DNA of 64,000 bases. Source: Bradyrhizobium sp. CB3481 (GTDB lineage Bacteria > Pseudomonadota > Alphaproteobacteria > Rhizobiales > Xanthobacteraceae). The notes under the pieces are model-generated. The model did not search any database, was not told the origin of the DNA, and was given only the letters and a program-made list of their open reading frames with translations. The stretch spans positions 4,732,501 to 4,796,500 of the forward strand of contig NZ_CP121647.1 in assembly GCF_029714305.1 (NCBI RefSeq), written 5' to 3'. Positions within the stretch are counted from its first letter, which is position 1; each line of letters opens with the position of its first letter. This document shows positions 1-64,000 of the stretch, piece after piece. The position numbers were made by a program, and so were the translations under genes.

Positions 1-20
1 GTGAAGTCTCGCATCCATAT

Positions 21-34
21 ATATCGTATCCGAT
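21..34. promoter_or_regulatory. Operator-like half-palindrome 1 upstream of VOC gene
   Basis: Reads ATATCGTATCCGAT, an imperfect inverted repeat (ATCGT-AT-CCGAT). It closely matches the element at 91-104, exactly 70 bp downstream. The pair brackets a promoter-like sequence. The shape resembles sites bound by FadR/FCD-type GntR regulators, but no such regulator is present in the window. Confidence 0.5.
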
Positions 35-47
35 TAAATCGGAAGGG

Positions 48-78
48 TTGACACCGGCGTCCGGAGGAGTTTTATAGC
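48..78 (+). promoter_or_regulatory. Putative sigma70-type promoter of VOC-cupin operon
   Basis: A perfect TTGACA -35 box lies at 48-53. After a 17-nt gap comes TTTATA (71-76), overlapping TATAGC (73-78), as a weaker -10. Transcription would start near 83-85, just ahead of the second operator-like element. Confidence 0.45.
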
Positions 79-90
79 ACGCATTCGATT

Positions 91-104
91 ATATCGTACA
101 CGAT
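91..104. promoter_or_regulatory. Operator-like palindrome 2 upstream of VOC gene
   Basis: Reads ATATCGTACACGAT; ATCGT-AC-ACGAT is a perfect 5-2-5 inverted repeat. It sits between the predicted transcription start and the ribosome binding site (AGGAGAAGG, 110-118), where a bound repressor would block elongation or initiation. Confidence 0.5.
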
Positions 105-122
105 CTAACAGGAGAAGGAACC

Positions 123-785
123 ATGACCGGTACTACCCGCACGCCAACTGTCGACCTGAAGCTCGAAGTCATCGTCATCCCGGTATCCGACGTTGAACGT
201 TCGAAGCAGTTTTACGCGAGCCTCGGCTGGCGGCTCGATGCCGACTTCGCCGGCCCCGACGACTACCGCGTGATCCAGTTCACCCCGCCCGGCTCCAACG
301 CCTCGGTGATCTTCGGCAAGAACGTCACCCCGGCCGCGCCCGGCTCGGCTCAGGGGCTTTATCTGGTCGTCTCCGACATCGAGGCCGCCCGCAAGGAGTT
401 GCTCGGCCAAGGCGTCGCGATTAGCGACGTGTTCCACGCCGGCGGCGACGTGCATGTCGGCTCCGACGAGCCGTATCTGTTCGGACGCGTCCGTCTGAGC
501 GGCGCCGATCCCGGGCGCGGCAGCTACCGTTCCTACGCTTCCTTCAGCGATCCCGACGGCAATGGCTGGTTGTTGCAGGAAGTGACGGCACGGTTGCCCG
601 GCCGCATCGACGGCAACGCTACCTCGTTCAACTCGTCGGCTGATCTTGCCAGCGCGTTGCGCCGCGCCGCCGCCGCCCACGGCGAGTATGAAAAGCGCAA
701 TGGCGGCCAGTACGACGTGAACTGGCCGGACTGGTACGCCGAATACATCATTCGCGAACAGAGCGGCCAGCAGCAGGCAGCATGA
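123..785 (+). CDS. VOC (glyoxalase/bleomycin-resistance) superfamily protein
   Basis: The 220-residue product begins with a typical VOC beta-alpha-beta unit (VIPVSDVERSKQFYASLGW, residues about 18-36). A second half ends in FSDPDGNGWLLQEV, the usual C-terminal metal-site strand. Family members are metal-dependent dioxygenases, isomerases or glyoxalases, or binding proteins; the substrate cannot be read from the sequence. A tail of about 70 residues after the VOC fold, rich in Ala and charged residues, has no motif I recognise. The start is supported by a strong AGGAGAAGG site 4 nt upstream. The stop overlaps an ATG at 782, and the cupin gene follows closely, so the two are probably co-transcribed from the operator-flanked promoter. 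Confidence 0.85.
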   Translation: MTGTTRTPTVDLKLEVIVIPVSDVERSKQFYASLGWRLDADFAGPDDYRVIQFTPPGSNASVIFGKNVTPAAPGSAQGLYLVVSDIEAARKELLGQGVAISDVFHAGGDVHVGSDEPYLFGRVRLSGADPGRGSYRSYASFSDPDGNGWLLQEVTARLPGRIDGNATSFNSSADLASALRRAAAAHGEYEKRNGGQYDVNWPDWYAEYIIREQSGQQQAA

Positions 786-853
786 ACAGGCAAAGCGATC
801 CAGTCATCGGCGGCGAGCCCGCCGGTGACGGATCTCAACCCAGGGAGTTCGAC

Positions 854-1288
854 ATGACCACGATAAAGCAATTGCAAAGCATCGCGATGGCGGCGCTTGT
901 CGCCGGCGTTTTTCTGGCGCCTTCCGGCGTGCAGGCGCAGCAGAACGGCGTCACCCGGACCGACCTGCAGCGGCACGATCTGAGCACTAACGGCCACGAG
1001 GCGATCCAGGTCCGCGTCGACCTCGCGCCCGGCGTCGCCTTTGGCAAGCACACGCATCCCGGCGAGGAAGTGATCTATGTGCTGGAAGGCCAGCTCGAAT
1101 ATCAGATCGAGGACAAGCCGCCTGTCACGCTGAAGGCCGGCGACGTGCTGTTCATTCCAGCCGGAACGGTGCATTCGGCCAGGAACCCCGGCGATGTCAA
1201 AGGCAGCGAGCTCGCCACTTACATCGTCGAGAAGGGCAAGCCGCTGGTGACCCTCGTCAAGCAGCACGCGGACAAGGCGGCACACTGA
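854..1288 (+). CDS. Secreted single-domain cupin protein
   Basis: A 144-residue protein. Residues 1 to about 29 form a signal peptide (hydrophobic AMAALVAGVFLAP then VQAQ), so it should be periplasmic. Cupin motif 1 is GKHTHPGEEVIYVLEG, with two His and one Glu as metal ligands. Motif 2 is PAGTVHSARN, with the fourth ligand His. The frame stays open to an ATG at 782 overlapping the previous stop, but that start would bury the signal peptide. ATG 854 has an AGGGAG site 7 nt upstream and is preferred. It may bind or convert a small molecule also handled by the upstream VOC protein; that is inference from the operon. Confidence 0.85.
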   Translation: MTTIKQLQSIAMAALVAGVFLAPSGVQAQQNGVTRTDLQRHDLSTNGHEAIQVRVDLAPGVAFGKHTHPGEEVIYVLEGQLEYQIEDKPPVTLKAGDVLFIPAGTVHSARNPGDVKGSELATYIVEKGKPLVTLVKQHADKAAH

Positions 1289-1374
1289 GACAGGATGGAC
1301 CGGGGCTGCTCGCCACGCGGCCCCGCCCCGCTGCTGAAGATTTTTCTCGCTGTGTCGTGGCAAGACACCCGGCC

Positions 1375-2271
1375 TCAGCTGTTCGGCCTTTGCAGAAACG
1401 AGGATAGCGCGTCGGCCGTCTCCTTCGGTTTTTCCTCCGGGAAAAAGTGACCGCCATTTACCGGCCATCCTTTTACATCGCAGCACCAGCGTTGCCAGAT
1501 CGCGAGCGGGCCTCCTTCGGCTTCGTACCATGTCGCCAGCGATCCCGCTGCGCTCCACAGGGCGAGAGCCGGACAGGTGATTTTCTGCATCGCCTCCCGA
1601 TCACGCCGGTCGTGATCGCGATCGATCGAGGCAGCTGCGCGATACTCCTCGCAAATGGCGTGCGCATGCATGCCATCCTGTAGCATTGCGGCATATTCCT
1701 TCTGCACTCGTTCTGGAATTGCGTTCGCCGAACCCCAGTTTGCCGCAGCGTTCGCTACGATAGCTTCACCGCAACGGACCAGGATGGTTTCCGGCAGCGG
1801 CGCCGGCTGCGCCAGCAGCGACCACGGCCAGAACGCAAGTGCCAGCCGATCATCGGCGCGATCCCACGCGTCTGAAACCGGAATGATATCGAGCATGGCC
1901 AGCGCATCGATCCTGTCCGGCGCATCCAGCGCCAGACGCTGCGCGACGCGGCCTCCCCTGTCATGACCTGCGACGGCGAAGCGCGAAAAGCCGAGTTGGT
2001 CCATCAGCGCCAGCATATCAGTCGCAAGCGCCCGCTTCGAATAGGCCGCGTGGTCAGGCGTGCTTTCAGGGCATCCGCTTCGCCCGTAGCCGCGCAGATC
2101 GGCGCAGACGACCGTATGTGTCTCGGCGAGGCGCGGAGCAATGTCGCGCCACATCAGGTGCGTCTCGGGAAAGCCGTGCAACAGCAGAACCGGCGGACCG
2201 GAGCCTGCCCGGCGCGCGAAGATCCGCGCCGCACCGGTGTCAATTTCGACCGATGCGAAACCTTCGAACAT
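1375..2271 (-). CDS. Haloacetate (fluoroacetate) dehalogenase-like alpha/beta hydrolase
   Basis: A 298-residue alpha/beta hydrolase with oxyanion motif HGFPE (32-36). The nucleophile elbow is GHDRGGR: Asp104 with Arg105 and Arg108 in the positions that bind carboxylate in fluoroacetate dehalogenase. Asp128 (LDIIP) and His275 (GGHFFPEE) complete the triad. Trp150 of the halide pocket is present, but the neighbouring pocket His is Pro149. An Asp nucleophile implies an alkyl-enzyme ester, as in dehalogenases and epoxide hydrolases. The two Arg favour a 2-haloacid or similar carboxylate; fluoride specificity is doubtful. It starts 4 nt after the RidA-like gene stops, so both are in one leftward operon. 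Confidence 0.8.
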   Translation of the reverse strand: MFEGFASVEIDTGAARIFARRAGSGPPVLLLHGFPETHLMWRDIAPRLAETHTVVCADLRGYGRSGCPESTPDHAAYSKRALATDMLALMDQLGFSRFAVAGHDRGGRVAQRLALDAPDRIDALAMLDIIPVSDAWDRADDRLALAFWPWSLLAQPAPLPETILVRCGEAIVANAAANWGSANAIPERVQKEYAAMLQDGMHAHAICEEYRAAASIDRDHDRRDREAMQKITCPALALWSAAGSLATWYEAEGGPLAIWQRWCCDVKGWPVNGGHFFPEEKPKETADALSSFLQRPNS

Positions 2272-2275
2272 GGCG

Positions 2276-2734
2276 TCAATCCGGCAGCGCCGCGATGGCG
2301 ACGATCTCGACGACGAGGTCGGGATGCGCCAGCGCGGCGACTCCGATCACCTCCGACGGCGGCGGGTTGTTGTAGCTGCAATGTTTCGGGCAGTGTTGGG
2401 CGAAGAATTCGTCCATGACGTCCAGGCGGAAATTGGGCGAGCTGAGCACGCCACCGTTCGGAAACGGCCCCTTGACGTATTGCGTGATCTTGACGAGGTG
2501 CTCGAGCGAACTGCCGAGCGCTTCGAGATCCGCTTTGATGTTGGTCAGGATGGAACGCCACTGCGCGGCCGCATCGCCGGCGGCGCCACCGCTGCCGCTC
2601 GCGGGATCGTAGTTCTCGGTCGTGGCGGTGTTGCCTGCCAGGAAAACATATCCCTTTGTGCCCGTGACGACCGTGCCCTTTCCCCACGGCATCAACTTGC
2701 CGCCTTTCATCTTCTTATGTGTGACGAGCTCCAT
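2276..2734 (-). CDS. RidA/YjgF family protein, probably lacking deaminase Arg
   Basis: A 152-residue member of the YjgF/YER057c/UK114 family. The N-terminal half has YVFLAGNTA and an insert of Gly/Ser/Ala. The C-terminal signature is VVEIVAIAALP. In active RidA an Arg lies before this last strand and binds the imine substrate; here the equivalent stretch reads PPPSEVIGVAALAHP with no Arg. The protein may therefore be a binding or non-canonical member. GGAGG lies 7 nt before ATG 2734; a GTG one codon upstream is the alternative. It is the first gene of the operon with the dehalogenase-like hydrolase. Confidence 0.8.
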   Translation of the reverse strand: MELVTHKKMKGGKLMPWGKGTVVTGTKGYVFLAGNTATTENYDPASGSGGAAGDAAAQWRSILTNIKADLEALGSSLEHLVKITQYVKGPFPNGGVLSSPNFRLDVMDEFFAQHCPKHCSYNNPPPSEVIGVAALAHPDLVVEIVAIAALPD

Positions 2735-2901
2735 CACTGTTCCTCCCGTGGACGAGCCGTCGCCCCATCATCACGGCACGGCAATACAACCCGCGGCTGC
2801 GGAAATGGTTCGGATCGAGAGGTACCGCTTCGGATTCACGCGACATGAGATGTCAGAGGCTTGCGTCGCTATTCAACCTCTAGCGACGGCAACCGTTCGT
2901 T

Positions 2902-3831
2902 CTAGCGCACAATCTTGATATCCGGGCCCTTTGGCTTAGGCTGCGGCTGTTCGTTCGTTGCCGCCACACATTCATATTGCGGCCACTTCGGTAATCTCTC
3001 ATCGAGATTCACTTCGCGCCATTTCGGATGGCCGTTTACATCCAGCCAAGCCTTGTTCTCGCGGATGATCTTGGCCACTTTGGCTACGTTTTGGCACTGC
3101 TCGCCAGCGTAGCTAAACGTTATCAGAACGGCTTTGACCGCTACCGTCTTGACGTCGGATTCCTGCCATTTGTAGGTACCCGACGGAATCACTGCAGTGA
3201 GATAGCTGTCGAGGGCTTTATCGTCTATTCCAAGGAGCTGGAATTTATCGTCGGCCGTCGTGCTCTCCGAAAAGAGCGTTGCCGGCGCGCCGGCCACATA
3301 GACCATTGCATCAATTTCGCCCCTGCGCAGCGCATCCAGCGCTTCCTTGCCTCCGAGAAATACTTCCTTCGAGGGAGTGATCCCCGTCTGGAAAAAAATC
3401 GTCTTGGCGGTCAGGTACGTGCCGCTTCTTTGAGGACCTATCGCAACACGTTTGCCGTGCAGGTCCTGCAGCGTCTTCAAGGAAAGATCGCCGAGGATAT
3501 GCACTTCCTCCTTGTAAAGCGGATAAACGGCGGCAAGCTTGGCGGCGATGGCTTTTAGCTCATGGTCGTCAGAAATGTCGCGGATGTAGTCGAGCACGTC
3601 CGACTGGACGATGCCGAGTTGGACACCGCGCTTCCTGCGGACGTCGAACACATTCTGAATCGAGCCGGCCGATTCAAGAACCTGCATGGAGATGCGGCTC
3701 GGTTCGACGATCTTCTTGATGTCCTCGCCAATCTTGATGTAGGTGCCAGTTGCACCACCTGTGACAATTCCCATCTGCGGCGGAGCCGCGAGCGACATAG
3801 CAAGCACAGCGGCCAAAAAAGGAATCTTCAT
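2902..3831 (-). CDS. TAXI-family TRAP transporter solute-binding protein
   Basis: A 309-residue protein with a short signal peptide (residues 1 to about 17, ending LAAPP) followed by the TAXI signature GIVTGGATGTYIKIGEDIKK. Later QLGIVQSDVLDYI and PSGTYKW fit the same family. TAXI proteins capture organic acids or amino acids in the periplasm and deliver them to a fused DctMQ permease. No TRAP permease gene is visible anywhere in this window, so the partner is elsewhere or the protein acts as a sensor. A GTG one codon upstream is an alternative start; the ribosome site is weak. Confidence 0.8.
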   Translation of the reverse strand: MKIPFLAAVLAMSLAAPPQMGIVTGGATGTYIKIGEDIKKIVEPSRISMQVLESAGSIQNVFDVRRKRGVQLGIVQSDVLDYIRDISDDHELKAIAAKLAAVYPLYKEEVHILGDLSLKTLQDLHGKRVAIGPQRSGTYLTAKTIFFQTGITPSKEVFLGGKEALDALRRGEIDAMVYVAGAPATLFSESTTADDKFQLLGIDDKALDSYLTAVIPSGTYKWQESDVKTVAVKAVLITFSYAGEQCQNVAKVAKIIRENKAWLDVNGHPKWREVNLDERLPKWPQYECVAATNEQPQPKPKGPDIKIVR

Positions 3832-4067
3832 CACTCACAGCCTCGCGATATAGATTAAAAACGTCGGCCGGATACGGACCTACTGACGGTTGCGTCGCGG
3901 GGTTCCGGCGAATTCGGAGGATACGGTGGCGAGTCTGGTAAGATATTACGGCAAGTCTACGGCGCAAAAGCAGGAAAAATCTACTTCCGGCTGTCTGCCG
4001 TCCTGTCTGATTGCATCGGCCTCCGCGCTGTATCTTTCCGGCCATATCGGTGACGCCGGCGGCGTCC

Positions 4068-5279
4068 TCACGCCGGCACCGGCGCCGCCCGCGCCACCGG
4101 TACGGGGCGGAACGTCATGATGATCAGGAAGGCGCCGATCCCCATGACCCACGAGCCGATGTAGAGCCAAGCGTAGCTTGCGAAGGTGTCGTAGATCAGG
4201 CCGCCCGCGAGCGGCCCGGTCGCCATGCCGAGGCTGCCGGCCATCGCCGTGCCGCCGATCACCGTGCCCATCATCCGCAGCGGAAAATTCTCGCGCACCA
4301 GGACGGCGTAGAGCGGCATGGTGCCGGCATAGAGGAAGCCGAACAGCGCCGCTATCGCGTAGAACGCGGCGAGTTCGCGCACGAAGACGTAGCCGAGTGC
4401 ACCGAACGCCTGCGCCAGCAGGCCAAAGACGAGCACACGCTTGGCCCCGAAGCGATCGCCGAGCAGGCCGAAGGCGATGCGGCCGCCCATGCCGGCGAGG
4501 CCCTCGACGCTATAGATGGTAACGGCCGCGATCATCGGAATGCCGCAGCTGATGGCGTAGCTCACGGTATGGATGATCGGACCCGAATGCGTGGCGCAGC
4601 AGAAGAAATTCGTCAGCACCAGCGTGATGAATTGGGGCGAGCGAAGCGCCTGCGCCAGCGACATTTCCGAAGACGCGGCTTCGCCTGGCGCTGCGACGGG
4701 CGCGTTTTGCAGCGCCGGCGGGCGACGCACCAGAAGGGAGACCGGGATCATGATTGCGGCGACGACGAGCGCGACGATCTGCATCGACGTGCGCCAGTCA
4801 TGATGTGAGACCAGCCAGGCGGCAAGCGGCGCCATCGTCATCGGCGCCATGCCCATGCCGGCCGAGACCAGCGATACCGCCAGGCCGCGATGGGTATCGA
4901 ACCAGCCGGTGACGGTCGCCATCATCGGCGCGAAGATCGCGGCCGCCGCGCTGCCGACCAACAGGCCGAACACGAATTGAAACACGACCAGCGAGGTCGC
5001 GATGCTTGCGAGGGCGAGGCTCGACGCCAGCACGATCGACCCGGTCAGCACCACCGGCAACGGCCCGAACCGGTCCGTCAAATTGCCCCAGATCATGCTG
5101 GTGAAGGCCATCGCGAGAAATCCGATGGTCATCGCGCTGGAAATGCCGGTCACCGACCAGCCGGTATCGCGCGCGATCGGCTGCAGGAACACCGGCAGCG
5201 AGAACATGCCGCCGATCGCGACGCAGCCAAGCAGGCCTCCCGCCGCGACGATCACCCAGCGATATTGCAACTTGGTCAT
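4068..5279 (-). CDS. MFS transporter, 12 transmembrane segments
   Basis: A 403-residue major facilitator with about 12 hydrophobic segments. The inter-helix 2-3 loop reads WGNLTDRFG, the usual MFS motif, and LLGDRFGAKRVL is the second-half equivalent. The layout resembles the monocarboxylate or oxalate:formate-type carriers. An in-frame GTG-type start 51 nt upstream exists, but ATG 5279 is followed directly by the first helix (YRWVIVAAGGLLGC) and has GGGAG upstream. It diverges from the deformylase-like gene. Substrate unknown. Confidence 0.8.
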   Translation of the reverse strand: MTKLQYRWVIVAAGGLLGCVAIGGMFSLPVFLQPIARDTGWSVTGISSAMTIGFLAMAFTSMIWGNLTDRFGPLPVVLTGSIVLASSLALASIATSLVVFQFVFGLLVGSAAAAIFAPMMATVTGWFDTHRGLAVSLVSAGMGMAPMTMAPLAAWLVSHHDWRTSMQIVALVVAAIMIPVSLLVRRPPALQNAPVAAPGEAASSEMSLAQALRSPQFITLVLTNFFCCATHSGPIIHTVSYAISCGIPMIAAVTIYSVEGLAGMGGRIAFGLLGDRFGAKRVLVFGLLAQAFGALGYVFVRELAAFYAIAALFGFLYAGTMPLYAVLVRENFPLRMMGTVIGGTAMAGSLGMATGPLAGGLIYDTFASYAWLYIGSWVMGIGAFLIIMTFRPVPVARAAPVPA

Positions 5280-5440
5280 TCCTGGTCTCCCCGTTGTCTG
5301 TCTGGCTGGAAGACGAACGGGAACTGCCAAAAGCTACAGCTACCCCTCACTTTTTTGCGAGCGGGTCGTGCCAAGCAAAGTGGCGCCGTCGGCCCGCGCC
5401 CCTGTACTTAGCGCGCTTGAACGGCTTTATGGGTAGAATC

Positions 5441-5944
5441 ATGACGATCCGTCCGATCATCCGCTATCCCGATCCGCGGCTTGCGATCCCGGCAGAGCCC
5501 GTGACCGCGTTCGACGCTGCGCTGGCCGAGCTCGCCGCCGACCTGCGTGAGACGATGCATGCCGCGCCCGGCATCGGCATCACCGCGCCGCATATCGGCA
5601 TCGCGCTGCGGGTCGCCGTGCTCGAACTCGACCCGGCTGAGGGCGCGCGGACCTATGTCAATCCGGAAATCACCTGGATATCGCCGGAGACGATCCTGCA
5701 CCGCGAGGGCAGCGTCTCGATGCCCGGCGTCAACGACGAGGTGAGCCGCCACGCCCGCGTAGCGATCCGTTATCACGATCTCGACGGCGTGCTGCATACC
5801 GAGGAATCGGAGGGGCTGCGCGCGGTCTGCCACCAGCATGAGATCGACCAGCTCGACGGCATATTCTGGATCCGGCGACTGTCCCGCCTCAAGCGCGAGC
5901 GGCTGATCAAGCGGTTCGAGAAGCTGTCGCGCGGTTCGGCCTAG
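5441..5944 (+). CDS. Peptide-deformylase-like protein with altered metal site
   Basis: A 167-residue protein matching the deformylase fold from IIRYPDPRL (residues 6-14) to the C-terminal helix. The three family motifs are recognisable but changed. Motif 1 is GIGITAPH (44-51; usual final Gln is His51). Motif 2 is EGSVS (89-93; the metal-binding Cys is Ser91). Motif 3 is HEIDQ (133-137; the second metal His is Gln137). Only His133 and the catalytic Glu134 remain, so normal Fe/Zn deformylase activity is unlikely. ATG 5429 is a possible alternative start. The genome should carry a normal def gene elsewhere. It diverges from the MFS gene. Confidence 0.8.
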   Translation: MTIRPIIRYPDPRLAIPAEPVTAFDAALAELAADLRETMHAAPGIGITAPHIGIALRVAVLELDPAEGARTYVNPEITWISPETILHREGSVSMPGVNDEVSRHARVAIRYHDLDGVLHTEESEGLRAVCHQHEIDQLDGIFWIRRLSRLKRERLIKRFEKLSRGSA

Positions 5945-6040
5945 CCCGCGAGCTCTCTCCCCGAACGCATGGAACGATCTAGCCCGCGGCCCGGTTAACT
6001 TGCTTACGCTGCAGGACGATCGAGAGCTTGGGAGATCACC

Positions 6041-6433
6041 ATGGCCATTCATTTCAACCATACGATCCTGTCGACCCACGACAGCAAGGCATCGGCAACG
6101 TTCCTGGCGGAAGTGCTCGGCCTTCCAGCGCCACGCAAGTGGGGGCCGTTTTACATGGTCACCACCGAAAACGGCGCCAACCTCGATTACATGAACGTCG
6201 ATGGCGACATCGCCCCGCAGCACTATGCCTTTCTGACCGGCGAAAGCGAGTTCGACGCGATCTTCGGCAGGATCAAGGAACGGCGGCTGCCCTACTGGGC
6301 CGACCCGGGACGAGCCCAGCCGGGCCAGATCAATCACCATGATGGCGGGCGTGGCATCTACTTCCAGGAAAAGAACGGGCATCTTCTCGAGGTCATCACC
6401 AAGGAATACGGCAGCGGCGGCTGGAATCCTTGA
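6041..6433 (+). CDS. VOC superfamily protein, single domain
   Basis: A 130-residue protein with an N-terminal NHTILSTHDSKASATFLAEV (first metal ligand His about residue 6) and a C-terminal GRGIYFQEKNGHLLEVIT (metal-binding Glu). His-rich QINHHDGG supplies the middle strand. This is the extradiol-dioxygenase/glyoxalase fold in its shortest form. A GGGAG site lies 6 nt before the ATG. It stands alone between the deformylase-like gene and a convergent methyltransferase; substrate unknown. Confidence 0.85.
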   Translation: MAIHFNHTILSTHDSKASATFLAEVLGLPAPRKWGPFYMVTTENGANLDYMNVDGDIAPQHYAFLTGESEFDAIFGRIKERRLPYWADPGRAQPGQINHHDGGRGIYFQEKNGHLLEVITKEYGSGGWNP

Positions 6434-6470
6434 ACTGGTCCGGCGCGCACCGTGGTGCGGCCGTTGCGCG

Positions 6471-7193
6471 TCACCCGGGAGGTGTCTTACGGCCGGCAAC
6501 GCCGGTCGCACAGCCGAAAAAATATTTTGAAAATTCTACTTCGAGGCGGTGGCTCCGCAGCATTGCGGCGAGCTCGGCGGCGCTACCGAAATTGGTGCTG
6601 TAGGTGCCGATCATCGCAAAATCCTGTGCGCCGCGCAGGAACAGGCGCTCGACCAGCGGCAGGACTACCTTCAGGTGTAACAAGTACAGCGGCCGCAGCC
6701 ACCACCCTTTCGGATCGGAGGCCTCGATCATCGAGAAGACGCCGCCGGGCTTGAGCACCCGTGCCACCAGGGCGGCGAGCCGGGCATGCTGCCCGGGATT
6801 GAATGTCTTCAGGCCGAAGGTGGAGATGATGAAGTCAGCGCTTTCCGATGGCAGGTCGCTCGCCAGCACGTCATCCTCGATGAATTCGATCCGGTGCGCC
6901 CGATGGGCATGCAGCCGCTCCATGGCGCGGCGATGCATCCCGGAGGAAATATCGACCGCGGTGATCGCGCCGATATGCTCGTGACGTTTCAATAGATGCG
7001 GCCACACCTCGCCGGTCCCCGCCATCAGATCGTAGCCGCGTGCACCGCCTCCGATCGCCGGCATCGCCGCCACGCATTGCCGGCGCCAGCGCTCGGTGAA
7101 GCCGAACGAGCAGACCAGGCTGAAGGCGATGTAGCGGTCCGAGCAACGGTCGAACACGCCCTTCACAAATGCGGGATCGTAGATGTCGCTCAT
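6471..7193 (-). CDS. UbiE-like class I SAM-dependent methyltransferase
   Basis: A 240-residue Rossmann methyltransferase. SAM motif I is DLMAGTGEVWP, motif II is ITAVDISSGM (acidic Asp binds the ribose), and VLKPGG is the post-II signature shared with UbiE/COQ5. The N-terminus (YDPAFVKGVFDRCSDRY) also resembles UbiE. The core ubiE gene normally sits beside ubiB, which is absent here, so this is more likely a paralogue. ATG 7193 is chosen over the longer frame because it is preceded by a GGAGGGGG tract and the homology starts there. Confidence 0.75.
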   Translation of the reverse strand: MSDIYDPAFVKGVFDRCSDRYIAFSLVCSFGFTERWRRQCVAAMPAIGGGARGYDLMAGTGEVWPHLLKRHEHIGAITAVDISSGMHRRAMERLHAHRAHRIEFIEDDVLASDLPSESADFIISTFGLKTFNPGQHARLAALVARVLKPGGVFSMIEASDPKGWWLRPLYLLHLKVVLPLVERLFLRGAQDFAMIGTYSTNFGSAAELAAMLRSHRLEVEFSKYFFGCATGVAGRKTPPG

Positions 7194-7353
7194 TCTGGTG
7201 TCCCCCTCCTCCTCGACCCTCGTGGCGAACAGGCGGTCGCGGCTCGGCCTGTCTTCGTGGTGGCGCCTCACCCGGATGTGACGCTGTTTTGGCCGAATTC
7301 ATGCGAATGTTGGAAAGCGTCGAGCATTGAGGTTACGCCATTAAGATTACGCT

Positions 7354-7368
7354 TTAACCATTCATTAA
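7354..7368. promoter_or_regulatory. CtrA-box-like TTAA-N7-TTAA element
   Basis: Reads TTAACCATTCATTAA, which fits the alphaproteobacterial CtrA consensus TTAA-N7-TTAA(C). It includes the common TTAACCAT half and lies in an AT-rich pocket 78 bp before the His-rich secreted protein. Another TTAA at 7341-7344 is 9 nt upstream, off-spacing. Confidence 0.35.
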
Positions 7369-7445
7369 TTATGTCTTTGCGGGCACGAAGGGCCCGGCAT
7401 AGCGTTAGGAAAACTGCCGAACAACCTATAACGGGGTTGAGTGTC

Positions 7446-7817
7446 ATGACCTATCGAACGACGCTGATCGCGTCTCTTTGCGCAGTCGCGCTTGTCCTTG
7501 CCGCAGGCGAGGCCTTTGCCAATCCGGTCGGCGCACCCACCCCCGCCGCTGCACCAGCCGGTCCCGGCGTTGCGCCGGCGCGTCCGGCTTTTCCAGCATT
7601 CCGCTCGATGCATCATCACCATCATCACCGCGGTGGCAGCTTCTTTCCGGGCGGCCCCGGCGTGTTCTACGGCCTGCCGGCCGATGTCGAACAACCGGTC
7701 GTGGACGCGGCGCCGCCGATCATCAAACAGTCCGATGATCTCCGCTTCACTTGCGTCTACGACATTCCCTGGGACTACGTGCATCGCTGCCCGCAGTTCA
7801 ATACGCCGCGGTATTGA
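7446..7817 (+). CDS. Small secreted protein with a native hexahistidine run
   Basis: A 123-residue protein I do not recognise. Residues 1 to about 26 are a signal peptide (LIASLCAVALVLAAGEAFA), followed by a Pro/Ala-rich linker. Then comes SMHHHHHHRGGSFFPGGPG, and a C-terminal part with two Cys (FTCVYDIPW and HRCPQFN) that could form a disulfide in the periplasm. The His run could bind Ni, Zn or Cu. It is monocistronic, with a CtrA-like box upstream and a large palindromic repeat downstream. The start is the ATG immediately before the signal peptide. Confidence 0.65.
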   Translation: MTYRTTLIASLCAVALVLAAGEAFANPVGAPTPAAAPAGPGVAPARPAFPAFRSMHHHHHHRGGSFFPGGPGVFYGLPADVEQPVVDAAPPIIKQSDDLRFTCVYDIPWDYVHRCPQFNTPRY

Positions 7818-7898
7818 TGGTGCGGGCGCGTAGCCGTTAGTAGCGCACGGGATCGCTACGTCACGGCGTAGCCACATCATTCCGCCCCAAATTCCGCT

Positions 7899-8032
7899 GT
7901 CATCCCCGCCACCGGGTCGCGCGAACGCGCGCCCGATGACAGGCTCCGGCGGGGATCCAGTACGCCGCGGCCTCTCGATTCGATCATTGACGTCTCGGAA
8001 TACTGGGTCGCCCGGTCAAGCCGGGCGATGAC
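7899..8032. repeat. Composite palindromic intergenic repeat (family D)
   Basis: Fills most of the 355-bp gap between 7818 and 8172. It begins TGTCATCCCCGCC, contains GCGCGAACGCGC and a core CAGTACGCCGCGGCCTCTC, and ends CCCGGTCAAGCCGGGCG. The core recurs in inverted orientation at 27751-27855 and in part near 40710. Nothing else was seen in this gap. Confidence 0.7.
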
Positions 8033-8172
8033 AGATGAATGTGAGGCGGCATTCTCGCGACATAATTTGCCCGAGGTTTGCATCTCCTTTTGCCCGCATC
8101 GAAATGACGGCGCATGGAAGACCGGGTGCGCGCCGCATCCGCCGTCTCGTGTGCGGCTATGCGGTGCCGATG

Positions 8173-8451
8173 TTATGCGCGGGGCCGATTGCGGAAGAAC
8201 CACCCGAAATAGAGACATACAAGAAAGAGCCCGAAGTGGATCGTGCCGCGCACGGCGCTGAGCTCGGGCGACTGGACGGCGCCGGTCCATATCAGGGGAA
8301 TCGGGAGCTTTGCCAAGTAGAAGTAGAATTGTATGCCGCTGCCGACGAAGAACGCGCCAGCGAGGAATTTGCGGTACTCGCGGTATCGCACAGCGACATA
8401 GAGTGTCGGCAATCCGATGACGATGATCGCGGCAACGAGATAGGGAAGCAT
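8173..8451 (-). CDS. Small membrane protein, three predicted TM segments
   Basis: A 92-residue hydrophobic protein. The segments are YLVAAIIVIGLPTLYVAV (about 4-21), FLAGAFFVGSGIQFYFYLA (about 29-47) and TIHFGLFLVCLYFGWFF (about 70-86), ending in a basic tail RNRPRA. No family recognised. GGGAG lies 6 nt before the ATG. It diverges from the GbsR-like regulator; the 57-bp gap includes that gene's promoter and operator, so the regulator may control both. Confidence 0.65.
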   Translation of the reverse strand: MLPYLVAAIIVIGLPTLYVAVRYREYRKFLAGAFFVGSGIQFYFYLAKLPIPLIWTGAVQSPELSAVRGTIHFGLFLVCLYFGWFFRNRPRA

Positions 8452-8473
8452 GCGCCTCTCCCGGGCTTGAAGC

Positions 8474-8502
8474 TTGCCGGCCAGATCTTACTTCTGTATA
8501 TT
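8474..8502 (+). promoter_or_regulatory. Promoter of GbsR-like regulator, giving a leaderless start
   Basis: TTGCCG (8474-8479), a 17-nt gap, then TATATT (8497-8502). The predicted transcription start falls at about 8508-8510, on the first ATG. No Shine-Dalgarno sequence precedes that ATG. Confidence 0.45.
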
Positions 8503-8519
8503 CGGAATATGCCGAATAT
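8498..8519. promoter_or_regulatory. Perfect 8-bp-arm operator over -10 box and start codon
   Basis: ATATTCGG (8498-8505), spacer AATATG, CCGAATAT (8512-8519). The two arms are exact reverse complements. It overlaps the -10 box and both candidate ATGs (8509, 8518) of the regulator, a classic autorepression position. Confidence 0.6.
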
Positions 8520-8979
8520 GTCAAACAAAGTGCGCAAGGATGAGCGGCGGTTCGTGGAGGACGTGGCCCGGTTGTTGACGCCCTGGGGCGTGCCGCCCGT
8601 CGCCGCCCGCCTCTACGGGCATCTGCTGCTCTGCCCTCGCCCCGTCAGCCTCGACCAGATCGTCGAGGATCTCGGGATCAGCAAAAGCAGCGCAAGCGTG
8701 GCCGCGCGGCTGCTGGAAAGCTATACGTTGGCACATCGCCATAGCGAGCCTGGAACAAAGCGCGCGCTTTATGCCGTGGCCGACGACTACGAAGCCATGA
8801 TCCGGCAGCAGAACCGTCTGCTGGATGCGCTGGCCGGGCAGCTGAACGCCGGTGCCGGCATAGCCGCATCCAAGACGGTCAGTGCGCGTCTTGAGGAGAT
8901 GGCGGAATTCTATCTGACGATGCGTGGCGCCATGGAGGACGCCATGAGCCGCTGGAAGCGTAACCGGCGACCGCGATGA
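8509..8979 (+). CDS. GbsR/MarR-family transcriptional regulator
   Basis: A 156-residue regulator (153 if ATG 8518 is used). VEDVARLLTPWGVPPVAARLYGHLL is cited here only as a helix-rich N-terminus; the winged-helix recognition region is QIVEDLGISKSSASVAARLL (about residues 48-67). The C-terminal half is helical. This is the GbsR-like branch of MarR, dimeric DNA-binding proteins. The next gene starts 66 nt downstream in the same direction. The palindrome covering the start codons suggests autoregulation and a leaderless mRNA. Confidence 0.75.
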   Translation: MPNMSNKVRKDERRFVEDVARLLTPWGVPPVAARLYGHLLLCPRPVSLDQIVEDLGISKSSASVAARLLESYTLAHRHSEPGTKRALYAVADDYEAMIRQQNRLLDALAGQLNAGAGIAASKTVSARLEEMAEFYLTMRGAMEDAMSRWKRNRRPR

Positions 8980-9045
8980 GCAACGAACTCTCGCGCCGAC
9001 GCACGCCGCGCCGAAAAATCAACAGCTTCGACAGGAGGCTAGAAA

Positions 9046-9729
9046 ATGAGTCTCGTTCTAAACCTTATCGTCCAGACGATCGTCTGGTTCGGCTTCATGG
9101 GCGCGATCATCTTCGGCGCCGCGGGCACAACGGACTACGCCGGCGGATGGCTCTATCTCGGTGCGATGGTCGTCCTCTCGGTCGTTTTTGGGGCGCACAT
9201 GATGCGCGTCGATCCCGGCCTGCTCAGGGAGCGGCTGAAGCCGCCCGTGCAGAAGGATCAGCCGCTGGCGGACAAGCTGGTCCTCATCCCGGTCCTGCTG
9301 CTGATGTTCGGAGGGATGGGTTTCATGGCCGCGGATGCGGCGCGCTGGCGCTGGTCAATGATGCCACCGTCCGTGCAGTGGGCCGGATGCGGCCTCCTCC
9401 TGGCGGCATTTTTGTTCATGTACTGGACCATGCGCGCGAACAGCTTCGCCGCGCCCGTCGTAAAAATACAAAAGGACCGCGGCCAGGCCGTCATCACGAC
9501 AGGCCCTTATGCCATCGTCCGCCATCCGATGTATTTGGGCGCGCTGTTCTATATGGCCGGCACCTCGCTCGTGCTCGGCTCGTGGTGGGGGCTTGTGGCG
9601 GTTCCGATCCTTACCCTCTTGCTCGGCATCCGGATCGGTATCGAGGAAAAAGCGCTGCGTTCGGGCCTTCAGGGCTATGACGACTATGCGCGCCGGGTGC
9701 GCTGGCGTCTGATTCCGCTGGTCTGGTGA
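9046..9729 (+). CDS. Isoprenylcysteine methyltransferase-like (ICMT/PEMT) membrane protein
   Basis: A 227-residue integral membrane protein with about five hydrophobic segments. The family signature is GPYAIVRHPMYLG (about 149-161), and EEKALRS plus YDDYARRVRWRLIP form the C-terminal SAM-site region. Bacterial members methylate unknown carboxyl or phospholipid groups, or lack a known substrate. An AGGAGG site lies 8 nt before the ATG. It follows the GbsR-like regulator and is probably its target, part of one transcript. Confidence 0.75.
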   Translation: MSLVLNLIVQTIVWFGFMGAIIFGAAGTTDYAGGWLYLGAMVVLSVVFGAHMMRVDPGLLRERLKPPVQKDQPLADKLVLIPVLLLMFGGMGFMAADAARWRWSMMPPSVQWAGCGLLLAAFLFMYWTMRANSFAAPVVKIQKDRGQAVITTGPYAIVRHPMYLGALFYMAGTSLVLGSWWGLVAVPILTLLLGIRIGIEEKALRSGLQGYDDYARRVRWRLIPLVW

Positions 9730-9790
9730 GACGGCTCATTAGCTATCGGCTGCGGAACCAAAGCACGCGCAGCAGCTATGTAGCGCGCAT

Positions 9791-9838
9791 GAGCGCAAGC
9801 GACATGCGAGGACACTGTCCCGGGTATCGCTTGCGCTC
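9791..9838. repeat. 12-bp perfect inverted repeat, terminator or REP-like
   Basis: GAGCGCAAGCGA (9791-9802) and TCGCTTGCGCTC (9827-9838) flank a 24-nt loop. It lies between two convergent genes, so it could stop transcription from either side, although no U-tract follows. Confidence 0.5.
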
Positions 9839-9850
9839 ACCCGGCTACGC

Positions 9851-10213
9851 TTAAGCCCTCTTCCCGCCCCGTTTGGTCAGCGGCGCGTTGCGCCGCTCGC
9901 GTTTGCCGCGCGCGATCTCTGTCGCCAGCGCGTCGAGCTTCGGCTCCCAGAAATTCCGGAAGCGGCTGATCCACGCGTCCACCGCCTGAAGCCCGGCCGC
10001 GTCGACCGAATAAAGCCGTCGCTGCGCGTCCGCCCGGACCTTTGCAAAGCCGCTCTCGCGCAGCACCTTGAGATGCTGCGACACGGCCGCCTGCGTGATG
10101 CCGAACTCGGCGCCGATCGCCTCCACCACTTCGCCGGACGCCATCTCCCGCAGGCCCAGCAGTTCGAGGATGCGGCGGCGCACCGGATCGGCAAGGACTT
10201 CGAAGACGTGCAT
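9851..10213 (-). CDS. ArsR-family winged-helix repressor
   Basis: A 120-residue regulator. The HTH is AEFGITQAAVSQHLKVLRES (about 35-54), with a beta-hairpin wing ADAQRRLYSVD. No Cys-rich metal motif is present, so it belongs to the non-metal ArsR group that is commonly paired with AHSA1/SRPBCC proteins. Its ATG overlaps the TGA of the SRPBCC gene by one base (TGATG), implying coupled translation. The basic tail (KRERRNAPLTKRGGKRA) may aid DNA binding. Confidence 0.85.
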   Translation of the reverse strand: MHVFEVLADPVRRRILELLGLREMASGEVVEAIGAEFGITQAAVSQHLKVLRESGFAKVRADAQRRLYSVDAAGLQAVDAWISRFRNFWEPKLDALATEIARGKRERRNAPLTKRGGKRA

Positions 10214-10875
10214 CAGCTTCCTGTGCCGGGATGGGCGATATCAGGCGGCATCTCGCCGCGATAGAAGGCGATAGTGCGGTCGGAGCGCTCCTTCGCCGAG
10301 ACGGGATCGACGCCGCTCGCGACATGCGCCGCGCGCCAAAACTCGCCGCTCCCGGTCATGAACGCCTTGCCCTCGTCAGAGCCCATCCATGCCTCCGCCG
10401 TTTCATGGTCGACCGAGGCGCCCGTCGCAAGATATCCCTCGAGGCCCGCGAGCGCGAGATCCCAACCAATGCCTACCGCGCCGGGACCGAACTGATTCCA
10501 ATGGTCCTCGATTATGGCGGTGTGCTCAAGTGTCAGCCGCGCCTTGTCGCGTTCTGCGGCCAGCCTGACGTCGATCCAGCTTGTCGCGCCGCCGAATTCC
10601 CACGTGGCCGCAAAATGCGCAGGCGGCGCGCAGGCCGTGATGGTGCCGCCCGCATTGCCCTTGATCTGATACCTGCCGCCGAGTTTAAGCTCTCCCTCGA
10701 CCGGCAAGAACCAGCGCGGGATGCGTTCCTTGCTGGTCACGGCATCCCAGAGATCATCGACATCGGTGTCGTAAAGCCGCGTCAGCGTCACCGCGCTCGC
10801 CGGCTTGCCGTCCTTCTCGAAATTGCGCACCGAACGCGTGACAAGCCCCAACACCTTGGCGACGTCGATCTGCAT
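10213..10875 (-). CDS. SRPBCC (AHSA1-like) domain protein
   Basis: A 220-residue protein. The START/AHSA1-like fold begins VTLTRLYDTDVDDLWDAVT and KERIPRWFLPVEGELKLGG, with ATWEFGG and ARLTLEHTA as later strands. The C-terminal third (about 60 residues) is an extension ending RSDRTIAFYRGEMPP. The fold binds hydrophobic ligands; the ligand is unknown. The open frame reaches back to 10929, but ATG 10875 has GGAGG at 6-nt spacing. It is the first gene of a two-gene operon with the ArsR repressor. Confidence 0.8.
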   Translation of the reverse strand: MQIDVAKVLGLVTRSVRNFEKDGKPASAVTLTRLYDTDVDDLWDAVTSKERIPRWFLPVEGELKLGGRYQIKGNAGGTITACAPPAHFAATWEFGGATSWIDVRLAAERDKARLTLEHTAIIEDHWNQFGPGAVGIGWDLALAGLEGYLATGASVDHETAEAWMGSDEGKAFMTGSGEFWRAAHVASGVDPVSAKERSDRTIAFYRGEMPPDIAHPGTGS

Positions 10876-10899
10876 ACCGGTCCTCCCTGTTTCCGACAA

Positions 10900-10941
10900 T
10901 GAATATCGGTCATCGCTTATATAAGTCAAGGCTTGTTATAT
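10900..10941 (-). promoter_or_regulatory. Promoter and ArsR-type operator of SRPBCC-arsR operon
   Basis: On the minus strand TTGACT (10929-10924) is a -35 box, with TATTCA (10905-10900) as -10 at 18-nt spacing. The -35 box sits inside an imperfect palindrome (10919-10941) whose outer arms are ATATAA and TTATAT and inner arms AAG and CTT. ArsR-type sites typically have this AT-rich dyad form. Confidence 0.4.
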
Positions 10942-11005
10942 TGCGGGTGATCCACCCTACTAGCCCATCACGACGGCAAGACGGTCCGCCAAAGAGGACC
11001 TGCGG

Positions 11006-11467
11006 TCAGTCCTCCACCGCGTTCCCACGAACTCGACTGCCGCGAAGCCCCCAGAAGATCAGTGAGAAGGCTATGATTCCCGTCGGGGCGGCTGGATACG
11101 TCACGAGCTGGATCAGCATCTCCTGAGCGTCGCTCCCACGAGCGCCGGCCGCCGCGATCGGCATGATCGAACCGCCGGCTCCCAGGAGAGCCGCGATCAC
11201 GAATCCGGCGATCGTTGCAAGCGCGGAATAGATGAGAAACCAGAACGCGAGGCGCGACGGCATCGATGCGAGCTTCAGCTTAGGCCAAACCAGTCCCAAG
11301 GCCACAAGCAACACTCCGGTGAATCCGCTGAGCGTGTGAACCGAACGGCCGAGATTTGGTGAAGCAAAATACGGCACCGCAAATCCCTGGAAGCTCGTGA
11401 AAAGGAAGAGGGTCACGCCGATCTGAATCAGCCGGCGCCCTTGGACGGCTAGTCGAGTCGCAGTCAT
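11006..11467 (-). CDS. Four-TM protein, hydroxylaminobenzene mutase-like
   Basis: A 153-residue membrane protein with four hydrophobic segments: IGVTLFLFTSFQGFAVPYF, FTGVLLVALGLVWP, LAFWFLIYSALATIAGFVIA and TGIIAFSLIFWGL. The FTSFQGFAVPYFASPNLG-xx-H and GLVWPKLKL pieces resemble HabA-type hydroxylaminobenzene mutases, which rearrange hydroxylaminoarenes to aminophenols. That assignment is from memory of the family and is only moderately supported. AGGAG lies 6 nt before the ATG. It is monocistronic. Confidence 0.5.
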   Translation of the reverse strand: MTATRLAVQGRRLIQIGVTLFLFTSFQGFAVPYFASPNLGRSVHTLSGFTGVLLVALGLVWPKLKLASMPSRLAFWFLIYSALATIAGFVIAALLGAGGSIMPIAAAGARGSDAQEMLIQLVTYPAAPTGIIAFSLIFWGLRGSRVRGNAVED

Positions 11468-11787
11468 GCGTTGCTCCTTACTCTATGGCGGTCTGTTCTC
11501 TCCTGCCCAGAAGCTTTCCCTACGCTCTCGATATAGTTGCAGGATCTTGGAACGCCACGCGCGCGGAATAGAGGCCCAGCGGCCATTAGCGACAGCGTAA
11601 CACTCCATCGGTTCGTTCCGATGAGATCAATGCGGTGGAGACCCGCTGGGCCAATCGACCTACGAATTCGACGGCGGAATAGGCTTCCCTATTCCGTCCT
11701 GAGAGCCGCTTTCCTTGCTACTTTCCGCGCAGACCAGCGCACTCGAACCCGCTCGAAGGCGCGCAGCGTCTTGACCGGCCGGCCGAT
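11468..11787. other. Intergenic region with small hairpins only
   Basis: About 320 bp without a credible gene. It contains two short perfect inverted repeats: CATCGG/CCGATG (11606-11623) and CGGAATAGG/CCTATTCCG (11675-11696). The second is a tight stem with a 4-nt loop. No ribosome site or conserved protein was seen. Confidence 0.5.
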
Positions 11788-11810
11788 CATGTAATATCGT
11801 TAGTTACATG
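11788..11810. promoter_or_regulatory. Operator overlapping start codon of Rrf2 regulator
   Basis: CATGTAA (11788-11794) and TTACATG (11804-11810) are a perfect inverted repeat with a 9-nt spacer; the second arm contains the start codon (11808). TTGACC (11771-11776) and TAATAT (11792-11797) are promoter-like. No Shine-Dalgarno sequence precedes the ATG, so the message is probably leaderless or nearly so. Confidence 0.5.
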
Positions 11811-12272
11811 AGAAGAGACAGTCGATTGTCGGGCGTGCTGCACGTGCTGCTCCACATGGCCGAGCAGAAGGCGCCGGTGACATCAGAGGCGCTGGCGAAG
11901 GCGATGGACACCAATGCGGTGGTGATACGGCGGATCATGTCCGGGCTGCGGGATCACGGCTATGTGCGCTCGGAAAAAGGCCATGGCGGGGGATGGACCC
12001 TCGCCCGCAGCCTTGCAACGATATCGCTGCGGGACGTCTATGAAGCGCTTGGTCAACCGTCGCTGTTCGCCATGGGCAACAGAACGGAGTCGCCCGGCTG
12101 TCTGGTCGAGCAGGCCGTGAATGCCGCGCTCGACCAGGCATTCGAGGACGCGGAGGCGCTGTTGCTGTCGCGCCTCGGCAACGTGACGCTCGCGATGCTG
12201 AGCGCCGATTTTCAGAAGCGCCTGGGCGACCGGCGCAATCGCCATCGTCTGGAGACCGCCCATGCATCATGA
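11808..12272 (+). CDS. Rrf2-family transcriptional regulator without Fe-S cysteines
   Basis: A 154-residue Rrf2 winged-helix protein. The HTH is [20 protein letters not shown] (about 26-45), followed by the [10 protein letters not shown] wing typical of the family. IscR and NsrR bind a cluster with three Cys; here only one Cys (SPGCLVEQ) is present, so it falls in the YwnA-like group that probably senses other signals. The start codon lies inside a palindromic operator. Its last 11 nt overlap the methyltransferase gene, indicating a coupled two-gene operon. Confidence 0.85.
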
Positions 12273-12963
12273 TGCCGCAGCCGAGGTATGGCAGAAGCAC
12301 TACAACGATCCAGAGGCCGTGACGCGCTATGCCGAAGGGCCGCCGCGCTTCGTCCCCGGCTTTGCCGACCTGCATCGCATGACCCGTATCCTGCTGGCGG
12401 AACGGGCCGCGCCGCATGCGCAAGTGCTGGTGCTGGGGGCCGGCGGCGGCCTGGAGTTGAAGGCATTGGCGGAGGCAGAGCCGCGCTGGCGCTTCGTCGG
12501 TGTCGATCCCGCCGCGGAGATGCTAAAGCAGGCCGAGCGGACCCTCGGCCCGTTGAAGGCGCGGGTGCAATTGCGGCAAGGCTATATCGACGATGCGCCC
12601 GACGGCCCGTTCGATGCCGCCACGTGCCTGCTCACGCTGCATTTCCTCGATGTCGATGAACGGCGACGAACGACGCGGGAAATTCACCGCCGTCTGCGTC
12701 CCGGTGCGCCCTTCGTGGCCGCGCATTCCAGTTTCCCGCAAGCCGGCAGCGAGCGCGCGCGATGGCTGTCGCGCTACGCCGCTTTCGCGATTGCTTCCGG
12801 AGCCGATCCAGACTTGGCCAAGCAGGCGAGCGCTGCGGTCGAGGCACATCTCAACCTGTTCGACCCGGCACAGGATGCGGAAATCCTGGGTGATGCCGGC
12901 TTCCGCAATGTCGAGCTGTTCTACGCCGCCTTCACGTGGCGCGGCTGGGTTGGCTACGCCTGA
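12262..12963 (+). CDS. Class I SAM-dependent methyltransferase
   Basis: A 233-residue Rossmann methyltransferase. Motif I is [17 protein letters not shown], motif II is [15 protein letters not shown], and [15 protein letters not shown] is motif IV. It resembles bacterial small-molecule methyltransferases of the UbiE/Tam group. GGAG lies 7 nt before the ATG inside the end of the Rrf2 gene. Co-translation with the regulator suggests the methyltransferase acts on, or protects from, the molecule sensed; this is inference. Confidence 0.8.
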
Positions 12964-13020
12964 AAGGGCGCTAAGGCGTGATGATGTCAGGTCAAGCTGC
13001 GACCAGGAAAAAGGTGCGCT

Positions 13021-13149
13021 CCCTCTCCCGCTTGCGGGGGAGGGCTGGGGCGGGGGCTGCCTCCGCGTGCGACACTGCCCGTGTGGAGAGAGCCCCCACC
13101 CGCATCGCATCGTTGGATGCGATGCGACCTCCCCGCAAGCGGGAGAGGT
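13021..13149. repeat. Palindromic intergenic repeat (family A)
   Basis: Outer arms CCTCTCCCGCTTGCGGGG (from 13022) and CCCCGCAAGCGGGAGAGG (to 13148) are nearly perfect reverse complements. A second stem, CGCATCGCATC / GATGCGATGCG, lies inside. Seen once in this window. It separates convergent genes and could act as a bidirectional terminator. Confidence 0.65.
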
Positions 13150-13205
13150 GAGCGCGTCTGCGGCCAATTCGGTCAAACTAAAAGACGTCATGCGCTAGTG
13201 TAACG

Positions 13206-14465
13206 TCAACCTCCCGCCATCAAATCCTTTGCCAGCGCCATGTAGGCCGGCAGCGTCACGGGATCGTTGGCGGCGTTGCCGGCGGCCGGGTGCGAGGCAT
13301 AGCGGGCGATCACCATCTCGGCCTTCGGATCGATATAGATGCCCTGCCCGTGCACGCCGCGCGCCATGAAGGCGCCGTGCGCGTTATGCGTCACCCACCA
13401 CTGGTTCCGGTACGAGGCACCGGGCAAGGTGGTGTAGCCGGCCGGCTTGAACTTTTCGGGATCGCCGCCGCGCGCGATCTCCTCGACCACTTGCGACGGC
13501 ACGATCTGGCGGCCGTTGAAGCGGCCGTAATTGCGGATCGTCTCGCCGAAGCGGGCGAGATCGCGCAGTGTCGTGGAAAGCCCGCCGCCGCCGCTTTCGC
13601 TGCCGATGCGGTCGACGTGATAATGCGCGTCCTCTTCCGCGCCCATCGGAATCCAGATGCGCTCCGAAAGTAGATCGGACAGCGTCATCCCGCTCGCCCG
13701 CCGGCAGATGAAGGCCAGCACGTCGGAATTGACGGTCTTGTAGGCGAAGGCCTTGCCGTGCTCACCCTGCTTCTTCTGCCCGCACAGGAAATCGAAAATA
13801 TTGGTCGCGCCCTCATAGCCCGGCTCGATCGGCGCCATGCCGTTCGCCCGCCGCAGCCCGAACACGCCGGAAGTCTTGTCGGTATAAACTTCCGTGTATT
13901 CGAGGCCGGTGGTCATATCCATGGTCTCATGCACGCGCGCATCGCCGAAGGCGCTGGCCTTCAGCTCCGGCACATAGTCGGTGACCGGCGCCTGCGGATC
14001 GATCTTCCCCTCCGCGATCAAAATGCCGGCGAGCGTGCCGGTGAAGGATTTTGTCACGGACATCGCGATATGCGGCTTGTGCGGCTTCAGCGCACCGAAA
14101 TAGCGCTCGTAGATCAGCTTGCCCCGGTGTACTACGGCGATGCCGTCGGCGTAGGTTTCCTCGAGCATGCGCGCGAACGTCATGGGACGACCATCCATCG
14201 TAACCGAGGCGGACGCGCCGATATCATGCTCCTCGCGCGGCAGCACCGAAGCCGGCCCTGCCCCGCGCCAGACGTTTACGGTCGGCACCAACTGGCGGAT
14301 GTTGCTCCAGGCCCAGCGGAGCTCGGGGAAGCTGCGGAACGAGCCGTTATGGAAGGTGATGGTTTTTTCCGGCGGCGGGGGAAAGCCGTGCATCCAGCCG
14401 ATGGTTTGCGGATCGGTTTCGGCGGCAGTTGCGGGCGGCTGGTTGGCGGCGGTCGCGACGGACAT
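13206..14465 (-). CDS. Beta-lactamase-fold serine hydrolase (NylB/class C type)
   Basis: A 419-residue protein. The S-x-x-K nucleophile motif is SVTK (in AMSVTKSFTG), the tyrosine motif is FAYKTVNSDVL, and the third motif reads GVHGQGIYIDP in place of KTG. This pattern is shared with 6-aminohexanoate-dimer hydrolase and EstB-type esterases rather than true beta-lactamases. There is no signal peptide, so it should be cytoplasmic. The N-terminal 90 residues (FHNGSFRSFPELRWAWSN) are typical of this subfamily. Monocistronic; natural substrate unknown, probably an amide or ester. Confidence 0.85.
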   Translation of the reverse strand: MSVATAANQPPATAAETDPQTIGWMHGFPPPPEKTITFHNGSFRSFPELRWAWSNIRQLVPTVNVWRGAGPASVLPREEHDIGASASVTMDGRPMTFARMLEETYADGIAVVHRGKLIYERYFGALKPHKPHIAMSVTKSFTGTLAGILIAEGKIDPQAPVTDYVPELKASAFGDARVHETMDMTTGLEYTEVYTDKTSGVFGLRRANGMAPIEPGYEGATNIFDFLCGQKKQGEHGKAFAYKTVNSDVLAFICRRASGMTLSDLLSERIWIPMGAEEDAHYHVDRIGSESGGGGLSTTLRDLARFGETIRNYGRFNGRQIVPSQVVEEIARGGDPEKFKPAGYTTLPGASYRNQWWVTHNAHGAFMARGVHGQGIYIDPKAEMVIARYASHPAAGNAANDPVTLPAYMALAKDLMAGG

Positions 14466-14749
14466 CGAAGATCACTCCAGAGAGGCGATCCCGAGTCATA
14501 CCATGCGATTACGCACCGCACATCCCGCGTTTGCACCGGGGTGACCGTCACCGCAAGCGGTTGCGGGGCAGTGCCTAGAGCGGGCTTAGCGATAGCGTAA
14601 CTCGACGATCTCGCTCGACAACGTGGTGGATTGCGCCTTCGGCTAATCTCACCTGATCGCTAATAGCTACCGGCTGTATTCCCCCGAAACTTGCAGCTAG
14701 ACTCGCCTAGACACATAATTAAGCGACACGGTCTCACGCGGTTTGAGAT

Positions 14750-15409
14750 ATGCCCGACATCTACAATATCGGCTCGTTAGAACCTTTCGTGCATGCCTTG
14801 CCAGCAGAAGAGCAGCCTGCCGCGATGGTTTTGATATTTAACCTCATTCAATTGAATCGTCTGGTCAATGACTTTGGTGCGGCGGTAGCGCTTCTAGAGC
14901 ACGCAGAGAGCCATCTCGCAAGTATTCAAATTCTCCAGACGCAAAACTCGCTCACTTTCGTTAAGGAAAGCCATGTTTTGGAGCTTTGGAAAGAAATGGC
15001 CGGCCGGGACTCGACGTCTACGATCTTCCATTTTGGAAAGACTTTGGAAGCTTTCGGCAAAAGCATGAACAGGTCACCGACTATAGCCAATGGCGCGTTG
15101 CACGAGAAACTGAGAGCCGCAAAGAGATCGTTCCGAACAGCATTTCCTGCATTTGAACTTCTCAGACATGGCGTAAGCCACCGAGCCGAAAGCACGATAT
15201 CTCTCGAAAGCTTGAAGAAGCATTCCGAAAACGGTGCTTTCATCTTCGGTAAGATGACAAACCGATCCTTCACCATCTCCTTCGAGGGGGCCCACCGAAC
15301 TTTGACGATCGATAAGCCGACGCGACGAGTTTTGGCAAAGATCACAAACGAGACGTACGCCGCCTTTCCTCGACTAACTCCAAATTTGCCGGTCGCCTAT
15401 GAAGGATAG
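14750..15409 (+). CDS. Unrecognised helical protein with HEPN-like R-x4-H motif
   Basis: A 219-residue protein I do not recognise. It is mainly helical in its first 145 residues, with a central ELLRHGVSHRAES: Arg139-His140-x3-His144 fits the R-[NDH]-x3-H signature of HEPN domains, which are RNases or toxin-type domains. The C-terminal 70 residues are beta-rich (FIFGKMTNRSFTISFEG, RTLTIDKP). Base composition is visibly less GC-rich than neighbouring core genes, with more AT-ending codons, suggesting acquisition. No clear ribosome site. It ends 12 nt before an IS66 element. Confidence 0.55.
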   Translation: MPDIYNIGSLEPFVHALPAEEQPAAMVLIFNLIQLNRLVNDFGAAVALLEHAESHLASIQILQTQNSLTFVKESHVLELWKEMAGRDSTSTIFHFGKTLEAFGKSMNRSPTIANGALHEKLRAAKRSFRTAFPAFELLRHGVSHRAESTISLESLKKHSENGAFIFGKMTNRSFTISFEGAHRTLTIDKPTRRVLAKITNETYAAFPRLTPNLPVAYEG

Positions 15410-15421
15410 TTTCGGTCTCGA

Positions 15422-15429
15422 CTTACTGG
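15422..15429. repeat. Left 8-bp target-site duplication of IS66 element
   Basis: CTTACTGG, repeated exactly at 18236-18243. An 8-bp duplication is characteristic of IS66 transposition. Confidence 0.85.
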
Positions 15430-15455
15430 GTATCCATTCGGCGTAGGCCGCAGGG

Positions 15456-15695
15456 TTAGCGCCTGAGCAATCCAGGGTTCTCTTTGTAGAACCTAATCAG
15501 CTCGATGAGGTTTTCGATTCCGAAGTCGGTGAACGCCTGGACGCCGTCTTCTCCGACGCCATAGACCCAGATGACGCCGTCCTCGATTTCCATTTCGTTG
15601 GCGATGTCCCACAGCCAATCTTCATCTTCGCCGAGGTCCTTGGCGACCTTGGTAATAGTGGTGACGTGATGGACCTTGTTGACGTGGGTGGTCAT
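15456..15695 (-). CDS. Small acidic protein carried by the IS66 element
   Basis: A 79-residue protein starting at an ATG whose ATGA overlaps the stop of tnpC. It is acidic ([20 protein letters not shown], residues about 20-39) and ends in a predicted helix ([15 protein letters not shown]). It is inside the IS66 ends, so it is a passenger or accessory gene of the element. I recall similar small ORFs at this position in rhizobial IS66 copies, but no function is known to me. A longer start at 15731 would overlap tnpC further and is not preferred. Confidence 0.65.
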
Positions 15696-17338
15696 GCCGC
15701 TCGAGCGGAGAGCGTTGATGCCGGCGTCCAATTCCAGGGCAGAAGTTCGTCCAGCCGATGAGCCGGATGGGCGGCGATGCGGGCGAGGATATCGGTGAGC
15801 CAGGCTTGCGGGTCGATGCCGTTCATTTTTGCCGTGATGATGAGGCTGTACATAGCTGCCGCGCGCCGCCCTCCGCGATCAGATCCGCAGAACAGCCAGG
15901 ACTTCCGTCCAAGAGCGATGCCTCGCAAGCCTCGTTCGGCGGCATTGTTGGAGAGACACACGCGTCCGTCTTCGAGGAACAGCGTAAAGCTCGCCCAACG
16001 CTTCAGGATGTAGTTGAACGCCTTGGCCAGGTCGTGACCGCGGGACAGTTTGGCGAGCTGCTCGCGCATGTAGACCTGAAGGTCCTCGACCAGAGGCCGG
16101 CTCAGCGTCTGTCGCACCTGAAGTCGCCCTTCGGGGCTCCTGCCATTGATGGAGCGTTCGATCTCGAACAGCGCATCGATCCGCCGCACGACCTCGATCG
16201 CGATCGGAGAGAGCGGGATTTCCTTCTTTCCGGCACCCTTGCGCCGCGCATTCTCTTCGATGTCGGCCATGGCAAAGAACGGGCGCCTTCCATGTGACCA
16301 GCAGGCAGCCTCCCGGATCGGTCCGGGCTCGCGCCCGGCCAGATAGAGCTGGTTGTACCCGTCATAGGCGTCGGCCTGCAGGATGCCGGCATACCGGGCC
16401 AGATGCTGCTGGGGATGTTCGCCCTTGCGGTCGCGTGAGTAGTAGAACATCGCTGCTGGCGGACCCGCGCCCCCAAACGGCCGGTCGTCCCGAACGTAGA
16501 TCCAGCACCGTCCCGTATCGGTCTTGCCCTTGGCCAGCACCGGCACCGTCGTATCGTCGGCATGAAGCCGCTCGGCTGCCATGACATGGGCTTCTACCAG
16601 GCGCAGCAGGGGATCCAGCGACGCACAGACCGACCCCACGGCATCGGCCATGGTCGACAGCGCGATCGGCACCCCTTCCAGGGCATAGCGCTCGGCCTGG
16701 CGGTTCAAGGGCTGATGCTGGCCGAACTTCTCGAACATGATCATGGCCAGGAGGCTCGGGCCGGCCCATCCCCGGGCGATGGCATGGAATGGCGCCGGCG
16801 GCTGGCTGATCTTCTCGCAATCGCGGCAGGAGAACTTCTCCCGGACCGTCTCGATCACCTTCCACTGGCGCGGCACTACTTCCAGCGTGCGCGTCACGTC
16901 CTCGCCGAGCTTGCGAAGGCGATTGCTGCCGCAGCATTCACAAGCCGTAGGTCCTTCGATCACCACCCGCTCCCTGGGAAGGTGCTCAGGGAAGGTCTGG
17001 CGCTCAGCGCGCTTGCGCGTAAATCCGCGCACCGTCGTCTTCGCCACGGCTCGTTCCGCCGCAAGCTCGTCCTCGGTGGCGTCGGCTTCCAGCTCTTCGA
17101 ACGTCAGTGCCAACTGCTCGATCAGCCGCGCCGAACGTTCCGACCGCTGCCCATAGATCTGATGCTTCAGCTTGGCAATCTGCAACTGCTGCTGGGCGAT
17201 CAGCGCTTCGTCTTCCGACGCCTTCGCGCGAGCGACCGCGAGCTCGGCGGCGATCTCCAAACCCTTCGCGCGCTCGACCGCCAGCGCCTCCTTCAGGGCG
17301 GCAACGTCATCCGGAACAGTGTCGCGGTCGGCATCCAT
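15692..17338 (-). CDS. tnpC: IS66 transposase TnpC
   Basis: A 548-residue transposase. An N-terminal coiled coil runs about residues 12-70 (leucine-rich, [20 protein letters not shown]). Next is a zinc-finger-like CECCGSNRL with a second CRDCEK. The DDE catalytic domain includes [13 protein letters not shown] (first Asp), [14 protein letters not shown] (second Asp) and the terminal [19 protein letters not shown] segment (Glu). It ends with the usual [15 protein letters not shown] and ELLPWNW motifs of IS66. Length is normal, so it should be functional. Confidence 0.92.
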
Positions 17339-17408
17339 GCGACGCAGTGAATCACAGATTGGACGCGATGGGACTCCCCAAAATGGCAGCAACCGCAGAT
17401 TTCTTCGC

Positions 17409-17756
17409 TCAGCCCGCGCTTTGCGGCCGCCAGCTTAGTTGCGGATTCCGCCAGTCGATGCCCTCGAGCATATAGGCCATCTGCGCCGCTGAGATCGATA
17501 CCGCGCCGGCCGACGCCGAGGGCCAGATGAACTTCCCACGGTCGAGGCGCTTGGCGTAGAGCGACATGCCCAGCCCATCGTGCCAAAGAATCTTGACGAG
17601 GTCACCGCGGCGGCCCCGGAAGATGTAGAGATCGCCGGCATGGGGATCGCGCTTCAAGCTCTCCTGAACTGTAAGAGCCAGGCTTTGCATGCCACGACGC
17701 ATGTCGGTGTGGCCAGTGGCGATCCAAACCCTGACGCCGCTCGGAATCGGGATCAT
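17409..17756 (-). CDS. tnpB: IS66 accessory protein TnpB
   Basis: A 115-residue protein with the TnpB hallmarks [18 protein letters not shown] and [20 protein letters not shown], then [19 protein letters not shown]. It is required with TnpA for IS66-type transposition. Its ATG overlaps the tnpA stop (ATGA, 17753-17756), and it precedes tnpC by 70 nt. Confidence 0.92.
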
Positions 17757-18148
17757 CGTCGCCGCAGCAGCTCAAGAATTCGCTGCAGCGCCTCAACGTC
17801 CACGTCACGGTCAACGCGAACGCGGCAGCCTCCGCCAAGCTCGATCTCGATGATTCCAGCCCTTGCACGTTGCGCAGGCGGTGAAGCCACTGGTTGTGGC
17901 GCGTCGCTCGAAGTCGGAGCCGCCATCGGTGTGATTTCGACCGGAACGAGAGCTGGCACAGAATCTCCGCCCAGTCGACCCTGGCGCGCCTGTCGACGCC
18001 AAGTGAACAGCAGGCTGTGAGCCACCCCATGCCGGCGCGCGACGCCGCAGACCGTCTCGCCAGCCTGCAAGGTCTCTTCGACAAGGCGAACCTTCTCGTC
18101 GTAACTCCATCGCCGCCGACGCTCGGCGCCCAACACATTGACCTGCAT
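17753..18148 (-). CDS. tnpA: IS66 accessory protein TnpA (HTH)
   Basis: A 131-residue protein with a helix-turn-helix: RRRRWSYDEKVRLVEETL, then GVARRHGVAHSLLFTWRRQ. The C-terminus is less conserved (GCRVRVDRDVDVEALQRIL). ATG 18148 is taken as start rather than the longer frame to 18199, because the conserved region begins there. It is the first gene of the IS66 operon. Confidence 0.9.
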   Translation of the reverse strand: MQVNVLGAERRRRWSYDEKVRLVEETLQAGETVCGVARRHGVAHSLLFTWRRQARQGRLGGDSVPALVPVEITPMAAPTSSDAPQPVASPPAQRARAGIIEIELGGGCRVRVDRDVDVEALQRILELLRRR

Positions 18149-18235
18149 TCGCCACGTGACCTTAAAGCTAGACTTAAGGTCAAATCCTCGGGCCGCCAAT
18201 CAAACTACACAAGGCGGCCGCCGCCGGAGGGATAC

Positions 18236-18243
18236 CTTACTGG
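18236..18243. repeat. Right 8-bp target-site duplication of IS66 element
   Basis: CTTACTGG, identical to 15422-15429. Removing the element with one copy rejoins an uninterrupted intergenic sequence. Confidence 0.85.
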
Positions 18244-18361
18244 GATGGCTAGATCTGTAGCTCGCATCAGCGGAAGCGATATACGGATAGTGGTCCGAGG
18301 TGTCGCTGCGCTCACGAGGCTAGGCTTTTGCTGATTGGTGCGCGAAGTGATCAGAATAATT

Positions 18362-20500
18362 TCAGCTCCGGCCTAGATCGACCTGCAACCTGTCCTTATA
18401 GACCGCGATCCGCTTCCTGGCCCGATCCACCAAACCGTCAAAAAACAGTGTCTCGGCATAAAGCTCACCGACAACGCGATCGCTTTCAGGATCCTGAAGC
18501 GCTGTCGAGCGAAAGTAGCCCTTGCCTTGTGGAAAGCGCGTCCATCCCGACATTCGCATGCGATTGATCGTGTCGCCTATTAAATAGCCGTAGAATTTCT
18601 TGAGCCGACCGTTCGATTTGGCCAACAGCAGGTGTGCGTATTCGGATAAGTCTCCGATGTGGTCGTCCAAACTTACGCCCGGCGCCTTGAACTCGACGAT
18701 GATGGCCGAACCTTCCTTGTCGAAGATCGCGATGTCCGGACGCTTAGTACCATGCTCGTCCGATCGACGGCGTAGCACCTGCTCGAACTCCTGATCGATG
18801 TCACTATCGAAGAGCCTCGAATGATCATTCCACGCGATCTGCGATAGTGGCTTATCGGACGCGATATAATCGTAGTATTGATACTCCTCGCTAAGTAGCC
18901 AGATATCGTGATCGCCAGTCTCGTGGCTGTCCTTTCGCATCGGGAAAAAGATGCTGTGGATGATGCGCTCATCCATGCGTTTGGCACTATCATCTATCTT
19001 CTGGACGTCCAGTTGCTTGCTACACGCGAGCGAGAGAATTTCAACGATCGCTGCGCGCCGGACAACTAGCTGCGATAAGTTGGCCATGTCGAAGGTCTTC
19101 AGCGACGAAGTGTAGCGCCACGATAGTTCATTGATCTTGTTGCGATAGTCAGTTGTATGCGGCTCCGCTTTGACGATCTCTTGCTTCAGATCGAAGATCT
19201 CCGCGGTCTCCGCGATAATGCGCTCCTGATACTTTCGCAGCACACGCTCAGCGACGGACTTGGCGCTATCACCGTATACTACGCGGGTGTCGGTATCGGA
19301 AATCATCCTCGGAAAGACGCCGAACTTCTCCGCCGCGTCTTTGATGACCTCTTCCTTGCGCCAGCCGGTGGGTGTCACCATTTTGTCGATGATAGGATCG
19401 ATCGCGTCGTAGATCGCATCGTAGGAAACCGTCTCATCGACGAATAGGTCATATACGGGTATCTCGTCGGGAATTCCCTCGAAGCCATCGCGCTGCTCGT
19501 TCACCCGCTGATCGAGTAGGTCGCCCTCGATCAGCACGATGTGATGGTAGCCGCTAACCGGTCTGCTTTGCTCGGCTTGGGTGCGAAGATAGCGCCTCGT
19601 GATGTCCAAGACCGGCGAGGATTTCGCACAGAAAGAAATTGCGTTTCGCGGTAGATCGAAGCTTTGCGCGTCGAGCCTATAGTGTGAGATACGGAATTCC
19701 TTGCGTCTGCCAAGCTGAGAGCCGCTTTGAGGATCCCGCTCTTCGACAAAGGCCTTCCTTTCTTCGGTGATGGGCGGCAGGTCGGATGCACTCAGGCTGG
19801 TCTGCTCCACCCTCTCGTCCGGATATTTTGTATCGAACGTGATCGTGAACTCGCCGAGCTCCGCCTTGAGGCTCACCAGTCTCTGCAGGAAGGCCATCAA
19901 CATATGCCGGCGTACATTGAAAGCGGAGAACGCTTCGCCGAGGGTCTCTGCGCGAAAGAAGCGCTCGCGCACTACTTCCTTGAGGCCCTCTAACGTGATC
20001 GTGGTACCGATTTCCTCTTCTCGGCCGGGAGCACTCGAAAAATCGCCAAGATCAATCTTCTTACGGCCTGCAAGAGGCGAAAGGACGCGCGAGACAATGC
20101 GGTCACCGTCGCGAAAGGTACTGCGAATGCCGACTTTTTCGAAGCTGTGGAAGAACTGGATGCGGCCCGCTCCCTTGCACTTCCCGATCCCGGTGATCGC
20201 GAGGTCGTCCTTGTAGGACGTGTCCTTAGTAAGGAATGCGTCGGTCTGTTCATCTCCAAGACCGCATCCATTGTCAGTGCATGAGATGAGGATATCGATC
20301 TGATCGTCTAGGAGACCCGCTTCAAATAGTTCAATCGAAACCGTCACCTTTAGGTCTAGCTTCGATGGGTCTTGGGATGGGTCTTGGCTGCGGCGTATGA
20401 GAAAGGAATCGATCGAGTTCGATATCAACTCCTCAATCACTACGTATTTATTGGAACTGAGCTTCGTATTCTTCAGACTTCCACGAATATCGAGCGTCAT
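18362..20500 (-). CDS. GHKL ATPase with C-terminal PD-(D/E)xK nuclease-like domain
   Basis: A 712-residue protein. Residues 1 to about 180 form a GHKL (MutL/Hsp90/MORC-type) ATPase: N-box ELISNSIDS (24-32), DNGCG (76-80), glycine lid GIGKCKGAG (104-112) and GTTITLEG (165-172). Residues about 190-370 resemble the S5-like second domain; LDQRVNEQRDGF (329-340) matches a motif of restriction-linked GHKL proteins. A helical segment (about 390-560) follows, then RPDIAIF...VEFKAP with Asp589, Glu603 and Lys605, the PD-(D/E)xK nuclease pattern. No methyltransferase gene is adjacent. It has AT-richer codons than its neighbours and no clear ribosome site. Likely a DNA-acting defence protein; function is inferred, not known. 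Confidence 0.75.
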   Translation of the reverse strand: MTLDIRGSLKNTKLSSNKYVVIEELISNSIDSFLIRRSQDPSQDPSKLDLKVTVSIELFEAGLLDDQIDILISCTDNGCGLGDEQTDAFLTKDTSYKDDLAITGIGKCKGAGRIQFFHSFEKVGIRSTFRDGDRIVSRVLSPLAGRKKIDLGDFSSAPGREEEIGTTITLEGLKEVVRERFFRAETLGEAFSAFNVRRHMLMAFLQRLVSLKAELGEFTITFDTKYPDERVEQTSLSASDLPPITEERKAFVEERDPQSGSQLGRRKEFRISHYRLDAQSFDLPRNAISFCAKSSPVLDITRRYLRTQAEQSRPVSGYHHIVLIEGDLLDQRVNEQRDGFEGIPDEIPVYDLFVDETVSYDAIYDAIDPIIDKMVTPTGWRKEEVIKDAAEKFGVFPRMISDTDTRVVYGDSAKSVAERVLRKYQERIIAETAEIFDLKQEIVKAEPHTTDYRNKINELSWRYTSSLKTFDMANLSQLVVRRAAIVEILSLACSKQLDVQKIDDSAKRMDERIIHSIFFPMRKDSHETGDHDIWLLSEEYQYYDYIASDKPLSQIAWNDHSRLFDSDIDQEFEQVLRRRSDEHGTKRPDIAIFDKEGSAIIVEFKAPGVSLDDHIGDLSEYAHLLLAKSNGRLKKFYGYLIGDTINRMRMSGWTRFPQGKGYFRSTALQDPESDRVVGELYAETLFFDGLVDRARKRIAVYKDRLQVDLGRS

Positions 20501-20591
20501 ATCTGGTCCGTCGGAAGCTTTTCCCGAATGCGCGATTTTTGAGAGGCATACAACTACAAGTCAAGCACTTCGTGCATAATGACGCTAACGG

Positions 20592-22190
20592 CTACTCCCA
20601 CTCAATCGTCCCCGGCGGCTTGCTCGTCACGTCGTACACCACCCGGTTCACCCCCTTCACCTCGTTGATGATCCGCGTTGCGGTTTCGCCGAGGAATTTC
20701 ATGTCGAAGGGATAGAAGTCGGCGGTCATGCCGTCGGTGGAGGTGACGGCGCGGAGGCCGACGACGTATTCGTAGGTGCGGCCGTCGCCCATCACGCCCA
20801 CTGTCTTAACCGGCAGCAGCACGGCGAAGGCTTGCCAGATCTGATCATAGAGGCCGTGCTTTCGGATCTGGTCGATATAGACGGCATCCGCATTGCGGAG
20901 GATGTCGAGCTTTTCCCTGGTGATGTCGCCGGGGCAGCGGATGGCGAGGCCGGGGCCCGGGAACGGGTGGCGGCCGACGAAAATTTCGGGCAGGCCGAGC
21001 TCGCGGCCGAGCACGCGGACCTCGTCCTTGAACAGTTCGCGCAGCGGCTCAACCAGCTTCATGTTCATGCGATCAGGAAGCCCGCCGACATTGTGGTGCG
21101 ACTTGATGGTGACCGAGGGGCCGCCGGTGAAGGAGACGCTCTCGATCACGTCAGGATAGAGCGTACCCTGCGCCAGAAATTCGGCGCCGCCGATCTTCTT
21201 CGCCTCGGCGTCGAACACGTCGATGAAGAGACGGCCGATGGTCTTGCGCTTGCTTTCGGGATCGGTAACGCCTGCGAGCTCGCCGAGGAATTGTTTTGAG
21301 GCGTCGACATGCACCAGCGGGATGTTGTAGTGGCCGCGGAACAGGTCGACGACGGTCTCGGCTTCCTTCAGGCGCAAGAGGCCGTGGTCGACGAAGACGC
21401 AGGTGAGCTGGTCGCCGATCGCCTCATGGATCAGCACGGCCGCGACGGCGGAATCGACGCCGCCGGAGAGTCCGCAGATCACCCTGCCCTTGCCGACCTG
21501 GGCGCGGATCTTTTCGATCGCCTCTTCACGAAACGCGCGCATGGTCCAGTCGCCGGTCAGGCCGGCGACCTTGCGGACGAAATTGCGCAGCAGCAGGGCG
21601 CCATCAGGCGTGTGTACCACTTCGGGGTGGAACATCAGCCCGTAATATTTGCGCTTCTCGTCCTGGATCACCGCGAACGGCGCGTTCGCTGAGACGCCGG
21701 CCACCGTGAAACCCGGCGGCATCTTGGTGATGCGGTCGCCGTGGCTCATCCAGACCGGGTGCCGCGCGCCCTTGGTCCAGATGGAATCGAACAGCGCGCT
21801 ATCCGCCTTCACCTCGACATCGGCGCGGCCAAATTCCCGATGGTGTCCGCCCTCGACCTCGCCGCCGAGCTGGGCGGCCATGGTCATCTGGCCGTAGCAG
21901 ATGCCGAGCACCGGCACGCCGGAATCAAAGATTTTTTGCGGCGCGCGGGGCGAGCCTTGTTCGTGCACCGATTCCGGACCGCCGGAGAGGATCACGGCTT
22001 TCGGCTTCATCTCGTCGAAGGCGGCCTCGGCCTTCTGGAACGGCACGATCTCGGAATAGACGCCCTCCTCGCGCACGCGGCGGGCGATCAGTTGCGTCAC
22101 CTGACTGCCGAAATCGACGATCAGAATCTTGTCATGCGCCGAGGCCACCGAAGGCGTCGACGACTCGCTGATTTGTTGCTGGGCTGTCAT
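20592..22190 (-). CDS. guaA: GMP synthase (glutamine-hydrolysing)
   Basis: A 532-residue enzyme converting XMP to GMP with ATP and glutamine. The class I amidotransferase domain has the nucleophile Cys98 in GICYGQM and FHPEVVHT (catalytic His and Glu). The ATP-pyrophosphatase domain has the P-loop [10 protein letters not shown]. The dimerisation domain ends [10 protein letters not shown], the typical GuaA C-terminus. The frame stays open to 22277, but ATG 22190 matches the family start, with an extra 20-residue N-terminus common in rhizobia. guaB lies 8.4 kb away on the same strand and is not in one operon. Confidence 0.96.
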
Positions 22191-22334
22191 GGCAAGCAGA
22201 TACGCGACAGGGGGCGGCCTCGCAACCGCGGCAAACGGGCGGCCCACATTCTTCTTGGGGGATGGACAGGCGCTCATAGGTCAGTATTATTGACCTAATT
22301 TGCCTGGTCCGCCGGACGGGCGCGGGAGGAGACG

Positions 22335-22709
22335 ATGCAACGTCAGCACTATGCGGCGACTGATCTGGCCGCGCTCGGCCGGGAGTGGATCGCGGCCTGG
22401 AACTCGCATGACCTCGAGCGCATCCTCGCGCTCTATGCCGAGGATGCCGAGATGACCTCGGACAAGATCAAGGCGCTTGGCCTGGAGATGAGCGGCACGC
22501 TGCGCGGCAAGGAGAATTTGCGCGCCTATTGGAGCCGCGCGTTCCAGCTTCTGCCCAACCTGCATTTCGACCTGATCGACACCTATGTCAGCCCCGACAG
22601 CGTCGTCGTGTTCTACCAGAACGAACGCGGCGCGCAGATCTGCGAATATCTGCGGCTCGATCCGCGTGGGAAGATCAGGCAGGGCTCGGCGAACCACCTG
22701 GCGCATTAG
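22335..22709 (+). CDS. SnoaL/NTF2-like protein
   Basis: A 124-residue cone-fold protein: LGREWIAAWNSHDLERILALY is the canonical N-terminal helix pair of SnoaL-like domains (abbreviated: WIAAWNSHDLERILALYAED), followed by beta strands with RGKENLRAYWSRAF. The family includes isomerases, hydratases and ligand-binding proteins; no specific role can be given. GGAGGAGACG precedes the ATG. It diverges from guaA. Confidence 0.8.
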   Translation: MQRQHYAATDLAALGREWIAAWNSHDLERILALYAEDAEMTSDKIKALGLEMSGTLRGKENLRAYWSRAFQLLPNLHFDLIDTYVSPDSVVVFYQNERGAQICEYLRLDPRGKIRQGSANHLAH

Positions 22710-22747
22710 GTGCTGTTCGCGCGGCGCCTAATTGAACCGACGGTCCC

Positions 22748-22839
22748 TCCCCGTCATTGCGAGCGCAGCGAAGCAATCCATCGCGCGGCATAACCGATAG
22801 ATGGATTGCTTCGTCCTTCGCTCCTCGCAATGACGGGGA
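22748..22839. repeat. Palindromic repeat (family B)
   Basis: Arms TCCCCGTCATTGCGAG and CTCGCAATGACGGGGA are exact reverse complements; an inner AAGCAATCCAT / ATGGATTGCTT pair extends the stem. The same family occurs at 30321, 40623, 45100, 46379 and 54309. Confidence 0.85.
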
Positions 22840-22875
22840 GGCATTGGCAAATCCCTCTCACCACTGGACTCGCTC

Positions 22876-23208
22876 ATGAAAATCCCCACCCTGCCCTTCA
22901 CCGTCACCGACTGGAGCCAGATGCCGGCTACGACGCATCCCGGCGAGACTGGGCAAGCGCATTGGCGCACGCTCAACATCGGGGACTTGCGCGTGCGCAT
23001 GGTCGAGTATTCGCCGGGCTACCTCGCCGATCACTGGTGCGACCGCGGGCACGTGCTCTATGTGCTGGAAGGCGAGCTCGAGAGCGAGCTGCGCGACGGG
23101 CGCCGGTTCACGCTGAAGCCGGGCATGAGCTACCAGGTATCGGATTTCGGCGATGCGGCACATCGCTCGTCGACGAAGACAGGCGTGAAGCTGTTCATCG
23201 TGGATTGA
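22876..23208 (+). CDS. DHCW-motif cupin protein
   Basis: A 110-residue cupin. The metal-site region reads LADHWCDRGHVLYVLEGELE, with the DHWC variant that names this group. The second motif (PGMSYQVSDFGDAAHRSS) supplies the final His. No signal peptide. Function unknown; proteins of this type are small cytoplasmic metal-binding cupins. It is monocistronic, preceded by a family B palindrome. Confidence 0.85.
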   Translation: MKIPTLPFTVTDWSQMPATTHPGETGQAHWRTLNIGDLRVRMVEYSPGYLADHWCDRGHVLYVLEGELESELRDGRRFTLKPGMSYQVSDFGDAAHRSSTKTGVKLFIVD

Positions 23209-23223
23209 TCGGGGGCGCCTGCT

Positions 23224-23925
23224 TCAGCGGAAACCCGACGCGATGCCAACCACCCGGCCATCCAGGCCGTTGAAGCCGTGATGGCCGCGCGCCTGACAGG
23301 GGTCGCCTTCGTTGACGCCGCCGCTGACCCAGACCACCCGGGCACGCCCGGCGGACCATTTTACAAACGGCTCGACGCCGGCCGGCAAAGTCATCCGGCA
23401 GCTATCCTGGGTGTGATGGATCACCAGCGTGCGCGGCAACGATCCCGGCGATCCCAGGATCGACATGACATTCTGCCCGCTGCCGGACTCGGCGCTCAGA
23501 AATCCTGACGTCAGCACCAGCGCGTCCGGCCGTGCGCCCTGCGCAATTCCTTGCGCTGCGCGGATCGTGCCGCGGCTGGTGCCGATGACCGTGACTGGCC
23601 GCTTAATCGCGGCCATGTATTTAACCGCGGCGTCCAGCGGCGTGCCCGCATCGACCACGAGCACCGCAAGGCCGCGCGCCGCATAGGCGTGGCGGGTCCG
23701 CACCAATTGGTTGAACTTGAGCGCGTTGATCTCACCGTTCGGGCCCGGCGAAATCGCGCCATCGCCACCGGGTATCAGAATCACGCTCGCCCGCGGCGCG
23801 TTCGGCTTGATCAGCACGGCGCGGGATCCGCCGACACTGACGGTCTCGTCGGCACGGGCCGCACCAGCCGCCAGGGCAAGAATTGCTGCGGCCGAGACAA
23901 GACCAATCCGCCAGTATCGGTTCAT
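23224..23925 (-). CDS. Exported alpha/beta-hydrolase-fold protein
   Basis: A 233-residue protein with a signal peptide (residues 1-25, LVSAAAILALAAGAARA). The hydrolase core has VILIPGGDG near the oxyanion strand, the nucleophile elbow GTSRGT (Ser in G-x-S-x-G) and a C-terminal GHHGFNGLD that gives the catalytic His. Cys pairs (SCRMT, GDPCQ) may form a periplasmic disulfide. Substrate unknown. It is convergent with the cupin gene; the stop codons are 16 nt apart. Confidence 0.75.
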   Translation of the reverse strand: MNRYWRIGLVSAAAILALAAGAARADETVSVGGSRAVLIKPNAPRASVILIPGGDGAISPGPNGEINALKFNQLVRTRHAYAARGLAVLVVDAGTPLDAAVKYMAAIKRPVTVIGTSRGTIRAAQGIAQGARPDALVLTSGFLSAESGSGQNVMSILGSPGSLPRTLVIHHTQDSCRMTLPAGVEPFVKWSAGRARVVWVSGGVNEGDPCQARGHHGFNGLDGRVVGIASGFR

Positions 23926-23976
23926 CGTGCCCTCCGTCCAATGGACCTGCGCGTCTGGATCAAGCTCCGCTTTATC

Positions 23977-25275
23977 TTAATTTCTTTTCAGCACCGACAC
24001 AAAAAACCCGTCCGTGCCCGTTCTTCGCGGCGTCATCAGCCAGCCTTCGGGCAACTTCAGCGCGGCGTTTTCAAACTCTTCCGCCTTGTCCCACAGCACG
24101 CTCGCCGTTTCGTTCAATGGCTGAATCGAAAATTCCGGATGCCGCGCCACAAAACTGCGCACCTGCTCGCCGTTTTCGGCAGGCAACACGGAACACGTCA
24201 CGTAGGCGATGCGGCCGCCGGGCTTGACCATGCCGGCCGCGCGATCAAGCACTTCAGCCTGATCCTTCAAGCGGATTTCGAGCGCGCCGGGACGCATGCG
24301 CCATTTGGCGTCGGGGTTGCGGCGCCAGGTGCCGGTGCCGGTGCAGGGTGCATCGATCAGAACGAGGTCGGCCGATGACCTGATGTCGGCCAATGGATCA
24401 GCATCCCCCTTCGGCGGTCGGACTTCGGCGTTGTGCACGCCGGCGCGGGACAGCCGCTCGAAAATCGGCGCCAGCTGGCGTTTGTCGCGATCGGTTGCGA
24501 TCAGCCGGCCCTTGCCGCCCATCATTGCCGCGAGCGCCAGCGTCTTGCCGCCGGCGCCGGCGCAGAGATCGATCACCTGCTCGCCACCTTTTGCGGCCGT
24601 GAACAGCGCGGCAAGCTGCGAGCCTTCGTCCTGCACCTCGATGGCGCCCTTGACGAAATCCTCCTCGGCGGAAACGCCGGGATTGCGCGCGTCGGCGCCG
24701 AGTTCGATGCGCAGGCCGGTCGGCGACCATGGCGTTGGAACCGCGCCAAGATGTCTTAGCGAGGCCTGCACCTTCTCGCGCTTGGCTTTCAGCGTGTTGA
24801 CGCGAAGATCAAGCGGCGCACGGCTCGCCATCGCGGTGGCTTCCGCCACGCGATCCTCGCCGAACACGGCGGCAAGGTGCGGATCGAGCCATTCGGGATA
24901 ATCGCCGGCGATGTGCGGCGGCGCGCCCGCAAGCGAGCGCGAGGTGAGCGCAGACCGCTCCGCCTCGCTCAGCGGTGCCGGCGCAAAGCGCGAGCCGTCG
25001 CACAGCGCGGATATCGCCTCCGTATCCATGCCGCGCTCGAGCTTGAGCATGCCGAGCACGCGCGCCCGCGGCGTGTCGGCGTCCATCAGAAAGGCGCTCG
25101 ACGACCGCCGCCGCAGCACATCCCAGATCAGGCCGGAAATCGCGGCACGGTCGCCCGAGCCGGCATAGCGGTGCGCGGTACCCCACTCCTTCAGCGCCTT
25201 GGCCGCCGGAACGCGATCGGCGTCGATGGTCTCGATCAATTCGATGGCGGCGGACAGGCGGGCAGCGGGGGTCAT
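23977..25275 (-). CDS. RsmB-like rRNA/RNA cytosine-C5 methyltransferase
   Basis: A 432-residue RsmB/NOP2/Sun-family enzyme. The N-terminal NusB-like helical region is about 1-130. SAM motif I is VIDLCAGAGGKTLALAA, motif IV is DAPCTGTGTWRRNPD (Cys that helps release product), and motif VI is VTCSVLPAENGEQV (catalytic Cys). It methylates C5 of a cytosine, most likely in 16S rRNA. ATG 25275 is chosen because upstream sequence belongs to the MAPEG gene, whose stop is 10 nt away; the two are likely co-transcribed. Confidence 0.9.
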   Translation of the reverse strand: MTPAARLSAAIELIETIDADRVPAAKALKEWGTAHRYAGSGDRAAISGLIWDVLRRRSSSAFLMDADTPRARVLGMLKLERGMDTEAISALCDGSRFAPAPLSEAERSALTSRSLAGAPPHIAGDYPEWLDPHLAAVFGEDRVAEATAMASRAPLDLRVNTLKAKREKVQASLRHLGAVPTPWSPTGLRIELGADARNPGVSAEEDFVKGAIEVQDEGSQLAALFTAAKGGEQVIDLCAGAGGKTLALAAMMGGKGRLIATDRDKRQLAPIFERLSRAGVHNAEVRPPKGDADPLADIRSSADLVLIDAPCTGTGTWRRNPDAKWRMRPGALEIRLKDQAEVLDRAAGMVKPGGRIAYVTCSVLPAENGEQVRSFVARHPEFSIQPLNETASVLWDKAEEFENAALKLPEGWLMTPRRTGTDGFFVSVLKRN

Positions 25276-25285
25276 CAACGACTTT

Positions 25286-25708
25286 CTAAATGAGCAACAA
25301 TAGCTTGAGCGCGAAGTAGAGCCACATCGCCAGCAGCACCAGCGCGCCGGCAAACCAGGCCATGCTGCGCTGCTGGATGTTGTTGGAGGTGACGAAAACG
25401 CCGGCATGGGCAAAGCGTGTCACCACGAACACCCAGGACATCAGCACGATGAAGAGATCGGCCCGGCGCAGCGGCAGCGCCAGCGCGATCAGGAAGTAGA
25501 ACAGGACCGGTATTTCAAACTGGTTCGAGAAGCAATTGCCGATCTGGGCGATACGGGGCGGATATTTCGGCTGTCCCGCCGCGATGTCCTTCAGGCTGGT
25601 TTCCCTTGCCTTCACCGCCTTGGTCCGGGCGGTCACCATCCACAAGAGCAGAGCGAAAGTGAGCCCGATCTGAACGAAGACCGGCAGTAAAACCATTTGA
25701 AGCGACAT
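25286..25708 (-). CDS. MAPEG family membrane protein
   Basis: A 140-residue four-helix membrane protein. The family signature RIAQIGNCFSNQFEIPVLFY lies at about 52-71 (Asn/Gln/Glu cluster), with RFAHAGVFVTSNNIQQRS in the second half. MAPEG proteins are glutathione-dependent membrane enzymes; bacterial substrates are unknown. It precedes the RsmB-like gene in one transcript. Confidence 0.85.
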   Translation of the reverse strand: MSLQMVLLPVFVQIGLTFALLLWMVTARTKAVKARETSLKDIAAGQPKYPPRIAQIGNCFSNQFEIPVLFYFLIALALPLRRADLFIVLMSWVFVVTRFAHAGVFVTSNNIQQRSMAWFAGALVLLAMWLYFALKLLLLI

Positions 25709-25946
25709 GAGAATCTCCCCCGAAGCCTGCGACCTCGTCTAAAGCAATAGCGAGGCGTTCCTCACCTGACAAATCCACTTGCAAACGTGCCTTGAACCGC
25801 AGGTGGAACGCCAGCGACCAACTATCGAGAATTGCTTTTGTTCTGGCCCGTAACCCAGCCATTTGAACCCCTCGCGAGCCCGCGATGAACATCACCTCCC
25901 CCTCCTGACCGGCGCCGGCCATGCCGCCCAGCTGCCCGGCGATTCC

Positions 25947-26576
25947 ATGACTTCCCTGCTCCGGACCATCGGCTTCAGCGACGGTCCCGATGGCGGGCTT
26001 GGCATTGCGATGTCGGCGCTGTCAGGCGTCGCCGCGGCGCTCGCGGTCGCAATCATGCTGTCGGTCTATTTCCGCACCGGCCACCGCAGCCGCCGCGATG
26101 TTGTGAGGCACGGCCTCGCCGCCTGTGCGGTGTTCGTTCTGCTCGCCTTCGTCATCGTCGACCTGCGGCAGGCGGCACAGGCCTATCTCGGCCTCAACCC
26201 GGCCAAGCCCGCGGTGGAATTCGAAATCCGCCTGCCGAAGGGGACGCTGACGACGGCCGCCGACACCCAGATCGAGCTGTTGACCGACCGGAACCAGAAG
26301 CTGGCCAAGGTTCAGGAGGCGCTGAGCGCCACCGACGACGGCCGCAGCATTTTGCGCGGCACGGTGACGCTGGATTACCGCACCACCGACCGCGTGATGC
26401 TGCTCAACCTGCCCGGCCAGGCCCAAAGCACCTTCCGCGTGCGGCTGCCGGCAAGTCCGACGCGCTCGATCGGCTTCGGCCCATGGCATCTCGCCGACGG
26501 CATCGTGCCCGCCAGCGGCAGCACGGTGTCGACGGAGATCCACGATACGTTTGCGATCCGCTACCGCGTGCTTTGA
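25947..26576 (+). CDS. Unrecognised protein with two N-terminal TM segments
   Basis: A 209-residue protein. Two hydrophobic segments (GVAAALAVAIMLSVYF and AACAVFVLLAFVIVDL, about residues 20-70) are followed by a roughly 130-residue soluble domain rich in beta strands. That domain has VEFEIRLPKGTL and ILRGTVTLDYRTTDRVMLLN, and is probably periplasmic. I know no family for it. ATG 25947 is preferred since the first helix follows shortly after; an upstream ATG at 25863 lies in the gap to the MAPEG gene. Monocistronic. Confidence 0.6.
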   Translation: MTSLLRTIGFSDGPDGGLGIAMSALSGVAAALAVAIMLSVYFRTGHRSRRDVVRHGLAACAVFVLLAFVIVDLRQAAQAYLGLNPAKPAVEFEIRLPKGTLTTAADTQIELLTDRNQKLAKVQEALSATDDGRSILRGTVTLDYRTTDRVMLLNLPGQAQSTFRVRLPASPTRSIGFGPWHLADGIVPASGSTVSTEIHDTFAIRYRVL

Positions 26577-26758
26577 CGGCTGGATATTCCGGGCGGCGAT
26601 ATTCCCCGCGTCTTGAAGGCCGCGCCTGCGTTGCACAGTTACCCTGCGCAACGAAGACAGCAAGACCACCGGGAACATTTGCTTTGACGGAGGCAACCAG
26701 AATTCTACTGTATTCCCGATAGTCGCCTAATAAGAGTGGCATCGGGAGGATTTCAACT

Positions 26759-27727
26759 TTGCGATTTCGCGATTCCGACATCGTTTTCGCCGGCGGGGCC
26801 AAGGGAGAGAACTTCGAAATTCCCACCGCCAATCCGATCAATTACTTCCACGTCATCAGCCATGCCACCGACCTGCCGCGACTGGCGATCGATGGCAAGC
26901 TGTTCCTGCCGGCCTCCAGCGATCGCCGGCGCAATGGAAAACTGCCGCTGGTGATGGTGGTGCCGGGCAGCCTTGGCGTGGCAGCCTCGCACGTCAAACA
27001 TGCCGAAACCGTGGTCGCGGATGGCTTTGCGGCGTTCGTGCTCGACGGTTTTGGCGCGCGCGATGTGACCTCGACCGTCGCCAACCAGACGCAGTTTTCG
27101 TTTGCGGCGAGCGCTTACGATGTGCTGGCGGCGTGGCAGGTGCTGTCTGTTCATCCCGAAATCGACGCGTCGCGGATCGGCGCGCAGGGCCACAGCCGCG
27201 GCGGCTCGGCGGTACTGACCGCGGCAACGCGGCGCTTTGCCGACGCGGTGGTCGGCGACGGCGCTGGCTTTCGCAGCGTGCTCGCCGCCTATCCCTGGAG
27301 CGGCCATCAATTTCTCGATCCGTCCGTCGATGAGACCGAAATCCGCGTGCTGATGGGCGATGCGGACGAGTGGTGTTCGCCGATGCAGGTGCAGGGCCAT
27401 TGCCAGGCGATCCGTCTCTCCGGCGGGCGGGCGACGATGCGCCTGATCGGCGGCGCGCAGCACAGTTTTGACCGCGGCAGCGAAATCGAGACCGTCGTCG
27501 ATGCGTCGGTCTCCCCTGCCGCGCCGACCGCCTACATCGCCAACAACGGCGCCTTCATCCACCCGCTCACCGGCATCGCCGACAGCAAGCTGACGGACCG
27601 CGATTTGATGGTCTATGCGCTGAAGGCCGGCTACGGCCGCAAGGGCGCAAGTATCGGCAGCCGCGACGGCGATGCCGAACTGTTCAAGACGGATATGCTG
27701 GCGTTCTGGCGAAGGACGCTTGGGTAA
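26759..27727 (+). CDS. Dienelactone-hydrolase-like alpha/beta hydrolase (TTG start)
   Basis: A 322-residue hydrolase. The nucleophile is Ser in GAQGHSRGGSAV, the acid is Asp in LMGDADEWCSP, and the His is in GGAQHSFDRG. This is the DLH/acyl-peptidase-like order. No signal peptide. The start is TTG 26759, supported by GGGAGGA 8 nt upstream; no ATG fits. Substrate unknown. It is followed by a family D palindromic repeat. Confidence 0.8.
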   Translation: MRFRDSDIVFAGGAKGENFEIPTANPINYFHVISHATDLPRLAIDGKLFLPASSDRRRNGKLPLVMVVPGSLGVAASHVKHAETVVADGFAAFVLDGFGARDVTSTVANQTQFSFAASAYDVLAAWQVLSVHPEIDASRIGAQGHSRGGSAVLTAATRRFADAVVGDGAGFRSVLAAYPWSGHQFLDPSVDETEIRVLMGDADEWCSPMQVQGHCQAIRLSGGRATMRLIGGAQHSFDRGSEIETVVDASVSPAAPTAYIANNGAFIHPLTGIADSKLTDRDLMVYALKAGYGRKGASIGSRDGDAELFKTDMLAFWRRTLG

Positions 27728-27750
27728 GCCTCGTCGTTGCCACGCTGAAA

Positions 27751-27855
27751 GCTGGATACCCGCGAAAGCGGGTGATCCAGTATTCCAGAGACGTCAGCGC
27801 TTGAATCGAGAGGCCGCGGCGCACTGGATAGTCCGCCTTCGCGGAGTATGACGGC
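27751..27855. repeat. Composite palindromic repeat (family D), inverted copy
   Basis: GGATACCCGCGAAAGCGGGT forms a tight hairpin at the left. The core GAGAGGCCGCGGCGCACTGG is the reverse complement of the core at 7899-8032. It fills most of the gap between the hydrolase and the phosphoesterase. Confidence 0.7.
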
Positions 27856-27939
27856 GGAGGATGGAGTGCGACACCAGACTAGATGTCGTCATCGTTCTGA
27901 CTTTTCGATCTGCCTATGATCCTTTCAAAGGAATACCGC

Positions 27940-28770
27940 ATGACCGAATTTCGACTGACACAGATTTCCGATACCCATCTCACCCGGCGCCTGCAGCAGA
28001 TCACCGACAATTTTCATCGCGTCAGCGAGCACATCGATGCGACGCGGCCGGACCTCGTCGTCAACACCGGCGATCTTGCCTTTGACGCGCCGACCAGCCG
28101 CGACGATCTGTTGTTTGCGAAGGAGCTGCACGACGCGCTGCCGGTGCCGTGCCGGCAGCTTCCGGGCAATCACGACATCGGCGACAACCCGACAGCGGTC
28201 GGCAAGGCCCCGAGGCAGCCGGCGAACGAGAACGAGCGGCAGAACTATCTCGCGGTGATCGGCGAAGACCGCTGGCGGTTCGACGAAGCCGGCTGGTGTT
28301 TTATCGGGCTGAACTCGCTGATCATGAATACCGGCATCGAAAGCGAAGCCGAGCAGTTCGACTGGCTCGCTTCGGAGCTGGCGCACGTGAACGGCAAGGC
28401 GGTCGCGCTGTTCCTGCACAAGCCGCTGTTCCTGAACGCACCTGACGATGCCGAGACGGAAGACACGGCGATCCGCTATGTGCCGCAGCCCCAGCGCAGG
28501 AATTTGATCGAAATGCTTTCGAAGGTCGATCTGCGGCTGGTCGCCGCCGGCCATCTCCACCAACGCCGCGACTTCACCTATGGTCATACGCGCCATGTGT
28601 GGGCGCCATCGACCAGTTTCATCCTTCCCGAACGGATCCAGCCCGTCATCGGTACGAAAGAAGGCGGGCTAGTGGAATATCGCTTCCAACCCGACGCCTT
28701 CGAGGTCCGGCACGTCAGGGCGGCGGGACAAGTCGATATTGCTCTGGATTCGCTGAACCGCGGGAAATGA
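27940..28770 (+). CDS. Metallophosphoesterase (CpdA/Icc-like)
   Basis: A 276-residue calcineurin-like phosphoesterase. Metal-binding motifs in order: QISDTHL (Asp11, His13), VNTGDLAFD, LPGNHDIGD and AAGHLHQRRD. This order is that of the class III cyclic-nucleotide phosphodiesterase branch, so cAMP or a phosphodiester is a plausible substrate. AAGGA lies 7 nt before the ATG. Monocistronic, followed by a terminator-like hairpin. Confidence 0.85.
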   Translation: MTEFRLTQISDTHLTRRLQQITDNFHRVSEHIDATRPDLVVNTGDLAFDAPTSRDDLLFAKELHDALPVPCRQLPGNHDIGDNPTAVGKAPRQPANENERQNYLAVIGEDRWRFDEAGWCFIGLNSLIMNTGIESEAEQFDWLASELAHVNGKAVALFLHKPLFLNAPDDAETEDTAIRYVPQPQRRNLIEMLSKVDLRLVAAGHLHQRRDFTYGHTRHVWAPSTSFILPERIQPVIGTKEGGLVEYRFQPDAFEVRHVRAAGQVDIALDSLNRGK

Positions 28771-28771
28771 C

Positions 28772-28805
28772 GGAGCGGGTAACTTTTCAGATCGTCACCC
28801 GCTCC
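28772..28805. terminator. 9-bp stem-loop after the phosphoesterase gene
   Basis: GGAGCGGGT (28772-28780) pairs exactly with ACCCGCTCC (28797-28805) over a 16-nt loop, starting directly after the stop codon. No strong U-tract, so termination is likely but unproven. Confidence 0.45.
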
Positions 28806-28863
28806 ATCCAGTTGATCGGCGCATGATCTGCTCGAAAGATATTCGGATCACGCCGTCAGCGCA

Positions 28864-29151
28864 TCACCACTGGCGCTCGACGAGGCCATATGAGCCGTAA
28901 TAGCCGTACGAGCTGTCATCCCACGGCGCGGTCGCAAACGCCCCTACCCGTGGCGCCGGCTGAAACCGGTTGCCGTAATAATAGCCCGGCCCGGGCGAGA
29001 CCCGCACGCCGTATCCGCCCGTGGTATAGGCGGAGTTCGGATAGCTAAAGCCGATCATGCCCGGTTCCTGATAGACCTCTTGAGCCATCACCGGAGTGGC
29101 CAGCATCGTGGCGGCAACCAGGCCGAGCGATAGTTTCTTGCAGTTCATCAT
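28864..29151 (-). CDS. Small secreted Gly/Tyr-rich protein
   Basis: A 95-residue protein with a signal peptide (residues 1 to about 24, LGLVAATMLATPVMA) and a low-complexity mature part. That part is rich in Gly, Tyr and Pro (TTGGYGVRVSPGPGYYYGNR, SSYGYYGSYG). No family recognised; such proteins occur widely in Bradyrhizobium and may be cell-envelope components. GGAG lies 7 nt before the ATG. Confidence 0.65.
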   Translation of the reverse strand: MMNCKKLSLGLVAATMLATPVMAQEVYQEPGMIGFSYPNSAYTTGGYGVRVSPGPGYYYGNRFQPAPRVGAFATAPWDDSSYGYYGSYGLVERQW

Positions 29152-29267
29152 TTGGCTTCTCCATTGGATGTCAGGGCCAAACGATGCCTGCCAAGAGACG
29201 TTCCCGTCTTCGCCTCAAGTGAGCGTGAGGTTCACGCTGCGCGTGTTCCCCACCATTGCAGCTTACG

Positions 29268-30293
29268 TCACGCCTTGTCAGGCCCGACGCGCACCAGCTG
29301 CTTGCCGAAATTGGCGCCCTTCAGAAGGCCCATGAACGCGGCGGGCGCATTCTCCAGACCCTCGGTGATGAACTCCTTGTGCTTGACCTTGCCTTCGCGC
29401 ACCCATCCGGACATGTCGCGCAGGAAATCGCCGTGACGCGCGGCGAAATCGCTGACGATGAAACCGCGGATGGTGAGCCGCTTGGTCAGCACCGCGCGCA
29501 TCAGCGACGGCGCCCATTTCGGCGCCACTGCCTGCGTGTCGTTGTAGTGCGCGATCAGGCCGCAGACGGAAACGCGCGCGAAGGCATTGAGCAGCGGGAA
29601 CACCGCTTCGAACACCGCGCCGCCGACATTTTCGAAATAGACGTCGATGCCCTTTGGGCATGCGAACTTCAGTTTTGCAGCGAGATCGGTTTCGTGGTGA
29701 TCGAGGCAATCATCGAAACCGAGCTCGTTCTTGACATAGGCGCACTTGTCCTTGCCGCCGGCAATGCCGATGGCGCGCGCCCCCTTGATCTTCGCGATCT
29801 GGCCAACCGCCGAGCCGACCGCGCCGGAAGCAGCGGCCACCACCACGGTCTCGCCGGCCTGCGGCTTGCCGATGTCGAGCAAGCCGGTATAGGCGGTCAT
29901 GCCGGGCATGCCGAGCACGCCGACGGCGGTCGAGATCGGCGCGATCTTCGGATCGATCTTCGCAAGGCCCTTGCCGTCGGAGATCGCATGGGTCTGCCAA
30001 CCGGCGCGCGACAGCACGATGTCGCCCTTGGCGAAGCCGGGATTGTTGGAAGCGATGACCTCGCTGACCGTGCCCGCCTCCATCACGCCGCCGACCGGCA
30101 CCGGCTGCGCATAAGACGGACCGTCGCTCATGCGCCCGCGCATATAGGGATCGAGCGACAGCCAGATCGTGCGCAGCAGGACTTCGCCGGCGCCGGGCGT
30201 CGGGATCGGGCAGTCTTCGAGGCGGAAGTCGGTGGGCTTTGGTTCGCCGACGGGGCGCGAGGCGAGGACGATGCGTTTGCCTGATGCGGACAT
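29268..30293 (-). CDS. NADP-dependent zinc-free medium-chain reductase (CurA/PGR-like)
   Basis: A 341-residue MDR-superfamily enzyme. It has the substrate-side LSLDPYMRGRMSDGPSYAQP typical of prostaglandin/alkenal reductases. The nucleotide fold reads VVAAASGAVGSAVGQIAKIK, followed by GIAGGKDKCAYV, where Lys fits NADP preference. FENVGGAVFEAV and VCGLIAHYN are also conserved. It reduces the double bond of alpha,beta-unsaturated carbonyls. No zinc ligands. ATG 30293 is used; upstream sequence is repeat DNA. Confidence 0.9.
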   Translation of the reverse strand: MSASGKRIVLASRPVGEPKPTDFRLEDCPIPTPGAGEVLLRTIWLSLDPYMRGRMSDGPSYAQPVPVGGVMEAGTVSEVIASNNPGFAKGDIVLSRAGWQTHAISDGKGLAKIDPKIAPISTAVGVLGMPGMTAYTGLLDIGKPQAGETVVVAAASGAVGSAVGQIAKIKGARAIGIAGGKDKCAYVKNELGFDDCLDHHETDLAAKLKFACPKGIDVYFENVGGAVFEAVFPLLNAFARVSVCGLIAHYNDTQAVAPKWAPSLMRAVLTKRLTIRGFIVSDFAARHGDFLRDMSGWVREGKVKHKEFITEGLENAPAAFMGLLKGANFGKQLVRVGPDKA

Positions 30294-30320
30294 GGTTGTT
30301 TCCTCCGGTTCTTGTTCTTC

Positions 30321-30431
30321 GTCATTGCGAGCGTAGCGAAGCAGTCCACGCCTCCGCAAGCTGTGAAATGGATTGCTTCGCGGAGCCTGTCATCGGGCGC
30401 GCATTCGCGCGACCCGTTGGCTCGCAATGAC
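30321..30431. repeat. Palindromic repeat (family B)
   Basis: GTCATTGCGAG (30321-30331) and CTCGCAATGAC (30421-30431) form the outer arms; GGATTGCTTCGCGGAGCC and a CATCGGGCGCGC segment inside are shared with copies at 45100 and 46379. Confidence 0.8.
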
Positions 30432-30455
30432 GGTGGAGAGTGGCGGTTACTCAGG

Positions 30456-30558
30456 CACGGTCATTCCGGGGCGATGCGAAGCATCGAACCCGGAATCTCG
30501 AGATTCTCAGGTGCGCAATTGCGCACCATAGTTCACTTCGCGCCCCGGAATGACCGTG
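30456..30558. repeat. Palindromic repeat (family C), next to guaB stop
   Basis: CACGGTCATTCCGGGGCG (30456-30473) and its exact 18-bp reverse complement (30541-30558). It ends 8 nt beyond the guaB stop codon, so on guaB mRNA it would form a long hairpin and may terminate transcription. Confidence 0.75.
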
Positions 30559-30566
30559 TGAAGAAA

Positions 30567-32090
<1,524 letters not shown>

Positions 32091-32267
32091 TCAATTCTAT
32101 GGATGAACGTCGCCTTCGGCGATGCCACCGGCATCACCGTCGAATCGAAGCCCATCGGTCGGGTTGACGGTGGTCGATAGCATGGCAGGACGCCGAATCA
32201 AAGGGTTTGCCAGCTATGCACAGGCTTTTCGGGAAATGCCGCAATCCCAAGGGGTTACGGCGAGGCC

Positions 32268-32516
32268 TTAGGGCCGATAGCCCGGTGGCGGCCCATGCTG
32301 GCGGATCGCCTCGACCACCTCGCGGTGGCGGCGGTCCTCCCGCTTCATGTGAACCGCGATCAGCGCATGCGCCGAGGGCACCAACAAGAGAACGTGGAAA
32401 ATCAGCCCGAAAACCAGGCAGAACACGATCAGGACCAGGTTGAAGATCGCCGAAAACGGCTGCCCGTTCAGGAGCAGCCCGAGCGGCGGCAACAAGGCGA
32501 CGAGAACGTAGATCAT
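32268..32516 (-). CDS. Small two-TM protein, Pmp3/YqaE-like
   Basis: An 82-residue protein. The start ALLPPLGLLLNGQPFSAIFN matches the LPPLGV-x-L-x-x-G-x(n)-N pattern of Pmp3 proteolipids, and a second helix VLIVFCLVFGLIFHVLLLV follows. A C-terminal cytoplasmic tail (KREDRRHREVVEAIRQHG) is longer than in classical Pmp3. Those proteins affect membrane potential and cation tolerance. Monocistronic. Confidence 0.65.
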   Translation of the reverse strand: MIYVLVALLPPLGLLLNGQPFSAIFNLVLIVFCLVFGLIFHVLLLVPSAHALIAVHMKREDRRHREVVEAIRQHGPPPGYRP

Positions 32517-32655
32517 TTAAGACCCTCCACGACTGGCGCGGTGCATACCAGCGTCACGCAGGATTTAGGTGGTTTGCGCGCTTCCGCAATGGCTTGCGCG
32601 AGGGCGGGATGATACAGGCCCCTCGCCTGCCTTTTTCGTCAGCCCGCCGATCCCG

Positions 32656-34131
32656 ATGACCAAAGAACGCCTGATCCCGCTGATCGTCGCCACTGCCCTG
32701 TTCATGGAAAACATGGACTCGACGGTCATCGCGACCTCGTTGCCGGCGATCGCAGCCGATATCGGCACCAGCCCGCTGACGCTCAAGCTTGCCATCACCT
32801 CTTATCTGCTCTCGCTCGCAGTGTTCATTCCCGCCAGCGGCTGGACCGCCGACCGCTTCGGCGCGCGCATGGTATTCTCGATCGCGATCGGCGTGTTCAT
32901 GATCGGCTCGATCGGCTGCGCGCTGTCGCAGAACGTCACCCATTTCGTGATTGCCCGCATCCTGCAGGGCATGGGCGGCGCGATGATGACGCCGGTCGGG
33001 CGGCTGGTGCTATTGCGCTCGATCGACAAGAGCGCGCTGGTCAACGCAATGACCTGGGTGACGGTACCGGCGCTGATCGGGCCTGTGATCGGCCCGCCGC
33101 TCGGCGGCTTCATCACAACCTATTTCTCCTGGCACTGGATCTTCCTGATCAACATCCCGATCGGGCTGCTCGGCATCTTCATGGCGATGAAGTACATCGA
33201 CCCGATCAAGAGCACCGATCCCGAGCGTTTCGATCTCTACGGGCTGGTGCTGGCCGGCATCGGCCTGGCCGGCATCGCCTTCGGCCTCTCGGTCGCCGGG
33301 CTCAATCTCCTGCCCTGGCCTGTGGTCGCCGGCCTGGTTGCGATCGGGACGATCTCGATGACGCTCTACGTGATGCATGCGCGGCGGACCGGCTCGCCGG
33401 TGCTGGACTTTTCGCTGCTGCGGCTCGCCACCATGCGCGCCGCCATCATCGGCGGCTTCCTGTTCCGCCTCGGCATCGGCGCATTGCCGTTCCTGCTGCC
33501 GCTCCTGATGCAGGAGGGCTTTGGGCTGACGCCCTTCCAGTCTGGCCTGGTGACATTCGCGTCGGCGGTCGGCGCGATGGGGATGAAAACGCTGGCTGCG
33601 CGCATCATCCGCGCCTTTGGCTTCCGCAACATGATGACGGTCAATGCCGTAATCAGCGCGGTCTTCCTCGCGGCCTGCGCCCTCTTCACCATAGCAACGC
33701 CGCTACTCCTGATCTTCATCATCCTGGTCGTCGGCGGCTTCTTCCGCTCGCTGCAGTTCACCGCGATCAATACCGTCGCCTATGCCGAGGTCGAGCCGGC
33801 GCAGATGAGCCGTGCCACCACGCTCGTCAGCGTCAACCAGCAGCTCGCGATTTCCGCGGGCGTCGCGGTCGGCGCGTTCTCGGTAGAATCGACCATGCTC
33901 TATCAGCACGTCACCGAATTGAGCGCCGGCGTATTCCCGCCGGCCTTCCTCGTGGTCGCGTTCATCTCAGCGGTGTCGGCCTGGTTCTTCTGGCAGATGC
34001 CCGACGATGCCGGTCACGAAATCTCGGGCCGCAAGGCGGCCGAAATTGCCAGCCGCAAGGGCGCGGCCAAGGCAGCGAGCAAGGCCGCCAGCGAGGGCAC
34101 CGAGGACGCACGGGATCAGCGACTAGGCTGA
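32656..34131 (+). CDS. DHA2-family MFS drug/solute exporter
   Basis: A 491-residue carrier with about 14 TM segments. Helix 1 has MENMDSTVIATSLPAIAADI (the DHA motif D1), the loop is WTADRFGARMVF (motif A), and GPPLGGFITTYFSWHWIF is motif C. These mark DHA2 proton antiporters of the EmrB type. The C-terminal 30 residues are an Ala/Lys/Ser-rich cytosolic tail (RKGAAKAASKAASEGTED). No EmrA-like adaptor is adjacent. ATG 32656 begins directly before the first helix. Confidence 0.88.
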   Translation: MTKERLIPLIVATALFMENMDSTVIATSLPAIAADIGTSPLTLKLAITSYLLSLAVFIPASGWTADRFGARMVFSIAIGVFMIGSIGCALSQNVTHFVIARILQGMGGAMMTPVGRLVLLRSIDKSALVNAMTWVTVPALIGPVIGPPLGGFITTYFSWHWIFLINIPIGLLGIFMAMKYIDPIKSTDPERFDLYGLVLAGIGLAGIAFGLSVAGLNLLPWPVVAGLVAIGTISMTLYVMHARRTGSPVLDFSLLRLATMRAAIIGGFLFRLGIGALPFLLPLLMQEGFGLTPFQSGLVTFASAVGAMGMKTLAARIIRAFGFRNMMTVNAVISAVFLAACALFTIATPLLLIFIILVVGGFFRSLQFTAINTVAYAEVEPAQMSRATTLVSVNQQLAISAGVAVGAFSVESTMLYQHVTELSAGVFPPAFLVVAFISAVSAWFFWQMPDDAGHEISGRKAAEIASRKGAAKAASKAASEGTEDARDQRLG

Positions 34132-34291
34132 CGCCTCCTCGGAGAAAACCTGGATTCACGAGCCGGCCGAGGAGCCGTCACGCGCCGAGGCCTGCGCTTG
34201 CCCTGCAACCGGCATAGGTCCGCCGGAAGCGCTGCAACTCCATCAATGACTCCTTGCTCGATGGCCGATTAGGCCGCGCCTGCGCGGGCCC

Positions 34292-35065
34292 TCATGCATC
34301 TCGTCGGCCTTGTCCAGCAGCGAGGCTGGCGCTGCCGACCAGGCCCGTAGGCTTTATTTCTTCCGGCTGCACGATCCGGCCGATCCGCCGCCGCATGAGA
34401 TGATAACACTCGCAGGACGCTGCCTCGAGCCGCGGCCTGTCGATCTCGATCCAACCCCGCCGGTTGGAACGGACTGCGCCCTGCTCGCGGAGTTTGGAAA
34501 TGACCTGCGTCACGGTAGTCCGCCGCACGCCAAGAAATTCCGCGAGGGTTTCCTGGGTCAACGGCAGGACGTCACCCTCGACCCGATCATGGACGTGCAG
34601 CAACCATCTTGCCAGACGCGCCTCAACCGAGTGGAGCGCATTGCAGGCAGCGACGTGTTGGAACTGCGCCATCAACGCTCTGGCGTGAGTTTGCACCGCG
34701 CCGTTCAAGGCATTGCTATCGCCAAGCAGTGACTGAAATCGCGTCGACGAAATCTGCAATGCGAGCCCCGCGACCCGCACCACCGCAGTCATGGGAGAGA
34801 GAACCGGCCCGAGCGTCGACAGGACGCCGACGGCTCCCTCATTGCCGACAATGGCGGTCGCAACGGTTTGACCGTTTGGCATGTCCATGATGAAAGCGAT
34901 CAGGCCGCTGAGCGGGAAATAAATCCGGTCGACCGGGTCCCCCGAGCGCAACAGCACAGCATCACGTTCAAGCTGTATCATTCGGAAATGACGCGCAAGG
35001 AGTTGAAGGTCTGGCTGCGGTAGCGCAGCTAACAGCAGATTGCTAACCCTGGCCTTGTGCTCCAT
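34292..35065 (-). CDS. Crp/Fnr-family transcriptional regulator
   Basis: A 257-residue regulator. The cNMP-binding-like barrel covers about residues 12-130 (LLARHFRMIQLERDAVLLRS, DRIYFPLSGLIAF). The HTH is LTQETLAEFLGVRRTTVTQV (about 170-189), followed by a wing and a 30-residue C-terminal extension. No N-terminal Cys cluster, so not an oxygen-sensing Fnr, and the phosphate-binding Arg of CRP is not evident, so the effector is uncertain. GGGGAGGAG lies 12 nt upstream of the ATG, somewhat far. Confidence 0.82.
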   Translation of the reverse strand: MEHKARVSNLLLAALPQPDLQLLARHFRMIQLERDAVLLRSGDPVDRIYFPLSGLIAFIMDMPNGQTVATAIVGNEGAVGVLSTLGPVLSPMTAVVRVAGLALQISSTRFQSLLGDSNALNGAVQTHARALMAQFQHVAACNALHSVEARLARWLLHVHDRVEGDVLPLTQETLAEFLGVRRTTVTQVISKLREQGAVRSNRRGWIEIDRPRLEAASCECYHLMRRRIGRIVQPEEIKPTGLVGSASLAAGQGRRDA

Positions 35066-35254
35066 CACGGGAAAACTCCTCCCCGACGGACGCGCCTCAC
35101 GCGGCAGAATTACTTCCGGCGCCAGGCCGAACAGGCCGCGCCGAACCCTTAAAATACACCATTCAGGAAAAAGTTCCAATGGCTCAAGTCTTGGCACCAA
35201 GCCTCGATCGCAATCATGACAGAGCCGCGCCAAGTCCCGCGCGGTGCAGTTGGG

Positions 35255-35944
35255 TTAGGGCCGATTGGACTGCCCGCGAAAACCCATTGCCAACACGTAA
35301 CGCTCCGAGGAGTCCTGCCGGCTGGACGCCGGCTTCACATGACGCACGCTGGCGTAGTCACGTTTCAATTGCGCGACCAGCTCGGCATCGGCGCCGCTTT
35401 GGAAGACTTTGGCCAGAAACGTGCCGCCGGGATTGAGCACCTCGGCGGCAAAGGCCGCCGCGGTCTCGACGAGGCCGATGATGCGAAGCTGATCGGTCTT
35501 GCGGTGGCCGGTCGTATTGGCCGCCATGTCGGACATCACGACATCGGCCCGGCCGCCCATCATCGCCATCAGCTTTTCCGGCGCATCATCGGCCAGGAAA
35601 TCGAGCTGCGCAAAGATGACGCCGGGAATCTCGCCCATCTCGAGCAGGTCGATCGCGACCACCTTGCCCTTGCCGTTGGCCGTGCCGACGCGCCGGGCGG
35701 CGATTTGACTCCAGCCGCCGGGCGCGGCGCCGAGATCGACCACCGCCATGCCGGGCTTGAGGAAGCGGTGCTTGTCGTCCATCTCGATCAGCTTGTAGGC
35801 CGCGCGCGAGCGATAGCCCTCCCGCCTGGCTTTCGCCACATAGGGATCGTTGAGCTGCCGCTCGAGCCAGAGCTTTGATGACAGCTTGCGCTTGCCTGCG
35901 GTCTTGACCGTGACATGCAGCCGCCCGGTGGTGTCTTTTGCCAT
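35255..35944 (-). CDS. rlmE: 23S rRNA 2'-O-uridine methyltransferase RlmE (FtsJ/RrmJ)
   Basis: A 229-residue enzyme methylating U2552 (E. coli numbering) of 23S rRNA. The catalytic K-D-K-E set is visible: Lys in [12 protein letters not shown], Asp in [12 protein letters not shown], Lys in [10 protein letters not shown], and Glu in [18 protein letters not shown] motif I is [18 protein letters not shown] 35944 gives the family length; the longer frame to 36049 lacks similarity. In related genomes it is found beside ppx, as here (separated by the phasin gene). Confidence 0.94.
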
Positions 35945-36191
35945 GTTGATACTTGTCTTGGATGTCAGCCGAGAACCGGAGCTTGGAGCAATAGCACGGA
36001 ACCGAATTGGCGTTGAAGCCGGTATGATGTCGTGCCCGCTGTCTGGCATAGACTAAGACGTAGCCGCCGTTCCCATGCAACATCGAGAATCTCCGAAAAG
36101 ATCGAGAAGCCTGGAACAGCTCGACATTGATCGCGTTGCTCGGGAAGGAGCTGGGGCCAGTCATCAACCTGCAAATCAGCGGAGAAAAAAG

Positions 36192-36821
36192 ATGGCAAAT
36201 CCCCGTCAGGAGGAGAAGTCTACGCACGGTATGGAAGACGCGGCTCGCCACGCCGGCGAGAGAACGGCGGAACAGGCCAGCCGCCTGGGACAAACGGCAG
36301 CCGAGCAGACGGCGCGTGTCGGACAGGTTGCGGCTGAAGCGGGAGCGGAAGTGGCTCGCGCAAGTACAGATCTGCTCAAGCAAAACGCCGAGACGTTACA
36401 GAACGCATGGCGCTTCGGCCTGGAAATGGCGACCTCGGTCATGGGCCGTTCCACGGAGCAATTTGGTCGCTCGCTCGGTTTGTCAGGGGGCGGCGTGCAA
36501 CAGGCAACCGAACGGTCGGCTCGCAACACCCAAACCGTACTTTACACCGGTACCGCTGCGGCCAAAGTTATGGGTGGAATCTCCCAAGAGTACTTCCAGA
36601 TGGTTCGGCACCAGGTCGAGAAGAACATGGACCATATGAATGATTTTTGGGCCTGCCGAACTCCTCAGGACTTTGCGGCCATACAAAGCGACATGGTGCG
36701 CGAGACCGTGGAAACGGTTCTGGAGAGCAGCCGCCGGATGGCCGACATGTCGATCAAAATGGCCGATGACGCCGGAAAGCAGATCAAGCAAAATATGGAC
36801 GAGATACGGCGTGCCGCGTAA
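36192..36821 (+). CDS. Phasin-family protein
   Basis: A 209-residue, almost entirely helical protein. Residues 10-60 are an Ala/Gln/Thr-rich amphipathic region (ERTAEQASRLGQTAAEQTAR), and the Phasin_2 part is LLKQNAETLQNAWRFGLEMA to TPQDFAAIQSDMVRETVETV. Phasins coat polyhydroxyalkanoate granules; the variant with the N-terminal repeats may also bind regulators. GGAG lies 7 nt before ATG 36192. It diverges from rlmE and ends in a strong terminator. Confidence 0.85.
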   Translation: MANPRQEEKSTHGMEDAARHAGERTAEQASRLGQTAAEQTARVGQVAAEAGAEVARASTDLLKQNAETLQNAWRFGLEMATSVMGRSTEQFGRSLGLSGGGVQQATERSARNTQTVLYTGTAAAKVMGGISQEYFQMVRHQVEKNMDHMNDFWACRTPQDFAAIQSDMVRETVETVLESSRRMADMSIKMADDAGKQIKQNMDEIRRAA

Positions 36822-36846
36822 CTCAGTCAGCGGGACTTTGAAGGGA

Positions 36847-36880
36847 AAGGCGGCTGAGCCTCAGCCACCTTTTCCTATTT
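36847..36880 (+). terminator. Rho-independent terminator of phasin gene
   Basis: AAGGCGGCTGA - GCC - TCAGCCACCTT forms a stem of 10 pairs with one mismatch, followed by TTCCTATTTTT. It lies 26 nt after the phasin stop. Confidence 0.75.
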
Positions 36881-36961
36881 TTGGGCATAGCGCAAGGTTT
36901 CTGACCCAAGTTAAGCGCACAGATAGATGCGCAATCCAACAGATGACAACGCGCCCGCGCA

Positions 36962-38005
36962 TCAGCACGGCCTGAGCGCGCCGTCCTCGCGCATCATCTC
37001 GACCAGCATGCCCTCGCGCAGGCCACGATCGGCGACGCGCAGCCGCGGCAGCGGGAAGGCGTCCCTGATCGCGTCAAGGATGGCGCAGCCGGCCAGCACC
37101 AGATCGGCGCGCTCGATGCTGATGCAATTATTGTTGGCGCGCTCCTGATAGCTCATGGCAAGCAGCCGCTCGATCACGGCCGAAACGTCAGACCCGTTCA
37201 TCCAGATGCCGTCGATGCGACGACGATCATAGCGCGCCAGGTTGAGGTGGACGCCGGCCAACGTCGTCACCGTGCCCGATGTGCCGAGCATATGCATGTC
37301 GCGCAAATCCTGGCCATGTTCCGCCGCAAACGGCGCCACATGCTGCGTCACCTCGCGCACCATGCGTTCGTAAGATTCCGCCGTGACGTCGCGGCCGCCG
37401 AAATGCTCGGCGAGCGTGACGACGCCGAGCGGGATCGACATCCACGCCTTGATCCGCGGCGGCGCATTCTGTTCGGTGGGATCGCGCTCGATCCGCACCA
37501 GTTCGGTCGAGCCGCCGCCGATGTCGAACAGGATGGCGCCCCGCCCTTTGGTGTCGAGCAGCGGCGAACAGCCGATCACGGCCAGCGTCGCTTCGGTCTC
37601 GCGGTCGATCACCTCGAGCCGGATTCCGGTCTCGGCCGCGACGCGGGCGCGAAAGCTGTCGGCATTGGCGGCGGCACGGCAGGCTTCGGTTGCGATCAGC
37701 CGCAGCCGCCTGGCCTTGCGGTAACGAATCTTGTCGCTGCAGATGCTGAGTGCGGCGATGGCGCGCTCGATGGCCGCCTCGCTGATGGAACCGGTCGCGG
37801 AAATGCCTTCGCCGAGCCGGATGATCCGCGAAAACGAATCCACCACGCGAAAGCCGTCGCCGGCCGGGCTGGCGATCAAAAGCCGGCAATTGTTGGTGCC
37901 AAGGTCGAGCGCGGCGTAAACACCGTTTGCCGCGGTCGTCGCAACCGACCCTGACGGGCTTGCGCAGGCACCAAGGCCTTCGCGCAGCCGCCTATCTTCC
38001 TTCAT
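36962..38005 (-). CDS. ppx: Exopolyphosphatase / pppGpp phosphohydrolase (Ppx/GppA)
   Basis: A 347-residue actin-fold phosphatase. Phosphate 1 is AALDLGTNNCRLLIA, the conserved catalytic region includes EGISATGSISEAAIERA, phosphate 2 is GAILFDIGGGSTELV, and LGTSGTVTTLAGVHL follows. It removes phosphate from polyphosphate or pppGpp. This is the short (about 350-residue) form lacking the C-terminal HD domain, as in many alphaproteobacteria. ATG 38005 is used; a GTG at 38059 is an alternative. It diverges from the CoxL-like gene. Confidence 0.88.
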   Translation of the reverse strand: MKEDRRLREGLGACASPSGSVATTAANGVYAALDLGTNNCRLLIASPAGDGFRVVDSFSRIIRLGEGISATGSISEAAIERAIAALSICSDKIRYRKARRLRLIATEACRAAANADSFRARVAAETGIRLEVIDRETEATLAVIGCSPLLDTKGRGAILFDIGGGSTELVRIERDPTEQNAPPRIKAWMSIPLGVVTLAEHFGGRDVTAESYERMVREVTQHVAPFAAEHGQDLRDMHMLGTSGTVTTLAGVHLNLARYDRRRIDGIWMNGSDVSAVIERLLAMSYQERANNNCISIERADLVLAGCAILDAIRDAFPLPRLRVADRGLREGMLVEMMREDGALRPC

Positions 38006-38214
38006 CAAAACTGTCTTTCCGCAGGCCGCTTCCGGCCGCCGAAGAAAATTACCGTTCACGGAAACTTTAGCAGCGCCAAAGGGGTAAGCAACAACCCATC
38101 ACATAGGACTATGCCCAATCAGGCGTTGTCCCGCATGATGCAGTGCGTTATCTGACCAGGAACCCACGGAACCCGGAAAATCCCGGCGATTCCCACGTAT
38201 TTCAGGTGTTTGCA

Positions 38215-40590
38215 ATGCAAGATCACACGTCGGCTTCCTCCCTGAACAACGCGATCGCACTGCAAAAATACGGCGTGGGGCAGCCTTTGCGGCGCAAGGA
38301 GGATGACACGCTGGTGCGCGGCAAGGGCAAATATACCGACGACTTCGCCCTGCCCGGCCAGGCCTATTGCTGGATGGTGCGCTCCAGCCATGCCCACGGA
38401 ATCATCAAGGGCATCGGCACGGAAGCCGCCCGGGCGATGCCCGGCGTGCTCGGCGTCTGGACCGGCAAGGATCTCGCCGCGGCCGGCTACGCTCCCTTCA
38501 CCTGTGGCCTGCCGCTGAAGAGCCGCGACGGCTCGCCGCTGTTGCAGACCAACCATCCGGCGCTGGCGACCGACAAGGTGCGCTTTGTCGGCGATCCCAT
38601 CGCCTTCGTGGTCGCCGAAACCCTGGCGCAGGCGCGCGATGCGGCGGAGGCCGTCGAGCTCGACATCGAGCCGCTGCCGGCGGTGACCGATGCCGCGGAA
38701 GCCGCCAAGCCCGGCGCGCCGCAGCTCTATGATCACATCCCGAACAACGTCGCGCTCGATTATCACTATGGCGACGCCGCCAAGATCGATGCCGCGTTTG
38801 CTTCCGCGGCGCATGTGACAAAACTCGACATCGTCAACACCCGCGTTGCCGTGGTGTCGATGGAGCCGCGCGTGGCGCTGGCGGCGTTCGACAAGGCCAC
38901 CGAGCGCTTCACGCTGCAGGTGCCGACGCAAGGTGTCTCCGGCAACAAGGTGACGCTGGCAAAAATCCTCAACGTGCCGAACGACAAGGTTCGCATCCTG
39001 ACCGCCAATGTCGGCGGCTCCTTCGGCATGAAGAACGTCAGCTACCCCGAATACACTTGCATCCTGCACGCGGCGAAGGCGCTCGGACGTCCGGTGAAAT
39101 GGACCGACGAGCGCTCGACCAGCTTCCTCTCCGACAGCCACGGCCGCGCCCAGCTCATCCACGCCGAGCTGGCGCTGGACGTCGAAGGCAAGTTTCTCGC
39201 GGTACGGCTTTCCGGTTATGGCAATCTCGGCGCCTACATCACCGGCGTCGCGCCGGGGCCACTGTCGCTCAACACCGGCAAGAATCTCGCCAGCGTCTAC
39301 CGCACGCCGCTGCTTGGCGTCGATATCAAGACGGTCTTGACCAACACCACGCTGATGGGCGCCTATCGCGGCGCCGGCCGGCCCGAGGCCAATTATTACA
39401 TGGAGCGGCTGATCGACCGCGCCGCCGACGAGATGGGCATCAACCGCCTGACGCTGCGCAAGCGCAACTTCATCAAGCCATCGCAACTGCCGTTCGCGGC
39501 GGCCTCTGGCGTCACCTATGACAGCGGCGATTTCGCAGGCGTCTTCAACAAGGCGTTGGAGATTTCCGACCACGCCAATTTTGCCAAGCGGAAGAAGGAG
39601 AGCAAGAAGAGCGGCAAGCTGCGCGGCATCGCCGTCGGCTCCTATCTCGAAGTGACCGCGCCGCCAAGCGGCGAGCTCGGCAAGATCACCTTCGAGCCGG
39701 ATGGTTCGGTGAAGCTGACGACCGGCACACTCGACTACGGCCAGGGCCACGCCACCCCGTTTGCGCAGGTGCTGTCCGCGCAGCTCGGCGTGCCGTTCGA
39801 GAAGATCACCATCGAGCAGAACGACAGCGACCTCGTCCGCTTCGGCAACGGCACCGGCGGCTCGCGCTCGATCACGGCGACCGGCCAGGCGATCGTGGAG
39901 GCGTCCGCGCTGGTGATCGAAAAGGGCAAGCAGGCTGCCGCGCATCTCTTGGAAGCATCCGAAGGCGATATCGAGTTCGCAGGCGGCCGCTTTACCATCG
40001 CCGGCACCGACCGCTCGATCGGCATCATGGATCTCGCCAAGCGGCTGCGCGAGGGCAACATGCCCGAGGGCGCGCTGCGCTCACTCGACGTTGACCACGC
40101 CACCAAGGACACGCCGTCCACCTTCCCCAATGGCTGCCATGTCGCGGAAGTAGAGATCGACCCTGATACCGGTGTGGTGCAAATCGTGCGCTATTTCGCG
40201 GTCAATGATTTCGGCACCGTGGTCAATCCGATGATCGTCGCCGGCCAGCTCCATGGTGGCGTGGCACAGGGCATCGGCCAGGCGCTGATGGAGCAGGTCA
40301 GCTACGATACCAGCGGCCAGCCGATCACGGGTTCATTCATGGATTACGCGCTGCCGCGGGCGGAAGACATTCCGCTGATGGAAATCGGCGATCACCCCTC
40401 GCCTGCCAAATCCAATCCGCTGGGCACCAAAGGCTGCGGCGAAGCCGGCTGCGCCGGCAGCCTCGTCTGCATCGTCAACGCGGTCATCGACGCACTGTCG
40501 GAATATGGCGTCAGCCATATCGACATGCCCCTGACGCCGGAGCGGGTGTGGCGCGCGATTCAGGATGCAAAGGCGCAGCAGGCGGCGTGA
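38215..40590 (+). CDS. Xanthine-dehydrogenase-family molybdopterin subunit (form II CoxL-like)
   Basis: A 791-residue molybdenum hydroxylase large subunit. It starts with VGQPLRRKEDDTLVRGKGKY, typical of CoxL-like proteins. The active-site loop reads AYRGAGRPEA (383-392), the form II pattern, not the AYxCSFR of true CO dehydrogenase. The catalytic Glu743 lies in KGCGEAGCAGS. Such subunits normally need an FAD subunit and a [2Fe-2S] subunit; neither is encoded nearby. Substrate unknown (purines, aldehydes or N-heterocycles). ATG 38215 has AGGTG 7 nt upstream. Confidence 0.88.
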   Translation: MQDHTSASSLNNAIALQKYGVGQPLRRKEDDTLVRGKGKYTDDFALPGQAYCWMVRSSHAHGIIKGIGTEAARAMPGVLGVWTGKDLAAAGYAPFTCGLPLKSRDGSPLLQTNHPALATDKVRFVGDPIAFVVAETLAQARDAAEAVELDIEPLPAVTDAAEAAKPGAPQLYDHIPNNVALDYHYGDAAKIDAAFASAAHVTKLDIVNTRVAVVSMEPRVALAAFDKATERFTLQVPTQGVSGNKVTLAKILNVPNDKVRILTANVGGSFGMKNVSYPEYTCILHAAKALGRPVKWTDERSTSFLSDSHGRAQLIHAELALDVEGKFLAVRLSGYGNLGAYITGVAPGPLSLNTGKNLASVYRTPLLGVDIKTVLTNTTLMGAYRGAGRPEANYYMERLIDRAADEMGINRLTLRKRNFIKPSQLPFAAASGVTYDSGDFAGVFNKALEISDHANFAKRKKESKKSGKLRGIAVGSYLEVTAPPSGELGKITFEPDGSVKLTTGTLDYGQGHATPFAQVLSAQLGVPFEKITIEQNDSDLVRFGNGTGGSRSITATGQAIVEASALVIEKGKQAAAHLLEASEGDIEFAGGRFTIAGTDRSIGIMDLAKRLREGNMPEGALRSLDVDHATKDTPSTFPNGCHVAEVEIDPDTGVVQIVRYFAVNDFGTVVNPMIVAGQLHGGVAQGIGQALMEQVSYDTSGQPITGSFMDYALPRAEDIPLMEIGDHPSPAKSNPLGTKGCGEAGCAGSLVCIVNAVIDALSEYGVSHIDMPLTPERVWRAIQDAKAQQAA

Positions 40591-40622
40591 GGCGGGCTGC
40601 TGGCCGCGGTTCACAGCGCGCT

Positions 40623-40699
40623 GTCATTGCGAGGAGCGAAGCGGACGAAGCAATATCCGCGAGCCGAAAGATGGATTGCTTCGCTACGCTCGCAATGAC
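40623..40699. repeat. Palindromic repeat (family B)
   Basis: GTCATTGCGAG (40623-40633) and CTCGCAATGAC (to 40699), with AAGCAAT / ATTGCTT inside. It lies 33 nt after the molybdenum-subunit gene. Confidence 0.8.
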
Positions 40700-40723
40700 G
40701 CGGAGGTGCCGCGGCGTACTGGA

Positions 40724-40743
40724 TACCCCGCTTTCGCGGGGTA
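40724..40743. terminator. Perfect 8-bp hairpin within a family D fragment
   Basis: TACCCCGC-TTTC-GCGGGGTA. The preceding GCCGCGGCGTACTGGA is a fragment of the family D core. It lies between convergent genes and can terminate either. Confidence 0.5.
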
Positions 40744-40776
40744 CGACGAGTTGGGTATGTGGCTGGTGAATGCGCC

Positions 40777-41157
40777 TCACACCTTCTCGACTGCGCCGCC
40801 GCTTTCGGCCCAGCCCTTGAAGCCGCCGAGATTACGCACGTCCTTGTAGCCGAGATCCTGCAGTGTCTTGCCGGCCAGCGCGGACCGGCCGCCGGACGCG
40901 CAATAGACGATCACGGTCTTCTCCCGATCGAATGCGTTGTCGTAGTAGGGGCTTTCGGGATCGGCGCGAAACTCCAGCATGCCGCGTGAGACATGCTTTG
41001 CTCCCTGAACCTTGCCGGTGCTTTGCAGCTCGGTGCCGTCGCGCACATCGACGACCAAAACCTTGCCACCCTCAATTAGTGCTTTTGCATCCTGTGGGCT
41101 GATGGTTGGGACCGAGCTGTTGGCTGCGGCAAGAAGGTCCTTCACTGAACCGGGCAT
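40777..41157 (-). CDS. Rhodanese-like sulfurtransferase domain protein
   Basis: A 126-residue single-domain rhodanese. The active-site loop is VYCASGGRSAL with the persulfide Cys; VLVVDVRDGTELQSTGKVQGA (shortened here as VVDVRDGTEL and GKVQGA) and NLGGFKGWAESGG are the other conserved segments. Cytoplasmic. Likely a sulfur carrier. It precedes the isomerase gene by 63 nt in the opposite order of transcription, on the same strand. Confidence 0.88.
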   Translation of the reverse strand: MPGSVKDLLAAANSSVPTISPQDAKALIEGGKVLVVDVRDGTELQSTGKVQGAKHVSRGMLEFRADPESPYYDNAFDREKTVIVYCASGGRSALAGKTLQDLGYKDVRNLGGFKGWAESGGAVEKV

Positions 41158-41220
41158 AGTGTACTCCTGTTTCGTTTTCTCGTTAGATGCGGATCATAGC
41201 GCATTTTGTAGCGCAACACG

Positions 41221-41829
41221 TCAGGCCAGCATCTTCAGTGCGCGTTCCAGCAGGTCCAGCCGGTCCTGGCCCCAAAAAATCTCGCCCGATGGGAGTACAT
41301 AACTCGGTGCGCCAAACACGCCGGCGTTGAGTGCGTCCTGCGTGTACTGCTCGTAAAGTGCATCGAACTCGGCATCCGGCGGGCCATTCGCGCGCAGAGC
41401 CGTCGCGTCCAGGCCGGCGCGCTGCGCGGCGGCCGCCATCACAATCGCATCAGCGAGCGATTCCTCGCGTTCCCAGATCGCGCGGCCGAACTCCAGCGAC
41501 AGACGATGCGCGTCCTTGCCCTGCAGCTTGGCAGCGATCACAAGCCGCACTGCCGCAAGGTCATCGCTGGGGAAATATTTGGGCTCGACGTTGAGCGGAA
41601 GGCCCCTCACCTCGCGCCAGCGCCTGAGCTCCATCAACCGGTAGGCGCGCCGCTGCGGCGATCGTTTTGGCAGCGGCAGGCCGCCGGTCTGCTCGAAGAT
41701 CGGGCCGAATTTGGCCGGCTTGACGTCGACATCAGCGCCGTATCGGCGCGCGATTTCGGCAAACGGCGCGCTGCCGATATAGGTCCAGGGCGAGTTGAGC
41801 GACAGATAATAGGTGATGGTGATGGCCAT
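41221..41829 (-). CDS. 2-hydroxychromene-2-carboxylate isomerase-like (DsbA fold)
   Basis: A 202-residue thioredoxin-superfamily protein. SLNSPWTYIGSAPFAEIARR is the N-terminal GSH-site region, where Ser replaces redox Cys, as in HCCA isomerases. LPLNVEPKYFPSDD and GVFGAPSYVLPSGEIFWGQD (cis-Pro loop) also fit. In naphthalene pathways these isomerise HCCA to the benzylidenepyruvate; here the role is probably in general aromatic metabolism. Its start is 2 nt after the stop of the hotdog gene. Confidence 0.85.
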   Translation of the reverse strand: MAITITYYLSLNSPWTYIGSAPFAEIARRYGADVDVKPAKFGPIFEQTGGLPLPKRSPQRRAYRLMELRRWREVRGLPLNVEPKYFPSDDLAAVRLVIAAKLQGKDAHRLSLEFGRAIWEREESLADAIVMAAAAQRAGLDATALRANGPPDAEFDALYEQYTQDALNAGVFGAPSYVLPSGEIFWGQDRLDLLERALKMLA

Positions 41830-41831
41830 GG

Positions 41832-42626
41832 TTACGCCGCCGCCTGCTCGCGTGGCTGATAGATCGCAATGTGGTGGCAATGCGCCAGCGGCGTCTTGCC
41901 ATTACCGACCACCAGCGCATCGAGCTCGACGAAACGGTGCCCCTTCTTGTCGTAATTGCCTGTTACCTTGGCGCGCGCGGTCAATTCATCGCCGATGCGG
42001 GCTGCCGACAGCAATTGCATCTGGGTGCCGACGTGAATCCAGGGTCCCAGAAGCGCATTGTCGACCAGCACCTTGTTCATCACCCGCGGCAACAGGCCGG
42101 GGTGGCCGAGCCCTTCCCTGGCGTAGATCTCTTCCGTTTCGCGGATATCCGAAAGATACTCCCTGGCCGCATCCACCGCCCAGGTGCGCGGGACAGCACC
42201 CAACCATTTTCCGAGGGCATAGGACGTCGCATCCACCGGCTTGCGCTCGGCCACCGCTGCAACTTCGACAAAGTCGGACAGGGAAAAGGATGGCGCGGCC
42301 GGTGGCAGCGATGCGGTGCCGGTCGCACAGAGCTCTCCCCGGCTCTCGACCTGGATCGTCAGTACACCGCTATTCTCTTCGCCCGTAACATCGGTCAATT
42401 CGCCGTCATACACCGGCTTGACGAAGCGCGCCTCGATCAGGCCACGTTCGAGGAACGCGCGGCCCCATTTTGCGACAGGCAGGTGCATCATGTAGGCCAT
42501 CACGTCGACACCGGGCACCAGCCCGCCGACAAAGCCATAGCGCTTCGCGACGGTGTCATCGTGCATCTTGTTTTCGGAATGTTTTGACGTGTTATAGGCC
42601 GAGACCCGATAGGGCTGGATGGGCAT
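41832..42626 (-). CDS. Double-hotdog (MaoC/thioesterase-like) protein
   Basis: A 264-residue protein. The first half has the hotdog helix pattern KMHDDTVAKRYGFVGGLVPG, with His22 and Asp in the hydratase-like position. The second half (AARIGDELTARAKVTGNYDK, HRFVELDALVV) is a second hotdog lacking that motif. This arrangement suits an acyl-CoA or acyl-carrier hydratase or thioesterase of unknown substrate. An AGAGGA site precedes the ATG. Co-transcribed with the isomerase. Confidence 0.65.
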   Translation of the reverse strand: MPIQPYRVSAYNTSKHSENKMHDDTVAKRYGFVGGLVPGVDVMAYMMHLPVAKWGRAFLERGLIEARFVKPVYDGELTDVTGEENSGVLTIQVESRGELCATGTASLPPAAPSFSLSDFVEVAAVAERKPVDATSYALGKWLGAVPRTWAVDAAREYLSDIRETEEIYAREGLGHPGLLPRVMNKVLVDNALLGPWIHVGTQMQLLSAARIGDELTARAKVTGNYDKKGHRFVELDALVVGNGKTPLAHCHHIAIYQPREQAAA

Positions 42627-42769
42627 GCCCGCTTCCTCTTATTCTTTGTTTTTTCAGACAGTTATCGTACGCAAAGAATATGCCGTGGCAAGCGTGTTCC
42701 GTGCCCTGTTTTCCTCGCATTCCGCCATCGAATGGGTTACCACGCGGGCAATAACCCTCTTGAACCGAT

Positions 42770-43264
42770 ATGCCTGACGTGAATCCCACCCGCATCTATG
42801 TCGATGCCGACGCCTGCCCGGTGAAGGATGAGATCTATCGCGTCGCCGGCAGGCACAGCCTGCCGGTCAGCGTGGTCGCGGGCAATTTCATCCGCGTTCC
42901 GCAGGATCCGCTGATCGAGCGCATCGCCGCCGGTTCCGGTATGGATGCCGCCGACGATTGGATCGCCGAACGCGCCGGCAAGGGCGACATCGTCATCACC
43001 TCGGACATCCCGCTCGCCAGCCGCTGCGTCAAGGCGGGCGCGGAGGTGATCGCGCCGAACGGCAAGCCGTTCTCGGAAGAATCAATCGGCATGACGCTGG
43101 CGGTGCGCAATCTGATGACCGACCTGCGCTCCTCGGGCGAAGTGACCGGCGGCCCGAGATCGTTCGCGCCGCGCGACCGCTCGGCGTTCCTGTCCACGCT
43201 CGACCAGACCATCCGCCGCATTCAGCGCCAGCGGGCCGAGCAGCCTGCGCCGAACCAGGGCTAG
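42770..43264 (+). CDS. YaiI/YqxD (DUF188) family protein
   Basis: A 164-residue protein with the signature [17 protein letters not shown] (8-24), then [15 protein letters not shown] [20 protein letters not shown] and a C-terminal [19 protein letters not shown]. The PIN-like fold suggests a nuclease, but function is unknown. The ABC-F gene starts 3 nt after its stop. Confidence 0.9.
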
Positions 43265-43267
43265 ACG

Positions 43268-45082
43268 ATGGCGCCGCCGCTGATCCAATTGAAGGACATT
43301 CGCCTGACCTTTGGCGGCACGCCGCTGCTGTCGGGCGTCGAGCTCTCGGTGTCCGCAGGCGAGCGCGTCTGCCTGATCGGGCGCAACGGTTCGGGCAAAT
43401 CGACACTGCTCAAGATCGCGGCCGGACTTGTCGAGCCCGATGGCGGCAGCCGCTTCGTGCAGCCGGGCGCCACCATCCGCTATCTGCCGCAGGAGCCAGA
43501 TTTCGGTGACCACAAGACGACGCTGGCCTATGTCGAGGCCGGCCTCGGGCCCGGCGACGATCACTACCAGGCGCGCTATCTGGTCGAGCAGCTCGGGCTC
43601 TCCGGCGACGAGGACCCCGCGCATATCTCCGGCGGCGAAGCCCGCCGCGCCGCGCTCGCCCGGGTGCTGGCACCCTCGCCCGACATCCTGCTGTTGGATG
43701 AGCCGACCAATCATCTCGACCTGCCGACCATCGAATGGCTGGAGGGCGAACTGGAGAGCCGGAAGTGCGCGCTAGTCCTGATCAGCCACGACCGGCGCTT
43801 CCTGTCCAACCTGTCGCGCGCGACGGCGTGGCTCGACCGCGGCCAGATCAGGCAGATCGACCGCGGATTTTCCGCGTTCGAAGCCTGGCGCGACGACGTG
43901 CTGGCGGAGGAAGAGCGCGAGCAGCACAAGCTCGACCGCAAGATCGTCAACGAGGAACACTGGGTGCGCTACGGCGTCTCCGGCCGCCGCAAGCGCAACG
44001 TCAAACGGCTCGGCAATCTGCATGCGCTGCGCGACCAGCGCCGCAATTATCGCGGCGCGACCGGCAGCGCCAATCTTGCGGCGGCGGAAGCCGATAAATC
44101 CGGCCGCCTGGTCATCGAAGCCAAGAACATCGCCAAGGCCTATGGCGACCGCCCAATCGTGGACAACTTTTCGATCCGCATCCAGCGCGGCGACCGCGTC
44201 GGCATTGTCGGCCCGAACGGCGCCGGCAAGACCACGCTGGTGCATTTGTTGATCGGCACCGATCCGCCTGACAACGGCACGATCCGGCTCGGCGCCAATA
44301 TCGAGATGGCAACGCTCGACCAGCACCGCGAAAGCCTCGATCCGAAATCGACACTCGCCGAAGCCCTGACCGGCGGGCGCGGCGACCATGTCAATGTCGG
44401 CGGCAAGCCGAAACACGTGATCGGCTACATGAAGGATTTTCTGTTTGCGCAGGAGCAGCGCGGTACGCCGCTGGAAGCGCTCTCCGGCGGCGAGCGCGGC
44501 CGGCTGATGCTGGCGCGCGCGCTGGCAAAACCGTCGAACCTATTGGTGCTGGACGAGCCGACCAACGACCTCGACCTCGAGACACTCGACGTGCTCGAGG
44601 AAATGCTCGGTGAGTACGAGGGCACGGTGATCCTGATCAGCCATGACCGCGACTTCCTCGACCGCGTCGTGACATCGGTGATCGTGCCCGAGGGTCAGGG
44701 ACGCTGGATCGAATATGCCGGCGGCTATAGCGACATGCTGGCGCAGCGCGGCGGGGATCTGACGCGGGAAGCGGTGAAGGCCGCACCTGCCGCCGAGGAG
44801 AAGAAAGAAGCGAAGCCAGCGACGCCGTCGGCCGCGCCAAAGCGCCGGCTCAGCTTCAACGAAAAGCACGCGCTGGAAACGCTGCCGAAGACGATGGCAA
44901 AACTGCAGGCCGAGATCGCAAAGCAGCAGAAGCTGCTTGACGATCCCGATCTCTACGCCAAGGATCGCAAGAAGTTCGACGCAGCCTCGGCCGCGATTGC
45001 AAAGGCACAGGAAGAGCTCGCGGCCGCGGAAGACCGCTGGCTGGAGCTCGAGGTTTTGCGGGAAGAGATTGAGCAAGCCTAG
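43268..45082 (+). CDS. uup: ABC-F family ATPase, Uup-like
   Basis: A 604-residue soluble protein with two ABC cassettes. First: Walker A GRNGSGKST, signature ISGGEARRAALAR, Walker B ILLLDEPTNHLD. Second: GPNGAGKTT, LSGGERGRLMLAR, LLVLDEPTNDLD. The linker between them has the ABC-F charged helices. The C-terminal coiled coil (LPKTMAKLQAEIAKQQKLLD to the end) with an Ala/Lys-rich hinge is typical of Uup, which acts on ribosomes or branched DNA. No TM segments. Confidence 0.9.
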   Translation: MAPPLIQLKDIRLTFGGTPLLSGVELSVSAGERVCLIGRNGSGKSTLLKIAAGLVEPDGGSRFVQPGATIRYLPQEPDFGDHKTTLAYVEAGLGPGDDHYQARYLVEQLGLSGDEDPAHISGGEARRAALARVLAPSPDILLLDEPTNHLDLPTIEWLEGELESRKCALVLISHDRRFLSNLSRATAWLDRGQIRQIDRGFSAFEAWRDDVLAEEEREQHKLDRKIVNEEHWVRYGVSGRRKRNVKRLGNLHALRDQRRNYRGATGSANLAAAEADKSGRLVIEAKNIAKAYGDRPIVDNFSIRIQRGDRVGIVGPNGAGKTTLVHLLIGTDPPDNGTIRLGANIEMATLDQHRESLDPKSTLAEALTGGRGDHVNVGGKPKHVIGYMKDFLFAQEQRGTPLEALSGGERGRLMLARALAKPSNLLVLDEPTNDLDLETLDVLEEMLGEYEGTVILISHDRDFLDRVVTSVIVPEGQGRWIEYAGGYSDMLAQRGGDLTREAVKAAPAAEEKKEAKPATPSAAPKRRLSFNEKHALETLPKTMAKLQAEIAKQQKLLDDPDLYAKDRKKFDAASAAIAKAQEELAAAEDRWLELEVLREEIEQA

Positions 45083-45099
45083 GCCGATGGTTTATCGTC

Positions 45100-45246
45100 G
45101 TCATTGCCTGCGACAAACGCGAAGCGTTTGTGCAAGGGAGCGAAAGCGACGAAGCAATCCATCTATCCGTTATGCCGCACGATGGATTGCTTCGCGGAGC
45201 CTGTCATCGGGCGGTGCTTTGCACCGACCCGTTGGCTCGCAATGAC
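45100..45246. repeat. Palindromic repeat (family B, long form)
   Basis: Starts GTCATTGC, contains GACAAACGCGAAGCGTTTGT (its own hairpin) and GGATTGCTTCGCGGAGCC, and ends GGCTCGCAATGAC. It lies just upstream of the PLP enzyme start. Confidence 0.75.
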
Positions 45247-45273
45247 GAAAACTGCTGGATTGGAGTTGACCCC

Positions 45274-46356
45274 ATGACAACGCCCCTCGCCGCAAAAATC
45301 GCCAGGGAATACGGCACGCCCTGCGCCGTCATCGACATGGATCGCGTCGAACGCAATATCGCGCGGGTCCAGGTCGCCTGCGACAAGGCCGGTGTCGCCA
45401 ACCGGCCGCATATCAAGACGCACAAGAGCCCGATGCTGGCGCAGATGCAGATCGCCGGCGGTGCCAAAGGCATCACCTGCCAGAAGATCGGCGAGGCCGA
45501 GGTGATGGCGGACGCCGGGATCGACGACATTCTGATCAGCTACAATCTGCTCGGCGAGGAGAAGATGGCGCGCCTCGCCGCGCTGCAGGCCAAGGCGAAT
45601 ATGACCGTTGCTGCCGACAATTCGGTCGTCGTCGCCGACCTGCCGAAAGCTGCCGCGGCATCTGGGCGCACGCTCAACGTCGTGGTGGAATGCGACACCG
45701 GCCGCAAGCGCGCCGGCGTCGAGACGCCGGATGAGGCCATCGCGCTCGCCCGCGAGATCGCTGCTTCCAAGGGATTGAAGTTCGCCGGCTTCATGCTCTA
45801 CCCGACCGAGACCGGCTGGGCGGAGGCGCAAAAATTCTACGACGAAGCGCTGGCGGGCGTCCGCACGCACGGGCTCGATGCGGCGATGGTTTCAACCGGT
45901 GGCTCGCCAAATCTGATCAACCTCGGCAAGCTCAAGGGCGCGACCGAGCATCGGCCCGGCACTTACATCTACAACGACCGCATGCAGGTCGCGGCCGGCG
46001 TCGCCAGTTGGGACGACTGCGCGCTGAACATCTATTCGACGGTGGTCAGCCGCGCCGGTCCGGACCGCGGCATTCTGGATGCCGGCTCGAAGACGCTGAC
46101 CTCAGACCCCGGCGGCGGACTCGATGGCTACGGGCTGATCCTGGAGCACCCGGAAGCGAAGATCGCACGCTTCGCCGAGGAGCACGGCTTCCTCGATCTC
46201 GCCCGCAGCAATACGCGGCCCAATGTCGGCGACGTCGTGCGAATCGTGCCTAACCATGTCTGCGTCGTCGTCAACATGATGGACGAGGTGGTGATGGTGC
46301 GCGGCGAGGAGATCGTGGGCGTGCTGCCGGTGGCCGCACGAGGGAAGTTGCGGTAG
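45274..46356 (+). CDS. PLP-dependent D-threonine aldolase / D-serine dehydratase-like
   Basis: A 360-residue fold-type III PLP enzyme. The PLP lysine lies in NRPHIKTHKSPML (about residues 48-60), CDTGRKRAGV is the phosphate-side loop, and the C-terminal VPNHVCVVVNMMDEVVMVRG carries the metal-binding His and the DSD1-like (x)NH(x)C ligands. The family cleaves D-threonine or 3-hydroxy-D-aspartate, or dehydrates D-serine. GGAG lies 9 nt before the ATG. A family B palindrome occupies its upstream region. Confidence 0.85.
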   Translation: MTTPLAAKIAREYGTPCAVIDMDRVERNIARVQVACDKAGVANRPHIKTHKSPMLAQMQIAGGAKGITCQKIGEAEVMADAGIDDILISYNLLGEEKMARLAALQAKANMTVAADNSVVVADLPKAAAASGRTLNVVVECDTGRKRAGVETPDEAIALAREIAASKGLKFAGFMLYPTETGWAEAQKFYDEALAGVRTHGLDAAMVSTGGSPNLINLGKLKGATEHRPGTYIYNDRMQVAAGVASWDDCALNIYSTVVSRAGPDRGILDAGSKTLTSDPGGGLDGYGLILEHPEAKIARFAEEHGFLDLARSNTRPNVGDVVRIVPNHVCVVVNMMDEVVMVRGEEIVGVLPVAARGKLR

Positions 46357-46378
46357 GTGTCCTCCCGCGCCATCCTTC

Positions 46379-46490
46379 GTCATTGCGATCGCAGCGAAGC
46401 AATCCACCTCTCCACTTGCGGCGCGATGGATTTCTTCGCGGCGCCTGTCATCGGGCGCGCATCCGCGCGACCCGTTGGCTCGCAATGACG
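46379..46490. repeat. Palindromic repeat (family B)
   Basis: CGTCATTGCGATCG on the left, GGCTCGCAATGACG on the right; inner segments TTCTTCGCGGCGCCTGTC and CATCGGGCGCGCATCCGCGC are shared with the copy at 30321. It sits between convergent genes. Confidence 0.75.
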
Positions 46491-46493
46491 AGG

Positions 46494-47729
46494 TTAGATT
46501 TTGCGCTCCAGCCACTTCAGTGCACCGCGCCCCGCAGCAGCCCCGGTCGCAAACGATGCCTGCAGCAAATAGCCGCCGGTCGGAGCTTCCCAGTCGAGCA
46601 TTTCGCCTGCGGCAAACATGCCGGGCAGCCGACGGAGCATGAAGGCGTCATCGAGTTCGTCAAACGAAATGCCGCCCGCCGATGAAATCGCGCGGGCGAT
46701 CGGCGCGACGCCGGTGAGTTGCACAGGCACCGCCTGGATCAACCGCGCGAGATCGGTTGGAGAAAGCGCGGCCAACGAACTACCGGATGTTTTGGCACTC
46801 TCCTGCAACAGCCCGATCGCGACGGGCGAGAGATTTGCCGCCTTGCGAAGGAAGTTCGAGAAGGATTGCTTGCCCTTCGCGGCCGATAATTTCACCGTCA
46901 GTTCGCCGGTCTCCGCGTCGGGGCGCAAGGCGATGTTAAGCGTGGCGCGTCCATCGCGCAGGATGGTTTCGCGCAATTCGGCCGAAAGCGCATAGACAGC
47001 GCCCCCTTCGATGCCGGCCCGGGTGATGATCGCTTCACCGCGCACCGTTGCTTGGCCTGATGTCAGCGCCACGCCCTTGAGCGGCTGCCCCTCAAAGCGG
47101 TCGCGGAAGATGTCCGACCAGGCGACGGTGAAGCCGGAATTGGCCGGCCGCAGCGGAGATACCTTCACACCCTTGGCAGCGAGAATCTCCGCCCACGCGC
47201 CATCGGAACCTAGCCGCGGCCAACTTGCACCGCCGAGCGCCAGCACAGTCGCTCTGATATCGACAATGTGCGCTCCGTCAGGCGTTTCGAAGCGCAAGCG
47301 GCCCTGCTCGTCCCAACCGGTCCAGCGGTGACGCAGTGCCAGTCTTGCCCCCAGCGAATCCAGCCGCCGCAACCATGCCCGCAGCAACGGCGACGCCTTG
47401 AAGGCTTTTGGAAATACGCGCCCGCTGGAGCCGACAAAGGTCTCCTGCCCCAGCGTCTCGCTCCAGTCGCGCAAGGCCTGCGGCGGAAAGGCTTCGATGG
47501 CGGCTCTCAGATGCGGCAGCGCCTCGCGGTAGCGCGCGAGGAATTGCGGCAGCGGCTCGCTGTGCGTGAGGTTGAGGCCGCCGCGCCCGGCCATCAGGAA
47601 TTTGCGCCCCGCGGACGGCATCGCGTCATAGACCGTGACGGCGGCGCCGCCCTGCGCCAGCACCTCGGCCGCCATCAGGCCGGCGGGACCGGCGCCGATG
47701 ATGGCGACGTTTTTAGAGTGCGATGACAT
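46494..47729 (-). CDS. HI0933-like FAD flavoprotein (TIGR03862 type)
   Basis: A 411-residue two-domain flavoprotein. The Rossmann dinucleotide site is VAIIGAGPAGLMAAEVLAQG, followed by GRKFLMAGRGGLNLTHSE, the HI0933 signature. ATVLALGGASWPRLGSDGAW and the C-terminal GMFAAGEMLDWEAPTGGYLL are also conserved. Its reaction is not known; members are often called aminoacetone oxidase family enzymes. ATG 47729 is used; the upstream frame is repeat DNA. Confidence 0.88.
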   Translation of the reverse strand: MSSHSKNVAIIGAGPAGLMAAEVLAQGGAAVTVYDAMPSAGRKFLMAGRGGLNLTHSEPLPQFLARYREALPHLRAAIEAFPPQALRDWSETLGQETFVGSSGRVFPKAFKASPLLRAWLRRLDSLGARLALRHRWTGWDEQGRLRFETPDGAHIVDIRATVLALGGASWPRLGSDGAWAEILAAKGVKVSPLRPANSGFTVAWSDIFRDRFEGQPLKGVALTSGQATVRGEAIITRAGIEGGAVYALSAELRETILRDGRATLNIALRPDAETGELTVKLSAAKGKQSFSNFLRKAANLSPVAIGLLQESAKTSGSSLAALSPTDLARLIQAVPVQLTGVAPIARAISSAGGISFDELDDAFMLRRLPGMFAAGEMLDWEAPTGGYLLQASFATGAAAGRGALKWLERKI

Positions 47730-47757
47730 CGTGGGAGTGCATGCCGGATCGACGGTG

Positions 47758-47849
47758 CGTAGGGTGGGTAAAGCGAAGCGTGCCCACCATTCAGTCGTCA
47801 TCGGGACAGATGGTGGGCACGTCGCTTCGCTCCTTTGCCCACCCTACGG
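47758..47849. repeat. Palindromic repeat (family E)
   Basis: CGTAGGGTGGG (47758-47768) and CCCACCCTACG (47838-47848), with a second inner stem GTGCCCACCAT / ATGGTGGGCAC. A second copy is at 62216-62307. Confidence 0.8.
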
Positions 47850-47859
47850 GTCCGTCGCG

Positions 47860-48777
47860 TTAAAGCTTGATCCCCGCCCGCGCTGCGGCTTGGGCGACAT
47901 ATTTCTGCGTCTGCTCGAACGCGCCCTGCAGCGCCCTAGCCTTGGACACGTCGTCGATCTCGGCAAAATGCGCGGCGATCGCATCGGGCGTCCAGTCGGC
48001 CTGCGCCAGGTTGACGCCTTCGGTCTCGATGATCTTGATCACCGCAAAGGAGCCGGCGCCGGCGCCCATGATGGTGCGGGTCGGTGCGTCCTCACTCAGC
48101 AGAAACTCCACCGCCGGTGTGATCGCCTCGGGCTTCATCAGGGCCAGCGCCTGCGGCGGCAGCAGTTCTTCCGTCATGCGGGTCGCTGCCGTCGGCGAGA
48201 TCGTGTTGACGCGGATGTTGTTCTTGCGGCCTTCCTCGGCCAAGACGTTCATCAGGCCGACCATGCCGGCTTTTGCCGCGCCGTAATTGGCCTGGCCGAA
48301 ATTGCCGAATAGGCCCGATGACGAGGTGGTCAGCACGATGCGGCCATAGTTGCGCTCGCGCATGCCATCCCAGACCGCCTTGCAGCAGTAGAAGGTGCCG
48401 ACGAGGTGGACATCGAGCACCTTGGCAAAGTCGGCCACGTCCATTTTTCCAAACGACTTGTCGCGCAAAATACCGGCATTGGCGCAGAGCAGATCCACGC
48501 TGCCCCACTCCTTGGTCGCCCGTTCGACCATCGCCGTGACCTGTCCGAACTTCGAGACATCGGCGCCATCGGCCATCGCGGTTCCGCCGGCCTTGCGGAT
48601 CTCTTCGACCACCGCTTCAGCCGGCGACAGCGATCCGCCGGTGCCGTCGCGTGCGCCGCCGAAATCATTGACCACCACCTTGGCGCCGCGGCTCGCCAGC
48701 CCCAGCGCATGCGCCCGTCCCAGACCATTGCCCGCGCCGGTGACGATAGCGACGCGTCCGTCAAACCTGATTGCCAT
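47860..48777 (-). CDS. SDR oxidoreductase, MFE-2-type 3-hydroxyacyl-CoA dehydrogenase-like
   Basis: A 305-residue short-chain dehydrogenase. The NAD site is VAIVTGAGNGLGRAHALGLA, the loop NAG motif is CANAGILRDKSF, and the catalytic Ser-Tyr-Lys set is TTSSSGLFGN and NYGAAKAGMV. The VVNDFGGARDGTGGS insert is characteristic of the dehydrogenase domain of peroxisomal multifunctional enzyme 2, pointing to (3R)-hydroxyacyl-CoA oxidation. This agrees with the MaoC hydratase gene just upstream. A family of palindromes lies on each side. Confidence 0.88.
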   Translation of the reverse strand: MAIRFDGRVAIVTGAGNGLGRAHALGLASRGAKVVVNDFGGARDGTGGSLSPAEAVVEEIRKAGGTAMADGADVSKFGQVTAMVERATKEWGSVDLLCANAGILRDKSFGKMDVADFAKVLDVHLVGTFYCCKAVWDGMRERNYGRIVLTTSSSGLFGNFGQANYGAAKAGMVGLMNVLAEEGRKNNIRVNTISPTAATRMTEELLPPQALALMKPEAITPAVEFLLSEDAPTRTIMGAGAGSFAVIKIIETEGVNLAQADWTPDAIAAHFAEIDDVSKARALQGAFEQTQKYVAQAAARAGIKL

Positions 48778-48805
48778 GAGTGGAATTTCCTGGAAGTTGG
48801 TTTCT

Positions 48806-48895
48806 CGTCGTGCCCGGCCTTGTGCCGGGCATCCACGCCTCGATGGTTGTTGCATAGCAAGACGTGGATGGCCGGGACAAGCCCGGCCATGACGC
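48806..48895. repeat. Palindromic repeat (family F)
   Basis: Left half CGTGCCCGGCCTTGTGCCGG with ATCCACG, right half CGTGGATGGCCGGGACAAGC with CCGGCCATGACG. It lies between the MaoC stop and the SDR start and could attenuate or process the message. Confidence 0.7.
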
Positions 48896-48907
48896 GGAGG
48901 AACCACG

Positions 48908-49387
48908 TCACTCGAAATAGATCAGCCCGATCCAGTCGGCGACCAGGGCAGGCTTGTCCTCGCCCTCGATCTCGACGGTGACATTGGTGCGCGACTGCAG
49001 CTCCTTCGGCTTGCGCAGCTTGGCTTCGGCCAGCGTAAACCTCCCGCGCACCCGCGAGCCGGCGCGCACGGGCGAAAGGAAGCGCAGCTTGTCGAAACCG
49101 TAATTGACGCCCATCGAGGTGCCCTCGATGACTGGCATCACCTCGTAGGACATGATGCTCAGCAGCGACATCGTCAGAAAACCATGCGCAATGGTGTTGC
49201 CAAACGCAGTTTCCTTTTTCGCCCTTTCGGGGTCGACATGGATGAACTGATGGTCCTCGATCACGTCGGCATAGACGTTGATCCGCCTCTGGTCGATCAG
49301 GTGCCACGAGGACACGCCGATCTCCTTGCCGACCATGGCCTGATAGGCCGATAGCGAGACCGGCGGCTTCTTCCAGACTTCATTCAT
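48908..49387 (-). CDS. MaoC-type (R)-specific enoyl-CoA hydratase
   Basis: A 159-residue hotdog protein. The hydratase motif is YADVIEDHQFIHVDPERA, with catalytic Asp and His, and AFGNTIAHGFLTMSLLSIM follows. LRFLSPVRAGSRVRGRF forms the later strands. It hydrates trans-2-enoyl-CoA to the (3R)-hydroxy form, the substrate type expected for the SDR downstream. It starts 4 nt after the acyl-CoA synthetase stop. Confidence 0.9.
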   Translation of the reverse strand: MNEVWKKPPVSLSAYQAMVGKEIGVSSWHLIDQRRINVYADVIEDHQFIHVDPERAKKETAFGNTIAHGFLTMSLLSIMSYEVMPVIEGTSMGVNYGFDKLRFLSPVRAGSRVRGRFTLAEAKLRKPKELQSRTNVTVEIEGEDKPALVADWIGLIYFE

Positions 49388-49391
49388 TTAT

Positions 49392-51122
49392 TCAGCTCTC
49401 CTGCCCGGCGGTCCGCACCTTCTGCAGCTCCGGGAATTCTTCCTCGCGGAACTCGGCTCCGCGTAGCGCATCGCTGCGGTTATTCTCCTGTTCGAGCCGG
49501 CGCAACTGCACGCGGCGGATTTTTCCGGAGATCGTCTTCGGCAATTCCGTCACCAGCTCGATCTTCCGGATGCGCTTGAACGGCGCAAGGCGCGTGTGCA
49601 GGTGCTTGAAGATCGACAGCGCCGTCTCCGGCGAACGCTCTACGCCCGATGTCAGCAGCACATAGGCTTTCGGGATCGCCAGCCTGATCGGATCGGGACT
49701 CGGCACGACGGCGGCTTCGGCCACCTGCTCATGCTCCAGCAGCACGCTTTCCAGCTCGAACGGGCTGATGCGGTAGTCGGAGGATTTGAAGACGTCGTCG
49801 GAGCGGCCGACGAAGGTGAGATACCCCTCGTCGTCCGCAAACACGACGTCGCCCGAACGGTAGAGATCGCCATCGGCGCCGGCCAATTTGCCATCCTCGC
49901 CCTGATAGCCCTGCATCAGGCCCGCGGGACGCTCAGTGCCGAGCACCAAGGTCACCTCGCCCTCCTTGGCGAGGTTGCCGTCGATATCGGTGATCTGCAC
50001 GCGGTAGCCCGGCAGCGGGCGGCCCATCGAGCCGATCTTGACCTTCTGGCCCGGCGAATTGCCGGCCAGTGCCGCCGTCTCGGTCTGGCCGTAGCCGTCG
50101 CGGATCGTCAGCCCCCACGCCGCCTTCACCTGATCGATCACTTCCGGATTGAGCGGCTCGCCGGCGCCGCAGACCTCGCGCAGGCTGACCTTGAAGTCGG
50201 CGAGCTTCTCCTGAATGAACAGCCGCCACACCGTCGGCGGTGCGCACAGCGTGGTAACGCCGCAGCGGCCGACGGTCGCCAGCAACGCCTTGGCGTCGAA
50301 GCGCGGCTGGTTGACCACGAAGATCGTGGCGCCCGCGTTCCACGGCGCGAAGAAGCAGCTCCAGGCATGCTTGGCCCAGCCTGGCGACGAGATGTTCAGA
50401 TGCACATCCCCCGGCTGCAGGCCGAGCCAGAACATCGTCGAGAGGTGGCCGACCGGATAGCTGCGCTGGCTGTGCCGCACCAGCTTCGGTTTTGCTGTGG
50501 TGCCCGAGGTGAAATAGAGCAGCATCGGGTCGTCGGCGTTAGTCGGCCCGTCAGGCGCAAACGCTTCGGAAGCGTTCGCGGCCTGCTCGAACGACAGCCA
50601 GCCGTCGTGATTTGTCGTTGCGCCGACCACGATGCGCACGAGCTTGTCGCCGCCGAGGCCGGTGAACTTCGCGACCTGATCCTGCGTGGCGACCACCGCC
50701 CGCGCCCTGCCGCGATCGAGCCGGTCGCGCAATTCGTCCGACGTCAGCAGCGTGGTGGCGGGGATCACGACGACGCCGAGCTTCATCGCCGCCAGCATGG
50801 TCTCCCACAGCGGCACGACGTTGCCGAGCAGCAGTAGCAGATGATCGCCGCGCTTCAGCCCCTGCGCGCGCAGAAAGTTGGCGACCTGATTGGAGCGGCG
50901 CGACAGCGCGGCAAAGGAGAGCGTTGTCTCCTTGTCGCCGGGATCGACGATCCACAGCGCGGTGCGATCGCGGCTGTCAGGATTTTGCGCCAGTTCCGCA
51001 TCGAACCAGTCCAGCGCCCAGTTGAAGGGAACAGGGTCGGGCCAGCGAAAACCCTTCACGGCCGCATCGTAATCGGTGCGGTGCTTGAGCAGAAAGGCGC
51101 GCGCTTCCTGAAACGTCGTCAT
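49392..51122 (-). CDS. Acyl-CoA synthetase (AMP-forming)
   Basis: A 576-residue ANL-family ligase. The P-loop-like motif is LYFTSGTTAKPKLVRHS, A5 is IRDGYGQTETAAL, A7 is YRSGDVVFADDEGYLTFVG, and the C-terminal lysine motif is ELPKTISGKIRRVQLRR. The arrangement resembles benzoate/medium-chain acid CoA ligases. It would activate a carboxylic acid for the hydratase and dehydrogenase that follow. ATG 51122 is 10 nt after the mmsB stop, so it probably belongs to the same leftward transcript. Confidence 0.9.
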   Translation of the reverse strand: MTTFQEARAFLLKHRTDYDAAVKGFRWPDPVPFNWALDWFDAELAQNPDSRDRTALWIVDPGDKETTLSFAALSRRSNQVANFLRAQGLKRGDHLLLLLGNVVPLWETMLAAMKLGVVVIPATTLLTSDELRDRLDRGRARAVVATQDQVAKFTGLGGDKLVRIVVGATTNHDGWLSFEQAANASEAFAPDGPTNADDPMLLYFTSGTTAKPKLVRHSQRSYPVGHLSTMFWLGLQPGDVHLNISSPGWAKHAWSCFFAPWNAGATIFVVNQPRFDAKALLATVGRCGVTTLCAPPTVWRLFIQEKLADFKVSLREVCGAGEPLNPEVIDQVKAAWGLTIRDGYGQTETAALAGNSPGQKVKIGSMGRPLPGYRVQITDIDGNLAKEGEVTLVLGTERPAGLMQGYQGEDGKLAGADGDLYRSGDVVFADDEGYLTFVGRSDDVFKSSDYRISPFELESVLLEHEQVAEAAVVPSPDPIRLAIPKAYVLLTSGVERSPETALSIFKHLHTRLAPFKRIRKIELVTELPKTISGKIRRVQLRRLEQENNRSDALRGAEFREEEFPELQKVRTAGQES

Positions 51123-51132
51123 CCGGTCTCCG

Positions 51133-52020
51133 TTATTTCGCAGCAAGGCTCCTAACGTGCTGGATAATACCGGAAAAATCCACCCCGCCATGGCCGGCGG
51201 CGTCGAACGCCTTGTAGATTTCCTGCGCGTGCTTGCCGAGCGGCGTCACGGCGCCGGCGGCGTTGGCGGCGTCCTGCGCCAGCGTCAGGTCTTTCACCAT
51301 CAGATTGGAGGCAAAGCCCGGCTTGTACCCGTTATTAGCCGGTGACGCCGGCACAGGGCCCGGCACCGGGCAATAGGAGGTCAGCGCCCAGCACTGGCCC
51401 GAGGAGGTCGAGGCGACGTCGAACAACGCCTGATGCGACAGGCCGAGCTTTTCGGCGAGCGCAAAGGCCTCGCCGACGCCGATCATGGAAATGCCGAGGA
51501 TCATGTTGTTGCAGATCTTGGCCGCCTGCCCGGCCCCGGCGCCGCCGCAATGCACGATCTTCTTGCCCATGTTCTCCAGCGCGGGTTTTGCTGCTGCAAA
51601 GGCCTTTTCCTCGCCGCCGCACATGAAGGTCAGCGTCGCGCCCTTGGCGCCGCCGGTGCCGCCGGACACCGGCGCGTCGACCGAGAGCGCGCCATGCTTG
51701 GCCGCCAGCGCATGCGCCTGCTTGGCGCTTTCGACATCGATGGTCGAGCAGTCGATGATAAGCGTACCCTTGGTCATGGCAGGAACGACCTCGTTCCAGA
51801 CCGTCAGCACATGCTTGCCGGCCGGCAGCATGGTGATCACGACGTCGGCGCCCTTCACTGCTGCCACTGAACTCTCGGCGATCGTGGCGCCGTCGGCCTT
51901 AGCCTGATCGCGCGACGCCGCCACCAGATCGAACGCAATGACCTTATGGCCCGCCTTGACCAGATTGGCCGCCATCGGCCCGCCCATATTGCCGAGGCCA
52001 ATGAATGCGATATTTGCCAT
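51133..52020 (-). CDS. mmsB: 3-hydroxyisobutyrate dehydrogenase
   Basis: A 295-residue beta-hydroxyacid dehydrogenase. The NAD site is IAFIGLGNMGGPMAANLVKA, the substrate-binding signature is DAPVSGGTGGAKGATL, and the catalytic Lys lies in GQAAKICNNMILG. It oxidises 3-hydroxyisobutyrate to methylmalonate semialdehyde in valine breakdown. Its neighbours (hydrolase before, mmsA earlier in the cluster) provide the preceding and following steps. Confidence 0.93.
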   Translation of the reverse strand: MANIAFIGLGNMGGPMAANLVKAGHKVIAFDLVAASRDQAKADGATIAESSVAAVKGADVVITMLPAGKHVLTVWNEVVPAMTKGTLIIDCSTIDVESAKQAHALAAKHGALSVDAPVSGGTGGAKGATLTFMCGGEEKAFAAAKPALENMGKKIVHCGGAGAGQAAKICNNMILGISMIGVGEAFALAEKLGLSHQALFDVASTSSGQCWALTSYCPVPGPVPASPANNGYKPGFASNLMVKDLTLAQDAANAAGAVTPLGKHAQEIYKAFDAAGHGGVDFSGIIQHVRSLAAK

Positions 52021-52053
52021 CTCGAATCCTCCGCTAGGTCTTTTTTGTTCTAA

Positions 52054-53136
52054 TCAGGGAAACTTGAGCTCGTCCGCGCCGATCTCGGCGAAGTAAGGCG
52101 CGACCATTTCCGGCGTCACATCCTCAATTCGCGGCGGCGACCATTTTGGATTGCGGTCCTTGTCGATCACGGCCGCGCGCACGCCCTCGCGGAAATCGTC
52201 GCTGGCAAAGACTTCCAGCGCCGCGCGATATTCGCGCACGAGGCATTCCTCCAGAGATCTGGACGTTCGCGCCAGCCGAAGCAGCTTCAGCGTCACCACC
52301 ATTCCGCGCGGCGATTTTTCGTTGAGCGTCTTCAGCGTCAAGGCCGCCAGTTCCGAGCCATCGCGCTGCAAAGCCGCGACAATGTCTTCCATCCGGTCAT
52401 GTGCGAACCAGCGATCGATTTTCGACTGTATTGCCGCAACGGGGCCCGCGCTTTCGTCGGTCGCAAAGGTTTCGATCAGAGTTCTGATTTCGCCGGACGT
52501 TATACCCGGTGCGGCCCGGGTGAGAATTTCGCGCAGGGCGGCCAGTTCTCCGGACGGCACCACCAGGTCGGCAAAGCCGGCATGGATTGCGTCCGGGCCG
52601 TTCATGGTCTGACCTGTCAGTCCGAAGTATGTGCCAATCTCTCCCGGCGAATGCGAGAGCAGCCACGTGCCGCCGACATCGGGAAAGAAACCGAGACCTA
52701 CCTCCGGCATCGCCAGCTTTGTCTTTTCCGTCACGACGCGATGTCTGGAGTGCGCCGATAGCCCGACGCCGCCACCCATCACGATGCCGTCCATGAAGGC
52801 GACGTAAGGTTTTGCGAATTTCTTGATGCGGGCGTTGAGGATGTATTCCTCGCGCCACAGGACCTTGCCGAGATCACCCTTGACCTTGGAGCTTTCCCAG
52901 AGGGCGCGGATGTCACCGCCGGCGCACAGGCCGCGCTCGCCGGCGCCCTCCAGCAGGATCACGGCGACGGCGGGATCGGACTCGAACGCATCGAGCGCCC
53001 TGTCAACGTCGCGAAACATCTCCAGCGTGACCGCGTTGATCGCCTTCGGCCGGTTCAGCCGGATTACCCCGCAGCCGCCTTCGCGCCGCGCGATCAGGTC
53101 ACCCTCGATCAACGGGGCTGGGTCGATCGCCGTCAT
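52054..53136 (-). CDS. 3-hydroxyisobutyryl-CoA hydrolase
   Basis: A 360-residue crotonase-fold thioesterase. ERGLCAGGDIRALWE is the oxyanion segment; FMDGIVMGGGVGLSAHSRHR and MPEVGLGFFPDVGGTW (catalytic Glu/Asp) match HIBCH. The C-terminal extension FREGVRAAVIDKDRNPKWSP separates it from ordinary enoyl-CoA hydratases. It releases CoA from 3-hydroxyisobutyryl-CoA. The open frame runs much further upstream, but that part is a shadow of the dehydrogenase gene; the real ATG overlaps that gene's stop (ATGA, 53133-53136). Confidence 0.92.
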   Translation of the reverse strand: MTAIDPAPLIEGDLIARREGGCGVIRLNRPKAINAVTLEMFRDVDRALDAFESDPAVAVILLEGAGERGLCAGGDIRALWESSKVKGDLGKVLWREEYILNARIKKFAKPYVAFMDGIVMGGGVGLSAHSRHRVVTEKTKLAMPEVGLGFFPDVGGTWLLSHSPGEIGTYFGLTGQTMNGPDAIHAGFADLVVPSGELAALREILTRAAPGITSGEIRTLIETFATDESAGPVAAIQSKIDRWFAHDRMEDIVAALQRDGSELAALTLKTLNEKSPRGMVVTLKLLRLARTSRSLEECLVREYRAALEVFASDDFREGVRAAVIDKDRNPKWSPPRIEDVTPEMVAPYFAEIGADELKFP

Positions 53137-54278
53137 CGCGCGCCCTCGATCAACTTGCGCGACACGATCAGCCGCATGATCTCGTTGGTCCCTTCCAGGA
53201 TCTGGTGCACGCGCAAATCGCGCACGATCTTCTCGATGCCGTATTCGCTGAGATAGCCGTAGCCGCCGTGCAATTGCAGCGCCTGGTTGGCGACCTCGAA
53301 ACCGACATCGGTGCCGAAGCGCTTGGCCATCGCGCACAGCATGGTGGCATCCGGATCCTTGCGGTCGAGCGCAGCGGCGGCGCGCCACAGAAAGGTCCGC
53401 GCCGCCTCCAGCTCGGTCGCCATGTCGGCGAGGCGGAACTGCAGCGCCTGGAATTCGTCGAGGCGCTTGCCGAACGCTTTTCGCTCTTTCATGTAGGCCA
53501 GCGACTTGTCGAGCGCGCTTTGCGCGCCGCCGAGCGAACAGGCGGCGATATTGAGTCGGCCGCCGTCGAGGCCGGCCATCGCGATCTTGAAGCCGATGCC
53601 CTCCTCGCCGAGCCGGTTCTCGACCGGCACGCGGGCATTCTCGAAGATCACCGCGCGGGTCGGCTGCGCGTTCCAGCCCATCTTGCGCTCGTTGGCGCCG
53701 AACGACACGCCCGGCGTCTTGCCGTCGATGACGATCGTCGAGACCCCGCCGGGACCATCGCCGCCGGTCCGCACCATCGCGACCAGGAGATCGGTGCCGC
53801 CGGCCCCCGAGATGAACTGCTTCTGGCCGTTCAGGATGTAATGATCGCCTTCGCGCACCGCACGGGCGCGCAGCGCCGCGGCGTCCGAGCCGGCGCCCGG
53901 CTCGGTGAGGCAGTAGCTTGCGATCAACTCCATCGTACAGAGTTTCGGCAGCCACTTCTGCCGCTGGGTGTCATTGCCATAGGCATCGATCATCCAGGAC
54001 GCCATGTTGTGGATCGAGATGAACGCCGACACGGTCGGGCATCCCGTCGCCAGCGCCTCGAAGATCAGCGCGGCGTCGAATCGGGTCATCGCCGAGCCGC
54101 CGACGTCATCCTTGATGTAGATGCCGCCCATGCCTAGCGTCGCAGCCTCGCGCATCACGTCGACGGGAAAATGCTTTTCCTCGTCCCAGCGCAGGGCATG
54201 CGGCGCGATCTTCTCGGCGGCGAATTCGCGCGCCATGTCGCGAACCGCGATCTGATCCTCGTTGAGAGCGAACTGCAT
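53133..54278 (-). CDS. Acyl-CoA dehydrogenase, isobutyryl-CoA type
   Basis: A 381-residue flavoprotein. CLTEPGAGSDAAALRARA binds FAD and substrate, QALQLHGGYGYLSEYGIEK is the second signature, and HQILEGTNEIMRLIVSR closes the fold. It is of the length and type of ACAD8/isobutyryl-CoA dehydrogenase, converting isobutyryl-CoA to methacrylyl-CoA. Assignment to isobutyryl-CoA rests on position in the valine cluster. No dedicated methacrylyl-CoA hydratase gene is in the run; another crotonase would have to supply it. Confidence 0.9.
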   Translation of the reverse strand: MQFALNEDQIAVRDMAREFAAEKIAPHALRWDEEKHFPVDVMREAATLGMGGIYIKDDVGGSAMTRFDAALIFEALATGCPTVSAFISIHNMASWMIDAYGNDTQRQKWLPKLCTMELIASYCLTEPGAGSDAAALRARAVREGDHYILNGQKQFISGAGGTDLLVAMVRTGGDGPGGVSTIVIDGKTPGVSFGANERKMGWNAQPTRAVIFENARVPVENRLGEEGIGFKIAMAGLDGGRLNIAACSLGGAQSALDKSLAYMKERKAFGKRLDEFQALQFRLADMATELEAARTFLWRAAAALDRKDPDATMLCAMAKRFGTDVGFEVANQALQLHGGYGYLSEYGIEKIVRDLRVHQILEGTNEIMRLIVSRKLIEGAR

Positions 54279-54308
54279 TCTGCCGCTTACCGTTAAAGCT
54301 CACATCAT

Positions 54309-54392
54309 CGTCATTGCGAGCGCAGCGAAGCAATCCGCGTCTCCGCACGGGGACAGGTGGATTGCTTCGTCGCTACGCTCCTCGCAATGACG
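54309..54392. repeat. Palindromic repeat (family B)
   Basis: CGTCATTGCGAG (54309-54320) and CTCGCAATGACG (54381-54392) with inner AAGCAATCC / GGATTGCTT. It lies between mmsA and the acyl-CoA dehydrogenase, so it is inside the presumed transcript. Confidence 0.85.
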
Positions 54393-54407
54393 ACTGTGGC
54401 AAGGCCA

Positions 54408-55904
54408 TCACTTCATCAACGGGATCGAGAACTCCGCACCTTCCTTGACGCCGGACGGCCAGCGCGAGGTCACCGTCTTGGTCTTGGTGTAGAAGCGGAC
54501 CGAGTCCGGGCCGTGCTGGTTGAGATCGCCGAAACCGGACTTCTTCCAGCCGCCGAAGGTGTAGTAGGCGATCGGCACCGGGATCGGCACGTTGATGCCG
54601 ACCATGCCGACGTTGACCTTGGCGGCGAAGTCGCGGGCGGCATCGCCGTCGCGGGTAAAGATCGCGACGCCATTGCCGTAATCGTGCTCGGACGGCAGCG
54701 CCAGCGCTTCCTTGTAGTCATGGGCTCGCACCACCGAGAGCACGGGGCCAAAAATCTCTTCCTTGTAGATCCGCATGTCCTTGGTGACGTTATCGAACAG
54801 CGAACCGCCGAGGTAGAAGCCCTTTTCATAGCCCTGCATCTTGAAGCCGCGGCCGTCGACGGCGAGCGTCGCGCCTTCCTTGATACCGATATCGATATAG
54901 CTCTTGACCTTCTCGACCGCCTCGCGCGTCACCAGCGGACCGTAATCGGCGGACGGATCGATCGAGGTGCCGATCTTGAGCGACTCCACGCGCGGGATCA
55001 GCTTTTCCATCAGGCGGTCGGCGGTGGCCTTGCCGACGGGGACCGCGACCGATACCGCCATGCAGCGCTCGCCGGCCGAGCCGTAGCCGGCGCCGATCAG
55101 CGCGTCGACGGCCTGGTCCATATCCGCGTCTGGCATCACGATGGCGTGGTTCTTGGCGCCACCAAAGCACTGGCAGCGCTTGCCGGTCTGCGCCGCACGC
55201 TCATAGATGTACTGCGCGATCGGGGTGGAGCCGACGAAGCCGATCGCCTTGATGTCGGGATCGTCGAGGATGGCATCGACGGCTTCCTTGTCGCCGTTGA
55301 CGACGTTAAGGATGCCGGGCGGCAGCCCCGCTTCCATCATCAGTTCGGCGAGCAGCATCGGCACGCCCGGGTCGCGCTCGCTGGGCTTCAGGATAAAGGC
55401 GTTGCCGCAGGCGATCGCAGGCGCGAACTTCCACATCGGGATCATCGCCGGGAAATTGAACGGCGTGATGCCGGCGACGACGCCGAGCGGCTGCCGCAGC
55501 GAATAGATGTCGATGCCGGGGCCGGCGCCTTCGGTGTATTCGCCCTTCATCAAGTGCGGAATACCGCAGGCGAATTCCGCGACTTCAAGGCCGCGCTGGA
55601 TATCGCCTTTGGCGTCGGGAACGGTCTTGCCGTGCTCGCGGGCCAGCAGTTCGGCGAGCTTGTCATAGTCGCGCTGCACCAGTTCGACGAACTTCATCAT
55701 CACGCGCGCGCGGCGCTGCGGATTGGTGTTGGCCCATTCGGGCTGGGCGAGAGCGGCGTTCTCGACGGCGGCGCGGACTTCCGCTTTCGAGGCCAGCGCC
55801 ACCTTGGCCTGGACGTCGCCGGTCATCGGCTCGAAAACGTCGGCCGTCCGCCCGGACGTGCCCTTGACCTCTTTGCCACCGATGAAGTGTCCGATAGAGC
55901 GCAT
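54408..55904 (-). CDS. mmsA: Methylmalonate-semialdehyde dehydrogenase (CoA-acylating)
   Basis: A 498-residue aldehyde dehydrogenase. N-terminal HFIGGKEVKGTSGR is typical of MmsA; Asn151 lies in ITPFNFPAMIPMW and the nucleophile Cys281 in GSAGERCMAVSVAV. The usual ALDH general-base Glu of the E-L-G-G motif is absent (CQCFGGAKNHAIV), as expected for the CoA-acylating MmsA branch. Product: propionyl-CoA. First gene of the leftward valine run; divergent from the LysR regulator. Confidence 0.95.
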   Translation of the reverse strand: MRSIGHFIGGKEVKGTSGRTADVFEPMTGDVQAKVALASKAEVRAAVENAALAQPEWANTNPQRRARVMMKFVELVQRDYDKLAELLAREHGKTVPDAKGDIQRGLEVAEFACGIPHLMKGEYTEGAGPGIDIYSLRQPLGVVAGITPFNFPAMIPMWKFAPAIACGNAFILKPSERDPGVPMLLAELMMEAGLPPGILNVVNGDKEAVDAILDDPDIKAIGFVGSTPIAQYIYERAAQTGKRCQCFGGAKNHAIVMPDADMDQAVDALIGAGYGSAGERCMAVSVAVPVGKATADRLMEKLIPRVESLKIGTSIDPSADYGPLVTREAVEKVKSYIDIGIKEGATLAVDGRGFKMQGYEKGFYLGGSLFDNVTKDMRIYKEEIFGPVLSVVRAHDYKEALALPSEHDYGNGVAIFTRDGDAARDFAAKVNVGMVGINVPIPVPIAYYTFGGWKKSGFGDLNQHGPDSVRFYTKTKTVTSRWPSGVKEGAEFSIPLMK

Positions 55905-55965
55905 GAATGATCTCCCTGAAGCCTGTTGAGGCTCTTTTTGACCCGCATTTCTTGGGATACAAGTC

Positions 55966-55975
55966 CAATATATTG
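55966..55975. promoter_or_regulatory. Palindrome in the mmsA-LysR divergent promoter region
   Basis: CAATATATTG, a perfect 10-bp palindrome in the 89-bp gap between the two start codons. It contains TATATT in both directions, so it may be a -10 region or part of a regulator site. Confidence 0.35.
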
Positions 55976-55993
55976 CACCTTAGATGTGCGGAA

Positions 55994-56908
55994 ATGCTGG
56001 ATCAAGGCTCCGGGACGATCGACTGGGATGACTTCCGCTTTGTGCTGGCGATCGTGCGCGGCGGCTCGGTTTCGGCTGCCGCCAAGCAGCTATCAGTCGA
56101 CCATGCCACCGTGATCCGCCGCGTCGACCGGCTGGAGCGGCACCTCTCGGCAAAGCTCTTCGACCGCCGCAAGACCGGCTATCTCCTGACCGAGGCCGGT
56201 CAGCGCGTCGCCGACAGCGCGGAAGCGATGGAATCCACCATCGTCGCCAACCAGGAGGCGGTCGGCGGCTCACGCGCCCAGCTCACCGGCACGGTCCGGA
56301 TCGGCGCGCCCGACGGTTTCGGCAGCCACTTCCTGGCCTCGCGGTTGGTGAAGTTCACCGAGCGGTATCCCGATCTCGATCTGCAACTCGTCGCGACCGC
56401 CCGCCTGTTCAGCCTGTCGAAGCGCGAGGCCGACATTGCGATCAGCCTGACCATGCCGAAGGAAGGCCGCATCGTCGGTCGCAAGCTGCTCGACTACAGC
56501 CTCGGGCTCTACGCCGCACCGGCCTATCTGGACCGCGCGCCCAAGATCACAAGCCGGGGCGACCTGCCGGAGCATCGCTTCGTCGGCTATATCGAGGAAT
56601 TGCTGTTCACGCCGGAACTGGATTACCTGCCGCAGGTCTCGCCAAAGATCTCGGCGAAATTCCGCAGCGCCAATCTGATCGCGCAGCTCAACGCCACCAT
56701 CGCCGGCTTCGGCATCGCGGTGCTGCCGCACTTCATGGCGACATCGCACCCGGAATTGCGCGCCGTACTGCCGGACGAGGTCAGGATCTCCCGCTCGTTC
56801 TGGATGCTGATGCATGCCGACAGCAAGGACCTAGCACGCATTCGCGCGGTGGCCGATTACATCCACGAGACGGTGGAGCGCGAGCGCGCGCTGTTCGGCG
56901 GGCGGTGA
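55994..56908 (+). CDS. LysR-type transcriptional regulator
   Basis: A 304-residue LTTR. The winged HTH is DFRFVLAIVRGGSVSAAAKQ, then HATVIRRVDRLERHLSAKLF (about residues 13-50). The effector domain starts LTGTVRIGAPDGFGSHFLA. It is divergent from mmsA, so control of the valine cluster is likely by position. The frame is open to an ATG at 55907, which would leave a 2-nt gap to mmsA and add residues before the HTH; ATG 55994 fits the family better. Confidence 0.85.
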   Translation: MLDQGSGTIDWDDFRFVLAIVRGGSVSAAAKQLSVDHATVIRRVDRLERHLSAKLFDRRKTGYLLTEAGQRVADSAEAMESTIVANQEAVGGSRAQLTGTVRIGAPDGFGSHFLASRLVKFTERYPDLDLQLVATARLFSLSKREADIAISLTMPKEGRIVGRKLLDYSLGLYAAPAYLDRAPKITSRGDLPEHRFVGYIEELLFTPELDYLPQVSPKISAKFRSANLIAQLNATIAGFGIAVLPHFMATSHPELRAVLPDEVRISRSFWMLMHADSKDLARIRAVADYIHETVERERALFGGR

Positions 56909-56926
56909 AGACTCGGTGCAATCTGT

Positions 56927-57046
56927 TGTCGTCCCGGCGAAGGCCGGGACCCATACTCACCGATGTGAACTGTAATAGAAGCTGTCTCCCCTTGTGCCCC
57001 TTCCCGCGGCCGCGGCGTATGGGTCCCGGCGTTCGCCGGGACGACG
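56927..57046. repeat. Palindromic repeat (family G)
   Basis: Left GTCGTCCCGGCGAAGGCCGG with GACCCATA, right TATGGGTC with CCGGCGTTCGCCGGGACGAC. It occupies the gap between the convergent LysR and TetR genes. Confidence 0.8.
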
Positions 57047-57062
57047 TGGGGAGAGGCGCGGC

Positions 57063-57668
57063 CTAATTCACTTTCCGAGCCTTCTTGGCTGGCACCGCGC
57101 GCGACAGCGCCGCCTCGCGGCCGGCAGCGAGAATCTCATCTGACAATTCGCCACTGCCCGCGACACGGGACATCACCAGGGTGCCCATCATCGTTGCCAG
57201 CGTGCCCATCGCCTGCCGGCGCGCCGTCTTGCGCGGCACGTCCGGGATCTGGTCGGCCATGACGTCGATCAATTGGTCGAGCTTGGCGGAAAACGCCTTG
57301 CGCGTCTTGGCGCTCTCGCGGGCGATCTCGGCACCGAGCGTCGGAACCGCGCAGCCGCGGCCGGGATCGTCGCGATGCACGGTCGAAACGTAGGAATCGA
57401 TGATGGTCGACAGCCGTTTCTCCGGCGGCGTTTCAGCAGCAATCTTGCGCCAGCCTTCGACCGAGCGGTCCATGGCATAGGCAAAGGCCTCGATCACCAG
57501 CGCTTCGCGCGAATCGAAATGCGCATAGAAGCCGCCATGGGTTAGGCCCGCCTCCTTCATCAGGTCGGCGACGCCGATGCCATGCGCACCCTTCTCGCGC
57601 AGCCGCACCGAGGCCTTCCGGACGATCCGGGCGTGGGTTTCCTGCTTATGCTCTTTCGAATAACGCAT
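57063..57668 (-). CDS. TetR-family transcriptional repressor
   Basis: A 201-residue TetR protein. The HTH is GIGVADLMKEAGLTHGGFYA, then HFDSREALVIEAF (about residues 30-62). The ligand domain includes PGRGCAVPTLGAEIARES, with Cys, as in the TetR_C subfamily near NemR-like regulators. It diverges from the enoyl-CoA hydratase gene, with a strong palindromic operator 11 nt upstream of its ATG, so it probably represses itself and perhaps the catabolic operon. Confidence 0.88.
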   Translation of the reverse strand: MRYSKEHKQETHARIVRKASVRLREKGAHGIGVADLMKEAGLTHGGFYAHFDSREALVIEAFAYAMDRSVEGWRKIAAETPPEKRLSTIIDSYVSTVHRDDPGRGCAVPTLGAEIARESAKTRKAFSAKLDQLIDVMADQIPDVPRKTARRQAMGTLATMMGTLVMSRVAGSGELSDEILAAGREAALSRAVPAKKARKVN

Positions 57669-57678
57669 GCGGCGTCCT

Positions 57679-57702
57679 ATTACATGTCCCTGGTCATATA
57701 AT
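57679..57702. promoter_or_regulatory. TetR operator
   Basis: ATTACATGTCC-CT-GGTCATATAAT: 11-bp arms matching at 9 positions around a 2-bp centre. It is 11-34 nt upstream of the TetR start. A perfect TATAAT on the plus strand (57697-57702) overlaps it. The rest of the 369-bp gap 57669-58037 shows no gene. Confidence 0.65.
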
Positions 57703-58037
57703 AGCAGTTGTGGCCGGGAAAAGCTGCATCTATTTCGCTTTTCCGGCCGCGGCGATCGCGACGGTGGCAGTTGCGTGCACCGCAAGATCGGCGGGGGCGG
57801 TATCCCGTAGTGCCGCTGCGGTCGCGCCGCGTAGCCGTGCAACGGTATTCTCCGGACTCCGGATCGAGTTCCATCAGTCTGCCAACGGACGCCATTCTGA
57901 GGCCGATCAGCGTCCTCCTTGCATGAGGTTCATAATTCCGTGCCGGGCGGCCGGCCCAGCGACGCTCGTCCGGTCCTTGACAACCTGGCGCAATGTCCGG
58001 AACTGACGCCAACCACCAAACAAGTCCGGGACACAAG

Positions 58038-58808
58038 ATGGAAATGCTCAATCCCCATTGCGGTATCGACCGCGACGGCCGAGGCGTCGCCCGGCTCTCG
58101 ATCTGCAACGCAGGTTCGCTCAACATCCTCTCCTCGGCCGTCACCAATAGCGTGCGCGAGGGATTCGAAAAGCTCGCCGCCGACAAGAGCATCCGCGCGG
58201 TGATTCTCGCCGGCCAGAGCGAAAAGAGCATGATCGGCGGGGCCGACATCAAGGAGATGGCAAAACTCGACCAGAAGTCCGCCGAAGCCTTCATCACGCG
58301 CTTGCGCGACCTCTGCGAGGCTGTGCGCCGCTTTCCGGCGCCCGTGATCGCGCGGCTACCCGGCTGGTGCCTCGGCGGTGGCCTCGAAGTCGCCGCCGCC
58401 TGTGATTTCCGCATTTGCGCCCACGACGCCAAATTCGGCATGCCGGAAGTGCGCGTCGGCATCCCCTCGGTAATCCACGCGGCGTTGCTGCCACGGCTGA
58501 TCGGCTGGGGCCGCGCCCGCTGGCTGGTGATGACGGCGGAGAATATCGACGCGCCGACCGCGCTCGCCTGGGGCCTCGTCGACGTCGTCGCCAAGAAAGG
58601 CGGGCTCGACGACGCGGTCGAGCATACGGTGCAGGCGCTGCTCGAATGCGGCCCGGAAGCGCTGCGCATACAGAAGGACCTGCTCCGCCAATGGGAGGAA
58701 CTGCCGCTGACGGAGTCGGTCAATCTGAGCGTCGGCGTGTTCGGAAAATCCTTCCTGACCGGCGAGCCGCAGCTGATGATGCAGGGATTTCTCGACCGCA
58801 AGAAATAG
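58038..58808 (+). CDS. Enoyl-CoA hydratase/isomerase (crotonase) family protein
   Basis: A 256-residue crotonase. The oxyanion segment is MIGGADIKEMAKLD, and ARLPGWCLGGGLEVAAACDF with FGMPEVRVGIPSVIHAALLP gives the second oxyanion strand and catalytic region. The first catalytic Glu position of true hydratases is not clear, so isomerase, hydratase or C-C lyase activity is possible. An in-frame ATG at 57993 is an alternative start; neither has a strong ribosome site. First gene of the operon with the flavin monooxygenase, which begins 12 nt after its stop. Confidence 0.8.
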   Translation: MEMLNPHCGIDRDGRGVARLSICNAGSLNILSSAVTNSVREGFEKLAADKSIRAVILAGQSEKSMIGGADIKEMAKLDQKSAEAFITRLRDLCEAVRRFPAPVIARLPGWCLGGGLEVAAACDFRICAHDAKFGMPEVRVGIPSVIHAALLPRLIGWGRARWLVMTAENIDAPTALAWGLVDVVAKKGGLDDAVEHTVQALLECGPEALRIQKDLLRQWEELPLTESVNLSVGVFGKSFLTGEPQLMMQGFLDRKK

Positions 58809-58820
58809 ATGGGGGGCGGC

Positions 58821-60511
58821 ATGAGGCCTGCCGGCAAGGGACCGCTGGAATCGCTCTATTTCGACTATCCCCGCTTTGCGGCGCGGCGCGTGCCCGAGCT
58901 CGACGGCGTCGCGACGCGGCATCCCGTTCTGATCGTCGGCGCCGGCCCGATCGGCATGACGGCGGCGCTGGTGCTGGCGCGTTACGGCATCAGAAGCGTC
59001 CTGATCGACCGCAAGGACACTTTTAATGACGGCAGCCGCGCCATCTGTATCGCGCGGCCGAGCATGCACATCCTGGAGCGGATCGGCGCGGTTGCGCCGT
59101 TCGTCGAAAAGGCGCTCGGCTGGCGATTTGGCCGCAGCTACTATCGCGGCGAACAGATTTTCGGCTGGAGATGCCGCAGCCGCCGGGCGAAAAATATCTG
59201 CCGATGTACAATCTGCAGCAGCAATACATCGAGAAATTCCTGTACGACGCGGTCGCGGCCAGCGACCTCATCGACATGCGCTGGCAGAGCGAACTCTCCA
59301 GCATCGCGCCTCGCAACGACGGCGTCTCGGTTCGCATTTCCTCGCCCGAGGGCGATTACCGGCTCGATGCAGATTATGTGCTGGCCGCCGATGGGGCGCG
59401 CTCACCTGTCCGGTCGATGCTTGGTCTCAGGCTGAAGGGCGACAATTACGAAGGCCGCTATATGATCGCGGATATCCGCATGGATCACGATTTTCCGACC
59501 GAGCGCCGCGCCTTTTTCGAACCGAGCGGCAATCCCGGCGGCACGGTGCTGATCCACAAGCAGCCGGACAATATCTGGCGCGTGGATTATCAGCTCCGCG
59601 AAGGCGAGAGCGAACAGGAAGCCTTGCGGGAAGAGAACATCCGCGCCCGTGTTACGGCGATCCTTGCCGATATTGGCCACACCAAACCGTGGGAGCTGGA
59701 ATGGTGGAGCATCTATTCCGCGAACACGCTCTGCCTCGATGACTATCGCCACGGCCGCGTGTTCTTCATCGGCGACGCCGCGCACATTGTGCCGATCTTC
59801 GGCGTGCGCGGGCTGAATAACGGACTGGCCGATGCCGAAAACGTCGGCTGGAAGCTGGCGCTGGTGCTCCATGGCGAAGCGGACCAGCAACTCCTCGACA
59901 GCTATTCGCCGGAGCGGCGCGGCGCCACGCTGGACGTCTTCGCCAACGCCACCAAGAGCACGCGTTTCATGACGCCGCCGACGCGTGGCTGGCGGCTGGC
60001 GCGGGAAGCGGCCTTGTCGCTCAGTCTTCGCCACGAATTTCCCCGCGGCCTTGCCAATCCGCGCCAAATGCAGCCCTACACCTATTCGCAGAGCCCGCTG
60101 ACGCCCTATGCCGGACGTGATTCCGAGTTTGCCGGCGGCCTTCCCAGCGGCAGCGCCGCGCCGAACGCGAAGCTCGCCGACGGCAGTTACCTCTTGGATC
60201 GCGCCGGCAACGGCATGACGGCGATCCTGTTCTGCGAGGCCGAGCCCACCACCGAACAGACGGCGTTGCTGGCCCAGCTCGGTCGAATCGACCGACGCTT
60301 CGTTCCGCTGGTTGTGACATCACAGCAGTCAACGGCGGCTGGAACGGCCATTGCCGATCGTGACGGTGAAATCATCAGCCTGTTCGCGGCGGCGCCCGGC
60401 ACATTCTATCTGCTGCGGCCCGACCTGCACATCGCCGGGCGATGGCGGACGGCCGTTCCTGACGAGATCCTGAAAACCGCCAAGATTTGCCTGGGAAGTG
60501 AGATGCCATGA
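58821..60511 (+). pseudogene. FAD-dependent aromatic monooxygenase (MhpA/PheA-like) with a frameshift
   Basis: Two overlapping frames together encode one flavin hydroxylase. Frame 1 (58821 to about 59160) has the FAD site VLIVGAGPIGMTAALVLARY and DRKDTFNDGSRAICIARPSM. Frame 2 (from about 59162 to 60511) continues PQPPGEKYLPMYNLQQQYIE, then GRVFFIGDAAHIVPIFGVRG (second FAD motif) and a C-terminal thioredoxin-like part ending YLLRPDLHIAGRWR. One extra base near 59160-59163 would restore IFRLEMPQPPG. So it is a single-base deletion, either real or a sequencing error. A longer start at 58809 exists; ATG 58821 follows a G-rich tract. Confidence 0.85.
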
Positions 60512-60693
60512 GCGCCATGCCGTTCGACGACTTCGAGACCGCCTATGAGACGCTGGCGACGGCAATCGATCAAGCCGGCGCCGAACGCGAAGCCTTGTTT
60601 CTGACCCGCCTTGCGCTGGTACTCGCGCACGAACTCGGCGACATCGCTGCCTTTAAAAGCGCCATCAGGACCGCGCTGGATGGGCTGGAATAG
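60508..60693 (+). CDS. Small DUF2783-like protein
   Basis: A 61-residue helical protein (DDFETAYETLATAIDQAG, ALFLTRLALVLAHELGDIAA). Its ATG overlaps the monooxygenase stop (ATGA), so it is translated with it. I recall such short proteins beside flavin monooxygenases (DUF2783), where they may be partners; no function is established that I know of. Confidence 0.7.
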   Translation: MSAMPFDDFETAYETLATAIDQAGAEREALFLTRLALVLAHELGDIAAFKSAIRTALDGLE

Positions 60694-60919
60694 CGCCTCA
60701 ATATCCCTCATGTGACGGATGAGATTTTTTGATAGGATTGCCCGGTTGCGATTTCCATCGCGCATAATTTCATAAGCATAATCCAACGTGCGGTCTGCGC
60801 ATCGCCGTTGAAGTCCCGCCGTGTCCTGAAATGAGGGAAGTATGACATTCCAGTCAGACGTCCCGCGCGTCAGAATACGCTAAGCCAAAAACCCTCCCAT
60901 CCGACTCGACCGAGGCCCA

Positions 60920-62206
60920 ATGATCTCGAACTGGCTGTCCGCCGCCCTCGCCCGCCGCAACATCCATTATGGCTGGGCGATGGTCGCGGTGACCTTCCTC
61001 ACCGCCCTGATCGCCGCCGGCACTGTCGGCGCGCCCGGCGTCTTCATCGTCCCCCTGCAGAAGGAATTCGGCTGGACCACGGCGGAGATTTCCTCGGCGC
61101 TGTCGATCCGCTTCATCCTGTTCGGGCTGATGGCGCCGTTTGCAGCGGCGCTGCTGAACCGTTACGGCCTGCGCAACGTAACGCTCTCGGCCCAGCTTAT
61201 CGTCATCTCGGGCCTCGTCGCCTCGCTGGCGATGACCAAGGTGTGGCATCTGATGCTGCTGTGGGGCGTGGTGATCGGGATCGGCACCGGCATGACGGCG
61301 CTGGTGCTCGGCGCAACCATCGCCGCGCGCTGGTTCGTGGCGCGGCGCGGCCTCGTCGTTGGCATCCTGACGGCAAGCGTCGCCACCGGGCAGCTCGCCT
61401 TCCTGCCGCTGCTGGCGAGCCTGACCGAGACCTACGGCTGGCGGATCGCGCTGACGCTGGTGTGCGTCCTGCTGGTGGTGTCAGCCTTCGGCGTGCTCAT
61501 GATCATGCGCGACCGGCCGAGCGATGTAGGCCTGCGACCATTCGGCGACGAAGGCACCGAGCCGCTGCCCGCCCCGCCGCCGAACAACACGCCGATCATG
61601 GCCGCCGCGCTCGGCACCCTGCGCGACGCGTCGAAGTCGGGCGTGTTCTGGATCCTGTTCGCGACCTTCTTCATCTGCGGCGCCTCGACCAACGGCCTGG
61701 TCCAGGTGCATCTGATCCCGATGTGCCTCGATTTCGGCATCCCGCAGGTGCAGGCGGCAAGCCTGCTCGCGGCGATGGGTATCTTCGATTTCGTCGGCAC
61801 CATCGCCTCCGGCTGGCTGTCCGACCGCTACGACAACCGCTATCTGCTGTTCTGGTATTACGGGCTGCGCGGCCTGTCGCTGCTGTTCCTGCCGTTCTCC
61901 GACTTCACGCTGTACGGCCTGTCGCTGTTTGCGATGTTCTACGGGCTCGACTGGATCGCGACCGTGCCGCCGACGGTGCGGCTCACGGCGCAGCGGTTCG
62001 GCGCGGAGCGCGCGAACCTCGTGTTCGGCTGGATCTTTGCCGGCCATCAACTCGGCGCGGGCACGGCCGCCTTCGGCGCCGGCCTGTCGCGGACGGTGCT
62101 GCAGAGCTACCTGCCGGCGTTCTTCGTGGCGGGCGCACTCTGCGTGGTGGCAGCGTTGATCGTGCTGGCGATTGCACGGGTGCCGGCCAAGACTGCTGCT
62201 GCGTAA
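60920..62206 (+). CDS. MFS transporter
   Basis: A 428-residue carrier with 12 predicted TM segments. The motif A equivalent is missing in its usual form (LLNRYGLRNVTL), but GWLSDRYDNRYLLFWYYGLR in the second half is the repeat copy. Long central loop (RDRPSDVGLRPFGDEGTEPL). It resembles the monocarboxylate/aromatic acid carriers. It follows the monooxygenase-DUF2783 pair after 226 bp in which nothing clear is seen, so it may have its own promoter while belonging to the same pathway. Confidence 0.82.
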   Translation: MISNWLSAALARRNIHYGWAMVAVTFLTALIAAGTVGAPGVFIVPLQKEFGWTTAEISSALSIRFILFGLMAPFAAALLNRYGLRNVTLSAQLIVISGLVASLAMTKVWHLMLLWGVVIGIGTGMTALVLGATIAARWFVARRGLVVGILTASVATGQLAFLPLLASLTETYGWRIALTLVCVLLVVSAFGVLMIMRDRPSDVGLRPFGDEGTEPLPAPPPNNTPIMAAALGTLRDASKSGVFWILFATFFICGASTNGLVQVHLIPMCLDFGIPQVQAASLLAAMGIFDFVGTIASGWLSDRYDNRYLLFWYYGLRGLSLLFLPFSDFTLYGLSLFAMFYGLDWIATVPPTVRLTAQRFGAERANLVFGWIFAGHQLGAGTAAFGAGLSRTVLQSYLPAFFVAGALCVVAALIVLAIARVPAKTAAA

Positions 62207-62215
62207 CGACTGCTA

Positions 62216-62307
62216 TAGGGTGGGCTGAGCGAAGCGAGCCCACCATCTCGCAGCTCGCGCGATGATGGATGGTGGGCACGTCGCTTTACGCGCCTTTGCC
62301 CACCCTA
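62216..62307. repeat. Palindromic repeat (family E)
   Basis: TAGGGTGGGC (62216-62225) and GCCCACCCTA (62298-62307), with an inner GAGCCCACCAT / ATGGTGGGC. Same family as 47758-47849. It lies between convergent genes. Confidence 0.8.
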
Positions 62308-62322
62308 CGGCTCCGGTGCAAA

Positions 62323-63882
62323 TTACGGCCGCGTCGACATATTCGTCGGCGGACCCACCGTCCGGATCGGCTCCGCCAACCGCGCGAATTCGCAGAGCAG
62401 CGAACGCGTCTTGCGCGGGTCGATCACCTCCTCGACCCAGAATTTTTCGGCCGAGCGGAATGGCGAGCGCAGTTTGTTGAGGCGGTCCTCGATCTCCTTC
62501 AGCTTTGCAGTCGGATCCTCGGCCGCATCGATATCGGCGCGGTAGGCGGCCTCGATGCCGCCTTCCAGCGGCAGCGAGCCCCAATAGGCCGACGGCCAGG
62601 CATAACGCATCGAATAGCGGTTGGCCGGCTGGTGGACGACACCGGCGACGCCGAACGCGTTGCGCACGATGATGGTGCACCAGGGAACGGTGGACTGGTT
62701 GACCGCGGCCATCGCGCGCACGCCATGGCGGATGGTCGCCGACTTCTCGGCCTCGAGCCCGATCATGAAGCCGGGGCAGTCCATCAAATAGACGACCGGC
62801 AGATGGAAGGTCTCGGCAAAGTCGACCCAGCGTACCACCTTCTGGCACGCCTCCGCCGTCCACGACCCGCCATAGTGGAAGGGATCGCTGGCCAGCAGCA
62901 GCACCGCGCGGCCCTCAAACCGGGCTAGCCCGGTGATGATCGGGCGGCCGAAATTGGCATTGACCTCGAAGAACGAGCCCTTGTCGACGACGGCCTCGAT
63001 GATCGGGCGCATCTTGTAGACCTGGCGGCGGCTGCGCGGTACCGCCTTGAGCAGCGATTCTTCCTCGCGCTCAGGATCGTCATTGCACGGCGTGGTCGGC
63101 GGCAGGTCGTAGACTGATGAGGGCAGATAGGACAGGAAACGCCGGGCGCGCTCGAACGCCTCCTCCTCGGTATCGACCGCATCATCGACGCCGCCGGCGC
63201 GGGTCTGGATGTCAGCGCCGCCAAGCTCCGTCTTGGTGAGATCCTGGCCGAGGCGTTTCACGACCGGCGGGCCGGCGACGAACATCGCCGAATTCCGCGT
63301 CATGACGGAATAATGGCTGGCGGCCAGCCGAGCCGCGCCAAGGCCAGCGACCGAGCCGAGCCCGAGCGCGACCACGGGCACGCGCGCCATGTTGGCCGTC
63401 GTGAACCAGTACCAGCGCGTGCCGCCAACGCCGCCGGGCAGATTGGCCGCGCCGCGGGTCTCGATCGTCTTCACCGAGCCGCCGCCGCCGGAACCTTCAA
63501 TCACGCGGATGATCGGCAGGCGGAAATCATGTGCCATCTCCTCGGCCATCAGCGGCTTGGCCGAGATCGAGGCGTCGGCCGAGCCGCCGCGCACGGTGAA
63601 ATCGTCGCCGACCACGACTACGGTGCGGCCGTCGACCTTGCCGCGGCCGAACACGCAGTTGGCTGGCGTCAGGTGCTTCAGCTCGCTGTTTTCGTCGTAT
63701 TCGGCGATCCCGGAAATCGCGCCGATCTCGTGGAAGGTATTCTTGTCGATCAGTCTGTCGATACGCTCACGAACCGTAAGCCGGCCCTGGTCATGCTGGC
63801 GCTTGACCTTGTCAACGCCTCCCATCTCGCGCGCGAACGCTTCGCGCCGAGCGAGCTCGTCGAGCTCCGGCTTCCAGTTCAT
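62323..63882 (-). CDS. Acyl-CoA carboxylase carboxyltransferase subunit
   Basis: A 519-residue carboxyltransferase of the PccB/MccB type. N-terminal KRQHDQGRLTVRERIDRLID, the acyl-CoA half GGSADASISAKPLMAEEMAH, the oxyanion loop GLGSVAGLGAARLAASHYSV, and the biotin half FHYGGSWTAEACQKVVRWVD with CPGFMIGLEAEKSATIRHG. It transfers CO2 from biotin to propionyl-, acetyl- or a related acyl-CoA. If propionyl-CoA is the substrate, it would continue valine breakdown, but the biotin carboxylase partner is outside the window. Confidence 0.92.
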   Translation of the reverse strand: MNWKPELDELARREAFAREMGGVDKVKRQHDQGRLTVRERIDRLIDKNTFHEIGAISGIAEYDENSELKHLTPANCVFGRGKVDGRTVVVVGDDFTVRGGSADASISAKPLMAEEMAHDFRLPIIRVIEGSGGGGSVKTIETRGAANLPGGVGGTRWYWFTTANMARVPVVALGLGSVAGLGAARLAASHYSVMTRNSAMFVAGPPVVKRLGQDLTKTELGGADIQTRAGGVDDAVDTEEEAFERARRFLSYLPSSVYDLPPTTPCNDDPEREEESLLKAVPRSRRQVYKMRPIIEAVVDKGSFFEVNANFGRPIITGLARFEGRAVLLLASDPFHYGGSWTAEACQKVVRWVDFAETFHLPVVYLMDCPGFMIGLEAEKSATIRHGVRAMAAVNQSTVPWCTIIVRNAFGVAGVVHQPANRYSMRYAWPSAYWGSLPLEGGIEAAYRADIDAAEDPTAKLKEIEDRLNKLRSPFRSAEKFWVEEVIDPRKTRSLLCEFARLAEPIRTVGPPTNMSTRP

Positions 63883-64000
63883 TCGTATCCTCCGTCTTGA
63901 TGACCTTATTGTTATGGACCGGGACCGGAAGCGGCTTTCTTTCGATTCGGCCGGGGAAGATGTCGCCCTCGCCGCCTTCGAGCAGGCTGCCGATCGCAGC
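63812..64000 (-). CDS. Possible 3' end of an upstream gene, cut by window edge
   Basis: A frame open from the right edge on the minus strand (62 codons to a TGA at 63812-63814). The first part reads GSLLEGGEGDIFPGRIERKP, which looks protein-like, but the last 25 residues overlap the carboxyltransferase start and are Arg-rich, so the true end is uncertain. No identification is possible from so little sequence. Confidence 0.25.
   Translation of the reverse strand, partial: AAIGSLLEGGEGDIFPGRIERKPLPVPVHNNKVIKTEDTNELEAGARRARSARSVRARDGRR

Follow-up and report, generated by a model that had tools for sequence, protein, structure and literature searches.

The open reading frame at 18362..20500 (minus strand) of the window, the whole 64,000-nucleotide stretch of Bradyrhizobium sp. 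CB3481 DNA analysed in this study, raises the question of whether a single gene beside guaA encodes a complete defence nuclease. The initial annotation had described a GHKL ATPase, an S5-like motif and a PD-(D/E)xK nuclease in one chain and had proposed a stand-alone candidate defence gene. The frame is intact from its ATG start to its TGA stop and encodes 712 aa. A motif scan located every one of the described motifs at its pattern: ELISNSIDS at residue 24, DNGCG at 76, GIGKCKGAG at 104 and GTTI at 165 for the GHKL part; the S5-like motif LDQRVNEQRDGF, which starts at residue 329 and contains R337; and the nuclease pattern RPD-x13-EFK at residue 587. The observation on this frame is confirmed, and the fusion of the three parts in one chain is supported at motif level. 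Alignments and the predicted fold place a GHKL (Bergerat) ATPase domain at residues ~20-180 (19961..20443) and an S5-like or Hsp90-middle-like domain at residues ~190-375 (19376..19933); the secondary structure of the model gives a mostly helical linker at residues ~376-500 (19001..19375), and Pfam search, alignments and hhalign delimit a nuclease domain at residues ~501-712 (18365..19000), all on the minus strand. The own genome, a single contig of 8.04 Mb in which the window covers bases 4732501-4796500, has one copy of the gene. A scan for sigma-70-like promoters gave one site against 1.8 expected by chance and was disregarded; an Rfam scan of the window at gathering thresholds gave no match.

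Protein searches, which scored the candidates sharing most words with the query, identified 709 of 7993 such candidates as homologues at E<=1e-3; among the 120 matches listed, 112 are 690-765 aa long. Alignments of 57 close sequences, of 87 sequences (window protein included, with 14 rows forming one remote group at 22-24% identity) and of 18 sequences (13 rows at 18-23% identity) were compared. In the first two, E24, N28, D76, N77, G78, G80, G110 and G112 of the GHKL domain and E511, H515, D589, E603 and K605 of the nuclease are invariant. The 18-row alignment keeps the same residues, N77 there in at least 90% of rows, and R337 is invariant in all three. Both catalytic residue sets are under strict conservation; since they do not vary across the alignments, the motif set is not a product of chance, and the invariance of E511, D589, E603 and K605 (about 18686-18970, minus strand) indicates a nuclease of the E-D-ExK type. 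E511 lies within an ExxxH motif, was absent from the residues listed in the initial annotation, and is likely catalytic. R337 is a candidate for the ATP-sensing finger of the S5-like domain.

Family searches on the window protein gave Pfam HATPase_c (E=0.009), HSDR_N_2 (E=0.009) and HSDR_N (E=0.015), all below the Pfam cut-offs, and an HSP90-family model of NCBIfam (E=6e-4), far below that model's cut-off. PADLOC (PADLOC-DB 2.0.0) gave no match at E<=1, and neither did Pfam SduA_C or PADLOC SduA at the same threshold. Among 18 family members, Pfam at E<=0.1 found HATPase_c in 18, HATPase_c_3 in 13, HSDR_N in 7 and SduA_C in 1 (E 0.029); PADLOC found five families, each in one member (best E 0.0048), with a single weak match to SduA (E 0.026). 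Fold prediction had been proposed as a check of the initial annotation. The final AlphaFold2 model, from 87 sequences (pLDDT 82.2; it replaced a 57-sequence run with pLDDT 71.8), matches Hsp90/MORC structures through residue ~375, and residues 1-375 are predicted to adopt an Hsp90/MORC-like fold. Over the whole model the TM-scores stay low, at TMq 0.16-0.30 for the 50 matches listed, and the matches mainly span residues 1-376, so that missing nuclease rows are uninformative. A sequence search for solved structures of the C-terminal domain gave four chains (E 0.11-0.64), and no nuclease was among them; this domain is assigned as a putative E-D-ExK nuclease at motif level.

Such an architecture was described earlier. 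The paraMORC3 proteins are defined by a GHKL domain, an S5 domain and a C-terminal restriction-endonuclease-fold domain with E-D-ExK motifs, and a subset of them, mainly in proteobacteria and bacteroidetes, is stand-alone without conserved neighbours (Iyer, Abhiman, Aravind 2008, PMC2292703). Matched by description, the window protein shows no difference: it has an N-terminal GHKL domain with conserved ATP-binding motifs, followed by an S5 domain with a conserved basic residue (R337) and, at motif level, the C-terminal E-D-ExK residues; like paraMORC3 it is sporadic in proteobacteria, and it fits the stand-alone subset. According to the available text of Adams et al. 2025 (PMC12137116), VcSduA of V. 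cholerae, a GHKL-PD-(D/E)xK protein, confers protection from Drexlerviridae and vibriophage X29, and E27A and K557A abolish this protection; it protects at all MOIs tested, which the authors read as direct restriction, and they relate it to paraMORC3 and Shedu type I-D. Likened by that description, VcSduA and the window protein are both single proteins with an N-terminal GHKL and a C-terminal PD-(D/E)xK domain; the catalytic Glu and Lys are E27 and K557 in the former and E24 and K605 in the latter, at distances of 530 and 581. VcSduA is said there to carry DUF4263, whereas the window protein has no SduA_C match. Novelty of the architecture is not supported, as it was described as paraMORC3 (PMC2292703) and its mutants were tested in VcSduA (PMC12137116, available text); the central idea of the initial annotation has thus already been tested for a protein of the same architecture. 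Its interpretation is plausible and largely right, and is partly supported, but the kind of defence gene is not new.

The relationship to Shedu (SduA, DUF4263), a single-gene nuclease, is remote in the nuclease domain, and the N-terminal domains differ. Shedu profiles built from fetched SduA_C loci were compared with the nuclease-domain profile of the family by hhalign. The local mode gave 84% (7 sequences) and 94% (11 sequences), and the global mode 50% and 95%, against 0.1% for a reversed control; an 18-sequence profile gave 91%. An HsdR N-terminal profile, made of two sequences only, reached 63% against the family; what the Shedu profiles pick up may thus be a general kinship with PD-(D/E)xK nucleases. 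L171 and L172, two proteins encoded in genomes of the same phylum, combine a GHKL domain with an SduA_C match of 27.5 bits (above the cut-off) and 22.3 bits (below it), respectively. Their two-sequence profile aligned with the 18-row alignment at 98.5% (E 2.5e-15) over 436 columns and both domains; against the 87-row alignment it reached 80%, over 130 columns confined to the linker and nuclease part, both values being without a shuffled control. Judged by these profiles, L171 and L172 appear to bridge the window clade and the GHKL-Shedu proteins. A more distant relative on a V. fluvialis plasmid (L036) carries the catalytic pair as Glu 27 and Lys 556, the Lys one position off from VcSduA; its protein gave no match to SduA_C, which speaks against L036 as the VcSduA orthologue. 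The MORC S5 motif GhXhhpXXRhl and the MutL endonuclease motif (DQHAx2Ex4E, a pattern taken from general knowledge) were each absent from the 87 and the 18 sequences, and the restriction-type nuclease motifs set the family apart from the MutL, MORC, SMCHD1 and Hsp90 ATPases. Because the testable paraMORC3 features are present and the Shedu signature is not, the gene appears best filed as paraMORC3, not as Shedu. The window protein probably works like GHKL-Shedu.

The initial annotation had suggested scoring how often homologues lie in defence islands. Thirty hand-picked neighbours were checked singly across 55 loci (18 match at 1e-20, and 12 are without a match); known or candidate defence genes adjoin the gene in at least 10 of the 55, and the gene-by-gene check identified no defence gene in the remaining 45. 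The gene lies beside Gabija GajA-GajB in L032, beside GajB and an ABC-type ATPase in L075, and beside a dCTPase and a GajB/DRT-type helicase in L041. HerA adjoins an annotated SIR2 gene in L033 and occurs with PDC-M01A in L059; PDC-M01A is also found in L061, MzaB in L063, Septu PtuA-PtuB in L072, and type I restriction-modification (RM) genes in L064 and L065. PADLOC models were also run on 185 near genes (93 + 92) of the 55 loci and on a far set of 143 genes from 45 loci, each 5.5 kb or more from the gene, which includes type I RM too. Model matches numbered 375 and 232 for the near sets of 93 and 92 genes and 166 for the far set; as the models are redundant, this contrast is soft and does not amount to a gene-level test. 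A conserved partner gene was ruled out, since the largest cross-locus homology groups of the near genes cover 4 loci.

The type I neighbourhoods bear on the claim that the gene stands alone. In Mariprofundus (L064:6163-15301) hsdM, a 307-aa gene, hsdS, the paraMORC3-type gene and hsdR follow one another on one strand, and in Ghiorsea (L065:8722-16279) hsdS and the paraMORC3-type gene are followed by a 328-aa gene and an hsdR homologous to that of L064. In both, the paraMORC3-type gene overlaps hsdS and precedes hsdR, and it is possibly an extra subunit of type I RM there. On the IncC-typed V. fluvialis plasmid (L036:1-8786), an hsdR-AAA-MTase-hsdS-Shedu array on one strand is followed by the distant relative mentioned above; this last gene has near-identical relatives (95% or more) in Vibrio contigs of about 100 kb, among the matches listed. 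The stand-alone claim is therefore right for the window interval, where no restriction partner was seen, but being alone is not a fixed trait of the family, as the hsdS/hsdR flanks in Mariprofundus and Ghiorsea demonstrate.

The gene is accessory and sporadic. Some match was found in 18 of 197 genomes (own included), and a close full-length copy in two, the own genome and G060 (62%). Five of the 18 (G072, G021, G005, G058 and G010; loci L004-L008) share a 117-residue N-terminal remnant that ends in TAA and is 58% identical to the window protein, four (G034, G071, G076 and G088) have partial close matches only, and seven have only distant long-frame relatives. Within the class, 11 of 385 genomes have a match; the own genome alone has a close full-length copy, the others remnants or distant relatives. 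Two peptide patterns, scanned against GTDB species genomes, revealed 56 loci in alpha-, beta- and gammaproteobacteria, Mariprofundia and a single record with the label Armatimonadota. Matches occurred in 16 of 72,556 plasmid records, four of them close-clade, and at four loci in viral contigs, one of which (L096) is probably the same as Aminobacter L067; the 50,697 phage records searched gave no copy at E<=1e-5. A quick tree of 55 rows joins the window protein to Novosphingobium (support 93) and puts the B. diversitatis copy (L050), to which the G060 protein is identical, in another clade; the Ruegeria and Salipiger proteins are identical. Class labels on the tree, counted with the 10 rows without a class left out, change 6 times (least possible 4) against a shuffled mean of 9.8, a count as low being reached in 0 of 200 shuffles. 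This clustering beyond chance indicates that transfer between classes is limited.

Taken with this evidence, the reading that we hold to be quite probable is that the gene product is an anti-phage defence nuclease of the paraMORC3 type that acts as a single protein, gated by an ATP clamp. In the most parsimonious mechanism, ATP binding would make two chains dimerise via their GHKL domains, and the dimer would close as a clamp on DNA or on a phage nucleoprotein. Through R337, the S5/middle domain may couple the ATP state to the metal nuclease of E511-D589-E603-x-K605, and the nuclease domains would cut only DNA held inside the closed clamp. Discrimination of self from foreign DNA would depend on the state of the DNA (ends, topology or replication intermediates) and not on methylation; EcSduA senses DNA ends, according to the available text of a review (PMC12904381). 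Phage defence in the window clade is suggested by analogy with VcSduA and Shedu and by the neighbouring genes, and the literature searched held no phage assay for this clade. The candidacy as a defence gene put forward in the initial annotation is rated likely because relatives lie beside Gabija, Septu, SIR2-HerA, MzaB-like and type I RM genes and because of the VcSduA precedent (PMC12137116, available text).

Other roles would fit parts of the same evidence. The nuclease might restrict incoming plasmids or competing mobile elements instead of phages, as an anti-plasmid or general DNA-conflict nuclease; Wadjet and DdmABC are the systems for comparison. This seems improbable. The lack of a copy in the phage records and the handling of DNA topology by GHKL clamps of other families agree with it, as do the four close-clade copies (H1-H4) on plasmids themselves, but VcSduA acts on phages in the available text of its report (PMC12137116), and defence against phages and against plasmids is compatible. 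A host role in DNA repair or chromosome maintenance, like that of MutL or TopoVI, is quite unlikely: the GHKL and S5 module is common to MutL, TopoVI-B and Hsp90, yet close full-length copies are rare (1/385 and 2/197 genomes), 9 of the 18 matching relatives carry partial copies or remnants, no neighbour homology group extends to more than 4 of 55 loci, and the MutL endonuclease motif is missing throughout the alignments. Functions outside RM were allowed for in stand-alone paraMORC3 proteins, for which unlinked RM partners were raised as well (PMC2292703). The latter idea leads to an accessory subunit that adds an ATP-gated cut to a type I system encoded elsewhere in the genome. The Mariprofundus and Ghiorsea gene orders and the V. 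fluvialis array speak for it; since the arrangement is shown in only 2 of 55 close-clade loci and no hsd gene was seen beside the window gene (open reading frame list, by eye), we regard it as very unlikely here.

Within the preferred reading of a clamp-gated defence nuclease, the window clade could be a separate, uncatalogued defence family: a methylation-free ATP-gated clamp nuclease that leaves host DNA intact, no longer scores as Shedu, acts on its own in most hosts, and was recruited as an extra cutting module in the type I operons of Mariprofundus and Ghiorsea. We offer this as a tentative view; if it were true, clamp closure, and not translocation alone, would license cleavage in those operons. 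How phage DNA is told from host DNA is an open question for methylation-free nucleases. Few ATP switches are understood as well as the GHKL clamps of Hsp90, MutL and TopoVI, which makes a single-gene clamp nuclease whose motifs are fully conserved a clean object for tests. As the window protein matches neither Pfam SduA_C nor PADLOC-DB 2.0.0, surveys relying on these would miss such genes, and it marks a likely blind spot of defence surveys.

The setting of the gene in the window is supported as accessory. Comparison with 16 relative regions (L115-L130) defined an accessory interval at 14571..20591, between a serine hydrolase gene (beta-lactamase-like, named by eye; 13206..14465, minus strand; from the open reading frame list and DNA comparison) and guaA (GMP synthase; 20592..22277, minus strand; from Pfam search and DNA comparison), which is the next gene, as the initial annotation had it. 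No stretch of the interval matched these regions over at least 80 bases (E<=1e-8). guaA matched in 16/16 and the serine hydrolase gene in 7/16; where both flanks are present, they lie 1.3 to 13.4 kb apart. Of 60 genomes, the own one among them, 58 had matching guaA DNA, G035 in short pieces only. The main gene has GC 0.539 and GC3 0.668, against 0.639 and 0.842 in guaA, and it is AT-richer than five other window genes too, in accord with the AT-richer codons noted initially. The list of open reading frames, inspected by eye, held no restriction partner in the interval, as had been claimed.

The interval carries two further components. The IS66-type element reported next door, named by eye from the list of open reading frames, spans about 15430..18235 (minus strand), with TnpC-like (15692-17392), TnpB-like (17409-17756) and TnpA-like (17753-18199) frames assigned by eye and a listed 91-aa frame (15456-15731), all on the minus strand. 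A 9-base match flanks it (15422-15430 and 18236-18244); IS66 insertion is expected to give an 8-base duplication, and the element ends are therefore uncertain by one base. With its own flanking repeat the element looks like an independent insertion, which rules it out as the carrier of the main gene. IS66-type elements adjoin paraMORC3-type genes in three replicons (L034:12334-14775, L038:3578-6051 and the window), possibly just because IS66 is common there. The second island gene (14750..15409, plus strand, 219 aa) is the most AT-rich of 12 genes checked (GC 0.497); among 100 genomes searched it occurs in two, the own genome and, at 55%, G013. As a partner it was rejected: it has no convincing family in Pfam, PADLOC or NCBIfam and no significant match in the loci compared, and it is treated as cargo.

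guaA has reportedly been linked to mobile-element integration in other settings. Several relatives have further copies of its 3' end downstream of the gene, two in L117 and one each in L116, L122, L123 and L128, and L115 and L119 have short extra pieces of it; the guaA 3' end is therefore a likely integration spot in the genus. In the window, a search for a second copy as an attachment site found guaA itself only, leaving an integrase-type insertion of the main gene without support, and the window has no tRNA as an anchor for the island. In the relative L117, the guaA-side variable interval encodes a TIR-like 860-aa protein (by eye). In Kiloniella (L078:10001-14882), a paraMORC3 gene lies ~1.2 kb upstream of guaA, on the opposite side compared with the window, and the guaA there is 70% identical to that of the window.
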